From assembly GCA_009693575.1 (NCBI GenBank), contig SHWZ01000017.1, forward strand, positions 1-46,791: 46,791 bases of DNA, read 5' to 3'. Source of the DNA: Flavobacteriaceae bacterium. Its GTDB lineage: Bacteria > Bacteroidota > Bacteroidia > UKL13-3. Shown one piece after another: positions 1 through 46,791 of this stretch (positions are counted from its first letter, which is position 1; each line of letters starts with the position of its first letter). The position numbers and the translations under genes were made by a program. Below the pieces are notes generated by a model. The model saw nothing but the letters and a program-made list of their open reading frames with translations. It did no database searches and was not told the DNA's origin.

Positions 1-111
1 ATTGTTCACTAAATATGCTTTAAAACTAGCATCGGGTATGTTTACATTTTGTGCTTGTGTGCTTGCAATACAACTTAAAATTGCAATGGCGGTGATGAGT
101 GAATTTTTCAT
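1..111 (-). CDS. Secreted protein N-terminus, probably leucine-rich-repeat type (partial)
   Basis: The first 37 codons of a minus-strand gene that runs off the left edge. The product starts with a clear signal peptide (MKNSLITAIAIL, small residues, then a likely cleavage after STQAQ), and the mature part begins NVNIPDASFKAYLV. That opening is typical of Bacteroidota secreted leucine-rich-repeat proteins, which often carry a T9SS sorting domain. The start is well defined: a TAA stop lies immediately before the ATG in the same frame. The first 12 residues and the upstream DNA are almost identical to those of the next gene to the right. The family call rests on a short stretch, so it is tentative; secretion is well supported. 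Confidence 0.6.
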   Translation of the reverse strand, partial: MKNSLITAIAILSCIASTQAQNVNIPDASFKAYLVNN

Positions 112-153
112 TTAGATGTTACTGTTTTTAAATGACAAATAGGGGCTAAAATT
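77..153. repeat. Duplicated upstream/signal-peptide module, copy 1
   Basis: This 77-bp segment matches 1734-1810 at 75 of 77 positions; the differences are at 114 and 116. It covers the first 11 or so codons of the secreted gene at 1-111 and about 42 bp upstream. Looser similarity continues to about 187 (the AGTTTTA...GCGTTTTT stretch) once a 16-nt insertion in the other copy is allowed for. Two neighbouring genes therefore share one expression and export module while their mature products are unrelated. Confidence 0.9.
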
Positions 154-277
154 AAAGTTTTATTTTGATACAAAGTGCGTTTTTTTGCAATTGACGTCAA
201 AGGCAAGTCTGAATTTTCATACTATTGGGGGTTTATTTTTTAAATAAATATAATTTTGTTTTACGCTTTTAATTAAA

Positions 278-1768
278 TTATTCTTTTATCACTTTAAATG
301 TTTGTTTCAAATTATCACCAACACTAAATAAATAAATGCCTGTTGATAAATCACTTAATTCAACTGTTGTATTTTCAGAATATATTTTTCCGTTAATAAC
401 TGCTTTTCCTGTAAGGTCATAAACCGAATAATTGGAGCCGTGTAGCTGAGCGGTCACTTTAATATTTATTTGATTTTGGGCTGGGTTAGGAAATAAACTG
501 ACTAACAATTCGCTTTCGGGCTCAATTATGCTGGTAAAAATATCACCGCTTGGCCAATTTATAATTAAAGGAGGCAATGAGTATAATATATCATTCATTG
601 CTGCGGTTAAACCGTTTATATTGGCATCGGTATTTACTAATATGGCACCATTAACTTGATCGTCTCTTCTTGCAATCTCTGACCGACAAGTGCCAGGAAT
701 ATAACCATAATGGTAATAATTATTATCGGTTGTGTTTAGGTGCCAGCCCAAAGCATAAGTAGGGTTTACTGCAGAGCCCGTTGTCATGGTAGTAATTGTT
801 GATGGTAAAAGTATATCGGGTTTAGAAGAAAAGCCATCTACGGCTACTAGTAGTTTACATAAATCCTTTGCCGATGAAACCCATGATGCACAACCACTCA
901 TGCTTTCTATATTATGAACGCCATAAGCATAAGGAAGCATTGTTACGCCATCGTAAATGGAAACATTTTGTGTGTTGTAATTATTATAATAATTAACCTC
1001 CATTGGTAACTGATTTGATAATAATGTAGCCCCTGTACGAATCTCGGTAATACCTATTGGAATTAAAATGGTGTCTCGAATATATTGTTCATATCCTTGA
1101 CCAGTTACTTTTTCAATAACTTGACCTATAATGGAATATCCAATATTAGAATAGCTATAAACTGTTCCAGGTGTATAGTTAAGATTGAAGTGATTGAGCA
1201 TATATTCAATTATTGATTGGGCAGTACCTGGAGGAGAAACCCCCATAGCACCTGCCATATCATAAACACCAATTATCTTAGCTGCAAAATGCGGAAAGAA
1301 TGGATCTCCAGAAATAAATCTATCCCAACCCCCTGTATGTTCAAGAAGGTTTCTAAGTGTAATAGTGTAAATGCGTGAATCAATAGCCTTTTGATATTTT
1401 ACATCGTTAAGTATTCCTTTTGCACCAAAAATTGTATCACTTAAATGTAACTTGCCTTGTTCTATTAAGTGCATTACTGCAATAGAGGTGATTGGCTTAG
1501 ATACGCTTGCTACCCTAAATCTATGGTTGGGCTGAACAAACGTGTTAGTACTTGTGTTTGCATAACCAAATCCACGATTATAAACTAAACGCCCTTTGTA
1601 GGTAAGTGCTAATTGAGCTCCTTTAACATTGTAAGTAGTTAATAAATTAGACATAGCCGTATCAAAAATTGCAAGTTCGGGAACATAAATACCTGTTTGT
1701 GCTTTTGCACTTTGCTTAAATGTGAATAATAACAAAATTGCAATGGCGGTGATGAGTGAATTTTTCAT
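278..1768 (-). CDS. Secreted serine hydrolase (beta-lactamase/PBP class C fold) with T9SS type A sorting domain
   Basis: A predicted penicillin-binding-protein-like or esterase-type serine hydrolase of 496 residues, exported by Sec and then T9SS. The signal peptide is residues 1-24. The class C triad is visible: S-V-S-K (Ser88, Lys91), Y-S-N (206-208) and a later H-Y-G motif before the final strand. The last 75 residues form a type A sorting domain: LFPNPAQNQ, a DLTGK strand, STGIYLFSV and a short basic end. I chose the ATG at 1768; reading could begin nine codons earlier, but the duplicated copy at 111 has a stop directly before the equivalent ATG. The natural substrate cannot be told from sequence. 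No partner genes are adjacent, so it is probably monocistronic. Confidence 0.85.
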   Translation of the reverse strand: MKNSLITAIAILLLFTFKQSAKAQTGIYVPELAIFDTAMSNLLTTYNVKGAQLALTYKGRLVYNRGFGYANTSTNTFVQPNHRFRVASVSKPITSIAVMHLIEQGKLHLSDTIFGAKGILNDVKYQKAIDSRIYTITLRNLLEHTGGWDRFISGDPFFPHFAAKIIGVYDMAGAMGVSPPGTAQSIIEYMLNHFNLNYTPGTVYSYSNIGYSIIGQVIEKVTGQGYEQYIRDTILIPIGITEIRTGATLLSNQLPMEVNYYNNYNTQNVSIYDGVTMLPYAYGVHNIESMSGCASWVSSAKDLCKLLVAVDGFSSKPDILLPSTITTMTTGSAVNPTYALGWHLNTTDNNYYHYGYIPGTCRSEIARRDDQVNGAILVNTDANINGLTAAMNDILYSLPPLIINWPSGDIFTSIIEPESELLVSLFPNPAQNQINIKVTAQLHGSNYSVYDLTGKAVINGKIYSENTTVELSDLSTGIYLFSVGDNLKQTFKVIKE

Positions 1769-1810
1769 TTGGGTGTTACTGTTTTTAAATGACAAATAGG
1801 GGCTAAAATT
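1734..1810. repeat. Duplicated upstream/signal-peptide module, copy 2
   Basis: Partner of 77-153 (75 of 77 identical). It includes the first 11-12 codons of the serine hydrolase and its upstream region. Just beyond it, at about 1808-1824, are 16 extra bases absent from copy 1. They resemble the hydrolase gene's own last codons (AAATTATTCTTTTAT occurs at 275-289 and 1806-1820), after which homology to copy 1 resumes. Confidence 0.9.
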
Positions 1811-1865
1811 ATTCTTTTATACTTTTTAGTTTTAATATTTATACGAGGTCCGTTTTTAGTTTTAC

Positions 1866-3350
1866 CTACACACCCCAGCTCACCCCGTCTTTCCCGTCCT
1901 TTATCACAAAGCCAAGGGCTTCTAGTTTGTTGCGTATTTCGTCGGAGGTGGCGAAGTCTTTTCGGTCTTTGGCTTTTTGCCGCATGTCAAGCAACAAGTC
2001 TATGGTGCTGGAGAGTTTGTCGTCCTGTCCTTGGTTGTCCCGATAGCTATCGGGGCCACCAACCAATCCGCCCAACCCCAATACATCAAACACAAAACCG
2101 TGCATGGTTCTTTTCAGCAGGGCTAAGTCATCTGCTGTGATGGTTTCCTTGCCGTCGTTCACCGAGTTGATGATGCGTGAGCCCTCAAACAACTGTGCCA
2201 CCAGGATGGGGGCGTTGAAATCTTCGTTCATAGCATCATAGCAGGCCTTCTGCAGAGCTTCTATGTCGGAAGTGGTACTTGTGGTCGGCTTTAGGTTTTC
2301 CAGCGTCTTCATGGCAGCAATCAGGCGTGCGTGTCCTTTTTCGGAAGCCTGCAATGCTTCGTTGGAGAAGTCGAGGGTGCTGCGATAGTGGGTCTGCATC
2401 ATAAAAAAGCGTACCGCCATGGGGCTGTAGCCTTTCTCCAACAGGGGGTGGTCGCCAGTAAACAGTTCGCCAGGAAGAAAACCATTGCCCGCATTCTTGC
2501 TCATACGCACATTGTTCACGGTAAGCATGTTTGTGTGCATCCAATAATTCACCGGCGATTTGTGGTTGCAGGCCTGCGATTGTGCTATCTCATTGGTGTG
2601 ATGGGTGGCTTGTAGGTCCATGCCACCCCCGTGTATATCAAAAGTTTCTCCCAGATACTTACTGCTCATGGCTGAGCACTCGATATGCCAGCCAGGAAAA
2701 CCCCATCCCCAAGGAGAGTTCCATTTCATCAGAGTTTCGCTCTTAGCGGCTATCCACAAAGCAAAATCTAGTCTTCCTCGTTTTTCGTCTTGACCTTGCA
2801 GCTCCCGCGTTCCTTCCATCAGGTCTTCCAGCTTTCTGTTGGTCAATTGCCCGTAAGCAAATTCTATATTATACTTTTCTACATCAAAATATACCGTTCC
2901 GTTGGTTTCGTATGCATAACCATTGGCAATTATTTCTTTAATCATTTCTATCTGCTCACCAATATGTCCTGAGGCGGTGGGCTCTATGCTTGGCGGCAGA
3001 GTATTAAAAGCCCGCATCACCTCGTGGAATCCCAAAGTATATTTCTGGACAATTTCCATCGGCTCCAATTGTTCCAGCTTGGCTTTTTTAGCAAACTTAT
3101 CTTCGCCCTCATCCCTGTCTCCTTCCAGGTGTCCGGCATCGGTAATGTTTCGCACATATCTAACCTTATATCCCAAATACAATAGATAGCGATATATTAA
3201 ATCAAAAGAAATAAAAGTGCGGCAATTGCCCAGATGCACATCGCTATAAACCGTAGGGCCACACACGTACAGCCCGGCTCGGCCTTCGTGTATAGGTTTA
3301 AAATTTTCTATTTTTCTACTAAGGGTATTGTATATTTTTAAATTATTCAC
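1866..3350 (-). CDS. cysS: Cysteinyl-tRNA synthetase
   Basis: Charges tRNA-Cys with cysteine in the cytoplasm. The class I signatures are present: the HIGH-type motif HLGN in [12 protein letters not shown] near residue 40, and the KMSKS-type motif RMSKN in [11 protein letters not shown] near residue 282. Likely zinc ligands are the Cys of CGPT, the Cys of HIECSAMS, and the His/Glu of ATHHTNE. At 494 residues it is normal for the family. It follows pheS by 11 nt on the same strand, so the two are probably co-transcribed. Oddity: residues about 433-441, in the C-terminal region, include an in-frame stretch PDSYRDN encoded by the palindrome at 2039-2054. Confidence 0.97.
2038..2055. repeat. 16-bp perfect palindrome inside cysS
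   Basis: CCCGATAGCTATCGGG at 2039-2054 is a perfect palindrome, and the identical sequence occurs at 36081-36096 in a repeat-rich intergenic region. In cysS it is read in frame as P-D-S-Y-R and lies in a Gly/Asp/Gln-rich loop before the last helix bundle, where an insertion would be tolerated. It is probably a dispersed palindromic repeat that has landed in a coding region. Confidence 0.8.
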
Positions 3351-3361
3351 TTCTGTATTTG

Positions 3362-4366
3362 TTAGATAAATTGCTTCAAAAAACGGATATCATTGTCGAA
3401 GAACACCCGTATGTCGTTGATGCTATATTTAAGCATAGTGATGCGTTCGATACCCATCCCAAAAGCATAACCACTATAGGTTTCTGGGTCGTGGCCACTA
3501 TTGCTAAGCACTTGCGGATCCACCATGCCGCAACCGAGGATTTCTACCCAGCCACTTTGTTTGCAGACGGGGCAGCCTTTGCCGCCACAAATAAAACAGG
3601 ATATATCCATTTCGGCACTAGGCTCGGTAAATGGGAAATAACTCGGCCTGAAACGGTTTTTACACTCAGCACCAAACATCTGCCTCACAAACTCAAACAA
3701 TACCTGTTTCAAGTCGGCAAAAGAAACTTTTTTATCAATATATAATCCTTCCGCCTGATGGAAAAAACAATTGGCACGGGCAGAGATTGCCTCATTGCGG
3801 TACACTCGACCCGGCATAATGTATCTCATAGGTGGCTTTTGGGTTTCCATTAGCCGCACCTGCACCGAACTGGTATGGGTTCGCAAGGCTATCTCATCAT
3901 CTACAAAAAAAGTATCCTGCATATCTCTAGCTGGGTGTTCAGGCGGAAAATTAAGTGCTGAGAAGTTGTGCCAATCATCTTCTATTTCTGGACCATCAGC
4001 CAATGAAAAGCCTAACGATTGAAATATAGTATTGATTTGTACGGCTACAAGGTTAAGTGGATGGCGGCTACCCAACTGAATTGGTTGACCTGGTAAATAA
4101 GAGTCGGGTAGTTGTTGGGTTTGTGCAGTTTCTTTAAATTTTTCTTTATAATTGTTAAATTTTTCTTCAGCTTCCTCTTTTAATTTATTTATCAGTGCAC
4201 CCACACTCTTGCGTTCTTTAGGAACTACATTCTTTATACCCGACAATAGGTCCTGTAATTCACTTTTCTTACTAAGCCATTGTATGCGAAATTGTTCCAA
4301 AGTTTCCTTTGAGTCAATTTTGACTTGATTTATTTTTTTTTGAAGTTGTTCTATGCGTTCTTTCAT
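3362..4366 (-). CDS. pheS: Phenylalanyl-tRNA synthetase alpha subunit
   Basis: Catalytic alpha subunit of the alpha2-beta2 class II enzyme that charges tRNA-Phe. The N-terminal 85 residues form the expected coiled-coil tRNA-binding arm. The class II core follows: HPLNLVAVQIN, GPEIEDDWHNFSALNFPPEHPARD, LRTHTSSVQVR (motif 2 region), and a C-terminal GFGMGIER-type motif 3 seen as AFGMGIERITML. A CxxC-x-C-xxC loop (CFICGGKGCPVC) precedes motif 3, as in other bacterial PheS. The start chosen is the ATG at 4366; a GTG six codons upstream is possible but less likely. pheT is not in the window. Length, 334 residues, is normal. Transcription would start in the AT-rich gap to the right. Confidence 0.96.
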   Translation of the reverse strand: MKERIEQLQKKINQVKIDSKETLEQFRIQWLSKKSELQDLLSGIKNVVPKERKSVGALINKLKEEAEEKFNNYKEKFKETAQTQQLPDSYLPGQPIQLGSRHPLNLVAVQINTIFQSLGFSLADGPEIEDDWHNFSALNFPPEHPARDMQDTFFVDDEIALRTHTSSVQVRLMETQKPPMRYIMPGRVYRNEAISARANCFFHQAEGLYIDKKVSFADLKQVLFEFVRQMFGAECKNRFRPSYFPFTEPSAEMDISCFICGGKGCPVCKQSGWVEILGCGMVDPQVLSNSGHDPETYSGYAFGMGIERITMLKYSINDIRVFFDNDIRFLKQFI

Positions 4367-4384
4367 ATTGGTACAAATTTTCAC

Positions 4385-4780
4385 TCCAAAAACTTACAAA
4401 CCCACTAAATAGTTATTATTATTTTCTTTTAAAAGGTTTAATAGTAGTAGTAATAGGTGCTGTGTATAAGTTAGTTAATTAATTTAGTCACATGCTTTAT
4501 TTTCCAATATCAACAAAATTATACATGTGCTTCACATGTATTTCCACATATTATTTACTTACTTTTCAATATAGTTAGCTTTAAATATTCACAGTGTTGA
4601 TAAGAGTATATGTTCTTTCTTTCTTCTGTAATGTTACTAGTTTTAATGTTGGTAAGAGTTTCTTTTTTATGTATAATGTGATGGTAAGTGGACTGTAACT
4701 CTAAATTGGTATGGATAACTCTAATAAGATAAAAATCATTGTTTAAAAAGCACGTAAGAATGTCAATAAATATAGTTTTT
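4385..4780. other. Candidate chromosomal replication origin (oriC)
   Basis: A non-coding 396-bp gap, about 26% GC by hand count (4381-4740), far below its flanks. At 4439-4456 there are six consecutive triplets, TAA TAG TAG TAG TAA TAG, each fitting the DnaA-trio consensus [T/A]A[G/A]. They are followed by a 4-nt spacer GTGC and a perfect DnaA box TGTGTATAA (4461-4469, complement TTATACACA), in the order and orientation described for bacterial basal unwinding systems. The tract left of the trios (4409-4440) is almost pure A/T, as expected of an unwinding element. Three 8-of-9 DnaA-box matches follow at 4540-4548, 4595-4603 and 4710-4718. dnaA is not in the window. Assigned from sequence logic alone. 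Confidence 0.5.
4521..4541. other. Nine-base-pair perfect hairpin in the candidate origin
   Basis: ATACATGTG, loop CTT, CACATGTAT: a 9-bp perfect inverted repeat with a 3-nt loop. It abuts the DnaA-box-like ATTTCCACA at 4540-4548. It could be a protein-binding site or, less likely, a weak terminator; no T-run follows it on either strand. Confidence 0.55.
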
Positions 4781-6382
4781 CTACCAAGTTATACTGTCTA
4801 AATCAACAGTGATGTCCTCGACCATTGTTAGGCTTACAGTAATATGATTTGGTAAAAGTATAGCGGTTTCAGGTTCTATTTTAGACTTAAATAAACCAAT
4901 ATCCCATTCTTTGTTTAGGTTTTTATCATTTACTGCCCGCAAAGTGTACTTTCCTGGTTTTAGCATCTTAAATGATGTGGTAGTATTTCCAAATACTACT
5001 ACTCCTTGTACCACCCTACCATCAGCATTTAGAAGGTGTAACAATATCCGTCTTCCATTATCGTTCTTAAAGCGGATAGATATTTCTGAGTAGTCATCAA
5101 CAGCCTCTGTCGTAAAATTTATTTTTATACTATCATTTCCTTGCGAAAAAACGTCCTTAAACTTATTTGGCTTGATGAGAACATTGTAATTTTTTCTAGC
5201 CTTTACTGGCAAAGTAAATCGGTATCGGGACTGTTCATTGTTAACAAATTTTCCATTTTGGGAATATGGTATTTTAATCGAATCTTCAAACACCTCTATA
5301 TCCCTATCGTCAAAGCTCATCACAGGGTTACTAAAGTCTATGCGGAAAGTGTCATTTAGTGCGAAGTGTTGGTTTTTATCAACTAATACGTTACTTCTAA
5401 ATGGTCGTTTGATGTAGGTATTATTCATGTGGGTGGTAACAATATCGCGGTACCAGTCATCATTTAAGTATAAATCAAAGTGTCCATCTTGCAAGTCGGC
5501 ACTAGGAGAAAACCACACAATAGTATCATCATCTTTGCCATCAAACAAAAGTAAGTATGCCTCGTCTGTCCAAAGATTATTTTCCACCAGGCGTTTTGTG
5601 CAACCCTTTGGACTAACCACAAATTCGAATACGCCATAATGTCGACTTTTGAAATCTTTTAAATGGGTTTGTGTAAAGCTAGGATCGGGATAAATATATA
5701 TTTTGTGGCGGCTGGAGCTATCGGTGTTGGCTAGGTCTGCCGCGAAACCAAAAAGTTCGTCTGCGTCCATCTTTCTATTACCGTTCTTGTCTTGAAAGGC
5801 AATGAGGCGGTACTCCCCCCTTTTTATATTCTTAAAGGAAAAGCCGCCACTTACATCAGTCTTTGTATAATAATCGGGTAGTTGCGTAGTAACAACAGAA
5901 TCCTCTTGGCTTACATATAAAGCCACAGTTGTATTTGCTTCTAGTTTTAGAGTTGATAGTAAAATAACGCAGCCGCCGATTTGAGCCGTGTCTATTTTGT
6001 CGCCTGTAGCAAAAGAAATATGTAGGTTGCTCACCTTGTTTCCCTCGGTGATGTCGCTCACTACGCCCGGCATTTCAATGGAATAAGTGGTGTTTCGTTT
6101 CAGGGAATCCTTCAAGAAAACCACAAGGCTTTTGCCGCTAACCTCAACTATAGGAGGTATAATCATTGGAGGATTCGTAATAATTCCTTGGGTATTTTCT
6201 ATCTTGATATATTCATTGAAGGTAACCTCTAAGCGTTTGCTGATAAAATTAATAGCATTATTTTCTGGAAATTGTTTCTTTATTTTCGGAGCATCCGTGT
6301 CTCGCTTACCACCGTCGGGAGTGACAATATTAGCACAAGAGAAGTTTAGGAAAACAACTAAACAAGCAAGATTACGCATCAT
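4781..6382 (-). CDS. Ig-like domain lipoprotein
   Basis: A surface or periplasmic lipoprotein of 533 residues with no known enzymatic role. The signal peptide ends at a lipobox-like FLNFSC (Cys16). Residues about 28-130 match the bacterial Ig-like (Big_5/SbsA-type) domain common in Bacteroidota: VTPDGGKRDTDAPKI, FNEYIKIEN, LKRNTTYSIEMP, ISFATGD. Residues about 170-220 form a small beta-sandwich (SGGFSFKNIKRGEYRLIAF, then the calcium-binding-like DKNGNRKMDADE), and a similar motif ends the protein (VNDKNLNKEWD). It is the last gene of the operon, starting by ATGA overlap with the methyltransferase gene upstream. The role is probably structural or envelope maintenance; function unknown. Confidence 0.75.
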   Translation of the reverse strand: MMRNLACLVVFLNFSCANIVTPDGGKRDTDAPKIKKQFPENNAINFISKRLEVTFNEYIKIENTQGIITNPPMIIPPIVEVSGKSLVVFLKDSLKRNTTYSIEMPGVVSDITEGNKVSNLHISFATGDKIDTAQIGGCVILLSTLKLEANTTVALYVSQEDSVVTTQLPDYYTKTDVSGGFSFKNIKRGEYRLIAFQDKNGNRKMDADELFGFAADLANTDSSSRHKIYIYPDPSFTQTHLKDFKSRHYGVFEFVVSPKGCTKRLVENNLWTDEAYLLLFDGKDDDTIVWFSPSADLQDGHFDLYLNDDWYRDIVTTHMNNTYIKRPFRSNVLVDKNQHFALNDTFRIDFSNPVMSFDDRDIEVFEDSIKIPYSQNGKFVNNEQSRYRFTLPVKARKNYNVLIKPNKFKDVFSQGNDSIKINFTTEAVDDYSEISIRFKNDNGRRILLHLLNADGRVVQGVVVFGNTTTSFKMLKPGKYTLRAVNDKNLNKEWDIGLFKSKIEPETAILLPNHITVSLTMVEDITVDLDSITW

Positions 6383-7275
6383 AATTTCTTTTTGAATATG
6401 TAGAGTATACTTGAGTGATTTTGGTTGCCTGCTGATTTGAAGTTAGAAATAAAACCACTCCACACACCCTTAATTATTCCCAGAATTTTATTCCCAGAAT
6501 GCCACTCGCTTCGTATACTCACATAGTAGGCGTCGTACTTCATTGGTTGCATTTCAGCGAGTTCAAACCCGTGCCGATTCATTAGTTTTTGAATAGTGTC
6601 GGGGTTATAATGATAGATATGCCGCGGGACATCGTAGGCGTCCCAGTTGCTACCGTATTTTTTCGCATCGTACGAGTCGCTGTTTGGTAGTGCAAAGAGA
6701 ATATACCCTAAGTTTGTCAGGGACTTCTTTAAGCTATCAATTGTTTTGTCTAATTCATACACATGTTCGAGGACGTGCCAAAGGGTTATTATTTCGTACT
6801 TACCCGCTTCGCCTTTGTGTATTTCTGCGTTTTCAAACACATCAATAGCATACCTCTGTTTTACCACGTTTCTGGCATCTTCTGATATGTCCATGCCAGT
6901 GGTGTTCCAGCCGTTTTGTTTAGAATAGTTAAGAAATGTTCCTAAACCACATCCATAATCAAGTATATTTCTTTGCGATTTGCGTGGCACCAAGCGATTG
7001 ATTATACCAAGCTTCCAGCGAAGATTTATCTTGCGAATAGTTCTATAAAGGAATAAAACGAGCGACCATTTTTCATCAGCATGTGACACATAATTTGTGC
7101 TTTGATAATAGGTGCCACATTCAGATTCTGTAGGCCGGGGGTTCGTGAATAAGAAGGAGCATACTGTGCATTTACAAATAATAAAAATTTCTCCGCTAGC
7201 TACATTGTCTTTGCAGCGTATGTATTCCTCAAACGATTCGCCCTGGCAAACAGGGCATTGTTTTAGTGTCTCCAT
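6379..7275 (-). CDS. Class I SAM-dependent methyltransferase with N-terminal zinc-ribbon-like motif
   Basis: Predicted cytosolic methyltransferase, 298 residues. The N-terminus has four cysteines in two pairs (CPVC near residue 8, CKCTVC near residue 35), likely binding zinc. The SAM-binding Rossmann motif I is ILDYGCGLGTF (about 105-115), followed by GMDIS at the end of strand 2 and the LWHVLEHV motif typical of Methyltransf_23/UbiG-like proteins. The substrate is unknown; similar proteins often act on sugars, lipids or glycan precursors. It lies 1 nt downstream of mnmG and overlaps the next gene by 4 nt, so it is translated as part of the operon. The C-terminus (about 255-298) is basic and partly hydrophobic. 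Confidence 0.8.
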   Translation of the reverse strand: METLKQCPVCQGESFEEYIRCKDNVASGEIFIICKCTVCSFLFTNPRPTESECGTYYQSTNYVSHADEKWSLVLFLYRTIRKINLRWKLGIINRLVPRKSQRNILDYGCGLGTFLNYSKQNGWNTTGMDISEDARNVVKQRYAIDVFENAEIHKGEAGKYEIITLWHVLEHVYELDKTIDSLKKSLTNLGYILFALPNSDSYDAKKYGSNWDAYDVPRHIYHYNPDTIQKLMNRHGFELAEMQPMKYDAYYVSIRSEWHSGNKILGIIKGVWSGFISNFKSAGNQNHSSILYIFKKKL

Positions 7276-7276
7276 A

Positions 7277-9139
7277 TTATCGCCCCAAGTGAACCATTAG
7301 AACAGACACATCTGCGGGACTAACTCCGCTTATTCTTGATGCCTGCCCCAGGTTCTCGGGTTTTATTTTAATCAGTTTTTCTCGTGCTTCTGATGATATA
7401 TTTTTTACATCCTCGTATGAAAAGCCTGGTGCAATGATAACATATTCCAGTCGATTCATCTTTTTGGCAATTTCATTTTCCTTTTGCAAATAGCCACCGT
7501 AGCGAAGTTGAATCTCTGCTTCAAAAATGGAGCACTGGTCAAATTTGGAAAGAAACTGAGCGATATTTGGCACAGAGGATTGTATTCCTGAAATGTCAAT
7601 ATGCGGCCTTCCCAAAATTCCATCAAGTTTTACTGACTGATTTATTGTTGCCGAACCGCACGACTCCAAATACCCATTTACCTCATCTGGGGAAATACTT
7701 GTTTTTTTGAACCAGCTAATTATTTTAGCAGATTCTTCAATTTTTCTATTCGTGCTTTCTAAGCGTTTTGCTGACGCTAAGCCCAATTCGAAAGATTTTT
7801 TGGTAAGTCGAATGTCGGCATTGTCTTGTCTCAAAAGTATTCGGTATTCAGCCCTTGAAGTGAACATACGATACGGCTCGTCTGTGCCTTTATGAACCAA
7901 ATCGTCAATTAATACACCAATGTATGCCTCATTTCTATTGAGCACAAACGGCCCACCGTTTTTTAAAATACGAGCAGCGTTTATTCCGGCTATTAATCCC
8001 TGGCACGCGGCCTCTTCATAGCCAGTTGTGCCATTTATCTGTCCGGCAAAGTATAGGCCGTGAATCAATTTTGTTTCTAATGTTGGTCGCAACTGGGTTG
8101 GTGGGAAGTAATCATACTCCACCGCATAGCCCGGCCGGAACATTTTTACATCCTCAAAACCCGGGATGTGTTGGAGTGCCGCCTGTTGTATGTGGGCTGG
8201 AAGTGAAGATGAAAACCCATTCACATATATTTCAGAGGTGTGCCAACCCTCAGGCTCTACAAATATCTGGTGCCTCTCCCTTTCGGCAAATCGGTTTATT
8301 TTATCCTCGATGGATGGGCAGTATCGAGGCCCCAAACCCTTGATTCTGCCAGTATACATAGGCGACTCATCAAATCCGGTTTTAAGAATGTCGTGTACGG
8401 CAGAATTGGTATAGGTGACCCAGCAATTTCTTTGGTTAGTAAGAGGCGTTTTTTCTAGAAACGAGAAACTCCCGGGCATATCGTCTCCGGCCTGACACTC
8501 CATTTTTGCATAGTCTAATGAGCGACCATCAACCCTTGGAGGGGTTCCAGTTTTCATTCTTCCAGCCTCAAACCCTGCAGAAATAAGCTGCTCTGTAATG
8601 CCTGTCGAAGGGTGTTCGCCCATCCTTCCACCACTAGACCTATTCAAACCCACATGGATAGTTCCGTTCATAAAGGTGCCGCTAGTCAGCACGACCGATT
8701 TAGAACTAATACTATGCCCACGACTTGTTTTCACACCAATCGTTCGGCCGCCTTTTATTAAAAGCTCTGAAACCGAATCTTGCCAAAAATTTATGCCATG
8801 GATAGACTCTAGGGACTCTCTCCAATATTTGGAAAACAGTTCACGATCATTTTGTGTTCGGGGGCTCCACATCGCGGGCCCTTTTGAACGATTCAAGAAC
8901 CTAAATTGAATAGCAGACTTGTCGGATACTATTCCTGAATACCCCCCAAGTGCGTCTATCTCACGAACTAGTTGCCCCTTGGCCACACCGCCCATCGCGG
9001 GGTTGCAGCTCATCTGAGCAATACGCCCCATATCCATTGTAATCATTAGAACTGAGCACCCCAAATTGGCGGCACTCGCAGCAGCCTCACACCCAGCGTG
9101 ACCACCACCAATAACTATAATGTCATACTCTTTAAACAT
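7277..9139 (-). CDS. mnmG: tRNA uridine-5-carboxymethylaminomethyl(34) synthesis enzyme MnmG
   Basis: With its partner MnmE (not in the window), this FAD protein installs the carboxymethylaminomethyl group on wobble uridine 34 of several tRNAs. The FAD-binding Rossmann motif [10 protein letters not shown] is at residues 11-20. The GidA signatures follow: [37 protein letters not shown] and [16 protein letters not shown]. At 620 residues it has the normal length and an intact C-terminal helical domain for MnmE and tRNA contact. It is 3 nt from ybeY and 1 nt from the methyltransferase gene. The gene (gidA) lies near the replication origin in many bacteria, which is relevant to the origin candidate 2.5 kb away. 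Confidence 0.97.
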
Positions 9140-9142
9140 GTT

Positions 9143-9616
9143 TCAGAGCAACCCCAGAACTTTATTTTTGATGTGTTTCATGTGAAACAGGGGAAACAGG
9201 TATTTATTTTCCAAGCCCCGCATTAGTAGTTTTTCATTTTCACTCTCATCGTTTTTGCCCAAAAGATGGAGGGTGCCATGAATAATCACTCTGCAAAGTT
9301 CAGCAGAAAATGAACCAGAAAAAGCTAGGCTGTTTTCGCGAACCCTATCAATACTAATGTACATTTCACCATCTATTTCCTTCTTGGAGGTGGGGGTGGA
9401 AAGGTCGAAAGTGATTATGTCGGTAAGGTAATTGTGCGAAAGTCGCTCTTTGTTTATTTTGAGCAGTTGTTTGTCTGAAGTGAATACTACCGATAGAGTC
9501 AGAGAGCCCAACTTAAAATCCTTAAAAATGCGATTTAGTGCCAAAATTGTCAAAGACTTTTGTCGAAAAACAAAGTCAATATCATATTTGAAATACTGAA
9601 GTGAAACCACCGTCAA
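9143..9616 (-). CDS. ybeY: Endoribonuclease YbeY (rRNA maturation factor)
   Basis: Metal-dependent RNase of the UPF0054 family, needed for 16S rRNA 3'-end maturation and ribosome quality control. The metal-binding motif appears as VIIHGTLHLLG at residues about 109-119, with two of the usual three histidines. The third (H in the common GYDH) is missing: the sequence continues GKNDESENE. I recall a similar substitution in other Bacteroidota YbeY, so it may be a lineage trait rather than a defect. No ATG is available; the start is TTG at 9616, two bases after the upstream gene's stop, or GTG at 9610. Length, 157 residues, is normal. Its last codons overlap the parS-like palindrome. Confidence 0.9.
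   Translation of the reverse strand: MTVVSLQYFKYDIDFVFRQKSLTILALNRIFKDFKLGSLTLSVVFTSDKQLLKINKERLSHNYLTDIITFDLSTPTSKKEIDGEMYISIDRVRENSLAFSGSFSAELCRVIIHGTLHLLGKNDESENEKLLMRGLENKYLFPLFHMKHIKNKVLGLL
9174..9189. other. parS-like palindrome
   Basis: TGTTTCATGTGAAACA differs by one base from the widely conserved ParB-binding consensus TGTTTCACGTGAAACA. It overlaps the last codons of ybeY (read as F-H-M-K-H on the minus strand), 35 bp from the start of mnmG. I found no second copy in the window. In many bacteria, parS sites cluster around the origin and gidA/mnmG. Confidence 0.5.
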
Positions 9617-9618
9617 CC

Positions 9619-11421
9619 CTATCTGAGGAATATGAATTTTCCTTCAAAAGTTTGCTTTCGTTTGTTTACGCCAGTAATACTTGCCGTGAAAATATATAAC
9701 CCCGGCTCCATCCAATCACCCCTACTATCTTTACCATCCCAACCATCATGCAAGTCTGTTATTGTTTTTACCCGCTGTCCCCAGCGGTCATAGATGGTAA
9801 TGGTTGAAAGATCATAATTTACATATGAAGCCTTTGGTACCCATTTGCGATTGATACCAAAAGGATTGAAGGCATTCGGAAAGAAAAAGGTGAATTCTTT
9901 AATTTCATATGAGTAGTTCGATTTGGAGGTTTCAATAGATGCGGTTAGTGGATTTCCTGGATTTTCGAAAGCTTCCACATAATAACACACTCCCGTATTC
10001 CCAGCCTCAGAAGGTGGGCTAATATCTATCCAGGACGTTTCCGTTGCCTTTGCTGATCCCGCGATTGCCCAGTTATATTTTCCATCTAGAAAAACACCAC
10101 GATAAATATAATAAAACCCAACCCCCTGGTTCCAGAAATTATATTGGTTCCAAACCAACATATTGGCATCGGTGGTTAGCTGAATAACAGAGTCTTTAAT
10201 GGTATTAGAAATATTAGACATGCTGCCAGAAAAGTTATCGCAATTGTCATAAACTAAAATTTTATAATTGTATATTTTATCGCCTACTTTCACTTTTGGA
10301 TCTTTATCGTCGTAGCTATATTCTGTTTTGGTGGCGTCGAAGGGAATGGAGGCTATCTCGTCCATTTGAAACGTATCAAGACCTCGCAAAATGCGGAATG
10401 TGCTTATTTCACCTTTCATGTCGCTGATCCAGCGTAAAGTAACAAACGAGTTGTTTGCTACAGAAACGGCACTTAAATAGTTGACCTTCGGCAACTTAAC
10501 AAGAGGAATCATAATATCATGTTTGTTTGACGATGATGAAATAGCACCGTTGTCAGCACTCCATCCACGCACAAAACATTTGATAACATCCCCGGGCTTT
10601 ATTCCTGAAAGGGTATAACTTAAGGTATTCCCATCAACAGAGGCTATTATTTGAAAACCGCTACCGTTGTTGTCAACAACAATATCATATCCCTTTACAC
10701 TGTTCCAGCCAGCATACCCGGTCCACGATAGAACCGCTTCTCCAGTGCACTCATTCAGCAAATATGAAAGCTTAATAGTAGAATGAGCCAGCAAACTAGC
10801 CGCCGCTAACCCGCAACTGTCATAAGAGGAGATGTTATAGCTATAAACGGAATCTTGTGGGACAGTTCCCGCAATCAAAAAAAACGAATTTTGGGTTGAG
10901 CCCCACAGCTGATTTTGGCTGCCAGTAACTCTAAAAACAAAATACCCAGACACATCAGGGGTTTTGTTGGAGGTCCAACCCAGAATCACACTTCCAGTAT
11001 TGATGTCAACACTTACACTGTCAAGCGAAGAAACCGATGGGGGGGTCAGGTCTATAGGGATAGTATCAGAAGAAACAATGGAGTCGCCATTACAGTCGTT
11101 GTGGGTAATGATGAAATACTCCCAAGACGTTACTCCTATATTTGGGTCTGTAAAAACGCTTTGAGTCTGCACACTCACGCTATCCTTAAGCTGGAAAGGG
11201 GAGCTACTGTTGGGTCTTCCATAAATATGATACGACCTAAAACTTCCGCAAGAGTTAGCCGAAGGAATCCAGTAAAGGATAGCGTCTTTGCCGTTATTTG
11301 TTAGGCAAGCCCTACGAAGATTCGGACCCGTTTCTGCAGAAACATGCTGGCATCCTGCAAGCAAAAGAGTCAGGAATAATACCTGTATAGTTTTGTTAAG
11401 CCACAACTTCAGTGAAATCAT
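9619..11421 (-). CDS. Large secreted protein with T9SS type B (gliding-motility-associated) C-terminal domain
   Basis: A 600-residue exported protein with several fibronectin-III-like beta-sandwich segments (repeated W-aromatic, VSGYFVFR, VKGYDIVV, TFRILRG and FYYIYRG strands, each spaced about 95-110 residues). It ends with a type B sorting domain: FFFPNAFNPFGINRKWVP, ITIYDRWGQRV, GWDGKDSRGDW and GLYIFTASI. T9SS type B cargo includes adhesins and gliding-associated proteins. The signal peptide ends either at an apparent lipobox (LLLAGC, Cys24) or at the signal peptidase I-like site SAE. Its start overlaps the upstream M16 gene by 26 nt and it ends 2 nt before ybeY, so it sits inside the operon. 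Ligand or surface role unknown. Confidence 0.82.
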   Translation of the reverse strand: MISLKLWLNKTIQVLFLTLLLAGCQHVSAETGPNLRRACLTNNGKDAILYWIPSANSCGSFRSYHIYGRPNSSSPFQLKDSVSVQTQSVFTDPNIGVTSWEYFIITHNDCNGDSIVSSDTIPIDLTPPSVSSLDSVSVDINTGSVILGWTSNKTPDVSGYFVFRVTGSQNQLWGSTQNSFFLIAGTVPQDSVYSYNISSYDSCGLAAASLLAHSTIKLSYLLNECTGEAVLSWTGYAGWNSVKGYDIVVDNNGSGFQIIASVDGNTLSYTLSGIKPGDVIKCFVRGWSADNGAISSSSNKHDIMIPLVKLPKVNYLSAVSVANNSFVTLRWISDMKGEISTFRILRGLDTFQMDEIASIPFDATKTEYSYDDKDPKVKVGDKIYNYKILVYDNCDNFSGSMSNISNTIKDSVIQLTTDANMLVWNQYNFWNQGVGFYYIYRGVFLDGKYNWAIAGSAKATETSWIDISPPSEAGNTGVCYYVEAFENPGNPLTASIETSKSNYSYEIKEFTFFFPNAFNPFGINRKWVPKASYVNYDLSTITIYDRWGQRVKTITDLHDGWDGKDSRGDWMEPGLYIFTASITGVNKRKQTFEGKFIFLR

Positions 11422-12676
11422 CGATGTCTAAATATTTTATGGCAAGCTGTTGTAGGTCATTAGCTTGCAGTTTGTTTATTGAGTTGGAGTATTTAACGAA
11501 ATAGTCTAGGTCAAGATTGTTGTCAATGAGTGTTTTAAGTCGATCTGCCTTGGCAAAAACCCCATCGAAGGAGCGTTGGAATGAACCAATCATGTAGTTT
11601 TTAACCAGAGCCAATTCGGCAGAATCGACCATATTTTGCTGCAAAGTAACAACTTCGGCTCGAATATCTTGCAATACTAATTCCCATTTGTCAACGGCCA
11701 CCTCTGTTTGTATACTAAAAACGGCACCATTTTTTTGTACAAGAATAGAAGAACCGATGCCATAAGTATACCCTTTTTCTTCGCGTATTTTCTTCATTAA
11801 TCTAGAGCCAAAGTACCCGCCCAGTAACGTGTTGAGCACCTGAAGTCCAAAATAATCAGGGTGGTTTCTGCCTATTGTTTGGCTCCCCATCAATAGTGCC
11901 GCCTGAACGCTTTCTTTTTTTTGCTCAACAAACAATCCTTTTTCTGTGCTGCTTTTCCAAGACAAAGAATTAGCAGGGGGGGTTGCGTGGGCTGTTGCCC
12001 ATTTTTTTGAGCCAAGGCTTTGGTTTAGTATAGAAATATCAGCCAAGCCAAGAGACCCAGAAACTACAAGGTAGCAATTTTCTGGAGAATATTTTTGGAA
12101 ATAGAACTTAGAAATGGCTGATTGTGTTAATCTGTCAAAGTCTTCGGCTTGCATGTGCCGCCCGTAAGGGTGCTCGAGACCCCAAATTTTTTGGGCAAAC
12201 AAACGTTTGGCAAGGTACGAATTCTTTTGACTGTTCACAGCCAGCTTTTGTTTGTGGCGACTAATGTATAGTTCAAGCTCCTGCTGAGGAAAGGCGGCAT
12301 TGTTGAACACTTCAACAAGTAGGTTCAAGGTGTTTGGCAGAAACTTCTGCAGCGAATAGAGACTAATCTGAGCATCGTCAGCTGAGCACCCCCGCTCAAG
12401 GTAAGCTCCGTAAAAGTCAAAAGCTTCGTGAATTTCTTGTGATGACTTATCCTTGGTGCCTTCGCTGAAAAGCGAGTTTGCAGCCGAGGCAACGCCCCTT
12501 TGTACAGAGCTTCCGGCACCGGCTCCAAAAACAAGGTCGAGTTTCACAGCTCCATTTGCGTTTGGCGAATGCATGATGTAAGCCTTCATGCCGTTGTCGA
12601 GGGCAACTGTCTCAAAAAAAAGCTTTGAAATAGATGACCGACCATCAATGAGTGGTTGAGTTACTCTATCAATCAT
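11396..12676 (-). CDS. M16 peptidase-like protein, catalytically inactive partner subunit
   Basis: 426-residue member of the M16B (pitrilysin/processing peptidase) family without the HxxEH zinc motif: the corresponding segment reads DLVFGAGAGSS...ANSLFSEGT. Other features of the fold are kept, including the RREEKGYTYGIGSS-like segment (KIREEKGYTYGIGS, about 296-309), typical of the C-terminal half of M16 proteins. It follows the active M16 gene with an ATGA overlap (start ATG at 12676), so the two probably form a heterodimer in which this subunit supplies part of the chamber. No signal peptide is seen, unlike periplasmic M16 enzymes. I start at 12676 rather than 15 codons upstream because of that overlap. 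Confidence 0.88.
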   Translation of the reverse strand: MIDRVTQPLIDGRSSISKLFFETVALDNGMKAYIMHSPNANGAVKLDLVFGAGAGSSVQRGVASAANSLFSEGTKDKSSQEIHEAFDFYGAYLERGCSADDAQISLYSLQKFLPNTLNLLVEVFNNAAFPQQELELYISRHKQKLAVNSQKNSYLAKRLFAQKIWGLEHPYGRHMQAEDFDRLTQSAISKFYFQKYSPENCYLVVSGSLGLADISILNQSLGSKKWATAHATPPANSLSWKSSTEKGLFVEQKKESVQAALLMGSQTIGRNHPDYFGLQVLNTLLGGYFGSRLMKKIREEKGYTYGIGSSILVQKNGAVFSIQTEVAVDKWELVLQDIRAEVVTLQQNMVDSAELALVKNYMIGSFQRSFDGVFAKADRLKTLIDNNLDLDYFVKYSNSINKLQANDLQQLAIKYLDIDDFTEVVA

Positions 12677-13908
12677 TGTGGCAAATAGGTTAGAGTTGAA
12701 CAGTTGTTGTCCACCAAACACTGGCTGGCAGCGTCCATAATATTTTCAAGTGTTACGGCTCGGTATTTTTCGATATCGGTATTGGCCCTCTCCACATCGC
12801 CCGCAAACTCGGCGAAGGCAAGGTTCATAGCCTTGTTCAGTATACCTGTATTGCTAAACACATACATACTCTCAGCCTTGTTTTTTACCTTCTGAAGTTC
12901 CCGTTCGGTGATTCCTTTTTTAAGAAAAGAAATCAAAAAAGAATTAACAGCGGCCTCTGCTTGCTCCACAGGTACACCATCAGTCACATAGCCCTCAATA
13001 ACCAGCAAACCAGCATCATCATCGCCCGTTAGGTAAGCGTTAATGTCGCTAAAAATCGGCTCCGACTTTACCAAGGCGTTGAATAGCCTCGAAGATTTGC
13101 CACCGGAAAGTATATCAGTAAGTAGGTCGAAGGCGGGGTATGCATCCTCCGCGTGTTTGCAGATATGGTATGCTTTGTAAATAGCGGGAAATGGCACGGG
13201 GCCACTTGTGGTTTCGTTGCGGGCTTCAGTTTGGGAAGGTTCTGGCGGAATCGGAGTGTTTTCAATTTCTCTATTGGGAATATTGCCAAACCATTTTTCG
13301 GCCAAGCCCTTGGTTTTTTCTAGTGAAATATTGCCAGCCACCACCATGATGGCATTGTCTGGCCCATAGTGTTTGTAGAAAAAATCTTTCACATCAGCGA
13401 GGGTAGCATTTTCGATATGCGAAAGCTCCTTGCCGATGGTAGGCCAGCGGTAAGGATGCTGCTTGTAGGCCAGTGGTCGCAGCTTGAGCCAGGCATCGCC
13501 GTAAGGCTGATTCAGGTAGCGTTGCTTAAACTCCTCACACACCACCTTTCGCTGAACCCCTAGACTTTTTTCGCTAAAGTCAAGCTGCAACATGCGGTCG
13601 CTTTCCAGCCAAAAACCTGTTTCAATGTTGCCCGCGGGCAGGGTGAGGTAGTAGTTGGTAATGTCGTTGCTGGTGAAGGCATTGTTTTCGCCACCAGCCA
13701 TTTGCAGGGGAGTGTCGTATTCGGGAATATTGGCAGATCCGCCGAACATGAGGTGCTCAAATAAATGAGCAAAGCCTGTCTTGGCTGGGCTTTCGTTGCG
13801 GGCTCCTACTTTGTACAGGATATTGAGAACCGCAAGTTCGGTGTCGCCATCGAAGTGATGGATGATGGTGAGACCATTGGCTAAAGAAAATTTTTCGTAG
13901 GAAATCAA
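12673..13908 (-). CDS. M16 family zinc metallopeptidase, active subunit
   Basis: A 411-residue M16B peptidase with the inverted zinc motif HLFEH (His48, Glu51, His52) in GFAHLFEHLMFGGS. The third ligand is probably the Glu of VVCEEFKQR about 75 residues on. It degrades or processes peptides as a chamber with the inactive subunit encoded next. The only plausible start is TTG at 13908: an in-frame TAA is at 13918-13920 and the next ATG falls after the zinc motif. No signal sequence is visible. It is first in a seven-gene operon reading down to 4781, so the control region should lie between 13909 and 14198, a space shared with the divergent receptor gene. Confidence 0.9.
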   Translation of the reverse strand: MISYEKFSLANGLTIIHHFDGDTELAVLNILYKVGARNESPAKTGFAHLFEHLMFGGSANIPEYDTPLQMAGGENNAFTSNDITNYYLTLPAGNIETGFWLESDRMLQLDFSEKSLGVQRKVVCEEFKQRYLNQPYGDAWLKLRPLAYKQHPYRWPTIGKELSHIENATLADVKDFFYKHYGPDNAIMVVAGNISLEKTKGLAEKWFGNIPNREIENTPIPPEPSQTEARNETTSGPVPFPAIYKAYHICKHAEDAYPAFDLLTDILSGGKSSRLFNALVKSEPIFSDINAYLTGDDDAGLLVIEGYVTDGVPVEQAEAAVNSFLISFLKKGITERELQKVKNKAESMYVFSNTGILNKAMNLAFAEFAGDVERANTDIEKYRAVTLENIMDAASQCLVDNNCSTLTYLPQ

Positions 13909-14198
13909 AAGGGTTGGTTATGTATAAAAAAGTTTGCGAAGATACTGCCCAAAATAAACAACACCTCGTCAAACCCCCGTCAAGACGGAACACACACCAC
14001 ATGCAACCATTCTTTTATCACAATCGTTTAGGCTATAAACAGCGAGGAAAATTGACAAAGAACAAAGCAAAAATTGACCAAACGTACAGATTCACTCAAA
14101 AAGCATTTTCTTTGTTGCCCGAAAAACAGGGTCTAACCAGCCAGAACCACAATTAACCATTTGATAACTAAACAATAGCCCAACAAAAACCTAACGAT
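13909..14198. promoter_or_regulatory. Divergent intergenic region between the M16 operon and the TonB receptor operon
   Basis: A 290-bp gap between the minus-strand M16 gene and the plus-strand receptor gene, so it should contain both promoters. I saw no exact TTG / TAnnTTTG pair. Weak -7-like elements are TTTCTTTG near 14107-14114 (plus) and TATCTTCG near 13933-13940 (minus). An 80-residue open frame at 13914-14156 has no domain signature and is probably chance. Confidence 0.45.
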
Positions 14199-17100
14199 AT
14201 GAAACGATTATTACTCTTGGCTGCTTCCTGGTTTTGGCTAGGAAGCGTGTTTGCTCAATCGCAATACGGCGAAATAAAAGGAAGTGTAGTAGACAAAGCT
14301 ACTGGCAAACCGGTGGAAGATGCGTTTCTCGCACTTAGTCTCAATGGAGTAAAAAAGGCGAGTTTTCAAACCAGTGAAAGCGGTAGCTTTAACTTTAAGA
14401 CTTTAGATCCAGGAGAATACAGCCTAAGAGTAGCCTACACCGGATATGATATTTCTGAAATTACAGGCATTGATGTGAATGCAGGCTCTTTCACCGAGTT
14501 AAAGGTTGAGCTTGAGCGTAGGGTAAAGGAACTAATAGGCACGAAAGTGACGGGATACAAAAAGCCCATTATCAGCCCAGACGGGGTGAATGGTGGAAAT
14601 TTTAGTGCAAAGACCTTAACCAATATTCCGACAAGGAGTATTAACACACTGGTGGGCCTTTCGGCAAATGTGAATTCATTCAACGGGGGTACGCCTAGTT
14701 TCAGCGGGTCAAGAGCTAGCGGAACAGCTTATTATGTAGATGGGGTGCGGGTGATAGGAAACTTCAGTGTTCCTCGCTCGTCTATTGACCAAGTGCAGGT
14801 AATTGTCGGAGGTACTCCAGCTCAATACGGCGACTTTGTGGGCGGGGTTATTAACGTGACCTTGAAAGGCCCCTCTCGCTACAGACAAGGCGGTCTTGAA
14901 ATAATTTCGTCCAGTGCTACTGACAAATTTCATTTCAACCAGATAGAGGGATATCAGCAAGGCCCATTGATAGTTATTCACAAGAAATCGCCTAAAGAAA
15001 GAACATTGCTTGGCTACATGATAAGTGGCAACGTCATCTACCTGAAGGATCCAAGCCCATCAGCCATTGGTAACTGGTATGTGAAGGAGGATGTACTGAA
15101 AAGTATTGAACAAAATCCTTTGCAGCCATCTAAAATTGGAACAGGCTTCGTGAACCGTGCAGAGTTTGTAACTGCTGCCGACCTTGAAAACCTGAAAGCC
15201 AAAAAGAACTCACCCAGCAAAAACGTTAACGCTACCGGGCAGCTCAACTACCAGCCTAGCAAGAATATCAACATCACACTTGGAGCACGATTTAGCTATA
15301 TCGACAACACGAATTACAGTTTGGCAGGCTCCCTGTTCAACTATGCCAACAACAGCCACAGCACACGCTATACAAGTAGTGCATACATACGCATGACCCA
15401 CTACCTGAAAAGGGACGAGGGCAAAAAGGCGGAGGATAAAAACAAACCCAAATCATTGGTGACTAGTGCCTATTACACCATTCGCTTCGACTATACCAAC
15501 GACTATACCCTATCTCAAGATAGCCGCCACGGGGACAGGATTTTTGATTATGGATACCTTGGCAAGTATACATCTTATCGTGCTCCATTGTTTGTGCCAT
15601 TCAACACACAGACGAACTCAAAGCCTAAAGCTTTCAAAGGAAAAACAAATACCGGGGCGGATACGACACTATACCTAACAGAATATCGGGAACAAGTGGC
15701 TATGGTGGACGATTCTCTCTCGTTTGACCGATCAGACCTGAATGCTGTGAGAGCAAATTATACACAAAGCTTTTATGATTACGTGAGACAGCGTGAAAAA
15801 GGCCAAAACTATATTCAAAGTGCAGATTACCTAAGAGCTAACCTTGGACTGTTAAATGGCGACGGCCCACAATCAGTTTATTCGATGTGGACGAACGTAG
15901 GCTCTGCGGGGTCAGGTTATGGAAAGACAAGAAACGATATGTACACCTTGTTTGCTATGAGCGAAGTGACACTGACCAATAAATATGATGACAAAAAAAA
16001 GCACGACTTTCAATTCGGCCTTCAATACGAGCAACGCAACACACGCAGCTACAGTGTGGCTACCACAGGCATCTGGAGTTTGATGCGACAGCTGGCTGTT
16101 GCTGATAGACCTACCCGCGACCTGGCGAACCCTATTTTGTCATTTGATGCAAACGGTGTTTTTCAAGACACCATCAGCTACAACCTAATAGTGAATCCAG
16201 CCAATGAGGGTAATTTTTCTCGCAACCTTCGCAAAAGCTTGATGGAAGCGGGTGAGGTGGACGCTAATGGTAAAAAAATAGACCAAAACTCCTATCTGGA
16301 TGTGGACCAATACACACCTCACCAATACAAGCTTAACTACTTTAGTCCTGATGAGTTACTGAACAACGGAAGTGCTTTTGTTAGTTATTTTGGATATGAT
16401 GCCTATGGCAATGTTGTAAAAGGAAAGCCCTCTTTGAATAGTTTTTTTAACGATAGTGCTAAACGAAGCATAGGCTCTTTTCAGCCGGTTTATATTGCTG
16501 CATTCGTGCAGGATAAGTTTGCATTCAAAGATCTTATTTTTAGGGTTGGAATGCGTATTGACCGTTATGATGCCAACCAATATGTACTTAGCGACCCCTA
16601 TTCGCTCTATCCTACTATGACGGTGGGTGAGGTGAAAGCGAGCACCAAACAAAACATAGCAACCCTAAAGGGCCAACTGAATAGTACCATGAGCGACAAC
16701 TATATAGTGTATGTGAACGACGTGGACAAGCCAACCAATATTGTAGGCTATCGCTACAGCAACGACGACAATAACGTGACCCGCTGGTACGACAAAACGG
16801 GCAATGCAATTAACGACCCAGCAGTATTGTCGCAGGCAACAACCAGTGGACTTATTGCTCCGTTATTGGCAGAACAAAACTCTAAGCAAAAACTTTCGGC
16901 CAACTCATTCAGGGATTACAAGCCACTGCTGTATTTCCTTCCTCGCATCTGGTTCAAGTTTCCGATAAGTACCACTGCTCAGTTTTTTGCCAACTACGAC
17001 GTGTTGACTCAGCGACCAACCGAGGGATCCATATCTACTATTGACGATTATTATTTCCTAAAAGCAAGGGCAACTGAAGTATTTAACAACCCTAATCTTA

Positions 17101-18032
17101 GACCACAACGCACAACCGCATACGAGCTTGGCTTTAAGCAAGCTATTGGCGACAATGCCGGACTAAGTCTGATAGCCACCTACCGCGAAATGCGGGATTT
17201 GATTCAGCTCTACAAATACAATGGAGCCTACCCGCTTTCTTACACTACGTTTGGCAATATTGACTTCGGCACAGTGAAGGGCTTTAGGGTTGAATACGAA
17301 ATGCGTGACGACCAAAGCCGCAATAGCAAAAACAAACATGTGAACCTTACTGCCAACTATGCTCTGCTTTTTGCTGATGGCACCGGCTCTAATGCCACTT
17401 CAAGTCAATCACTCATCAATTCTGGTCAGCCAAACTTACGCACCTTGTTTCCGCTTGACTTCGATGTGAGACACACGATAAAAGGCAATTTTGACTTCCA
17501 CTTGCACGACAATGAAGGCCCAGCTTCTGGAAAGCATAAAGATGGCACAGCAAAATACCCTTTGCAAAACGCAGGCATCAACATAATCATGCAAACATTT
17601 TCTGGCCTGCCATACACCGCTATCAGCCAGCCAATCAACGAAGGGCAAGGCGGCATAGTGCAAAGGGCACAGGTGAAGGGAAATGTGAATGGTTCTCGCC
17701 GCCCATGGCAGGTCTATACCGATATGACTATCGACAAATCATGGAATTTGAACACCAAGAAAAAAGACTTACGCGAAGGCAAAAAGCCTAAAAATATCAA
17801 TGCATATATTTGGATTTCCAACCTGTTCAATATTCAAAATATTCAAGGAGTATACCGTTATACCGGTCAGGCAGGGGATGATGGCTACCTTGCTTCAGCT
17901 ACTGGCCAGGCGGCTATTCGTGCTGCAGTTGACCAGCAATCGTTCATGGATCTTTACTCGGCTCGCATTAACAACCCCACCCTGTATTCACAACCTCGTA
18001 TGATCAGGCTTGGATTCCGTTACAATTACTAA
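14199..18032 (+). CDS. TonB-dependent outer-membrane receptor with carboxypeptidase-regulatory-like domain
   Basis: A 1277-residue outer-membrane receptor. Signal peptide 1-19 (cleaved after FAQ). Residues 22-105 form a CarboxypepD_reg-like domain (GEIKGSVVDKATGKPVEDAFL, FNFKTLDPGEYSLRVAYTGY). A plug domain follows (about 120-230: GSRASGTAYYVDGVRV, VQVIVGGTPAQYGDFVGGVINV) and then a beta-barrel ending in aromatic FRYNY. The ligand is unknown. The gene is first of a close trio: 20 nt to the 1266-residue secreted protein, then 21 nt to the PorV/PorQ-like gene. That arrangement suggests a surface complex rather than a typical SusCD pair, since no SusD gene is present. The N-terminal domain is the form usual in Bacteroidota; no sigma or anti-sigma partner lies nearby. 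Confidence 0.9.
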   Translation: MKRLLLLAASWFWLGSVFAQSQYGEIKGSVVDKATGKPVEDAFLALSLNGVKKASFQTSESGSFNFKTLDPGEYSLRVAYTGYDISEITGIDVNAGSFTELKVELERRVKELIGTKVTGYKKPIISPDGVNGGNFSAKTLTNIPTRSINTLVGLSANVNSFNGGTPSFSGSRASGTAYYVDGVRVIGNFSVPRSSIDQVQVIVGGTPAQYGDFVGGVINVTLKGPSRYRQGGLEIISSSATDKFHFNQIEGYQQGPLIVIHKKSPKERTLLGYMISGNVIYLKDPSPSAIGNWYVKEDVLKSIEQNPLQPSKIGTGFVNRAEFVTAADLENLKAKKNSPSKNVNATGQLNYQPSKNINITLGARFSYIDNTNYSLAGSLFNYANNSHSTRYTSSAYIRMTHYLKRDEGKKAEDKNKPKSLVTSAYYTIRFDYTNDYTLSQDSRHGDRIFDYGYLGKYTSYRAPLFVPFNTQTNSKPKAFKGKTNTGADTTLYLTEYREQVAMVDDSLSFDRSDLNAVRANYTQSFYDYVRQREKGQNYIQSADYLRANLGLLNGDGPQSVYSMWTNVGSAGSGYGKTRNDMYTLFAMSEVTLTNKYDDKKKHDFQFGLQYEQRNTRSYSVATTGIWSLMRQLAVADRPTRDLANPILSFDANGVFQDTISYNLIVNPANEGNFSRNLRKSLMEAGEVDANGKKIDQNSYLDVDQYTPHQYKLNYFSPDELLNNGSAFVSYFGYDAYGNVVKGKPSLNSFFNDSAKRSIGSFQPVYIAAFVQDKFAFKDLIFRVGMRIDRYDANQYVLSDPYSLYPTMTVGEVKASTKQNIATLKGQLNSTMSDNYIVYVNDVDKPTNIVGYRYSNDDNNVTRWYDKTGNAINDPAVLSQATTSGLIAPLLAEQNSKQKLSANSFRDYKPLLYFLPRIWFKFPISTTAQFFANYDVLTQRPTEGSISTIDDYYFLKARATEVFNNPNLRPQRTTAYELGFKQAIGDNAGLSLIATYREMRDLIQLYKYNGAYPLSYTTFGNIDFGTVKGFRVEYEMRDDQSRNSKNKHVNLTANYALLFADGTGSNATSSQSLINSGQPNLRTLFPLDFDVRHTIKGNFDFHLHDNEGPASGKHKDGTAKYPLQNAGINIIMQTFSGLPYTAISQPINEGQGGIVQRAQVKGNVNGSRRPWQVYTDMTIDKSWNLNTKKKDLREGKKPKNINAYIWISNLFNIQNIQGVYRYTGQAGDDGYLASATGQAAIRAAVDQQSFMDLYSARINNPTLYSQPRMIRLGFRYNY

Positions 18033-18052
18033 AACCTAACAACACTACTGTT

Positions 18053-21000
18053 ATGAAAAATATCCTAAAATCAGCATTGGTAGGCTTGCTATTAATAGCT
18101 GACCAAAGCCAAGCCCGCGAAGTGGTAGGCACTCCCCCAAATGGCACAGGCAATATCAAGCCGCAAAGCAAGTATTTTTATACCATGGCCGCAGGCTGTA
18201 AACAGCCGGCCGCACAGGTCGACCTTGACATTAACAACGTGCGAACTACGATTATGAACGGTGGCGACATGTGGTGGAATTTGGTAAGTGCAAAATATGA
18301 AGTGCCGAAGGTGACAGACCCCAACGGTACACGCAAGCACTCCATTTTCTCAGGAGCCTTGTGGATAGGGGGGTTGGATGCGGGCAACAACCTAAAACTG
18401 GCTGCCATGACCTACCGTCAAAACGGGGTTGACTTTTTCGCTGGGCCATTGAATGTTTTTACTCACGCCAACCCCTCAATAGCTGAGGAACGCTGCGATT
18501 ACCATGACAAGATATACAAAGTGACAAGGGATGAGATTGAAAGACATATTGCTGATTTTGCTGATGGTACAATAGATGGCACTATTCCCAAAGCCTTTAT
18601 AGACTGGCCAGCTATGGGAGATGCCGCTTTCGGCGAGAGCAAATACATAGCCCCATTCGTAGATGTAGACAATGATGGAATTTACAATGCTGCCACTGGC
18701 GACTACCCAAAAGTTGCAGGCGACCAAGCTCTTTGGTTTGTGTATAATGACAAAGGAAACATACACAGCGAAACACAAGGAGTGCCTATAGGGCTCGAGA
18801 TGCAAACAACAGCATTTGCATTCACCACCAACGATGAGATAAATAACATGACGTTTTATACCACCAAGATTACCAATTTTGGCGAGCCAGTAAAGGAAAC
18901 TTATTTTGGACAATGGATAGACCCAGACTTGGGAAACTACTCAGACGACTACGTGGGCTGCGACACAACCCGAAACTTGGGCTATTGCTACAACGCAGAC
19001 AACAATGACGAAGGCATTTTGGGATATGGATTGAACCCCCCCACTGTTGGTCTCGACTTCTTTCGCGGGCCCAAAGACAATAATGGCAAAGAGTTGGGAA
19101 TGTCCTACTTTGTATATTACAACAACGATTTTTCGGTTACTGGAAATCCATTTCGCCCCGCCCATTTTTACAATTTTCTTAAAGGACTATGGCACGACGG
19201 AACCAATATGACCTACGGCGGAACGGGCTATGGAGGAGCGTCGAAAACAAACTATATGTTTTCTGGAGACCCTACTTTGCCATGTACGCCCAATAACTGG
19301 ACTGAAAACTGTTCAGGAAACAAAGGAGCAGACCGACGATTTTTACAAACCTCGGGCCCCTTCGATTTGACAACAGGAGCAGTGAATGAAATTACAGTTG
19401 GGGCAGTGTGGGCAAGAGCTTCTTCAGGCGGTGCAACCGGCTCACTCGGCCTGCTTAAAATCGCAGATGACGCAGCCCAAAAATTGTTTAATAACAACTT
19501 CGAACTGATAGAAGGACCAAGAGCTCCAGACATGGCCATCACAGAATTCGACCAAGGACTTACACTCAACTTAACCAATACCAATAACCCCAAATCGGAA
19601 GGGTATCTTGACTCTACCTTGGGTGCTGACACAAACACCCTACTTAAATACCATTTTCAGGGATATTTGATTTATCAATTGAAGGATGCAGGAATTTCAG
19701 CATCCGAATTGAGAAATCCCGATGTAGCAAGGTTGGTGTTTCAAGTGGACACTAGAGATAATGTGAGCCAACTTATTAATAAAAAATTCGACCCGAAGCT
19801 TAAACAATATGCATATGAAGAAATGGTGGATGGACAGGATGCGGGCATTAAACACACGTTTAAAATCACGGATGACCGTTTTGCCACTGGCGACAAAAAT
19901 CTTGTCAACTTTAAGCAGTATTACTACACAGTAGTGGCCTATGCCAACTTGACGAACGACCCATTGGCCAAGGAGAACATACAGTACCTGGAAGGCCGCA
20001 AAAACATCGTAACCTACAAGGCCACGCCGCACAAAGTGCTTGGTCGCGACAACACCATTTACAAAACAAACGCAGGCCCCAAGATAACCCAGCTGTCGGG
20101 ACTTGGCAATGGTGGCAACGCAATCGATCTCACCGAGGAAACCATCAAAGAGATATTGACACATGGCAAAGCTATAAATCCAGTATACGACAATGGCAGA
20201 GGGCCAATAAGGGTAGACGTAATAGACCCGGCCAAACTTGGCACTAGGAATTTTGAACTCTCCCTTGTTGAAAAAACACCAAAATCGAACAATAAAGACT
20301 CGCTAAACCCATTCTCAACTACCTGGATATTAAAAGAGCCAAGTGTGCCCGGAAGTGAAATATACAGCGACTTTAACATCTCAAGAGACAATGAACAATT
20401 GATAGACAAGTATGGTATTTCAATCAACATTAAGCAAACCATAAGGCCAGGTAATGTATTTTCAGAATTTGATAAGAAGAACGGTTTTATTGAATCATCA
20501 ATAACATGGAAAGATAATAGCATAAAGTGGCTTAATGGGATAATGGACAATGATGTGCCAGCTAAGAGTATCTATAATTGGATAAGGGCTGGTGTGAATG
20601 GAAAGATTCAAGGCTTTAGCCAAGCCGGTGCTGGAGGGTATGAGTATGATTTTGCTACAGGCAACGGAGAAGCATACGACCCCATAGAAAACTATGAAAA
20701 AATATGTGACCGCAAGATGGCCCCATACAAACTGTGTGCAAGGGCTAGGCGAGACGCTAGTGGTAATGTAACTTTTGGGCCAGCCTCTGACAAAAGTGCC
20801 CCGACTTCAAGCCTTAATAGGTTGGAGGACTTAGCTAGCATTGATTTAGTGATAACTCCCGACCGCAGCAAATGGAGCAAATGTGTGGTGGTGGAAATGA
20901 GCGATGATGCGTCGCTTTCGCAAGGCAATAGAGACAAGTGGCAGCTTCGCAAGCACCCATCATGGGAGGGTGTTTTTGACTCGAAAGGCAATCCCATTTA

Positions 21001-21853
21001 TAACCCCGTAGACTCCGGATACAGCAAGTTCCCCGGTTACGCAATCAATGTGGAAACAGGCGAGAGGCTGAACATTATTTTTGGCGAAGACTCTTGGCTA
21101 ATAAAGGATAACGGAGCCGACATGGTATGGAATCCAACAACAAATGTCGAAGACCTGAATGGGCCAATTTGGGGAGGCAAACACCATATTTTCGTATGTG
21201 GTGCAACCAAAGTGGGCACCGGTCTTGGCAAAACCTATGACGAAGGAAAAAGCTACTTTGATATATTAAGAGCCAATGGGTCGTACAACCCCAACAGTCA
21301 ACAAGTTTCTCAGGTTACTGGCCAAGTAATGTGGGTGATGATGCCCTTTTTGTCCAGCGGATTTGTGTTGGATAAAAAGAATATTGTACCAAACAACGGA
21401 GAAGTTGCCTTCAAAATCAGGATGTCAAAACCGTATACCCGATTCAACTCAACCCAAGATACTGTAGGCTTGCCTCATTACCAATTCAAAACCGAAGGGA
21501 TAGGTGACACACCATCAGTAGATGCCCTCACAACAGATCTCGACTTGATTGGAATTGTACCAAACCCATACTACGGCTACGCCCAATACGAGAACAATCA
21601 GCTTGACACCCGCACACGGATAACCAATCTTCCGCCTAAGTGTACTATCAAAATATTTACAGTGAGCGGAACCTTGATACGAACCATTAACAAAGACGAA
21701 CCAAGCACATTTGTAGATTGGGACTTAAAAAATCAAGCACAGGTGCCTATTGCCAGCGGACTTTACTTAATCAATATCACCGTGCCGGGGCTGGGTGAGC
21801 GAACCATCAAATGGTTTGGAGCCATGCGGCCAGTTGATTTGGATACTTTCTAA
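18053..21853 (+). CDS. Very large secreted surface protein, T9SS-type C-terminus likely
   Basis: 1266 residues; function not known. Signal peptide 1-22 (MKNILKSALVGLLLIADQSQA). Residues 60-450 hold a conserved-looking module with aspartate-rich loops (DVDNDGIYNAATGDYP, WIDPDLGNYSDDYVGCD) that resemble calcium sites, and paired cysteines. The last 90 residues resemble a type A sorting domain (NPYYGY, TIKIFTVSGTLIRTI, W-D-L-K, ASGLYLINIT) but end with an unusual tail, MRPVDLDTF. I believe related proteins occur beside receptor and PorV-type genes in other Bacteroidota, though I could not check. Its position between a TonB receptor and a PorV/PorQ-like protein suggests it is the surface-exposed partner of both. 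No enzyme motif was seen. Confidence 0.75.
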   Translation: MKNILKSALVGLLLIADQSQAREVVGTPPNGTGNIKPQSKYFYTMAAGCKQPAAQVDLDINNVRTTIMNGGDMWWNLVSAKYEVPKVTDPNGTRKHSIFSGALWIGGLDAGNNLKLAAMTYRQNGVDFFAGPLNVFTHANPSIAEERCDYHDKIYKVTRDEIERHIADFADGTIDGTIPKAFIDWPAMGDAAFGESKYIAPFVDVDNDGIYNAATGDYPKVAGDQALWFVYNDKGNIHSETQGVPIGLEMQTTAFAFTTNDEINNMTFYTTKITNFGEPVKETYFGQWIDPDLGNYSDDYVGCDTTRNLGYCYNADNNDEGILGYGLNPPTVGLDFFRGPKDNNGKELGMSYFVYYNNDFSVTGNPFRPAHFYNFLKGLWHDGTNMTYGGTGYGGASKTNYMFSGDPTLPCTPNNWTENCSGNKGADRRFLQTSGPFDLTTGAVNEITVGAVWARASSGGATGSLGLLKIADDAAQKLFNNNFELIEGPRAPDMAITEFDQGLTLNLTNTNNPKSEGYLDSTLGADTNTLLKYHFQGYLIYQLKDAGISASELRNPDVARLVFQVDTRDNVSQLINKKFDPKLKQYAYEEMVDGQDAGIKHTFKITDDRFATGDKNLVNFKQYYYTVVAYANLTNDPLAKENIQYLEGRKNIVTYKATPHKVLGRDNTIYKTNAGPKITQLSGLGNGGNAIDLTEETIKEILTHGKAINPVYDNGRGPIRVDVIDPAKLGTRNFELSLVEKTPKSNNKDSLNPFSTTWILKEPSVPGSEIYSDFNISRDNEQLIDKYGISINIKQTIRPGNVFSEFDKKNGFIESSITWKDNSIKWLNGIMDNDVPAKSIYNWIRAGVNGKIQGFSQAGAGGYEYDFATGNGEAYDPIENYEKICDRKMAPYKLCARARRDASGNVTFGPASDKSAPTSSLNRLEDLASIDLVITPDRSKWSKCVVVEMSDDASLSQGNRDKWQLRKHPSWEGVFDSKGNPIYNPVDSGYSKFPGYAINVETGERLNIIFGEDSWLIKDNGADMVWNPTTNVEDLNGPIWGGKHHIFVCGATKVGTGLGKTYDEGKSYFDILRANGSYNPNSQQVSQVTGQVMWVMMPFLSSGFVLDKKNIVPNNGEVAFKIRMSKPYTRFNSTQDTVGLPHYQFKTEGIGDTPSVDALTTDLDLIGIVPNPYYGYAQYENNQLDTRTRITNLPPKCTIKIFTVSGTLIRTINKDEPSTFVDWDLKNQAQVPIASGLYLINITVPGLGERTIKWFGAMRPVDLDTF

Positions 21854-21874
21854 CCATTAATCAGAAACATAACA

Positions 21875-23002
21875 ATGAACATTAAATATATAACATTGGT
21901 CGCTGTATTGGTTTGCTCTACTATGCAGATTCAAGCTGGTAACCCTGACAGGGCAGGAGCAGCGGGGGCAACACACTTGCTCATAAATCCTTGGGCTCGC
22001 AGCTCCGGTTGGGGAACCAATACTGGCGGAGTAAAAGGCATTGAGTCTTCTTTTTTCAATATAGCCGGAATGGCCAATACCAAAAGCACGGAACTCATTT
22101 TCAACCGCTGCAACTTGTTTCAAGGGACGGGCATGAGCATCAACACACTTGGTTTTTCGCAGCATGTGGGCAACAAAGATGAAGGCGGCGTGATGGGTCT
22201 TGTTATTAATTCGTTTGGCAGTGGCGATATACCAATTACAACGGTGGATCAGCCCGGCGGCGGATTGGGCAGCTACAATTTTAACAGCCTTGATTTTGGC
22301 CTGGCCTACTCCAAAAACTTCTCAGATGCTATTTCGGGGGGTATGATGGCGAAAATGGTGTCTTCAGGTATTTCAAACGTGAGAGCCTCTGGCTTAGCCA
22401 TTGATGCAGGGGTTCAGTATGGAACTTCTTCCATCAGCTCCGCTAAGGATTCAACAGGAAGGCTCGGCAAAATAAAGAAACTGAAAGGAAACGACACCAA
22501 ATTTGGAATATCAATAAAGAATGTTGGTCCAGATCTATCCTATGGCGGCGACGGCCTATCCTTCAGAGGCATTCCCGACAATGGTACATATCCTCAAACC
22601 GTTGAGCAACGTTCAAGTGGTGTCAATCTTCCTTCACAAGTAAACATCGGAGGCTCTTATGACTTTAGGCTTGACAAAGGAAGCGAAACATACTACCAAC
22701 GCCTTACCTTGGGTCTAAACTACACTTCAAATTCTTTTACAAACGACCAAATAGGAATCGGTGTTGAGTATGGCTACAAAGATTTTTTCATGCTTCGCGG
22801 AGGATATACTTACGAAAAAGACATCAACGACCCCGTATTGACCCGCACAGCTTTTACAGGCTTGAACGGTGGATTCACGATTGAAATGCCTATTGGAAAG
22901 AACAAATCTTCGCTGGCATTAGACTACTCTTACCGCTTCACTAACGTGTGGGGTGGATGCCATACGTTTGGTGCTCGAATCAATTTGGGCAGTTCAGACT
23001 AA
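21875..23002 (+). CDS. PorV/PorQ-family outer-membrane barrel protein
   Basis: 375-residue outer-membrane protein; signal peptide 1-21, mature start GNPDRAGAAGATHLLINPWARSSGWG. This opening, the G-rich loop, and FNIAGMANT are hallmarks of the PorV/PorQ (UPF0164-like) family. PorV shuttles T9SS cargo from the translocon to the attachment complex, and PorQ belongs to that complex; paralogues with unknown cargo are common. The remaining sequence alternates hydrophobic strands, as in a 14-stranded FadL-like barrel. It is third in the receptor trio, so it may be dedicated to the 1266-residue protein just upstream. The gene's stop codon overlaps the -7 element proposed for greA. Confidence 0.82.
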   Translation: MNIKYITLVAVLVCSTMQIQAGNPDRAGAAGATHLLINPWARSSGWGTNTGGVKGIESSFFNIAGMANTKSTELIFNRCNLFQGTGMSINTLGFSQHVGNKDEGGVMGLVINSFGSGDIPITTVDQPGGGLGSYNFNSLDFGLAYSKNFSDAISGGMMAKMVSSGISNVRASGLAIDAGVQYGTSSISSAKDSTGRLGKIKKLKGNDTKFGISIKNVGPDLSYGGDGLSFRGIPDNGTYPQTVEQRSSGVNLPSQVNIGGSYDFRLDKGSETYYQRLTLGLNYTSNSFTNDQIGIGVEYGYKDFFMLRGGYTYEKDINDPVLTRTAFTGLNGGFTIEMPIGKNKSSLALDYSYRFTNVWGGCHTFGARINLGSSD

Positions 23003-23007
23003 TTTTG
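23000..23007 (+). promoter_or_regulatory. Candidate -7 promoter element for greA
   Basis: TAATTTTG matches the Bacteroidota -7 consensus TAnnTTTG, 80 bp before the greA start. No TTG sits at the expected 17-23 nt upstream (candidate spacers are 12 and 29), so only the -7 element is supported. Confidence 0.35.
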
Positions 23008-23087
23008 CACCGAAAATTATCAACTTGCGTTTTGGCCCAAAGTCAGGACGCACTTTTTTCTGTTAACATCCAACGTAACACAACCAC

Positions 23088-23555
23088 ATGTCAGTACAAT
23101 ACTTTACCAAGGAAGGATTAGAAAAACTTAAAGCAGAGCTGAACGATTTGAAAACTGTTCAACGGCCTCGCATTTCAGCTCAGATAGCGGAGGCAAGAGA
23201 CAAAGGCGACTTAAGTGAAAATGCCGAATACGATGCGGCCAAAGAAGCACAAGGCATGTTAGAAGCCCGAATTAACCAAACGGAATCGTTAGTTAGTACA
23301 GCACGTTTGCTTGAAAATTCGATGGTTGATACCAGTAAAGTAATGGTTCTTAGTAGCGTGAAGGTAAAAAACCATAACTCCAAATCTACAGTGACATACC
23401 AATTGGTTTCTGAAACTGAGGCCGATTTCAAAACTGGAAAAATTTCCGTAAAGTCGCCAATAGGCTTGGGGTTGCTAGGAAAAAAGGTTGGTGAAGTTGC
23501 GGAAGTAACAGTACCTGCAGGAACCATCAAACTAGAAGTAATTGAGATTTCCTAA
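23088..23555 (+). CDS. greA: Transcription elongation factor GreA
   Basis: Binds in the RNA polymerase secondary channel and stimulates cleavage of backtracked RNA. The 155 residues contain the N-terminal coiled coil (FTKEGLEKLKAELNDLKT, ISAQIAEARDKGDLSENAEYDAAKEAQ), whose tip carries the acidic D and E that support cleavage (DKGDLSENAEY). The C-terminal FKBP-like domain ends LGLLGKKVGEVAEV...GTIKLEVIEI. Length and sequence are normal. The next gene begins 9 nt later, so greA and the HIT gene are probably one transcript. Confidence 0.97.
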   Translation: MSVQYFTKEGLEKLKAELNDLKTVQRPRISAQIAEARDKGDLSENAEYDAAKEAQGMLEARINQTESLVSTARLLENSMVDTSKVMVLSSVKVKNHNSKSTVTYQLVSETEADFKTGKISVKSPIGLGLLGKKVGEVAEVTVPAGTIKLEVIEIS

Positions 23556-23564
23556 AGTGGATGC

Positions 23565-23954
23565 ATGACCATTTTCTCCAAAATAATAACTGGCGAAACA
23601 CCCTGCCACAAGGTAGCAGAAGATGAACGCTTCTTGGCCTTTCTGGACATTAGCCCTCTAAAAAAGGGACATACACTTGTAATCCCAAAAGTAGAGGAGC
23701 CATACATTTTCAATCTGGATGATGAATGGTATACAAGCTTGCATTTGTTTGCAAAAAAGGTGGCCAAGGCAGTGGAAAAGGCTGTGCCATGCATACGTAT
23801 AGGAGTAGCTGTTATTGGCCTTGAAGTGCCGCATACACATATTCACCTTGTGCCCATTGAGGCTGTTTCCGATATGAATTTTGGTAAGCCCAAAATGCAG
23901 CCAAGCCAAGAGGAGCTTGCAGAAACCGCATCAATAATCAGGGCTTGTTTCTGA
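23565..23954 (+). CDS. HIT family (histidine triad) nucleotide hydrolase
   Basis: A 129-residue cytosolic member of the HIT superfamily, which hydrolyses phosphoramidate or phosphoester bonds of AMP conjugates. The catalytic triad HxHxH is visible in PHTHIHLVP near residues 89-97, and the N-terminal IFSKIITGETPCHKVAEDERFLAFLDI is typical of HINT/Hit-like proteins. The physiological substrate is unknown; it may remove adenylated by-products. It lies 9 nt after greA. No terminator was seen after it, and infB promoters begin within 20 bp of its stop. Confidence 0.92.
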   Translation: MTIFSKIITGETPCHKVAEDERFLAFLDISPLKKGHTLVIPKVEEPYIFNLDDEWYTSLHLFAKKVAKAVEKAVPCIRIGVAVIGLEVPHTHIHLVPIEAVSDMNFGKPKMQPSQEELAETASIIRACF

Positions 23955-23971
23955 TTTAAGAACGGCCTTTC

Positions 23972-24014
23972 TTGCTTTTCTTTCTTGAGTGTAAATAACT
24001 TTGCCTTACTTTTG
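23972..24014 (+). promoter_or_regulatory. Tandem candidate promoters for infB
   Basis: Two -33/-7 pairs fit the Bacteroidota consensus. The first is TTG at 23972-23974 and TAACTTTG at 23996-24003, with a 21-nt spacer. The second is TTG at 23985-23987 and TACTTTTG at 24007-24014, with a 19-nt spacer. Both -7 boxes match TAnnTTTG exactly. They would place the transcript start near 24010-24022, leaving a leader of about 200 nt before the infB ATG. Confidence 0.55.
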
Positions 24015-24115
24015 CCGCCAATTCCTAAGGGAATCCAACTTTCACAACGCCAATGATCCGCTCCATCGCACAAACATTTTAACATCGGGTACTGATGATG
24101 ATTTAACGGTATAAA

Positions 24116-24204
24116 TGGGTTAATTCTGATTCGGACATTCCCGGTTTGCAGGGAGTATCGGAACAGCGGCCATGAAAGGCAGGATGCCTAGCGGACGTAA
24201 CCCA
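24116..24204 (+). ncRNA. Structured leader RNA upstream of infB (three-way-junction-like)
   Basis: The leader can fold as follows. P1: TGGGTTA (24116-24122) with TAACCCA (24198-24204), 7 perfect base pairs. P2: CTG(A)TTC (24126-24132) with GAACAG (24161-24166), enclosing ATTCCC/GGGAGT (24137-24142 with 24151-24156). P3: AGGCA/TGCCT (24177-24181 with 24185-24189) with a GGA loop. The 3' strand of P1 ends 13 nt before the infB ATG, so folding could affect initiation. A small hairpin, ATTCC/GGAAT near 24021-24034, lies upstream. It fits no riboswitch or ribozyme family I know. Base pairing was done by hand. Confidence 0.45.
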
Positions 24205-24217
24205 GATATACCCAAAA

Positions 24218-27124
24218 ATGAGCGGTCAAATATACCAACTTCTTAAAGTAGTAAAGGAATTCAATGTGGGCGTGCAAAGCATAGCCGACTACTTGAGCTC
24301 GAACGGCCACAAGGTGGACGCAAAGCCAACCGCTAAACTTACTGAAGAGCAGTACCAAATGGTTGCTGAAAAATTTGGCAGCGAAAAAAACATTAAGGCC
24401 GAAGCCACTTCTCTGAAAGCTGAAAAGCCTAAAAATAGTGAGATTACTGCTGAACAGGTAGCCAAAGTTCGCACACCCAAAATGTTGGATGAAGACGATC
24501 AAGTTATCATAAAAAATGCATTGGCTACCCGCACCGAAAAGGTAGTGAAAAAAACAGTGAAGCCAGAGGAGATAGTTGTTGTGCCGGAGCCGCCAGCAAC
24601 TATTGCAGAAATGCCAGATCCAATTATTAAGGCAAAGAAAAAAGAAACTATAGAAGCCTCCGACAATGAAGACAGCAAGGTAAAAGTGAGCTTGACCGTT
24701 GCGGGGAAAATAGATTTGGCCGATGTTCCCGATGACCCATTGAGGCCGGATAAAAAAGCAAAAGCCAAGAAGAAATCGGAGGAAGCGAATGCTGTTGAAA
24801 ATGCCAAGAAGGACGGCAAGAAGAAATCGGAGCCAACGAAAGATGAGCCGATTGCAACAGTTCCAAAGGAAGAAGCAAAGTCAGTCAAGGGAAAGAAAGC
24901 AGCAAAAGCAGTAGAGCAGCCACCGGCCGCGGCTGTAGAACCAACAACGCCTGTAGAGTCCGAGGAGCGGAAGGTGATGGCCACCAATTTTCAGAAGATA
25001 GAGGGCTTCAAAGTGATGGGTAAAATAGTGTTGCCCGTGGAGCCACCCCCATCCGACCGTGGAGGAAAACGTAAACGCAAAAAGGTAGGAGGCGAAAAAA
25101 TAGCTATTCCTAAAGATGATAAAGTAACGCGTTCATCAGACCGTGAACGGCCGCAACGACCCGGCCAGCCAGCAAGGGGTGGAGCAAGAGAGCCTCGAAC
25201 TGAAATATCGGACAAGCAGGTACAGGATAAGCTGAAAGAAACGCTTGCCAGACTTAACCCAGGCGGTGGCAAAAAGAATATTGGCGATGTGCGAGGAAAA
25301 CTTCGTCGCCAAAAGCGTGACGACATGGCCGGCCGGCGTGAAGAGGCCCATGCCGAAGAACAACTGCAGAGCAAGGTACTGAAAGTAACTGAGTTTTTGA
25401 GTGCCAACGAACTGGCTCAGATGATGAATTTGAACGTGACCCAAATCATTCAGGCATGCTTCAGTTTAGGCATGATGGTGAGCATCAACCAACGCTTGGA
25501 TGCAGAAACCATTATCATTTTAGCCGAAGAATTTGGCTATACAGTGGAGTTTGTTAGTGCAGATACCCAAGAGTCCATCGAAGAAGAGATAGACCTTCCA
25601 GAGGACTTAAAACCACGTCCACCTATTGTAACTGTAATGGGCCACGTTGACCACGGCAAAACATCGTTGCTCGACTATGTGCGGGCAGCCAATGTGGTGG
25701 CAGGCGAAGCTGGTGGAATTACACAACATATAGGAGCATACGAAGTGACGTTGGCCAATGGCAAACACGTTACGTTCCTTGATACGCCAGGCCACGAAGC
25801 ATTTACAGCCATGAGGGCAAGAGGAGCAAAGATTACGGACATTGTTATCGTCGTAATATCGGCCGACGACAGCGTGATGCCACAAACTAAAGAGGCCATT
25901 AGCCATGCACAGGCAGCTGGTGTGCCAATCGTTTTTGCTATTAACAAAATAGATAAGGACGGAGCTAATCCAGACCGTATCCGCGAGCAGCTTTCCGCTA
26001 TGAATATATTGGTAGAAGAGTGGGGTGGCAAGTTTCAGTGCCAGGAAATATCGGCCAAGAAAGGTTTGAACATTGACCTTTTGCTAGAGAAAGTATTGTT
26101 GGAAGCAGAATTATTAGATCTAAAAGCAAACCCTAACAAACGTGCTGTAGGCTCAGTAATTGAAGCCACATTGGACAAGGGGCGTGGCAATGTGTGTACA
26201 GTAATGATACAAGCGGGTACTTTGAAAATCGGAAGCCCAATCCTGGCAGGAACATTTGCCGGAAAAGTGAAAGCCATGTTTAACGAACGAGGTGTGAAAG
26301 TAACCAAAGTTGGCCCATCTACTCCAGTTACTGTACTTGGACTTCCAGGAGCTCCGCAAGCAGGCGATAAATTCATTGCGACGGAGACAGAGCAAGAAGC
26401 CAAAGAAATTGCGAACAGGCGTACTCAACTGATGCGTGAACAGGGCTTGCGTACGCACCGCCACATCACGCTAGACGAGATTGGACGCCGCTTGGCCATT
26501 GGCAACTTCAAAGAACTAAACTTGATAGTGAAAGGTGATGTGGACGGCTCGGTGGAGGCCTTGGCGGATTCGCTGCTGAAGCTTAGCACAGAAGAGATAC
26601 AGGTGAATGTGATATACAAAGCCGTGGGTCAAATTTCGGAATCGGACATCAACCTAGCTTCAGCTTCTGATGCTATTATCATTGGCTTCAATGTGAGGCC
26701 ATCCGTGCAAGCTCGTAGACTGGCAGAACTGGAAGATATTGACATCCGCCTTTACAACATTATCTATGATGCCATCAACGAAGTGAAAGCAGCCATGGAA
26801 GGTATGTTGGCTCCATCGCTGGAAGAGAAAATTACATGTACTGTCGAGATTCGTGAAGTATTCAAGATTCAGAAAGTAGGCACTATTGCAGGCTGTATGG
26901 TAATGGATGGAAGAATAGCCCGTAATACCAAAATTCGGGTGGTCCGAGATGGTGTGGTGGTACACACAGGAGATTTGTCGTCCCTCAAGCGTTTCAAAGA
27001 CGATGTGAAGGAGGTGGCGGCTGGTTTTGATTGCGGACTGAGCATAAACAACTTCAACGACATACAAGAAAGGGATGTGATAGAAGGCTATGAGCAGGTA
27101 GAGATAAAGCGTAAGTTGGCTTAA
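24218..27124 (+). CDS. infB: Translation initiation factor IF-2
   Basis: GTPase that brings fMet-tRNA to the 30S subunit and promotes subunit joining. At 968 residues it is in the usual range for Bacteroidota. The order is: a helical IF2_N-like segment ([19 protein letters not shown], 7-27); a long charged, low-complexity linker (about 60-370) rich in Lys, Glu, Pro and Ala; a second IF2_N-like domain ([22 protein letters not shown]); the GTPase with G1 GHVDHGKT (about 474-481), DTPGHEAF and NKID; then domains II-IV. The start ATG follows a purine-rich CCCAAAA without a clear Shine-Dalgarno. The leader contains tandem promoters and a foldable RNA, so initiation may be regulated. nusA and rimP are not adjacent. 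Confidence 0.97.
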
Positions 27125-27143
27125 TACTCGCAACCTCTTCGCC

Positions 27144-27947
27144 ATGAAAACAATCAATTTCGCTGGCAGCAAACTAAGCTACCGAACTCTTGGTAGCCAA
27201 GGCTATGTGCTCGTGTTGGTGCATGGCTTTTGTGAAGACAGTCGGGTTTGGAGGTTACAAGAAGAGGAGCTTTCTAAAACGTGTCGTATTATCCTGCTAG
27301 ATTTGCCTGGCTTTGGACAATCAGAAATGATTGGGGGAGAGTATAGTTTGGAGCGACTTGCCGAATCTGTAAAGTATATTTTGGATGAAGAATCCATTGG
27401 CAAATGCACCTTGGTTGGACATAGCATGGGTGGCTATGTTGCTTTAGCCTTTGCTGAAAAATATCCTGAGCGATTGAATGGATTTGGATTGTTTCACTCC
27501 ACGGCACTTGCCGACTCCGAAGAAAAGAAAGCCAACCGCATCAAGTCAGCTGAATTCATCAGGCAGAATGGCTCAGAACCTTTTGTGCGAACACTTACTC
27601 CAAGCTTGTTTGCTCCCACATTTACTGACCAGAATACCATTGATGAGTTGATGCAAATGGGCAATGCTTGCTTGCCCGAAACACTTGCAGCCGCTACCGA
27701 GGCAATGATGAATCGCCCTGATCGCACACATATATTGAAGGAAACCAAAGTGCCCGTCCTATTTGCTGTTGGGGTCTTGGATGTGAACGTGCCACAAGAA
27801 ACACTTTTGCCGCAATGCAGCTATCCCGAAACAAGCATGGTAGAACTTTTTGAAAACACCGCCCACATGGGCATGCGGGAGCAGCCCAACAAAGCCTTGA
27901 ACCTATTGAGCGAGTTTGTGAAACTGTTTGATAAAACGCAGGCATGA
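27144..27947 (+). CDS. Alpha/beta-fold hydrolase
   Basis: A 267-residue cytosolic hydrolase of the alpha/beta superfamily. The oxyanion-loop region is LVHGFCEDSRVW (about 28-39). The nucleophile elbow G-H-S-M-G-G has its Ser near residue 94. The acid is probably Asp in the GVLDVNVP segment, and the base is His in TAHMGMREQP. The substrate cannot be told; the pattern fits esterase, MhpC-like or haloperoxidase-like enzymes. It starts 19 nt after infB, and its stop overlaps the next gene's ATG (ATGA), so it is translationally coupled to the OstA-like gene. Confidence 0.9.
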   Translation: MKTINFAGSKLSYRTLGSQGYVLVLVHGFCEDSRVWRLQEEELSKTCRIILLDLPGFGQSEMIGGEYSLERLAESVKYILDEESIGKCTLVGHSMGGYVALAFAEKYPERLNGFGLFHSTALADSEEKKANRIKSAEFIRQNGSEPFVRTLTPSLFAPTFTDQNTIDELMQMGNACLPETLAAATEAMMNRPDRTHILKETKVPVLFAVGVLDVNVPQETLLPQCSYPETSMVELFENTAHMGMREQPNKALNLLSEFVKLFDKTQA

Positions 27948-29542
27948 GGGTGTGTGTGTATAGTATATGGAAGAGGGCTGGGAGCTGGAGGTTTGAAGCT
28001 AGAAGTATATTAACTATTCTTTTTTCATACCGAACCAGAAGACACAGCTACCTTTCATCTTCCTTCTTCCTTCTTCTAGCTTCCATCTTCCCGCTCCCAG
28101 CTTCCTCCCAAGACAAAATTCGCATCGAAATTATCAACGCTAACACACTTGCTGGTAGCGGTGGTATGAAGAAATTGTTGGGCAATGTGATTCTGCGGCA
28201 AGACAATGCCACCATGACTTGCGACAGTGCTTATTTATACGATGGCGATAGCCGCTTTGAGGGTTATTCCAATGTATTCATTAATCAAGGCGACAGCATG
28301 ACTCTTGCGGGCGACAAAGTGATATATGATGGCAGTAGCAAACTGGCACAGGTGACTGGCAAAACGGTAAAACTAAAGCAGGGAAGCATGACGCTAATCA
28401 CGGACCGCATAGACTACAATATGCGGACGAAAGAAGCCAACTATACTACTGGAGCAAAAATGCTGAGTGCCGAAAACACCCTGACCAGTCGGTTTGGAAC
28501 ATACTATTCCAACACCAAGGAAATGCTGTTTCAAAAGAATGTGGTGCTGAGCAACCCCGACTATATAATGCGTACCGAAGAGATGCGGTACAACACGCAA
28601 ACAGAAATCTCCTACTTCACAGGGCCTACCAAGATTGTCACCACCAGTGGCGACACTATTTTTTGCAGAAAGGGATGGTACGACACCCGCAAAGATTTGA
28701 GCAATTTCAGCAGCGGTGCTTATATATCCAGCGGTAGCCAACGCATGGATGCAGACAGTATGATATACGACCGCAAGCTGGGCTGGGGAAGGGCATACCA
28801 ACATATACTGTTTACCGACACTGCAGAGCATATTGAACTGAACGGCCACCGAGGCCAATACTGGCAAAAGACCCGCACGGCGGTGATGACCGACTCCGCC
28901 CTGGCTATACAAATAAGCGATGGCGACTCTATATTCATCCATGCCGATACACTTTACTATGCCGACGACAGCACCAAGGCCAATGGCAAGCTGATGCTGG
29001 CCTACCGTGGTGCAAGGGTATATAAAGGCGACTTGCAGGCCAAGGCCGACAGCCTCGCCTATAGCTGGGCCGACAGCACCATTAGGCTATATAACCAGCC
29101 TGTGCTATGGCAGAAAGAAAACCAACTGACGGCTGACACCATAAATATATACCGTAGCAGCAAGGGTATAGATTCTTTGCAGTTGCGAACCCACAGCTTT
29201 GTCTGTTCGCGGGAAACGGGGCCACATTTTAACCAGATAAAGGGCGAAAACATCACAGGCATATTTGACAGCAGCGAACTGCGAACAGTGTTGGTGCGGG
29301 GCGGTGGCGAAAGTATCTACTATATCAAAGAAGACAGCCTTCATTATACGGGCATCAACCATATTACCTGCAGCCACATGGCCATATCGCTGGCTGGAAA
29401 GGAAGTGAAAGGCATCCGTTTCTACACCGACAATGTGGGCGAACTGCTACCTGTGAACAGTGTACCGCCTGCCCAAAACCGCCTGAAAGGATATACATGG
29501 CAAGATGCCAAACGACCCAAGGATAGGAGCGGGGTGTGGTAG
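27944..29542 (+). CDS. OstA-like envelope protein with repeat-encoded signal peptide
   Basis: 532 residues, related to the OstA/LptA N-terminal fold that binds LPS in transit to the outer membrane. After the signal peptide come repeated beta-strands with the LptA pattern (INANTLAGSGG, VILRQDNATMTCDSAYLY, GDKVIYDGSSKLAQVTGKTVKLKQGSMTL), continuing for about 400 residues, with YW-aromatic strands. The start ATG overlaps the upstream stop (ATGA). The N-terminal region is unusual: about 37 basic residues, then a core LSSSFFLLLASIFPLPAS. Residues 10-22 and 38-54 are encoded by two degenerate heptanucleotide arrays lying in inverted orientation, so the export signal seems to derive from repeat DNA. 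Confidence 0.82.
   Translation: MRVCVYSIWKRAGSWRFEARSILTILFSYRTRRHSYLSSSFFLLLASIFPLPASSQDKIRIEIINANTLAGSGGMKKLLGNVILRQDNATMTCDSAYLYDGDSRFEGYSNVFINQGDSMTLAGDKVIYDGSSKLAQVTGKTVKLKQGSMTLITDRIDYNMRTKEANYTTGAKMLSAENTLTSRFGTYYSNTKEMLFQKNVVLSNPDYIMRTEEMRYNTQTEISYFTGPTKIVTTSGDTIFCRKGWYDTRKDLSNFSSGAYISSGSQRMDADSMIYDRKLGWGRAYQHILFTDTAEHIELNGHRGQYWQKTRTAVMTDSALAIQISDGDSIFIHADTLYYADDSTKANGKLMLAYRGARVYKGDLQAKADSLAYSWADSTIRLYNQPVLWQKENQLTADTINIYRSSKGIDSLQLRTHSFVCSRETGPHFNQIKGENITGIFDSSELRTVLVRGGGESIYYIKEDSLHYTGINHITCSHMAISLAGKEVKGIRFYTDNVGELLPVNSVPPAQNRLKGYTWQDAKRPKDRSGVW
27973..28105. repeat. Inverted pair of degenerate heptanucleotide arrays in the OstA-like gene
   Basis: Left array 27973-28007: five 7-nt units with consensus near GGAAGCT. 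Right array 28057-28105: seven units (CATCTTC, CTTCTTC, CTTCTTC, TAGCTTC, CATCTTC, CCGCTCC, CAGCTTC), consensus AGCTTCC-like, the opposite orientation. The inner arms 27977-28005 and 28074-28102 are inverted repeats matching at 25 of 29 positions and could form a hairpin around a 68-nt loop. The right array encodes the hydrophobic core of the signal peptide. Confidence 0.8.
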
Positions 29543-29639
29543 ATTTTTAAGGATTTCCTGTCAATTCTTTTGCATCTCAAAAGACCCTAAATCTTATACA
29601 GGATACGTTTTCGGCTGCTTGCGACCGTCCAACCCATCT

Positions 29640-29740
29640 ATACACTCACTGGGTGCTGGCATCCCTGCCTACCATCCCTTGGGGAGGCAAGTCCGGCAGG
29701 CAGGCCCGGCAAGGCAGCTTACCGCAGACGGTAAGGCCAG
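29640..29740. repeat. Cluster of hairpin-rich repeats
   Basis: A GC-rich non-coding stretch with several short inverted repeats: CTTACCG (29718-29724), loop CAGA, CGGTAAG (29729-29735), a 7-bp perfect stem; and several interleaved copies of GGCAAG/GGCAGG and their complements between 29668 and 29716. It looks like a small cluster of dispersed palindromic elements, and it lies directly before the gene remnant that follows. Confidence 0.6.
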
Positions 29741-29759
29741 TGCACGTTTAACGCTGATT

Positions 29760-30238
29760 AAAAAAAAACGAATACAAGAGTTGCGACTTTTCGGCGGTTT
29801 TTGGTTTCTCAAGGATTTGACAAAAGTTGAAAAACTATTGTTGCCTTCGGCCTTTTTGATAGGAGTTTCCTTTTTGACGTTGAACCTTAATTTCTATCCA
29901 GCACTATCATCCTACGATGGGGGAACACAGGCAGGAAGGATTTGCAGGAATCAGCCATTCCCGATATTTGCTTGTAATGCGATTACCTATAATGCCGAGT
30001 TTTATAGCAACAATGAGGTATTGAGCAAATCTGTGGAAGAGCTAAAGGCAACGAAAGGCCATTTTTTCATATTGGCCGACGAGGCAAGCGAGAAGGAGTT
30101 GTTGGGAAATCAGTTGAAGCCCATTAAAAGGGAGCAGCTTCAACACTTTACTGTCACCATGCTGTCCTTGCCTTTTATCTATCCAAAGATGCGGCAAAGC
30201 GTTTTGCGACATCGGTATTTGCACACAATTTATGATAC
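29760..30238 (+). pseudogene. 5'-truncated glycosyltransferase family 39 (ArnT-like) remnant
   Basis: The last 150 or so residues of what looks like an ArnT-like membrane glycosyltransferase. Visible are a transmembrane segment (LLLPSAFLIGVSFLTLNL, about 29835-29890), then the periplasmic part: NFYPAL, YDGGTQAGR, ITYNAEFYSN and a terminal FTVTMLSLPFIYP...RHRYLHTIYD, patterns I associate with the C-terminal domain of this family in Bacteroidota. No catalytic N-terminal portion is present. The frame extends upstream through a repeat cluster and downstream into DNA antisense to recA without a stop near 30238, so both natural ends seem lost. The family assignment is from memory and moderately secure; loss of function is likely. 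Confidence 0.6.
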
Positions 30239-30247
30239 ATCACTCAC

Positions 30248-31267
30248 TCAGTCGGATTCTATTTTGATTTTAACCCCACCACTGAAGGCTTTCTCCTTAA
30301 TCACTCGCTCAATCTCTTCGGCCATCTCGGGGTTGTCTATTAGCAATTGCTTCACAGCATCACGGCCTTGGCCTATTTTGGTATCGCCATAGCTAAACCA
30401 CGAGCCTGCCTTTTTTATTATTTCGTAATCAACGCCAAGGTCAACAATCTCACCTACCTTGCTTATTCCTTGGCCATACATGATATCAAATTCTACCACC
30501 CTGAATGGCGGAGCCACTTTGTTTTTGGCTATCTTCACCTTGGTGCGGTTACCCACTATTTCCGTGCCGTCTTTTAATTGTCCTATGCGGCGAATATCCA
30601 AACGAACAGAGGCATAAAATTTCAAGGCATTGCCACCGGTAGTGGTTTCTGGGTTGCCAAACATTACACCTATTTTCTCACGAAGCTGATTGATAAATAT
30701 GCAGCAGCAGTTTGTCTTGTTGATAGTACCTGTCAATTTACGTAGGGCTTGACTCATCAGTCGGGCATGCAATCCCATCTTGCTATCGCCCATGTCGCCT
30801 TCTATTTCAGCACGAGGCACAAGGGCTGCCACCGAGTCAATCACAATGATATCTATTGCTCCTGACCGTATCAGGTTGTCGGCTATCTCCAGGGCTTGTT
30901 CGCCATCATCGGGTTGCGAGATCAAGAGTTGGTTTATATCAATGCCCAACTTTTCAGCGTATGTTTTGTCAAAGGCATGTTCAGCATCTATGAATGCCGC
31001 GATACCACCTTGCTTTTGTGCTTCTGCAATGGCATGCATGCTCAACGTTGTTTTCCCAGAAGATTCTGGCCCGTAAATTTCGATAACCCGGCCTTTTGGA
31101 AGGCCGCCTATGCCCAGTGCAATATCTAAACCTAATGAGCCCGTAGGGAGAGCCTCTATGCCCTCAATCCTGTCGTCGCTCATTCGCATTACTACACCTT
31201 TGCCATAGGCTTTTTCCAGCCGCTCAATGGTGCTGTTCAGTGATTTTATTTTTTCGCTTTCTGCCAT
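30248..31267 (-). CDS. recA: DNA recombinase RecA
   Basis: ATP-dependent strand-exchange protein that also activates the SOS response. The 339 residues have the P-loop GPESSGKT near 67-74, the Walker B-like [24 protein letters not shown], and the [14 protein letters not shown] and NKVAPPFR segments that contact DNA and the neighbouring subunit. I start at the ATG at 31267 ([11 protein letters not shown]), the usual RecA start. A longer frame extends to 31426, but those 53 residues are not conserved-looking and overlap the hemW 3' end. No LexA-type operator is evident upstream. The gene remnant and OstA-like gene run toward it from the left. Confidence 0.98.
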
Positions 31268-31388
31268 AATTTGCTTTGTCGTGTTTGACTTCGTTGGTGT
31301 GGCAAAGATGCTTTGTATTCGCATCCGCTTGTCCACAAGTTCAAAACACCTTACCCACAAAAGTAAGGGTTTTTGGCAATTCCGAAAA

Positions 31389-32504
31389 TCACTCCACAAA
31401 AAATTCTGTGGCCACCCAATCGGCAAAGTGTTTTCCTTTTCGTGAAAGGCTTATCCGACCTTGGTTTGGCAAGATAAATCCACTGGCCTCCAGCGTAGTT
31501 AGTTTTTGAGTTGCTTGCAAAAAATAGCTTTCGCTAAATTTTTCCCGCAGCGTTTCAAGCTCAACTCCCCACATGGTTCGCAGGCTGGTGAGTATGTATT
31601 CATTGAAACGATTGGCAGGGGAAAGGTTTTCTGTTTCGCTCAGCCTTTCGCCACATATATATTGGGCGAGCTTCGCACGGTTAGCTTTGCGTTCGCCATG
31701 CACAAAGCTGTGTGCAGAGGGCCCAAGTCCTAGGTAGGATATTCCTTTCCAGTAGGCCGAATTGTGTCGGCTGTAGTGTCCGTCCTTGGCAAAGTTGGAG
31801 ATTTCATACTGCTCAAATCCCTTGCCTGCTGCCCAATCCATCAGTTGGTCGAAATGTGCTGAAGCGGCTGATTCGTCAGGTGCTTTGCTTTTCCCGTCTT
31901 TGATAAGTTTGCTTAGAGGAGTCTTGGGCTCAACAGTGAGGCAATACGCCGAAAAATGCTGGACAGGAAGGCCGCCTAGTATATCCAAGTTCGATTGCCA
32001 ATGTATGTTATCCATATCAGGTAATCCGTAAATGAGGTCAATGCTTAGGTTGGAGATCCCAGCATCTGATGCCAATCTGACACAGTCCAAAGACTGAGCA
32101 GCTGAGTGGGCACGATTCATCCATTTCAAATCATTTTCAACAAAAGACTGCACACCAATGCTCAAGCGACTTACAGGTGTTTTTTGTAAGTCAAAAATAT
32201 ATTCTCTACTCAGGTCGTCAGGGTTTGCCTCCAGCGTTATTTCTGTGTTTGGGCTAAGTTGAAAATGCCTGGTTATGGTTTCAAAAATAGTATCTAATTC
32301 AAGCCTACCCAACACAGACGGAGTGCCGCCACCGAAGTATATGGTTTCAATTTTTTCGCCACCTAGTTCGTCTTTTCGTTCGGCTATTTCGCGGCAAAGT
32401 GCAGCAACAAAATCAGTGGTCAACTGTCGGTTGGTGGTAAAATAAAAATCGCAGTAATGGCATCGCTGCCTGCAAAATGGAACGTGGATATATAGCCCCG
32501 CCAT
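31389..32504 (-). CDS. hemW: HemW (radical SAM heme chaperone-like protein)
   Basis: Radical SAM protein formerly annotated as oxygen-independent coproporphyrinogen III oxidase; HemW is now thought to bind or insert heme. The [4Fe-4S] motif CxxxCxxC appears as CRQRCHYC (residues 11-18) without the extra cysteine that HemN has. The glycine-rich FGGGTPS and the HemW-type [20 protein letters not shown] follow. 371 residues is normal. Its ATG overlaps the upstream Fe-S protein's stop by one base (TGATG), so the two are coupled, which hints at a link between a membrane redox protein and heme handling. Confidence 0.93.
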
Positions 32505-33805
32505 CAGTCATTCGCCCAGTCAGCCCGTGCACTTTGTGCCATCTGCCAAGGAGCCCCGTTATTCTCCACGTTGGTGAACATCATGTTCAGCTCCTGCGGA
32601 GCTTCGCTTTGCTCCATCACTTTGTACCTACGCATGTCCACAATTATTTCCATCGGGTTTATGTTCACAGGGCATATCTCCACACAAGCTTGGCAAGTGG
32701 TGCAAGCCCAAAGTTCCTCAGTAGAAATATAGGAATGTAGGTTTTTGCCATCGTCAACCAATGCCCCAGTTTTATTTATTCCGCTGCCCACTTCTTCAAG
32801 GCGGTCACGAGTATCCATCATTATTTTTCTTGGGCTTAATAATTTGCCTGTCACATTTGCAGGGCACACACTGGTGCAGCGTCCGCACTCGGTGCAGGTA
32901 TATGCATCCATCAGGTTTTTCCAAGTGAGGTCGGTCACGTCTTTTACCCCAAAACTGGTAGGAGGGTGATAGCCCTCGGGGGGCTGTGCGGTAGGGTCCA
33001 TCATCAGTTTCACTTCGGTGGTCACACTTTCCATATTGGCCAGTTGCCCTTTTGCATTAAGGTTGCTGTAGTATGTATTTGGAAAGGCCATGATGATATG
33101 AAAATGTTTGCTGTAGGGAAGGTAATTCATGAAAGCCAAGATACCCAAAATATGCCCCCACCAAGCGGTACGTTCTATGATGTGCAAGGTGTCCATTGAA
33201 AACCCATCGAAAAGCGGACTTAGTAATTCAGAAATTGGATATACAATAATGGAGGACCCTTCCGTCATTCCCTCTGTGGCCAATTGGTTTTCCACCGCAT
33301 TCAGTATCAATAGGCAAGCCATTAGCACTATTTCTGCTATCAATATTGTGGCAGCATCCCGCACAGGGAAAGCCCGCATTTCTACTCCTGAAAACCGTTT
33401 TATCTTTAATACATGCCTGCGAACCAAAAACACAGCACAGCCTACCAGCACCATTACAGCCAAGAACTCAAAAAAGCCAATAGCAACATGATAAACCATT
33501 CCGAAAGGCCCGGCAAAAACATGGTGTGTTCCAGCCACTCCGTCTATCAAAATTTCTAGTACTTCTATATTGATCAAAACAAAACCAACATACACAAACA
33601 AGTGCAGCACTGCCGGAATAGGTCGGGTGAACATTTTGCCTTGCCCGATCGCAACGAGTAACATGGTTTTCCAGCGGAGCTTAGGATTGTCGCTGCGGTC
33701 GGTGCCTTTTCCTAGAAAAATATTGCGGCGGATGCGGCCTACATTTCGTGCAAAAAGCCAAATAGAGCCAGCCAGAATGATGGCGAAAATGATTTGCTCA
33801 AACAT
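32504..33805 (-). CDS. Membrane-bound heterodisulfide-reductase-like Fe-S protein
   Basis: 433 residues with about five to six transmembrane helices in the first 250 (FEQIIFAIILAGSIWLFA; VLHLFVYVGFVLINIEVL; VAIGFFEFLAVMVLVGCAVFLV; ATILIAEIVLMACLLIL). Two ferredoxin-like [4Fe-4S] motifs follow: CTECGRCTSVCP (about 311-322) and CTTCQACVEICP (about 371-382). The layout resembles fused NarI-like and HdrC-like subunits that pass electrons between quinone and a partner. In Bacteroidota such proteins often pair with a CCG-domain protein; that partner is not seen immediately here. hemW follows by one-base overlap. It may support a respiratory or heme-linked redox reaction. Confidence 0.83.
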   Translation of the reverse strand: MFEQIIFAIILAGSIWLFARNVGRIRRNIFLGKGTDRSDNPKLRWKTMLLVAIGQGKMFTRPIPAVLHLFVYVGFVLINIEVLEILIDGVAGTHHVFAGPFGMVYHVAIGFFEFLAVMVLVGCAVFLVRRHVLKIKRFSGVEMRAFPVRDAATILIAEIVLMACLLILNAVENQLATEGMTEGSSIIVYPISELLSPLFDGFSMDTLHIIERTAWWGHILGILAFMNYLPYSKHFHIIMAFPNTYYSNLNAKGQLANMESVTTEVKLMMDPTAQPPEGYHPPTSFGVKDVTDLTWKNLMDAYTCTECGRCTSVCPANVTGKLLSPRKIMMDTRDRLEEVGSGINKTGALVDDGKNLHSYISTEELWACTTCQACVEICPVNINPMEIIVDMRRYKVMEQSEAPQELNMMFTNVENNGAPWQMAQSARADWAND

Positions 33806-33833
33806 GGGTGCAAGATACGGGGGTTGATTTGGA

Positions 33834-33923
33834 GATGTGCTGATATGCTGATTTTGCTAATGATTCAAGTTGCCTTCCCGCAAGCAGGAGTAAACACTGC
33901 TAACTGCATATTGCTTACAGCCT
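33834..33923. repeat. Octamer and heptamer tandem arrays in an intergenic region
   Basis: Between the divergent Fe-S and deacetylase genes. Units GATGTGCT (33834-33841), GATATGCT (33842-33849) and GATTTTGCT (33850-33858) form a degenerate 8-nt array. Units ACTGCTA, ACTGCAT, ATTGCTT and ACAGCCT (33896-33923) form a 7-nt array close to the ACTGCCT family seen at 44963-45011. The octamer array shares the 15-mer AGCATATCAGCACAT, on the opposite strand, with the array at 36135-36158. Confidence 0.6.
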
Positions 33924-33953
33924 TCTTTGAACGTTCCTTTGCTCCTCCATTCA

Positions 33954-35243
33954 ATGGCCAATCAAGAAATACTCATTTACGTTTCCCGTCCAGGGCCGCG
34001 TCACAGCTATGTGTTCAGGGAATTATTGGGCGGTTTGCAGGGGCTACGTTTCGAAATTACCCACGATGATAACAAATACAAATCTGCCACAATTCCTAGG
34101 CTTAATTATTCAAGCAAAGAATTGCCGGGATTGCAGGTAGTTCCTTTTTCCGACTCCAATCTGCCCTCTTGGGATGTGCGGCCAGAGGAGCTTTTTCAGA
34201 GCAATGATTTGATTGCCAAAAGCTTTTATCTACTCAGTCGTGCCGAGGAGTATGGCGACTTTGAGCCAGATGCCCACGGGCGTTTTCAAGCGGAGCATTC
34301 TATATTGTATAGGCTAGGATTGCATCGCAAACCGGTGGTGAACATTTGGGTAAACGAATTGAAAGAAGAACTGAAAAAGGTATATCCAACACTGCAATTT
34401 GCGGAGAGAAAATTCACAGCCTTGGCTACCATAGATATTGATTCCGCTTGGTGTTTTGGGCAAAAAGGCTTGGCAAGGCAAATGGGTGGGTTTGTGGGCG
34501 ATATTTTGAAACTACAGGCTCGTAGGTTGCTAAAGAGAATTGAGGTTTGGACGGGAGCAAAAGACCCCTTCGATATATATGATGAGGTTTGTGAAATGCA
34601 CCAAAGTCGCCACATTCCGTTGCACTTTTTTTGGTTGCTAGCCAATCGGGGAAAGCACGACAAGAACATTCATTGGAAAAATGAAAGACAGCAAATCCGT
34701 ATCAAACAACTGGCTGAAAAGCATGGCATGGGAATCCATCCGTCTTACCATTCCCTAACAGATCCGCAACTGATGGCGGAAGAAATATCCCGCCTGAATG
34801 ATATACTAAAATCTCTTGAAAGAAAGAAAGTGGAAACCTCACGACAGCATTTCTTGCGGCTGGCTTGGCCTACTACTTTCCGTCAACTTCTCCGTTTAGA
34901 TATTCGCGAAGACTATAGCCTTGGTTGGGCTTCGCAGGTAGGTTTCAGAGCTGGTATTTGCACCCCTTTCACATGGTACGACTTGCGGGCAGAAGAAGAA
35001 ACCCACTTAACTCTTGTTCCGTTTGCTTGTATGGATGTTACCCTAAAAACCTATATGCAACAAAGCCCCGAAGAAGCTCTGCAAACATGCAAAGAGTTGA
35101 TAGACGAAACCGCAGCAGTGGGCGGGCAGTTTGTGAGCCTTTGGCACAACGAATCGCTGAGTGGCTTTGGCCAATGGCGGGGCTGGCCTCAGAGGTATCA
35201 TGAGCTATTAGATTATATTAGACTCGCACTGGACAAGAATTAA
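33954..35243 (+). CDS. Polysaccharide deacetylase family protein
   Basis: A 429-residue protein of the DUF7033/polysaccharide deacetylase type common in Bacteroidota, presumably acting on a cell-surface glycan. The N-terminal ~140 residues form the unknown domain. The deacetylase half starts ALATIDIDSAW (about 162-172); the D of TIDID is where NodB proteins carry the catalytic D-D pair. It continues with MGIHPSYHS (H-x3-H metal motif, His near 261 and 265), and ends SLWHNESLSG, which resembles the terminal His motif. No signal peptide is obvious. I start at the ATG at 33954; a TTG at 33927 would add nine residues. It is followed at 1 nt by the membrane protein gene. Confidence 0.78.
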   Translation: MANQEILIYVSRPGPRHSYVFRELLGGLQGLRFEITHDDNKYKSATIPRLNYSSKELPGLQVVPFSDSNLPSWDVRPEELFQSNDLIAKSFYLLSRAEEYGDFEPDAHGRFQAEHSILYRLGLHRKPVVNIWVNELKEELKKVYPTLQFAERKFTALATIDIDSAWCFGQKGLARQMGGFVGDILKLQARRLLKRIEVWTGAKDPFDIYDEVCEMHQSRHIPLHFFWLLANRGKHDKNIHWKNERQQIRIKQLAEKHGMGIHPSYHSLTDPQLMAEEISRLNDILKSLERKKVETSRQHFLRLAWPTTFRQLLRLDIREDYSLGWASQVGFRAGICTPFTWYDLRAEEETHLTLVPFACMDVTLKTYMQQSPEEALQTCKELIDETAAVGGQFVSLWHNESLSGFGQWRGWPQRYHELLDYIRLALDKN

Positions 35244-35244
35244 A

Positions 35245-35880
35245 ATGAACAAACAAAACATAGCCCTCCTTAGCTCCTACCTTTTCCATCCATGTCTTTT
35301 GGTAGTGGGCGGAGTGGCAGCCATGGCCTATCTTATTCCCTTTACCGCTACTGGTCTCAGCGAACGCATGAAACTACTGTCGCTGATTGCCTCTGCTTTA
35401 TATTATTTCATGTTCCCTCTGTCTGTGGTTTTTGTGATGAAGCTGACAGGCAAAGTGAGCAGCCTACATCTACCGACCCGTGAAGAAAGGTTTCTTCCTT
35501 TTTCACTCATTGCCCTTTCGTTTTTTTATGGATGGTGGCAATTGAAGCAAATGCAGCTACCTGAGGAATTTCTCCTTTACACATTGGGTGCGGCTGTTAC
35601 GGCCTTGCTATGTTTTGTTGGCAATTTTTTCTTAAAAATATCAGCACACGCTGCCGGCTGCGGGGCAATGTTGGCCTTCTTCGTCTTGCTGTCCATTTTC
35701 AGCCAAGGGGAGCTACGGCTTTTCCTTTCGCTTGTGCTGTTTGTATGTGGAATTGTAATCTCAGCCCGTCAAGAACTATCAGCCCATACTAAAACCGAAA
35801 TAGCCCTGGGGTTTTTTGCGGGGATAATGGGGATGTTCGCAGCCGTGGTAGTGTTTTTCGATTCAGGTTTTTGGAATTGA
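35245..35880 (+). CDS. Integral membrane protein of unknown function
   Basis: 211 residues with about six to seven hydrophobic segments: LLSSYLFHPCLLVVGGVAAMAYLI, LLSLIASALYYFMFPLSVVFV, PFSLIALSFFYGWW, FLLYTLGAAVTALLCFVGNFF, MLAFFVLLSIF, LFLSLVLFVCGIVI, ALGFFAGIMGMFAAVVVFF. A small polar loop LKISAHAAGCGAM lies between segments and looks like a conserved site. The layout resembles PAP2-like or prenyl-type membrane families in Bacteroidota, but I would not name an activity. It is 1 nt after the deacetylase-like gene, so it is probably co-transcribed and may serve glycolipid metabolism. A strong terminator follows it. Confidence 0.7.
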   Translation: MNKQNIALLSSYLFHPCLLVVGGVAAMAYLIPFTATGLSERMKLLSLIASALYYFMFPLSVVFVMKLTGKVSSLHLPTREERFLPFSLIALSFFYGWWQLKQMQLPEEFLLYTLGAAVTALLCFVGNFFLKISAHAAGCGAMLAFFVLLSIFSQGELRLFLSLVLFVCGIVISARQELSAHTKTEIALGFFAGIMGMFAAVVVFFDSGFWN

Positions 35881-35897
35881 GAGGTCTGATAGTAACG

Positions 35898-35927
35898 AAA
35901 AAGGCCAGCGGTATAAGCTGGTCTTTT
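35898..35927. terminator. Bidirectional rho-independent terminator
   Basis: GGCCAGC (35903-35909), loop GGTATAA, GCTGGTC (35917-35923), flanked by AAAAA on the left and TTTT on the right. The stem is 7 bp with one G-T pair, extended by the A/T tracts. It ends the deacetylase/membrane-protein transcript and could also act on transcripts arriving from the opposite side. Confidence 0.8.
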
Positions 35928-35939
35928 CTAGTTCTATTC

Positions 35940-35983
35940 GGATTGTAAATCCTTACCCTTGTTCTCGCTGATTACAAATCAGC
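35940..35983. repeat. Pair of short hairpins with three-base loops
   Basis: GGATT (35940-35944), loop GTA, AATCC (35948-35952); then GCTGATT (35967-35973), loop ACA, AATCAGC (35977-35983). Both share an ATT-loop-AAT core. They look like members of a dispersed palindromic repeat family of Bacteroidota genomes and do not resemble terminators, having no T-run. Confidence 0.65.
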
Positions 35984-36079
35984 CCGGGGTGGATGGGGAC
36001 CCATACGCATCCAACTACATATTTCACAAGGTTAACAAATGAAAATCTAAGCCAGGTTAATATCGGCCGTCTTCGATAA

Positions 36080-36097
36080 TCCCGATAGCTATCGGGA
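36080..36097. repeat. 18-bp palindrome, second copy of the cysS palindrome
   Basis: TCCCGATAGCTATCGGGA is a perfect palindrome identical over 16 bp to that at 2039-2054. It sits in the convergent gap between the membrane protein and the tryptophan dioxygenase gene. Confidence 0.85.
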
Positions 36098-36134
36098 CAG
36101 ACTGACAACCCCCACATTCCCTTATCACCGAATT

Positions 36135-36158
36135 AGCATATCAGCACATTGGCACATC
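36135..36158. repeat. Degenerate octanucleotide tandem array
   Basis: Units AGCATATC, AGCACATT, GGCACATC, three and a bit copies of an 8-nt motif, ending just before the dioxygenase stop codon at 36164. It is related, on the opposite strand, to the array at 33834-33858. Confidence 0.55.
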
Positions 36159-36163
36159 AGCCC

Positions 36164-37123
36164 TCACCCCTTCCCCAAGTGCGTATCTACCCAGCTTTTG
36201 CCCCAGTCGGCCATTTCCTGTTCGCTCCAAAGCTGAGGGTAGAATATACGTTTCTGGAAACGCGGGGGCAGGTATTTCTGCCAGTTGGTCCCCCCCGTGG
36301 CTCCAATGTCTTCGGGGTCGCGTTGTAGGTATCGCACGGCTGAGCGGTAGTGAACCAGTGGCCAGTTGATGTTTATATTGGCATCTAGGTTTCGAAGGGC
36401 TTCTTCCAGTTTGGCATTGCCGCCGTTTTTGGCTTTTAGTTTATCGTATAATTGCCACAGGTTGCAGCCACGTTTGTCCAGCGACAGCCACACCAGTTTC
36501 TCCGAATATTTCTGTTCAAACATTTCCAAGGTCAGGGTCTTTTTTCCATTGGCCATGATTATAGCTCCCTCTTTCCAGTATATATGGTCAAACATCTCGA
36601 TGATGCTTGAATCTTCCTTGAAACCCTCCCGCTTATCTTTGGCCACCAAGTTGATGAAATCAGTGCATCCAATTTCTATCATACGATACTGCACACTTTG
36701 GAATCCACTGGCTGGCAGTAGGCTCATGCGGTATTTGAGAAACTGCTGCGGCTCCATGCCATCCACCATGATAGCAAACGACTGCGTTAGGCTTTGGAAA
36801 TAGCGGTTGATGCGGCCAACACGTTCGGTAAAAAAGGCAGCATCCAGACTAGGGTAAGTGGCCAATTGTTCTATCTCGGCCAGCGACAGTTTGAAATACA
36901 GCTCGGTAATCTGGTGATAGATTATGAATATATTTTCGTCGGGAATATTGGTGCGGGGCTTTTGCAGGCTCAGTAAGGTTTCCAGCTCTATGTAGTCCCA
37001 GTATTTCACATAGTCGTTGTATAGCAAGCCTTCAAGGTAAGACACCATGTCTTGCCCGCTTGCGGCATATTTCTGCTCCAGTTTTTCCAGTAGGCTAATG
37101 ATTTTTGGGTCGAGATTATCCAT
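36164..37123 (-). CDS. Tryptophan 2,3-dioxygenase family protein
   Basis: Heme enzyme that opens the indole ring of tryptophan to N-formylkynurenine. In 319 residues it has the family landmarks: YWDYIELETLLSLQ (41-54); IIYHQITELYFKL (67-79), where the first His contacts substrate; LLPASGFQSVQYR (135-147); and WPLVHYRSAVRYL near 253-265, with the probable heme-ligand His. DIGATGGTNWQKYL follows, parallel to the GTGG motif of known enzymes. No other kynurenine-pathway gene lies nearby, so the product may feed a pathway coded elsewhere, or the protein may be a family member with another indole substrate. It is 21 nt downstream of rmlC on the same strand. Confidence 0.85.
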   Translation of the reverse strand: MDNLDPKIISLLEKLEQKYAASGQDMVSYLEGLLYNDYVKYWDYIELETLLSLQKPRTNIPDENIFIIYHQITELYFKLSLAEIEQLATYPSLDAAFFTERVGRINRYFQSLTQSFAIMVDGMEPQQFLKYRMSLLPASGFQSVQYRMIEIGCTDFINLVAKDKREGFKEDSSIIEMFDHIYWKEGAIIMANGKKTLTLEMFEQKYSEKLVWLSLDKRGCNLWQLYDKLKAKNGGNAKLEEALRNLDANININWPLVHYRSAVRYLQRDPEDIGATGGTNWQKYLPPRFQKRIFYPQLWSEQEMADWGKSWVDTHLGKG

Positions 37124-37144
37124 AAAAAGTGATATTTTTTAGTA

Positions 37145-37687
37145 TTAAAAAGGGCTATCGAAGTCTTTGAGTAGCGGAGTAATGGTGTCTTTTTCCGAAA
37201 GAAGGGGGCTCTCTACATTCCAATCAATGCCCAACACAGGGTCGTTCCAACGGATGCCGCCCTCTGAGGGTTTGTTGTAATAATTGGTGCATTTGTAGGC
37301 AAAAATAGTATTGTCTTCCAACGTGAGAAAGCCGTGAGCAAACCCAGAGGGTATCCAAAACTGTAAAAGATTTTCGCCGGAGAGTGTTACAGAAAATTGC
37401 TTGCCATAGGTTGCAGAGCCTTTGCGAATATCCACCACCACATCGAGCACCGAGCCGGCAATCACCCGAACCAATTTGCCCTGAGCATGCGGCGGAGCCT
37501 GAAAATGTAAGCCCCGAAGAATCCCTTTTTGCGAAAGGCTTTGGTTGTCTTGCACAAAATCATCTGTTATGCCTAGGTTTTCAAACAAATCTTTGTGGTA
37601 CGATTCATAGAAATACCCACGCGGGTCGTAGGCCACCTGAGGCTTCAAAACTAATAATCCTTCGATGAGTGTTTTCTGTATTTCCAT
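37145..37687 (-). CDS. rfbC: dTDP-4-dehydrorhamnose 3,5-epimerase
   Basis: Third enzyme of dTDP-L-rhamnose synthesis; 180 residues with a cupin fold. Features seen: the substrate-binding ILRGLHFQAPPHAQGKLVRV (catalytic His near 61), DVVVDIRKGSATYGK, PSGFAHGFLTL, and YYNKPSEGGIRWNDPVLGIDW. I start at MEIQKT (ATG 37687), four codons inside the longest frame, as homologues usually begin there. rfbA, rfbB and rfbD are not adjacent, so this is an orphan epimerase gene in this window. It reads into the dioxygenase gene 21 nt downstream. Confidence 0.94.
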   Translation of the reverse strand: MEIQKTLIEGLLVLKPQVAYDPRGYFYESYHKDLFENLGITDDFVQDNQSLSQKGILRGLHFQAPPHAQGKLVRVIAGSVLDVVVDIRKGSATYGKQFSVTLSGENLLQFWIPSGFAHGFLTLEDNTIFAYKCTNYYNKPSEGGIRWNDPVLGIDWNVESPLLSEKDTITPLLKDFDSPF

Positions 37688-37760
37688 AAAAAAGGACAAT
37701 ATTACGGGCTTTTTGCAATTCTTTTGAATAAATTAGGGCAAGCGAGTGTTTTCTTTTGGC

Positions 37761-37768
37761 TAAATTTG
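37761..37768 (+). promoter_or_regulatory. Candidate -7 element for the coiled-coil protein gene
   Basis: TAAATTTG matches TAnnTTTG exactly, 15 bp before the ATG at 37783. No TTG lies 17-23 nt upstream, so only the -7 element is supported, and the transcript leader would be very short. Confidence 0.35.
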
Positions 37769-37782
37769 CAGCATCAATTCTT

Positions 37783-38733
37783 ATGGATACCAATTCACCA
37801 GAAAAAAGACCTGCGGCTAAAAAGAAGAAAGATTCTTCACGCATCATCATCATCATCATCATCCTGTTGTTGCTGGGGCTGAATGGATGGTTGCTATACC
37901 AATATATCAAGACGGAAAAAGAATTGGACCTGACCGAGCAGAAGCTGGAAAACACCGAAGTGCTGCGAGCAGAACTTGACAGCATACTGCGGGTGACCCA
38001 ACTGCAACTGGAAGACTACAAAGGCCTTAACGATTCGCTCGACGGGGTGATAGACGAAAAGAACGCCGAACTGCGGCAGCGGGCTGGCGAGATAGAGCAA
38101 CTGCTCCGCAACAGAAACATCAGCAAAAAGGAACTGGAAAAAGCCATTGACCAAATGGATAAGTTTAAGTATTACGCCCAAAAATACCAGAAGCAAGTGG
38201 ACGAACTGTCGTTAGAGGTTAGTACCCTGAAAGCCGAAAATAATAAGATAAAAGACGAGCTGACGGTGGAGCAACGTAAGGCCGAAAAGAGCGAACTTAC
38301 CGCCATCACGTACGCCAACAAACTGGAACTAGCACAGAAACTATCGGTGATAAATGCAGCGGCAAGAGGCATCCGTATACGAAGCAATGGTAAAGAAAGC
38401 GAAGCAACAAAGGCCAACAAAACTGAGCAGATAAAACTTACCTTCAACTTTGCTGACAACCCGGTAGCCGAAAAGGGCAAACGGGAAATATTTATCAAAA
38501 TAATAGGACCCGACGGAACCACTCAGTACGACGAAGCTGCCGGTTCGGGCAAGTTCAAATACGAAGGCCAGCAGGCCATGTACACAGTTAAAAAGACCGT
38601 TGACTTCGACAACAGCGGCGAAGCGGTATTGATTTATTACAAGCCTCAGGGCGAATTCGGCAAAGGCCGCTATCGCTTTGAGATGTATAGCGAAAAATTT
38701 CAGATAGGTTCAGCTAGTGTGGAGTTGAAATAA
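37783..38733 (+). CDS. Membrane-anchored coiled-coil protein
   Basis: 316 residues, function unknown. A short basic N-terminus (AAKKKKDSSR) precedes one transmembrane helix (IIIIIIILLLLGLNGWLLYQYI, about 21-42). A long coiled coil follows (about 45-190: repeated K/E/L heptads such as LDLTEQKLENTEVLRAELDSILRV), then a C-terminal beta-rich domain (LTFNFADNPVAEKGKREIFIKIIGPDGT, VLIYYKPQGEFGKGRYRFEMYSE). That C-terminal pattern resembles other Bacteroidota envelope coiled-coil proteins whose role is not established. Start chosen at ATG 37783 rather than a TTG at 37756. It overlaps the next gene by one base (TAATG), so the two are probably coupled. Confidence 0.75.
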   Translation: MDTNSPEKRPAAKKKKDSSRIIIIIIILLLLGLNGWLLYQYIKTEKELDLTEQKLENTEVLRAELDSILRVTQLQLEDYKGLNDSLDGVIDEKNAELRQRAGEIEQLLRNRNISKKELEKAIDQMDKFKYYAQKYQKQVDELSLEVSTLKAENNKIKDELTVEQRKAEKSELTAITYANKLELAQKLSVINAAARGIRIRSNGKESEATKANKTEQIKLTFNFADNPVAEKGKREIFIKIIGPDGTTQYDEAAGSGKFKYEGQQAMYTVKKTVDFDNSGEAVLIYYKPQGEFGKGRYRFEMYSEKFQIGSASVELK

Positions 38734-39569
38734 TGAAACTCATAGCCGACAGTGGCTCCACAAAAACCGACTGGGTGCTGCAAGGGCAGCCAGAAAGCAT
38801 ATCTACTATCGGCTACAATCCTTATTTTACGGATACCCCAAAAATTGTAGCTTCACTGACCGAAAATCTGTTGCCACTCATTGGGGTAAAAACAATAACC
38901 GATATATACTTTTACGGTAGTGGCTGCTCTCACCCATCCAAAAACAAAACGGTGGAAGATGCTTTGAAGCAATGCTTTCCCGCTGCCACACATATAGAAA
39001 TAAACCACGACTTGCTGGGTGCTGCCCGTGCATTGCTTGGACAGAAAAGTGGGTTTGCTGCCATACTCGGCACAGGTATGAATACATGTTTATTCAACGG
39101 AAATGAAGTGACCCATAATGTAGATTCCCTTGGATTCCTGTTGGGCGATGAAGGCAGCGGTAGTTATCTTGGACGCAAACTACTACGTGATTTTTTGCGA
39201 AAGCTAATGCCCCACGATTTGCAGGTAGACTTTGCAGCAAACTACCCAATTTCACAAGAAGAAATATTGGACAAATTATACCATGGCGAAAGACCTAACC
39301 GCTTTCTCGCAAGTTTTGCAAGTTTTGCTGGAAAGCACAGCCAAAACGAATACATCAGAGAAATGGTGAGAGCGGGGTTTCAGGATTTCTTCAAAAATGT
39401 GGTCACTAATTACCCCAGTTTTGAATCTCACAAATTGAACTGCGTAGGCTCTATAGGTTATGTGTTCAAAGACTTGTTGGCCGATGTGGCCGACGACTTT
39501 AATATGCCTGTTGGAAACATTATCCAAAGCCCAGTAGAGGGATTATTGGATTTTCATTTGGGCAATTGA
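38733..39569 (+). CDS. N-acetylglucosamine kinase-like protein (BadF/BadG/BcrA/BcrD ATPase family)
   Basis: A 278-residue kinase of the ASKHA fold. Visible are the phosphate-binding DSGSTKTDW (residues 6-14), the second phosphate loop AILGTGMNTCLF near 110-121, and the GDEGSGSYLGRKLL region near 136-149, which is diagnostic for the family. The likely reaction is ATP-dependent phosphorylation of N-acetylglucosamine or a related amino sugar from peptidoglycan or chitin recycling. The start overlaps the coiled-coil gene's stop (TAATG). No other amino-sugar genes lie nearby. Confidence 0.88.
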   Translation: MKLIADSGSTKTDWVLQGQPESISTIGYNPYFTDTPKIVASLTENLLPLIGVKTITDIYFYGSGCSHPSKNKTVEDALKQCFPAATHIEINHDLLGAARALLGQKSGFAAILGTGMNTCLFNGNEVTHNVDSLGFLLGDEGSGSYLGRKLLRDFLRKLMPHDLQVDFAANYPISQEEILDKLYHGERPNRFLASFASFAGKHSQNEYIREMVRAGFQDFFKNVVTNYPSFESHKLNCVGSIGYVFKDLLADVADDFNMPVGNIIQSPVEGLLDFHLGN

Positions 39570-39618
39570 CACTCGCAGCCTTTATTTCGTGGGTCAAATC
39601 AATTAAACAATTACGACA

Positions 39619-39987
39619 ATGGCAATGGAACTAACTGGCAGGGTGATAAAACTACTACCTGAACAAACTGGAACAGGCACAAATGGAGAATGGAAACGCC
39701 GCGATTTCATTATAGAAACCGACGACCAGTATCCAAAAAAGGCTTGCTTTAGTGCTTGGGCAGCACGGGTAGCCGATGTGGCTAGTCTAAACGAAGGCGA
39801 CAAGGTGAAAGTTTCCTTTGATGTGAATTCACGCGAATACAATGAAAAGTGGTACAACGACCTTCGCCCCTGGAAAATAGAAAAAGTTGGCGAAGGTGCA
39901 GCTCCATCCGCCCCTGCTGGACAGCCAGTAAGCGAGGGAGATGCGTTTGCTGCCAACCCCGAGGCAGGCGATGATTTGCCTTTCTAA
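39619..39987 (+). CDS. DUF3127 protein with SSB-like acidic tail
   Basis: 122 residues of the DUF3127 family, small Bacteroidota proteins that look like OB-fold nucleic-acid binders. The body (1-90: LTGRVIKLLPEQTG, KRRDFIIETDDQYPKKACFSAWAARV, GDKVKVSFDVNSREYNEKWYNDLRPWKIEKV) has the alternating strand pattern of an OB fold. The C-terminus, after a proline/glycine/alanine linker, ends GDDLPF, strikingly like the acidic tip of single-stranded DNA-binding protein that recruits repair enzymes. A role in DNA metabolism is therefore plausible but unproved. The gene overlaps the 3' end of miaA by 4 nt (convergent). Confidence 0.82.
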   Translation: MAMELTGRVIKLLPEQTGTGTNGEWKRRDFIIETDDQYPKKACFSAWAARVADVASLNEGDKVKVSFDVNSREYNEKWYNDLRPWKIEKVGEGAAPSAPAGQPVSEGDAFAANPEAGDDLPF

Positions 39988-40907
39988 TTCAAGTCTGAAA
40001 GTATATCCGCTACACCCATGACGGGTGAATGCCAACGTATATCCAATCCTTCCCGTTCCAGTTTCCTGAACCAAGTCATTTGTCGCTTGGCAAACTGATG
40101 GATGGCTGTCTGTAGTTGGCTGTGCATTTCCAGATATGAAAGCTGCCCAAGCAAATGTTGGGTTACAAACTTGTATTCAAGGCCAAGGCTTAGCAGCCAC
40201 ACTTTGCTTACTCCAGATTTTAGCAGCACATCTACTTCTTCAACCAATCCATTTTGTAGGCGGTGTTGCAGCCTGTCGGCAATGCGGCTTCTACGTTCTT
40301 CCACGGGTATATCTATCCCGATGGTGAATGGTTTTGGTTGAACGGTTTTTTCGCTCGGTGGCAAAGGGTTTCCTTTCAAGTATACACCGATTTCAATAGC
40401 CCTGATAAGCCTTCGTTTATTATGAGTATCCACCTTCGGAAACTTGGCATTATGCTTCTCAAATTCAAGTAATAGTTCCTTATGTTCCAGCGGTTCCAAT
40501 CGCCCCCTCAAAGCTAGATTGGCGGGTATGTTTACATATTCGTGGTCTTGCATCAGGGCATCCATATACAAGCCTGTTCCGCCACACAGTATCGGGAAAA
40601 GACCTTTTGTTTGGGCATCGATCCATGCGGTTTCAAAATCAGAAAGGAATCGGGAAAGATTATAGTTTTCTTCTAGCTCTGCTATGTTTATGAGGTAGTA
40701 GGGGATCTGTTTTTCGCCTACCTGAAACTCATACAAGTCTTTGCCTGTGCCAATATCCAATTGCTTATATACTTGCCTTGAATCCAAACTAAATATAGCA
40801 CCATTTAATTGGCTTGCCAACTCAACAGCCAGCTTGGTTTTGCCCGATGCAGTAGGCCCCAATACTAAAGCACAATTATGTCCTTTTTCCACGAATGGAT
40901 TACTCAC
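39984..40907 (-). CDS. miaA: tRNA dimethylallyltransferase
   Basis: Adds dimethylallyl to A37 of tRNAs that read UNN codons. 307 residues; the P-loop GPTASGKT is near 17-24, SLDSRQVYKQLDIGTGKD contacts substrate near 40-57, CGGTGLYMDALM is near 103-114, and the C-terminal WFRKLEREGLDIRWH is characteristic. The start is GTG at 40907 (no ATG available near the P-loop), overlapping the enoyl-CoA hydratase 3' end by 8 nt, so it is translated from the same transcript. It converges with the DUF3127 gene. Confidence 0.95.
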   Translation of the reverse strand: MSNPFVEKGHNCALVLGPTASGKTKLAVELASQLNGAIFSLDSRQVYKQLDIGTGKDLYEFQVGEKQIPYYLINIAELEENYNLSRFLSDFETAWIDAQTKGLFPILCGGTGLYMDALMQDHEYVNIPANLALRGRLEPLEHKELLLEFEKHNAKFPKVDTHNKRRLIRAIEIGVYLKGNPLPPSEKTVQPKPFTIGIDIPVEERRSRIADRLQHRLQNGLVEEVDVLLKSGVSKVWLLSLGLEYKFVTQHLLGQLSYLEMHSQLQTAIHQFAKRQMTWFRKLEREGLDIRWHSPVMGVADILSDLN

Positions 40908-41679
40908 CTGAAAATGCAGGTTTCCGTTTCTCTACAAATGCCTTTACACCTTCTTTGTAATCCATGCTTTGGCCTGCTATTTCTTGGCAAAAGGCTTCAT
41001 AATCCAGCATATCATCTAAGTTAGTGTGGAATGATTTGCTCAGCATTTTTTTCATTAAAGCAATGGCTTTGGTAGGTGCGTTTTCATAATAATCAGTCAA
41101 TTGTTTCACCGCTTCATCAAGCTGTTCTGCGGGTACTACCTTGTTCACCATCCCAAGTTGTAAAGCCTCTGCTGCTGTCACCTTGCTGCCCATGGTAGCC
41201 AGTTCAAATGCCTTTGCAGAACCCACCAATCGTGGCAAAAAATAGCTACTGCCCGAATCGAGTACCAGCCCCACATTTATAAAGACTTCGATGAGCGAAG
41301 CATTTTCTGCGGCAACAATCATATCGCAGGCCAAAGCAATAGAACAGCCAGCCCCCGCAGCTACACCATTAAGTCGACAAATGATAGGCTTGGGCAAATT
41401 TCGCATGGCACGGATGATGGGATTATACCTTTTGTAAAGTGAATCACTCAGGCTTCGGTTTTCTTGCCCGGAAATGGCTTTCAAATCCTGTCCGCTGCAA
41501 AAGGCTTTGCCTACACCAGTGATTACCAGGACCCGCACATTTTTGTCCTTGCCAGCCTGCTTCAAGGCATCCTGCATGTCGTAGCTCTGCTGGTCGTTGA
41601 AGGCATTGAACGCATCGGGTCTATTGAAGGTAATAGTGGCGGTATTTCCACTGGTTTCGTATAGCAAGGTTTCGTACAT
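40900..41679 (-). CDS. Enoyl-CoA hydratase/isomerase family protein
   Basis: 259-residue crotonase-fold protein. Seen are NRPDAFNAF (about 19-27), the oxyanion-hole segment KAFCSGQDLKA near 61-71, the second oxyanion loop RLNGVAAGAGCSIALACDMI near 100-119, and the isomerase-like VGLVLDSGSSYFLPRLVG. The D (in LVLDSG), placed where E is found in hydratases, resembles PaaG-type ring-epoxide isomerases, so a role in phenylacetate or fatty-acid degradation is possible. ATG at 41679 is preferred over a TTG eight codons upstream. No paa or fad genes lie nearby. Confidence 0.85.
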   Translation of the reverse strand: MYETLLYETSGNTATITFNRPDAFNAFNDQQSYDMQDALKQAGKDKNVRVLVITGVGKAFCSGQDLKAISGQENRSLSDSLYKRYNPIIRAMRNLPKPIICRLNGVAAGAGCSIALACDMIVAAENASLIEVFINVGLVLDSGSSYFLPRLVGSAKAFELATMGSKVTAAEALQLGMVNKVVPAEQLDEAVKQLTDYYENAPTKAIALMKKMLSKSFHTNLDDMLDYEAFCQEIAGQSMDYKEGVKAFVEKRKPAFSGE

Positions 41680-41704
41680 GCGGCAAAGATATTGGGATAA
41701 CAAA

Positions 41705-41744
41705 AAACCCGACCTCTACGAACTGATTCGTGGAGGTCGGGTTT
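41705..41744 (-). terminator. Rho-independent terminator after the Omp28-like gene
   Basis: AAACCCGACCTCTACG (41705-41720) pairs with CGTGGAGGTCGGGTTT (41729-41744): 16 bp with one G-U, 8-nt loop. On the minus strand a six-T run follows. It lies 17 nt after the stop of the Omp28-like gene and should separate it from the enoyl-CoA hydratase gene. Confidence 0.88.
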
Positions 41745-41761
41745 GATTTATTACCCGTAAA

Positions 41762-42634
41762 TTACTTAATGAAATTCACGTTGGCTATACCAGTTCGGCC
41801 AGTTGAAGTTGCAGCGTCTTTGTAATAAAGTACCGCGATGTACTCAAGATTTCCAGCATTCCACAAGGCTGGCAAACTGCGGCTAAATGTTTTTTCGATT
41901 AATTTACCTGCTTCAATATCCCCGCCTGCTACCCATGTGCCAAACACTGGTGTAACAGAGGTACGCAGAATATGGTTGTGAATTTTAACTTCTGATCCTG
42001 TAGTTGTAGACTGAGCGGCTGAGAGACCATTTTCGTTCACATAAACGGCAAGATAAAAATCAACATCAGACTGAGCTTCGGTGAATTTGGTCTTCGTTGT
42101 AATGTTAAGCGTATTGCCTTCAATAGATTTTGACAAAAAAGTACCCACATACATTGGTAAGCTAATAGTGCTGTTTATCGCACCTCCCATTTTCTGTACA
42201 TTCTGGGCTATATCAGTATAAACTCCTGCAGGGAAAACCAGTTTGCTTCCTTCTCCCATGCGTGGCACACTGGTGCCGGCAAAGAATTTACTTTTCATAA
42301 GTGTATCGCCCGCAGGAGACGAAAAGACGTCGCCTGAGTGAAGATTAACGAAGGCACAGCTTGTGGCAAAATCTTCACCTAATTTGTCGAAGGTAGGCAC
42401 ACCATAGGAGCCACAAGGAGGACACCAAGTACCAGTGACGTACCAGGCAATGGTTTTTTGATCAGTTTGTGGCATTTGGCAAGTGCCATCGTCAATAGTA
42501 GCGGCAGGGTTGTAATTGAAGGCAGAAGTGCTCTTACAGCCGTTCACATCCTTAATTTTCTTTCCGCACGAGCTTAGCGAAGCCATGCCTGCGATAGTCA
42601 GAGCTATCGACAGTAGTTGTATTGATTTTTTCAT
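41762..42634 (-). CDS. Omp28-like lipoprotein with thioredoxin-type WCPPC motif
   Basis: 290 residues, envelope lipoprotein. Lipobox LSSC (Cys23) after a signal peptide. Residues 33-52 contain the C-x-STSAFNYNPAATIDDGTC motif often found as calcium-like loops in secreted Bacteroidota proteins. A thioredoxin-like segment follows (TWCPPCGSYGVPTFDKL, about 69-85), suggesting disulfide or redox activity. The rest is beta-rich and matches the Omp28-related family, whose role is unknown. It is transcribed alone: a probable promoter lies upstream and a strong terminator follows. Confidence 0.8.
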   Translation of the reverse strand: MKKSIQLLSIALTIAGMASLSSCGKKIKDVNGCKSTSAFNYNPAATIDDGTCQMPQTDQKTIAWYVTGTWCPPCGSYGVPTFDKLGEDFATSCAFVNLHSGDVFSSPAGDTLMKSKFFAGTSVPRMGEGSKLVFPAGVYTDIAQNVQKMGGAINSTISLPMYVGTFLSKSIEGNTLNITTKTKFTEAQSDVDFYLAVYVNENGLSAAQSTTTGSEVKIHNHILRTSVTPVFGTWVAGGDIEAGKLIEKTFSRSLPALWNAGNLEYIAVLYYKDAATSTGRTGIANVNFIK

Positions 42635-42716
42635 TGTATTGAAATAGGTTGGTTTTTATGGTTGATTCAAGTATGCAATATGCTATGTTTCAATCTTTAG
42701 TTAATTAATAATTTGA

Positions 42717-42745
42717 TAAAATTATTCTAAAGTATTGAAAGTCAA
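42717..42745 (-). promoter_or_regulatory. Candidate promoter for the Omp28-like gene
   Basis: On the minus strand: TTG (42745-42743), an 18-nt spacer, then TAATTTTA (42724-42717), 7 of 8 with TAnnTTTG. It leaves an 82-nt leader before the ATG at 42634. The AT-rich surroundings make chance matches more likely. Confidence 0.35.
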
Positions 42746-42754
42746 CACAATTTT

Positions 42755-45037
42755 TTACATCCTTTGTAGCCAATAAACCCATTTCAGAACCAAAGCCCTA
42801 TTCTTGACGTTCAGGTTGGGGTCGTAGTTGTCGGAATAGACAATGAATAAATCGCTCATGGGGCGATACCGCCATTGCAAGCGGGTGTTTATGTTCATAT
42901 TCTTTATCTGGGTGTTGTACTGGATAAAGGTCGTGAAAAACAGGTTTCGGGTAAAAGCCATTTCTGCCTTTGGGCCAATGAGCCAAATGGTGCTTTGCTG
43001 CCCAAGCTGAGGGAAGTTAAGAGCGTTGCGGCTTAGGCTTAGACTAAAAATGCCATAGGGCTGGTAGCGGTAGGCGACATCAAGTGAGGCGTTTAGCAGT
43101 GAGCCGCCATAGAATCCATTATAGGCCAAGCCATGGCTCAAGGTCAACTTTTTTCGTTTGTTCGTTTCCAAAAAATAATGAATGTATCGCCAATTATATT
43201 TGCCTCCGGGCAGGATTACATTGCCTATCTTAGTATCAAAAAGCAGCTTGCTATATTGATGGCCGGCTGAGAGGCTAAAGGTAGCACTGCTTTGAAAAGC
43301 CACCGACATCGTGGTTTGCAATTTTAGGTCGGTGAGGCGGATGAGGGTAGAGTCGAAATAGCTATCATTGTAAAGGTCGAGCTTGATATTGTTGATACGT
43401 TTCTTCAACCAGCCTTTCCTCGGGAAAATGCGGTAGCCAATATCTGGCTCTAGCCTACCGTAGGTCATTTTTACTGGCCGGAGTGCTTTGAAATCGTATA
43501 AATCAATTCGTGGCACATACCCCACCTCTGCCCGGTAGTTTTTGCCAACATACTCATGGTTCCAGCTCCAGTAGTAAGTGTTGGTGGTATAATTAATAAA
43601 AGTGGCGTTGGCATTGCTGTTCCAGTCTGTGGCTACACCTGGGCTGAAAGATTGGTGCATGAATATCTTTCCTTTCAGTTTGCTATCGGGCGAGTTGAGG
43701 TTGAGGTCGGCCCCAAGCACCCGATTGAACGCTGGGTCGTTAGGATTGTCGGCTGATGCCCGTTGGCGGTTCACAGCAATGAAGGCAAGATTGTGTGTTT
43801 TTGGCTTTCCTTTCTTGAACGAAACCTGTTGCTGCACAGCCGCCACAAAATAGTTCTGGCTGTTTATCTGCAAGGCTGTGTCAGCTCCCGTTTGCACATC
43901 CATAATCCCAATGCGGGTATCTTTTCCAATCTTACCACTCAGCCTTGCCCCGGCAATGATGGGTATATTTTTCAAGCTCAAATCTATCGGGCTTTGATAT
44001 AATCCAATTTGCCTTGAAAAGAAGGGGCGAATCTGCCGGAAACCATATTGGGCAAACAGGTCGGAGTTGTCATTGAAGAACAGCCTTTTCTCTGGATAAA
44101 ACAGATTGAAGCGAGTAAGGTTCACTTGCTGCCTGTCCACTTCCACCTGCGAAAAATCAGGGTTGATGGTGAGGTCCAAATTCAACGAAGGAGTCACCAC
44201 TATTTTGCCATCCACCCCGGCATTTCCCATCGTTTTCAGTCCTGTCTTTTTCTGGTAATCTTCGTTCAGCCCAGCCGTCACATAAGGTATAAAAGCAGCA
44301 TTGAAACTGGGCTTTTTTGGTGCTTCATCAAATATAAGATGACCACAAAAGTTGAGCGTAGCAATATTGAAAATTCGTGGCACTGGATTCCAGCTACTGC
44401 TCTCGTTTCGTTTCAGGTCGTTTCGGGCAAAGTTCACCCCCCATTCCTTCGTCCCTTCGCTGAATCGGATGCTCTTGAACGGGATGGCCATCTCCACCAC
44501 CCAGCGGCCTTTTTCCTGCCGCACTTCGCTGAACCATATATTATCCCAATCAGTAGTAACTCCTTGCCAGCCGCCAAAAGTAACCAGCCCTTCCCGCTGT
44601 GCACCCAGAGCATTCACCCCAAAAGCAAAACCGTTTGTATGGTCGTTGAATGGGTCGAGGGTCAGGTTGAAGGCATCACTGATTGGGTAGCTATAGTCAC
44701 GCTTCAGTGATTGGATAACATAGTCGCCAGGCAGGTCGTCGTAGCAGTTGGCTGCTATATATAGAAACTTATTATCGTAGGCCATCATCACTTCGGTCTT
44801 GGTTTTGCCCTTGCTGCTGTCAAATGGAAATACTTGCCAAAAGTCTTTAGCTTTTTCAGCCACAAGCCAGCAGGCTTCGTCCAGTTTGCCGTCAATCTTC
44901 ACGACAGACTGTACTTTGGAAATATGCAGCTCCTTTTCTTTGCCTTGGGCGTTAAGGGCATTAGTAGGTAGTAGGCAGTAGGCAATCAGCAGTAGGTAAC
45001 TAGTAGCTAGCCTGCAAGTAATATATGGACGAAACAT
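42755..45037 (-). CDS. Carbohydrate-binding family 9-like / DUF5916 outer-membrane protein
   Basis: 761 residues. A signal peptide (1-31, end NALNAQ) precedes a CBM9-like domain (about 36-230: KIDGKLDEACWLVAEKAKDFWQVFP, DNKFLYIAANCYDD, GRWVVEMAIPFKSIRF). A long barrel-like DUF5916 portion follows (VDGKIVVTPSLNLDLTINPDFSQVEVDRQQVNLTRFNLFYPEKRLFF is the landmark). The role is unknown; CBM9 relatives bind sugars. I start at ATG 45037 (MFRPYITC), not 23 codons upstream. Oddity: residues 9-25, the core of the signal peptide, are encoded by a 49-bp heptanucleotide array. The RemB/Wzi-like gene upstream ends 85 nt before this start. Confidence 0.83.
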   Translation of the reverse strand: MFRPYITCRLATSYLLLIAYCLLPTNALNAQGKEKELHISKVQSVVKIDGKLDEACWLVAEKAKDFWQVFPFDSSKGKTKTEVMMAYDNKFLYIAANCYDDLPGDYVIQSLKRDYSYPISDAFNLTLDPFNDHTNGFAFGVNALGAQREGLVTFGGWQGVTTDWDNIWFSEVRQEKGRWVVEMAIPFKSIRFSEGTKEWGVNFARNDLKRNESSSWNPVPRIFNIATLNFCGHLIFDEAPKKPSFNAAFIPYVTAGLNEDYQKKTGLKTMGNAGVDGKIVVTPSLNLDLTINPDFSQVEVDRQQVNLTRFNLFYPEKRLFFNDNSDLFAQYGFRQIRPFFSRQIGLYQSPIDLSLKNIPIIAGARLSGKIGKDTRIGIMDVQTGADTALQINSQNYFVAAVQQQVSFKKGKPKTHNLAFIAVNRQRASADNPNDPAFNRVLGADLNLNSPDSKLKGKIFMHQSFSPGVATDWNSNANATFINYTTNTYYWSWNHEYVGKNYRAEVGYVPRIDLYDFKALRPVKMTYGRLEPDIGYRIFPRKGWLKKRINNIKLDLYNDSYFDSTLIRLTDLKLQTTMSVAFQSSATFSLSAGHQYSKLLFDTKIGNVILPGGKYNWRYIHYFLETNKRKKLTLSHGLAYNGFYGGSLLNASLDVAYRYQPYGIFSLSLSRNALNFPQLGQQSTIWLIGPKAEMAFTRNLFFTTFIQYNTQIKNMNINTRLQWRYRPMSDLFIVYSDNYDPNLNVKNRALVLKWVYWLQRM
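44963..45011. repeat. Degenerate heptanucleotide array encoding a signal peptide core
   Basis: Seven 7-nt units: AGTAGGT, AGTAGGC, AGTAGGC, AATCAGC, AGTAGGT, AACTAGT, AGCTAGC. On the coding (minus) strand the unit is close to ACTGCCT. Because 7 is not a multiple of 3, the code repeats every 21 nt and gives hydrophobic residues rich in Leu, Tyr, Ile and Ala. It overlaps the first codons of the DUF5916 protein gene. Confidence 0.8.
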
Positions 45038-45122
45038 AAAGGGGGCAAATGTATTCAACAGCCCTTGCCTAACTTTTGTTTTTGATGAAGGATTGGTTCG
45101 CCACAAGGAAACGGACTAAACC

Positions 45123-46791
45123 TTAATACCAGTTTTCTCGCACTGGCAAGTTGAGCCGCAGCGAAAGGTTGAGCATGGATGCTTTGCGGTTAAAGTTGGG
45201 AAGAACCGACTGCTGACTTCGCATCAAATAGGTGAGGTCGAGGAAGAAATTGTGCCAAGGCATATAGGTAAGCCTGAAATCGAAAATGTTGACCGTTGTT
45301 TTCACCCCCTGCCCAATGAAATGTCCAAGGTCGTAAGGCGAGCCTTTGTGTTGCTGTCGCTTGTGGTAGTCGGCAAAAATGTTGCTACCCCAGTGGCTTC
45401 CATTGCTGTCGAGTCCGGTGGTAGAAGCAATATAGGTGGCCTGTACGGTTAGCCTCTTTGCAGGTTGATACCAAGCCTTTAGGATATACTCCTGAAAGTT
45501 TGCCCCAAGCGGATGTGCCAGTGGCTGCCCGTAGTGGCTGTAGTTAGTGCCAGTCTTTTCGTGCGTGTAGGTATATGGCCTCACGGTGTTGAACTCTGCC
45601 TGTAAGTCCAGGTTTTTTATTTTGAATGCATCAATGTATTTCATGCCGGCCTGTATACCGTATTTGTTTCCCCACCAGCCGTCGCGAGCCCTGATGTGGC
45701 CCAGCAGAAATTCATCTAACACTAGTTGACCATATAACGAAAAGCGGTGCAGGAAGTTCCATTTCCAGTCCACGCCCAGCAAGCTGTTGTCCACGCTGTT
45801 GTTGCCATGCTCCACACTTCGGTAAAATATAATCGGGTTCAGGTAGTCCAGCTCAAATCCCTGCACTTGCCCAAAGCTGTCTTTCCGCTGAAAAACCACC
45901 GACTCAAAAAGCCCGAAGTTCAGGTTCTTGGTCACGTTCACGCTGATATGGTGCATGGCCATGTATTTGGGGTTGATGTTTGCACCCACCTGCCGGCCTT
46001 GGTAGTCGGCCATCTTGGTGAACAGGTTCATGTAATTAACCCGCCGAATCTTTGTGTTCAATTTTAGAAAAAGGTAATCAGTACTGAAATCGCTCAATAT
46101 CAAACTGCGGATGCCATTGCCAATGAAATTGCGGTCTTGCCCAAACTGCAAGTCCATATATTTTTTGATGGGCTGAAACGTGATATATCCCTTGGCTAGA
46201 AAGTAATCGTAGGCATTGGTTTGGCTAAAGTATTTGTTCTTGAAAGGCTTGATAAACCCCGAGCCGGGCAACACTGTATCGGTACTGTTCACCCTCTCTT
46301 GAATATATGCTGGCACCCGTGTTTGGTTATCCGTTATCTGCGAATAAAATCCCAGCTTATCGCCAATCTTGCCCCGCACCTCCGCCCCACGGGTATTGGT
46401 GTACAACATTTTTTTACCCGAAAAATCAGAGCCGCTTGTGAAGCCAAGGATGGGGTTGACAAGGAGGTGGCTGTAACCAGTTGGCTCTATGTATGTGAAC
46501 AAAGCATTTCGATGACCGTAAAAGTATTTGGCAATTGGCTTTGGGTTTCTGTTCGATTTGTCCTTGCTCCAAGCCCATTCAGGGTTGTCTTTGTCAAGGT
46601 AATCTTTGAAAAATGAATCCACTTTATTATCACCGGCTGAGGCTATCCACTGTTGAACTTTTATCCAATGTTCCCTCGAGTAAGGCTTCAACGCTGTGTG
46701 GTTCGATACTGCCCCGCTGCTTTTCACATCAAACCTATCCAGCCTGTGATACAGGTCGTATCCCAGCGGCATGTAGGTGGTTTGTGCCTTG
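45123..46791 (-). CDS. RemB/Wzi-like outer-membrane protein (5' end outside window)
   Basis: At least 556 codons with the start outside the right edge; the reading frame continues to 46791 through KAQTTYMPLGYD, which looks like the residues just after a signal peptide cleavage site. The body matches the capsule assembly Wzi / gliding motility RemB family of Bacteroidota: GYDLYHRLDRFDVKSSG near the start, LLVNPILGFTSGSD, LQFGQDRNFIGNGIRSLILSDFSTDYLFLKLNTKIRRVNYMNLF, and alternating barrel strands. In Bacteroidota the family is linked to surface polysaccharide assembly or gliding; which applies here is unclear. It is followed on the same strand by the DUF5916 gene at an 85-nt gap. Confidence 0.8.
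   Translation of the reverse strand, partial: KAQTTYMPLGYDLYHRLDRFDVKSSGAVSNHTALKPYSREHWIKVQQWIASAGDNKVDSFFKDYLDKDNPEWAWSKDKSNRNPKPIAKYFYGHRNALFTYIEPTGYSHLLVNPILGFTSGSDFSGKKMLYTNTRGAEVRGKIGDKLGFYSQITDNQTRVPAYIQERVNSTDTVLPGSGFIKPFKNKYFSQTNAYDYFLAKGYITFQPIKKYMDLQFGQDRNFIGNGIRSLILSDFSTDYLFLKLNTKIRRVNYMNLFTKMADYQGRQVGANINPKYMAMHHISVNVTKNLNFGLFESVVFQRKDSFGQVQGFELDYLNPIIFYRSVEHGNNSVDNSLLGVDWKWNFLHRFSLYGQLVLDEFLLGHIRARDGWWGNKYGIQAGMKYIDAFKIKNLDLQAEFNTVRPYTYTHEKTGTNYSHYGQPLAHPLGANFQEYILKAWYQPAKRLTVQATYIASTTGLDSNGSHWGSNIFADYHKRQQHKGSPYDLGHFIGQGVKTTVNIFDFRLTYMPWHNFFLDLTYLMRSQQSVLPNFNRKASMLNLSLRLNLPVRENWY

Follow-up and report, generated by a model that had tools for sequence, protein, structure and literature searches.

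Chromosome origins (oriC) next to gidA/mnmG, with parS nearby, are known from other bacteria. At the oriC of B. subtilis, the basal unwinding system (BUS) is made up of DnaA-boxes 6/7, a GC-rich spacer, the DnaA-trios, and an AT-rich unwinding region (PMC8287927, PMC10721633). Asn187 of B. subtilis DnaA contacts the trio adenine, and a central T in the trios of that organism reduces opening. The published search for trios accepted only triplets with A in the middle, and its authors suspected the existence of others that lack it; published origins may also carry a single DnaA box. In our literature searches, no Bacteroidota origin mapped by experiment came up, nor did any DnaA-trio paper mentioning both Bacteroidetes and oriC.

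Here we consider a 46,791-nucleotide stretch of DNA from an uncultured Flavobacteriaceae bacterium (contig SHWZ01000017.1 of assembly GCA_009693575.1; hereafter, the window), in which the AT-rich gap between pheS and a lipoprotein gene is very probably the chromosome origin, working via a BUS. This assessment follows from the recurrence of the gap, a DNA-opening motif, and chromosome-sorting sites at the same place across the family. The features of the locus are as follows:

3362..4384, minus strand: pheS, flanking gene (PF01409, PF02912)
4385..4780, no strand: proposed oriC, an AT-rich intergenic gap of 396 bp and 25% GC
4410..4438, no strand: AT tract, proposed DNA unwinding element (read from the sequence, with its role assigned from the BUS order)
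4439..4456, plus strand: six DnaA-trios, TAA TAG TAG TAG TAA TAG
4450..4485, plus strand: highest-scoring site in the window for the family motif, which was learned de novo without this genome
4457..4460, plus strand: GTGC spacer from trios to box, with the same letters in the relative G010
4461..4469, minus strand: perfect DnaA box, TGTGTATAA on the plus strand and thus TTATACACA on the minus strand (consensus TTATNCACA)
4484..4492, plus strand: DnaA box with one mismatch, TTAGTCACA
4521..4541, no strand: 9-bp palindrome, ATACATGTG-CTT-CACATGTAT
4585..4593, plus strand: DnaA box with one mismatch, ATATTCACA, including ATTCACA, a core enriched in the family gaps
4595..4603, minus strand: DnaA box with one mismatch, TTATCAACA
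4668..4676, minus strand: DnaA box with one mismatch, TTATACATA
4710..4718, minus strand: DnaA box with one mismatch, TTATCCATA
4761..4769, minus strand: DnaA box with one mismatch, TTATTGACA
4781..6382, minus strand: lipoprotein gene with a Big_5 domain, flanking, conserved in position
6379..7275, minus strand: methyltransferase gene, conserved neighbour (PF13489)
7277..9139, minus strand: mnmG, conserved neighbour (PF01134)
9143..9616, minus strand: ybeY, which carries the parS-like site (PF02130)
9174..9189, no strand: parS-like site TGTTTCATGTGAAACA, in the 3' portion of ybeY

Re-reading of the sequence confirmed exactly the order given in the original prediction (AT tract, six trios, GTGC, box), as well as the presence of the 9-bp palindrome, which could be either a hairpin of the origin or a terminator for the operon upstream. 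The GC content had been put at about 26% and is 25% on recomputation, and the claim of three further 8-of-9 boxes was an undercount, as the gap holds six one-mismatch boxes in addition to the one perfect TTATNCACA. In its order and polarity the module resembles the B. subtilis BUS, with six trios that are mostly 3'-GAT-5' and an AT tract (4410-4438) beyond them as the putative AT-rich unwinding region. Where the BUS definition asks for a box with at most two mismatches to TTATCCACA, TTATACACA has one (and none to TTATNCACA), and where it asks for at least three consecutive 3'-NAN-5' triplets on the right strand and no more than 16 bp from the box, the gap has six trios and a 4-bp spacer. The DnaA of the window genome is, in addition, homologous to the BUS structure chain 8btg. 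Unlike B. subtilis, the gap has one strong box, and its tandem partner is very degenerate: relatives keep G.ATAA just past the first box, a possible co-oriented second tandem box, and the window genome reads TAGTTAATT at that place. A further difference is that dnaA, as had been pointed out, is not adjacent to the gap, being located instead on contig C44; two others, a Ser in place of Asn187 in DnaA and T-centred triplets in relatives from three genera, are taken up below.

It had also been noted that each part could arise by chance and that the combination is what stands out. A run of trios by itself has an expectation of 0.44 per window, which makes it weak evidence and the one point in favour of attributing the trio-box arrangement to chance within AT-rich intergenic DNA. 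However, among 3,000 dinucleotide shuffles of the gap, none contained five trios, a spacer of 0-7, and a perfect box, and none reached the seven DnaA boxes (at most one mismatch) found in the gap, the mean being 1.03. Across the 2.435-Mb genome, the pattern TAR x5-N4-TGTGNATAA has a single exact match, at the gap (control, 0), and the next best matches, at two other places, have three mismatches each. Together with the conservation of position and motif in other genera, which already contradicts it, these results leave chance an extremely improbable explanation.

The placement of the gap is shared across the family. We located PheS in 52 of 58 family genomes, and in all 21 genomes for which we read 20-kb loci the order is the same: pheS, gap, lipoprotein, methyltransferase, mnmG, (ybeY), a gliding-like protein, and two M16 peptidases (some of these loci stop short of the last M16 peptidase, and in two of them tblastn did not pick up ybeY). 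The pheS-lipoprotein gap itself is 379-479 bp long with 15-30% GC in 21/21. The pheS-lipoprotein order is a feature of the family that most of the other Bacteroidota loci we checked lack; linkage of pheS to mnmG, whole or partial, appeared in 5 of 80 other Bacteroidota pheS loci, a count in which at least two records come from the window genome's own family and some loci are too short for linkage to be judged. As in origins of the gidA/mnmG type, only a few kb separate the gap from mnmG, and parS is close by, in agreement with the predicted distances of 2.5 kb (to the closer end of mnmG, which spans 7277-9139) and 4.4 kb (to the parS-like site, 9174-9189); in contrast to those origins, it sits between pheS and a lipoprotein gene. 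The site at 9174..9189, which lies within the proposed origin region, is the sole parS match with at most one mismatch in the window genome, and relatives have parS matches (0-2 mismatches) in or beside ybeY/mnmG and the adjoining gene. Genes for both ParB and DnaA are present on other contigs of the window genome.

We searched the gaps of other genera for motifs by expectation maximisation, with the window genome excluded. The search settled on a single site in each gap, lying roughly 70-190 bp away from pheS and having the consensus.T...T.....TGTGAATT....G.ATAA.TTTTTT. Scanned across the window, this motif has its top match (14.8 bits; second, 11.0) at the trio-box junction, 4450-4485, which ranks 1 of 93,512 positions when the model is refitted without the window genome, and its score is unequalled in 166 kb of other DNA from the same genome. 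The window genome is the one for which this test is fully blind. With leave-one-genus-out models, for which the site positions in relatives came from runs that included their own genus, the gap site outranks the rest of its own locus in 19 of 22 genomes; the exceptions are G003, G009, and G006 (g4, g10, and one g7 site). The box in relatives is mostly TGT[GT]AAT.., i.e. ATT[AC]ACA, a core whose frequency in the gaps is about 10 times that in the remaining intergenic DNA of these genomes. Thus, position and sequence module are both conserved among relatives: gap, synteny, position, and box are kept family-wide. Lack of conservation of the trios and box had been named as grounds for abandoning the prediction, and this check did not supply them. 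For the trios the outcome is divided, with a triplet run beside the box in most genera but not in all.

GC skew gives a partial signal for an origin at this locus. In six relatives, the flank to the left of the locus has negative skew in 6/6, and that to the right is higher in 6/6 and positive in 5/6, with means of about -0.057 versus +0.043. The step is clear in G028, G017, and G038, and clearest in G028, where pheS lies in the middle of a 752-kb contig with a local minimum at pheS; a second negative stretch further on places the lowest value of the sampled contig at its end. The proposed skew test thus lends support but is mixed: skew rises at the locus in all six relatives, but its minimum does not fall exactly there, lying at 20.3 kb rather than 4.4 kb in the window itself, away from the locus in G034, and near 40 kb of the record in G021. 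In G021, the one relative with a complete genome, this puts the minimum about 195 kb from the gap, or 6% of the chromosome. Between that minimum and the pheS gap, the skew of G021 zigzags with alternating signs. As a guess, recent inversions close to the origin may account for this offset.

Clusters of DnaA boxes are known from DnaA-regulated promoters as well as from origins. One might therefore read the gap as a promoter/terminator region serving pheS and the operon upstream, regulated by or titrating DnaA, with the origin elsewhere. The genes on either side of the gap do share a direction (indeed, genes from 278 to 13,908 all do, so that the gap is not a strand-switch), the gap contains promoter-like sites and a terminator-like hairpin (4541-4521, minus strand), and DnaA boxes also occur upstream of dnaA and, in G021, of a ribonucleotide reductase-like gene. 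The promoter-like sites, however, number 5 versus 4.6 in shuffles and are thus not in excess, a search of Rfam found no leader, and a regulatory role leaves three things jointly unexplained: the skew step, the linkage to parS, and the order of trios, spacer, and box. We consider this alternative unlikely.

Even less probable, in our assessment, is that the true origin lies on contig C40 at 56,418-56,918, upstream of an H1-like gene. That gap (L010:6419-6918, ~500 bp) has 22-29% GC in 300-bp windows and a pair of perfect, inverted TTATCCACA boxes separated by 252 bp, and near 56 kb the local skew turns positive and gene direction changes. Nevertheless, it is without a clear trio module (the family motif scores 7.7 there, and the best match on C40, 11.4 bits, falls elsewhere), our parS search found no match on the contig, and its NFACT-like neighbour gene sits at 1.61 Mb in the complete relative, near the skew terminus. 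Among the NFACT loci of seven relatives, three, all from one genus, retain a perfect box ahead of the H1-like gene, in keeping with a DnaA-regulated promoter. Despite the C40 boxes and the skew offset in G021, we prefer the pheS-lipoprotein gap as origin because it is conserved across the family. The original proposal of a candidate chromosome origin is accordingly supported by family synteny, the blind motif match, the parS linkage, and the partial skew signal.

If initiation does occur at the gap, we infer from the layout of the module that DnaA would occupy the box at 4461-4469 along with the weaker ones elsewhere in the gap. Its filament would then be guided leftwards along the trio-carrying strand, from 4456 to 4439, upon which the AT tract at about 4410-4438 would open for helicase loading. 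ParB bound to parS-like sites 4-5 kb away would mark the origin for segregation. An origin position common to the family would provide a concrete DNA fragment for testing.

The triplets beside the box vary among genera in a manner that bears on how trios are recognized. At the genus level, Fisher's test for trio-like triplets beside the box gives p = 3e-9 for T[AT][AG] and 0.03 for the canonical form. A-centred triplets (TAG/TAA) occur in g1 (the genus of the window genome), g5, and most of g3, and T-centred triplets (TTG/TTA) in most of g2 as well as g10 and g11 (e.g. G010, G021, G009, and G047), as illustrated by TTG TTA TTG TTA TTG-GTGC-TGTGAATTT in G010. Genus g9 has a mixture of the two, and triplets are weak or absent in g4, g7, g13, g14, and, less so, g12. 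The T-centred form in three genera would escape the published search. The DnaA of the window genome (L011:5137-6603, contig C44) carries an AGC codon, for Ser, where B. subtilis has Asn187, as fixed by alignment to the B. subtilis chain, whereas all relatives tested have Asn. We had considered a tie between T-centred trios and residue 187, and rejected it given that the tested relatives are all Asn. Perhaps, and we put this forward tentatively, the trios of the family have drifted to the T-centred form under a different recognition rule, along with a factor that binds a recurrent TGCGACAT in the origin. With both A-centred and T-centred triplets, and both Asn and Ser at the contact residue, occurring naturally, the trio recognition rule is open to comparative test.

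Some additional sequence observations were made along the way. In G021, three perfect DnaA boxes lie in the gap between a PcrB-like gene and the ribonucleotide reductase-like gene (L160, C1:148,938-149,478). The sequence TGCGACAT/ATGTCGCA, absent from the window's own gap, occurs 40 times in 23 of 38 pheS-lipoprotein gaps of relatives, about 28 times background and sometimes as an inverted pair (examples are L168, L169, L172, and L179), which makes it a candidate origin-associated element. In five genomes, TGTCGCA also lies upstream of the dnaA open frame, at most 300 bp away.
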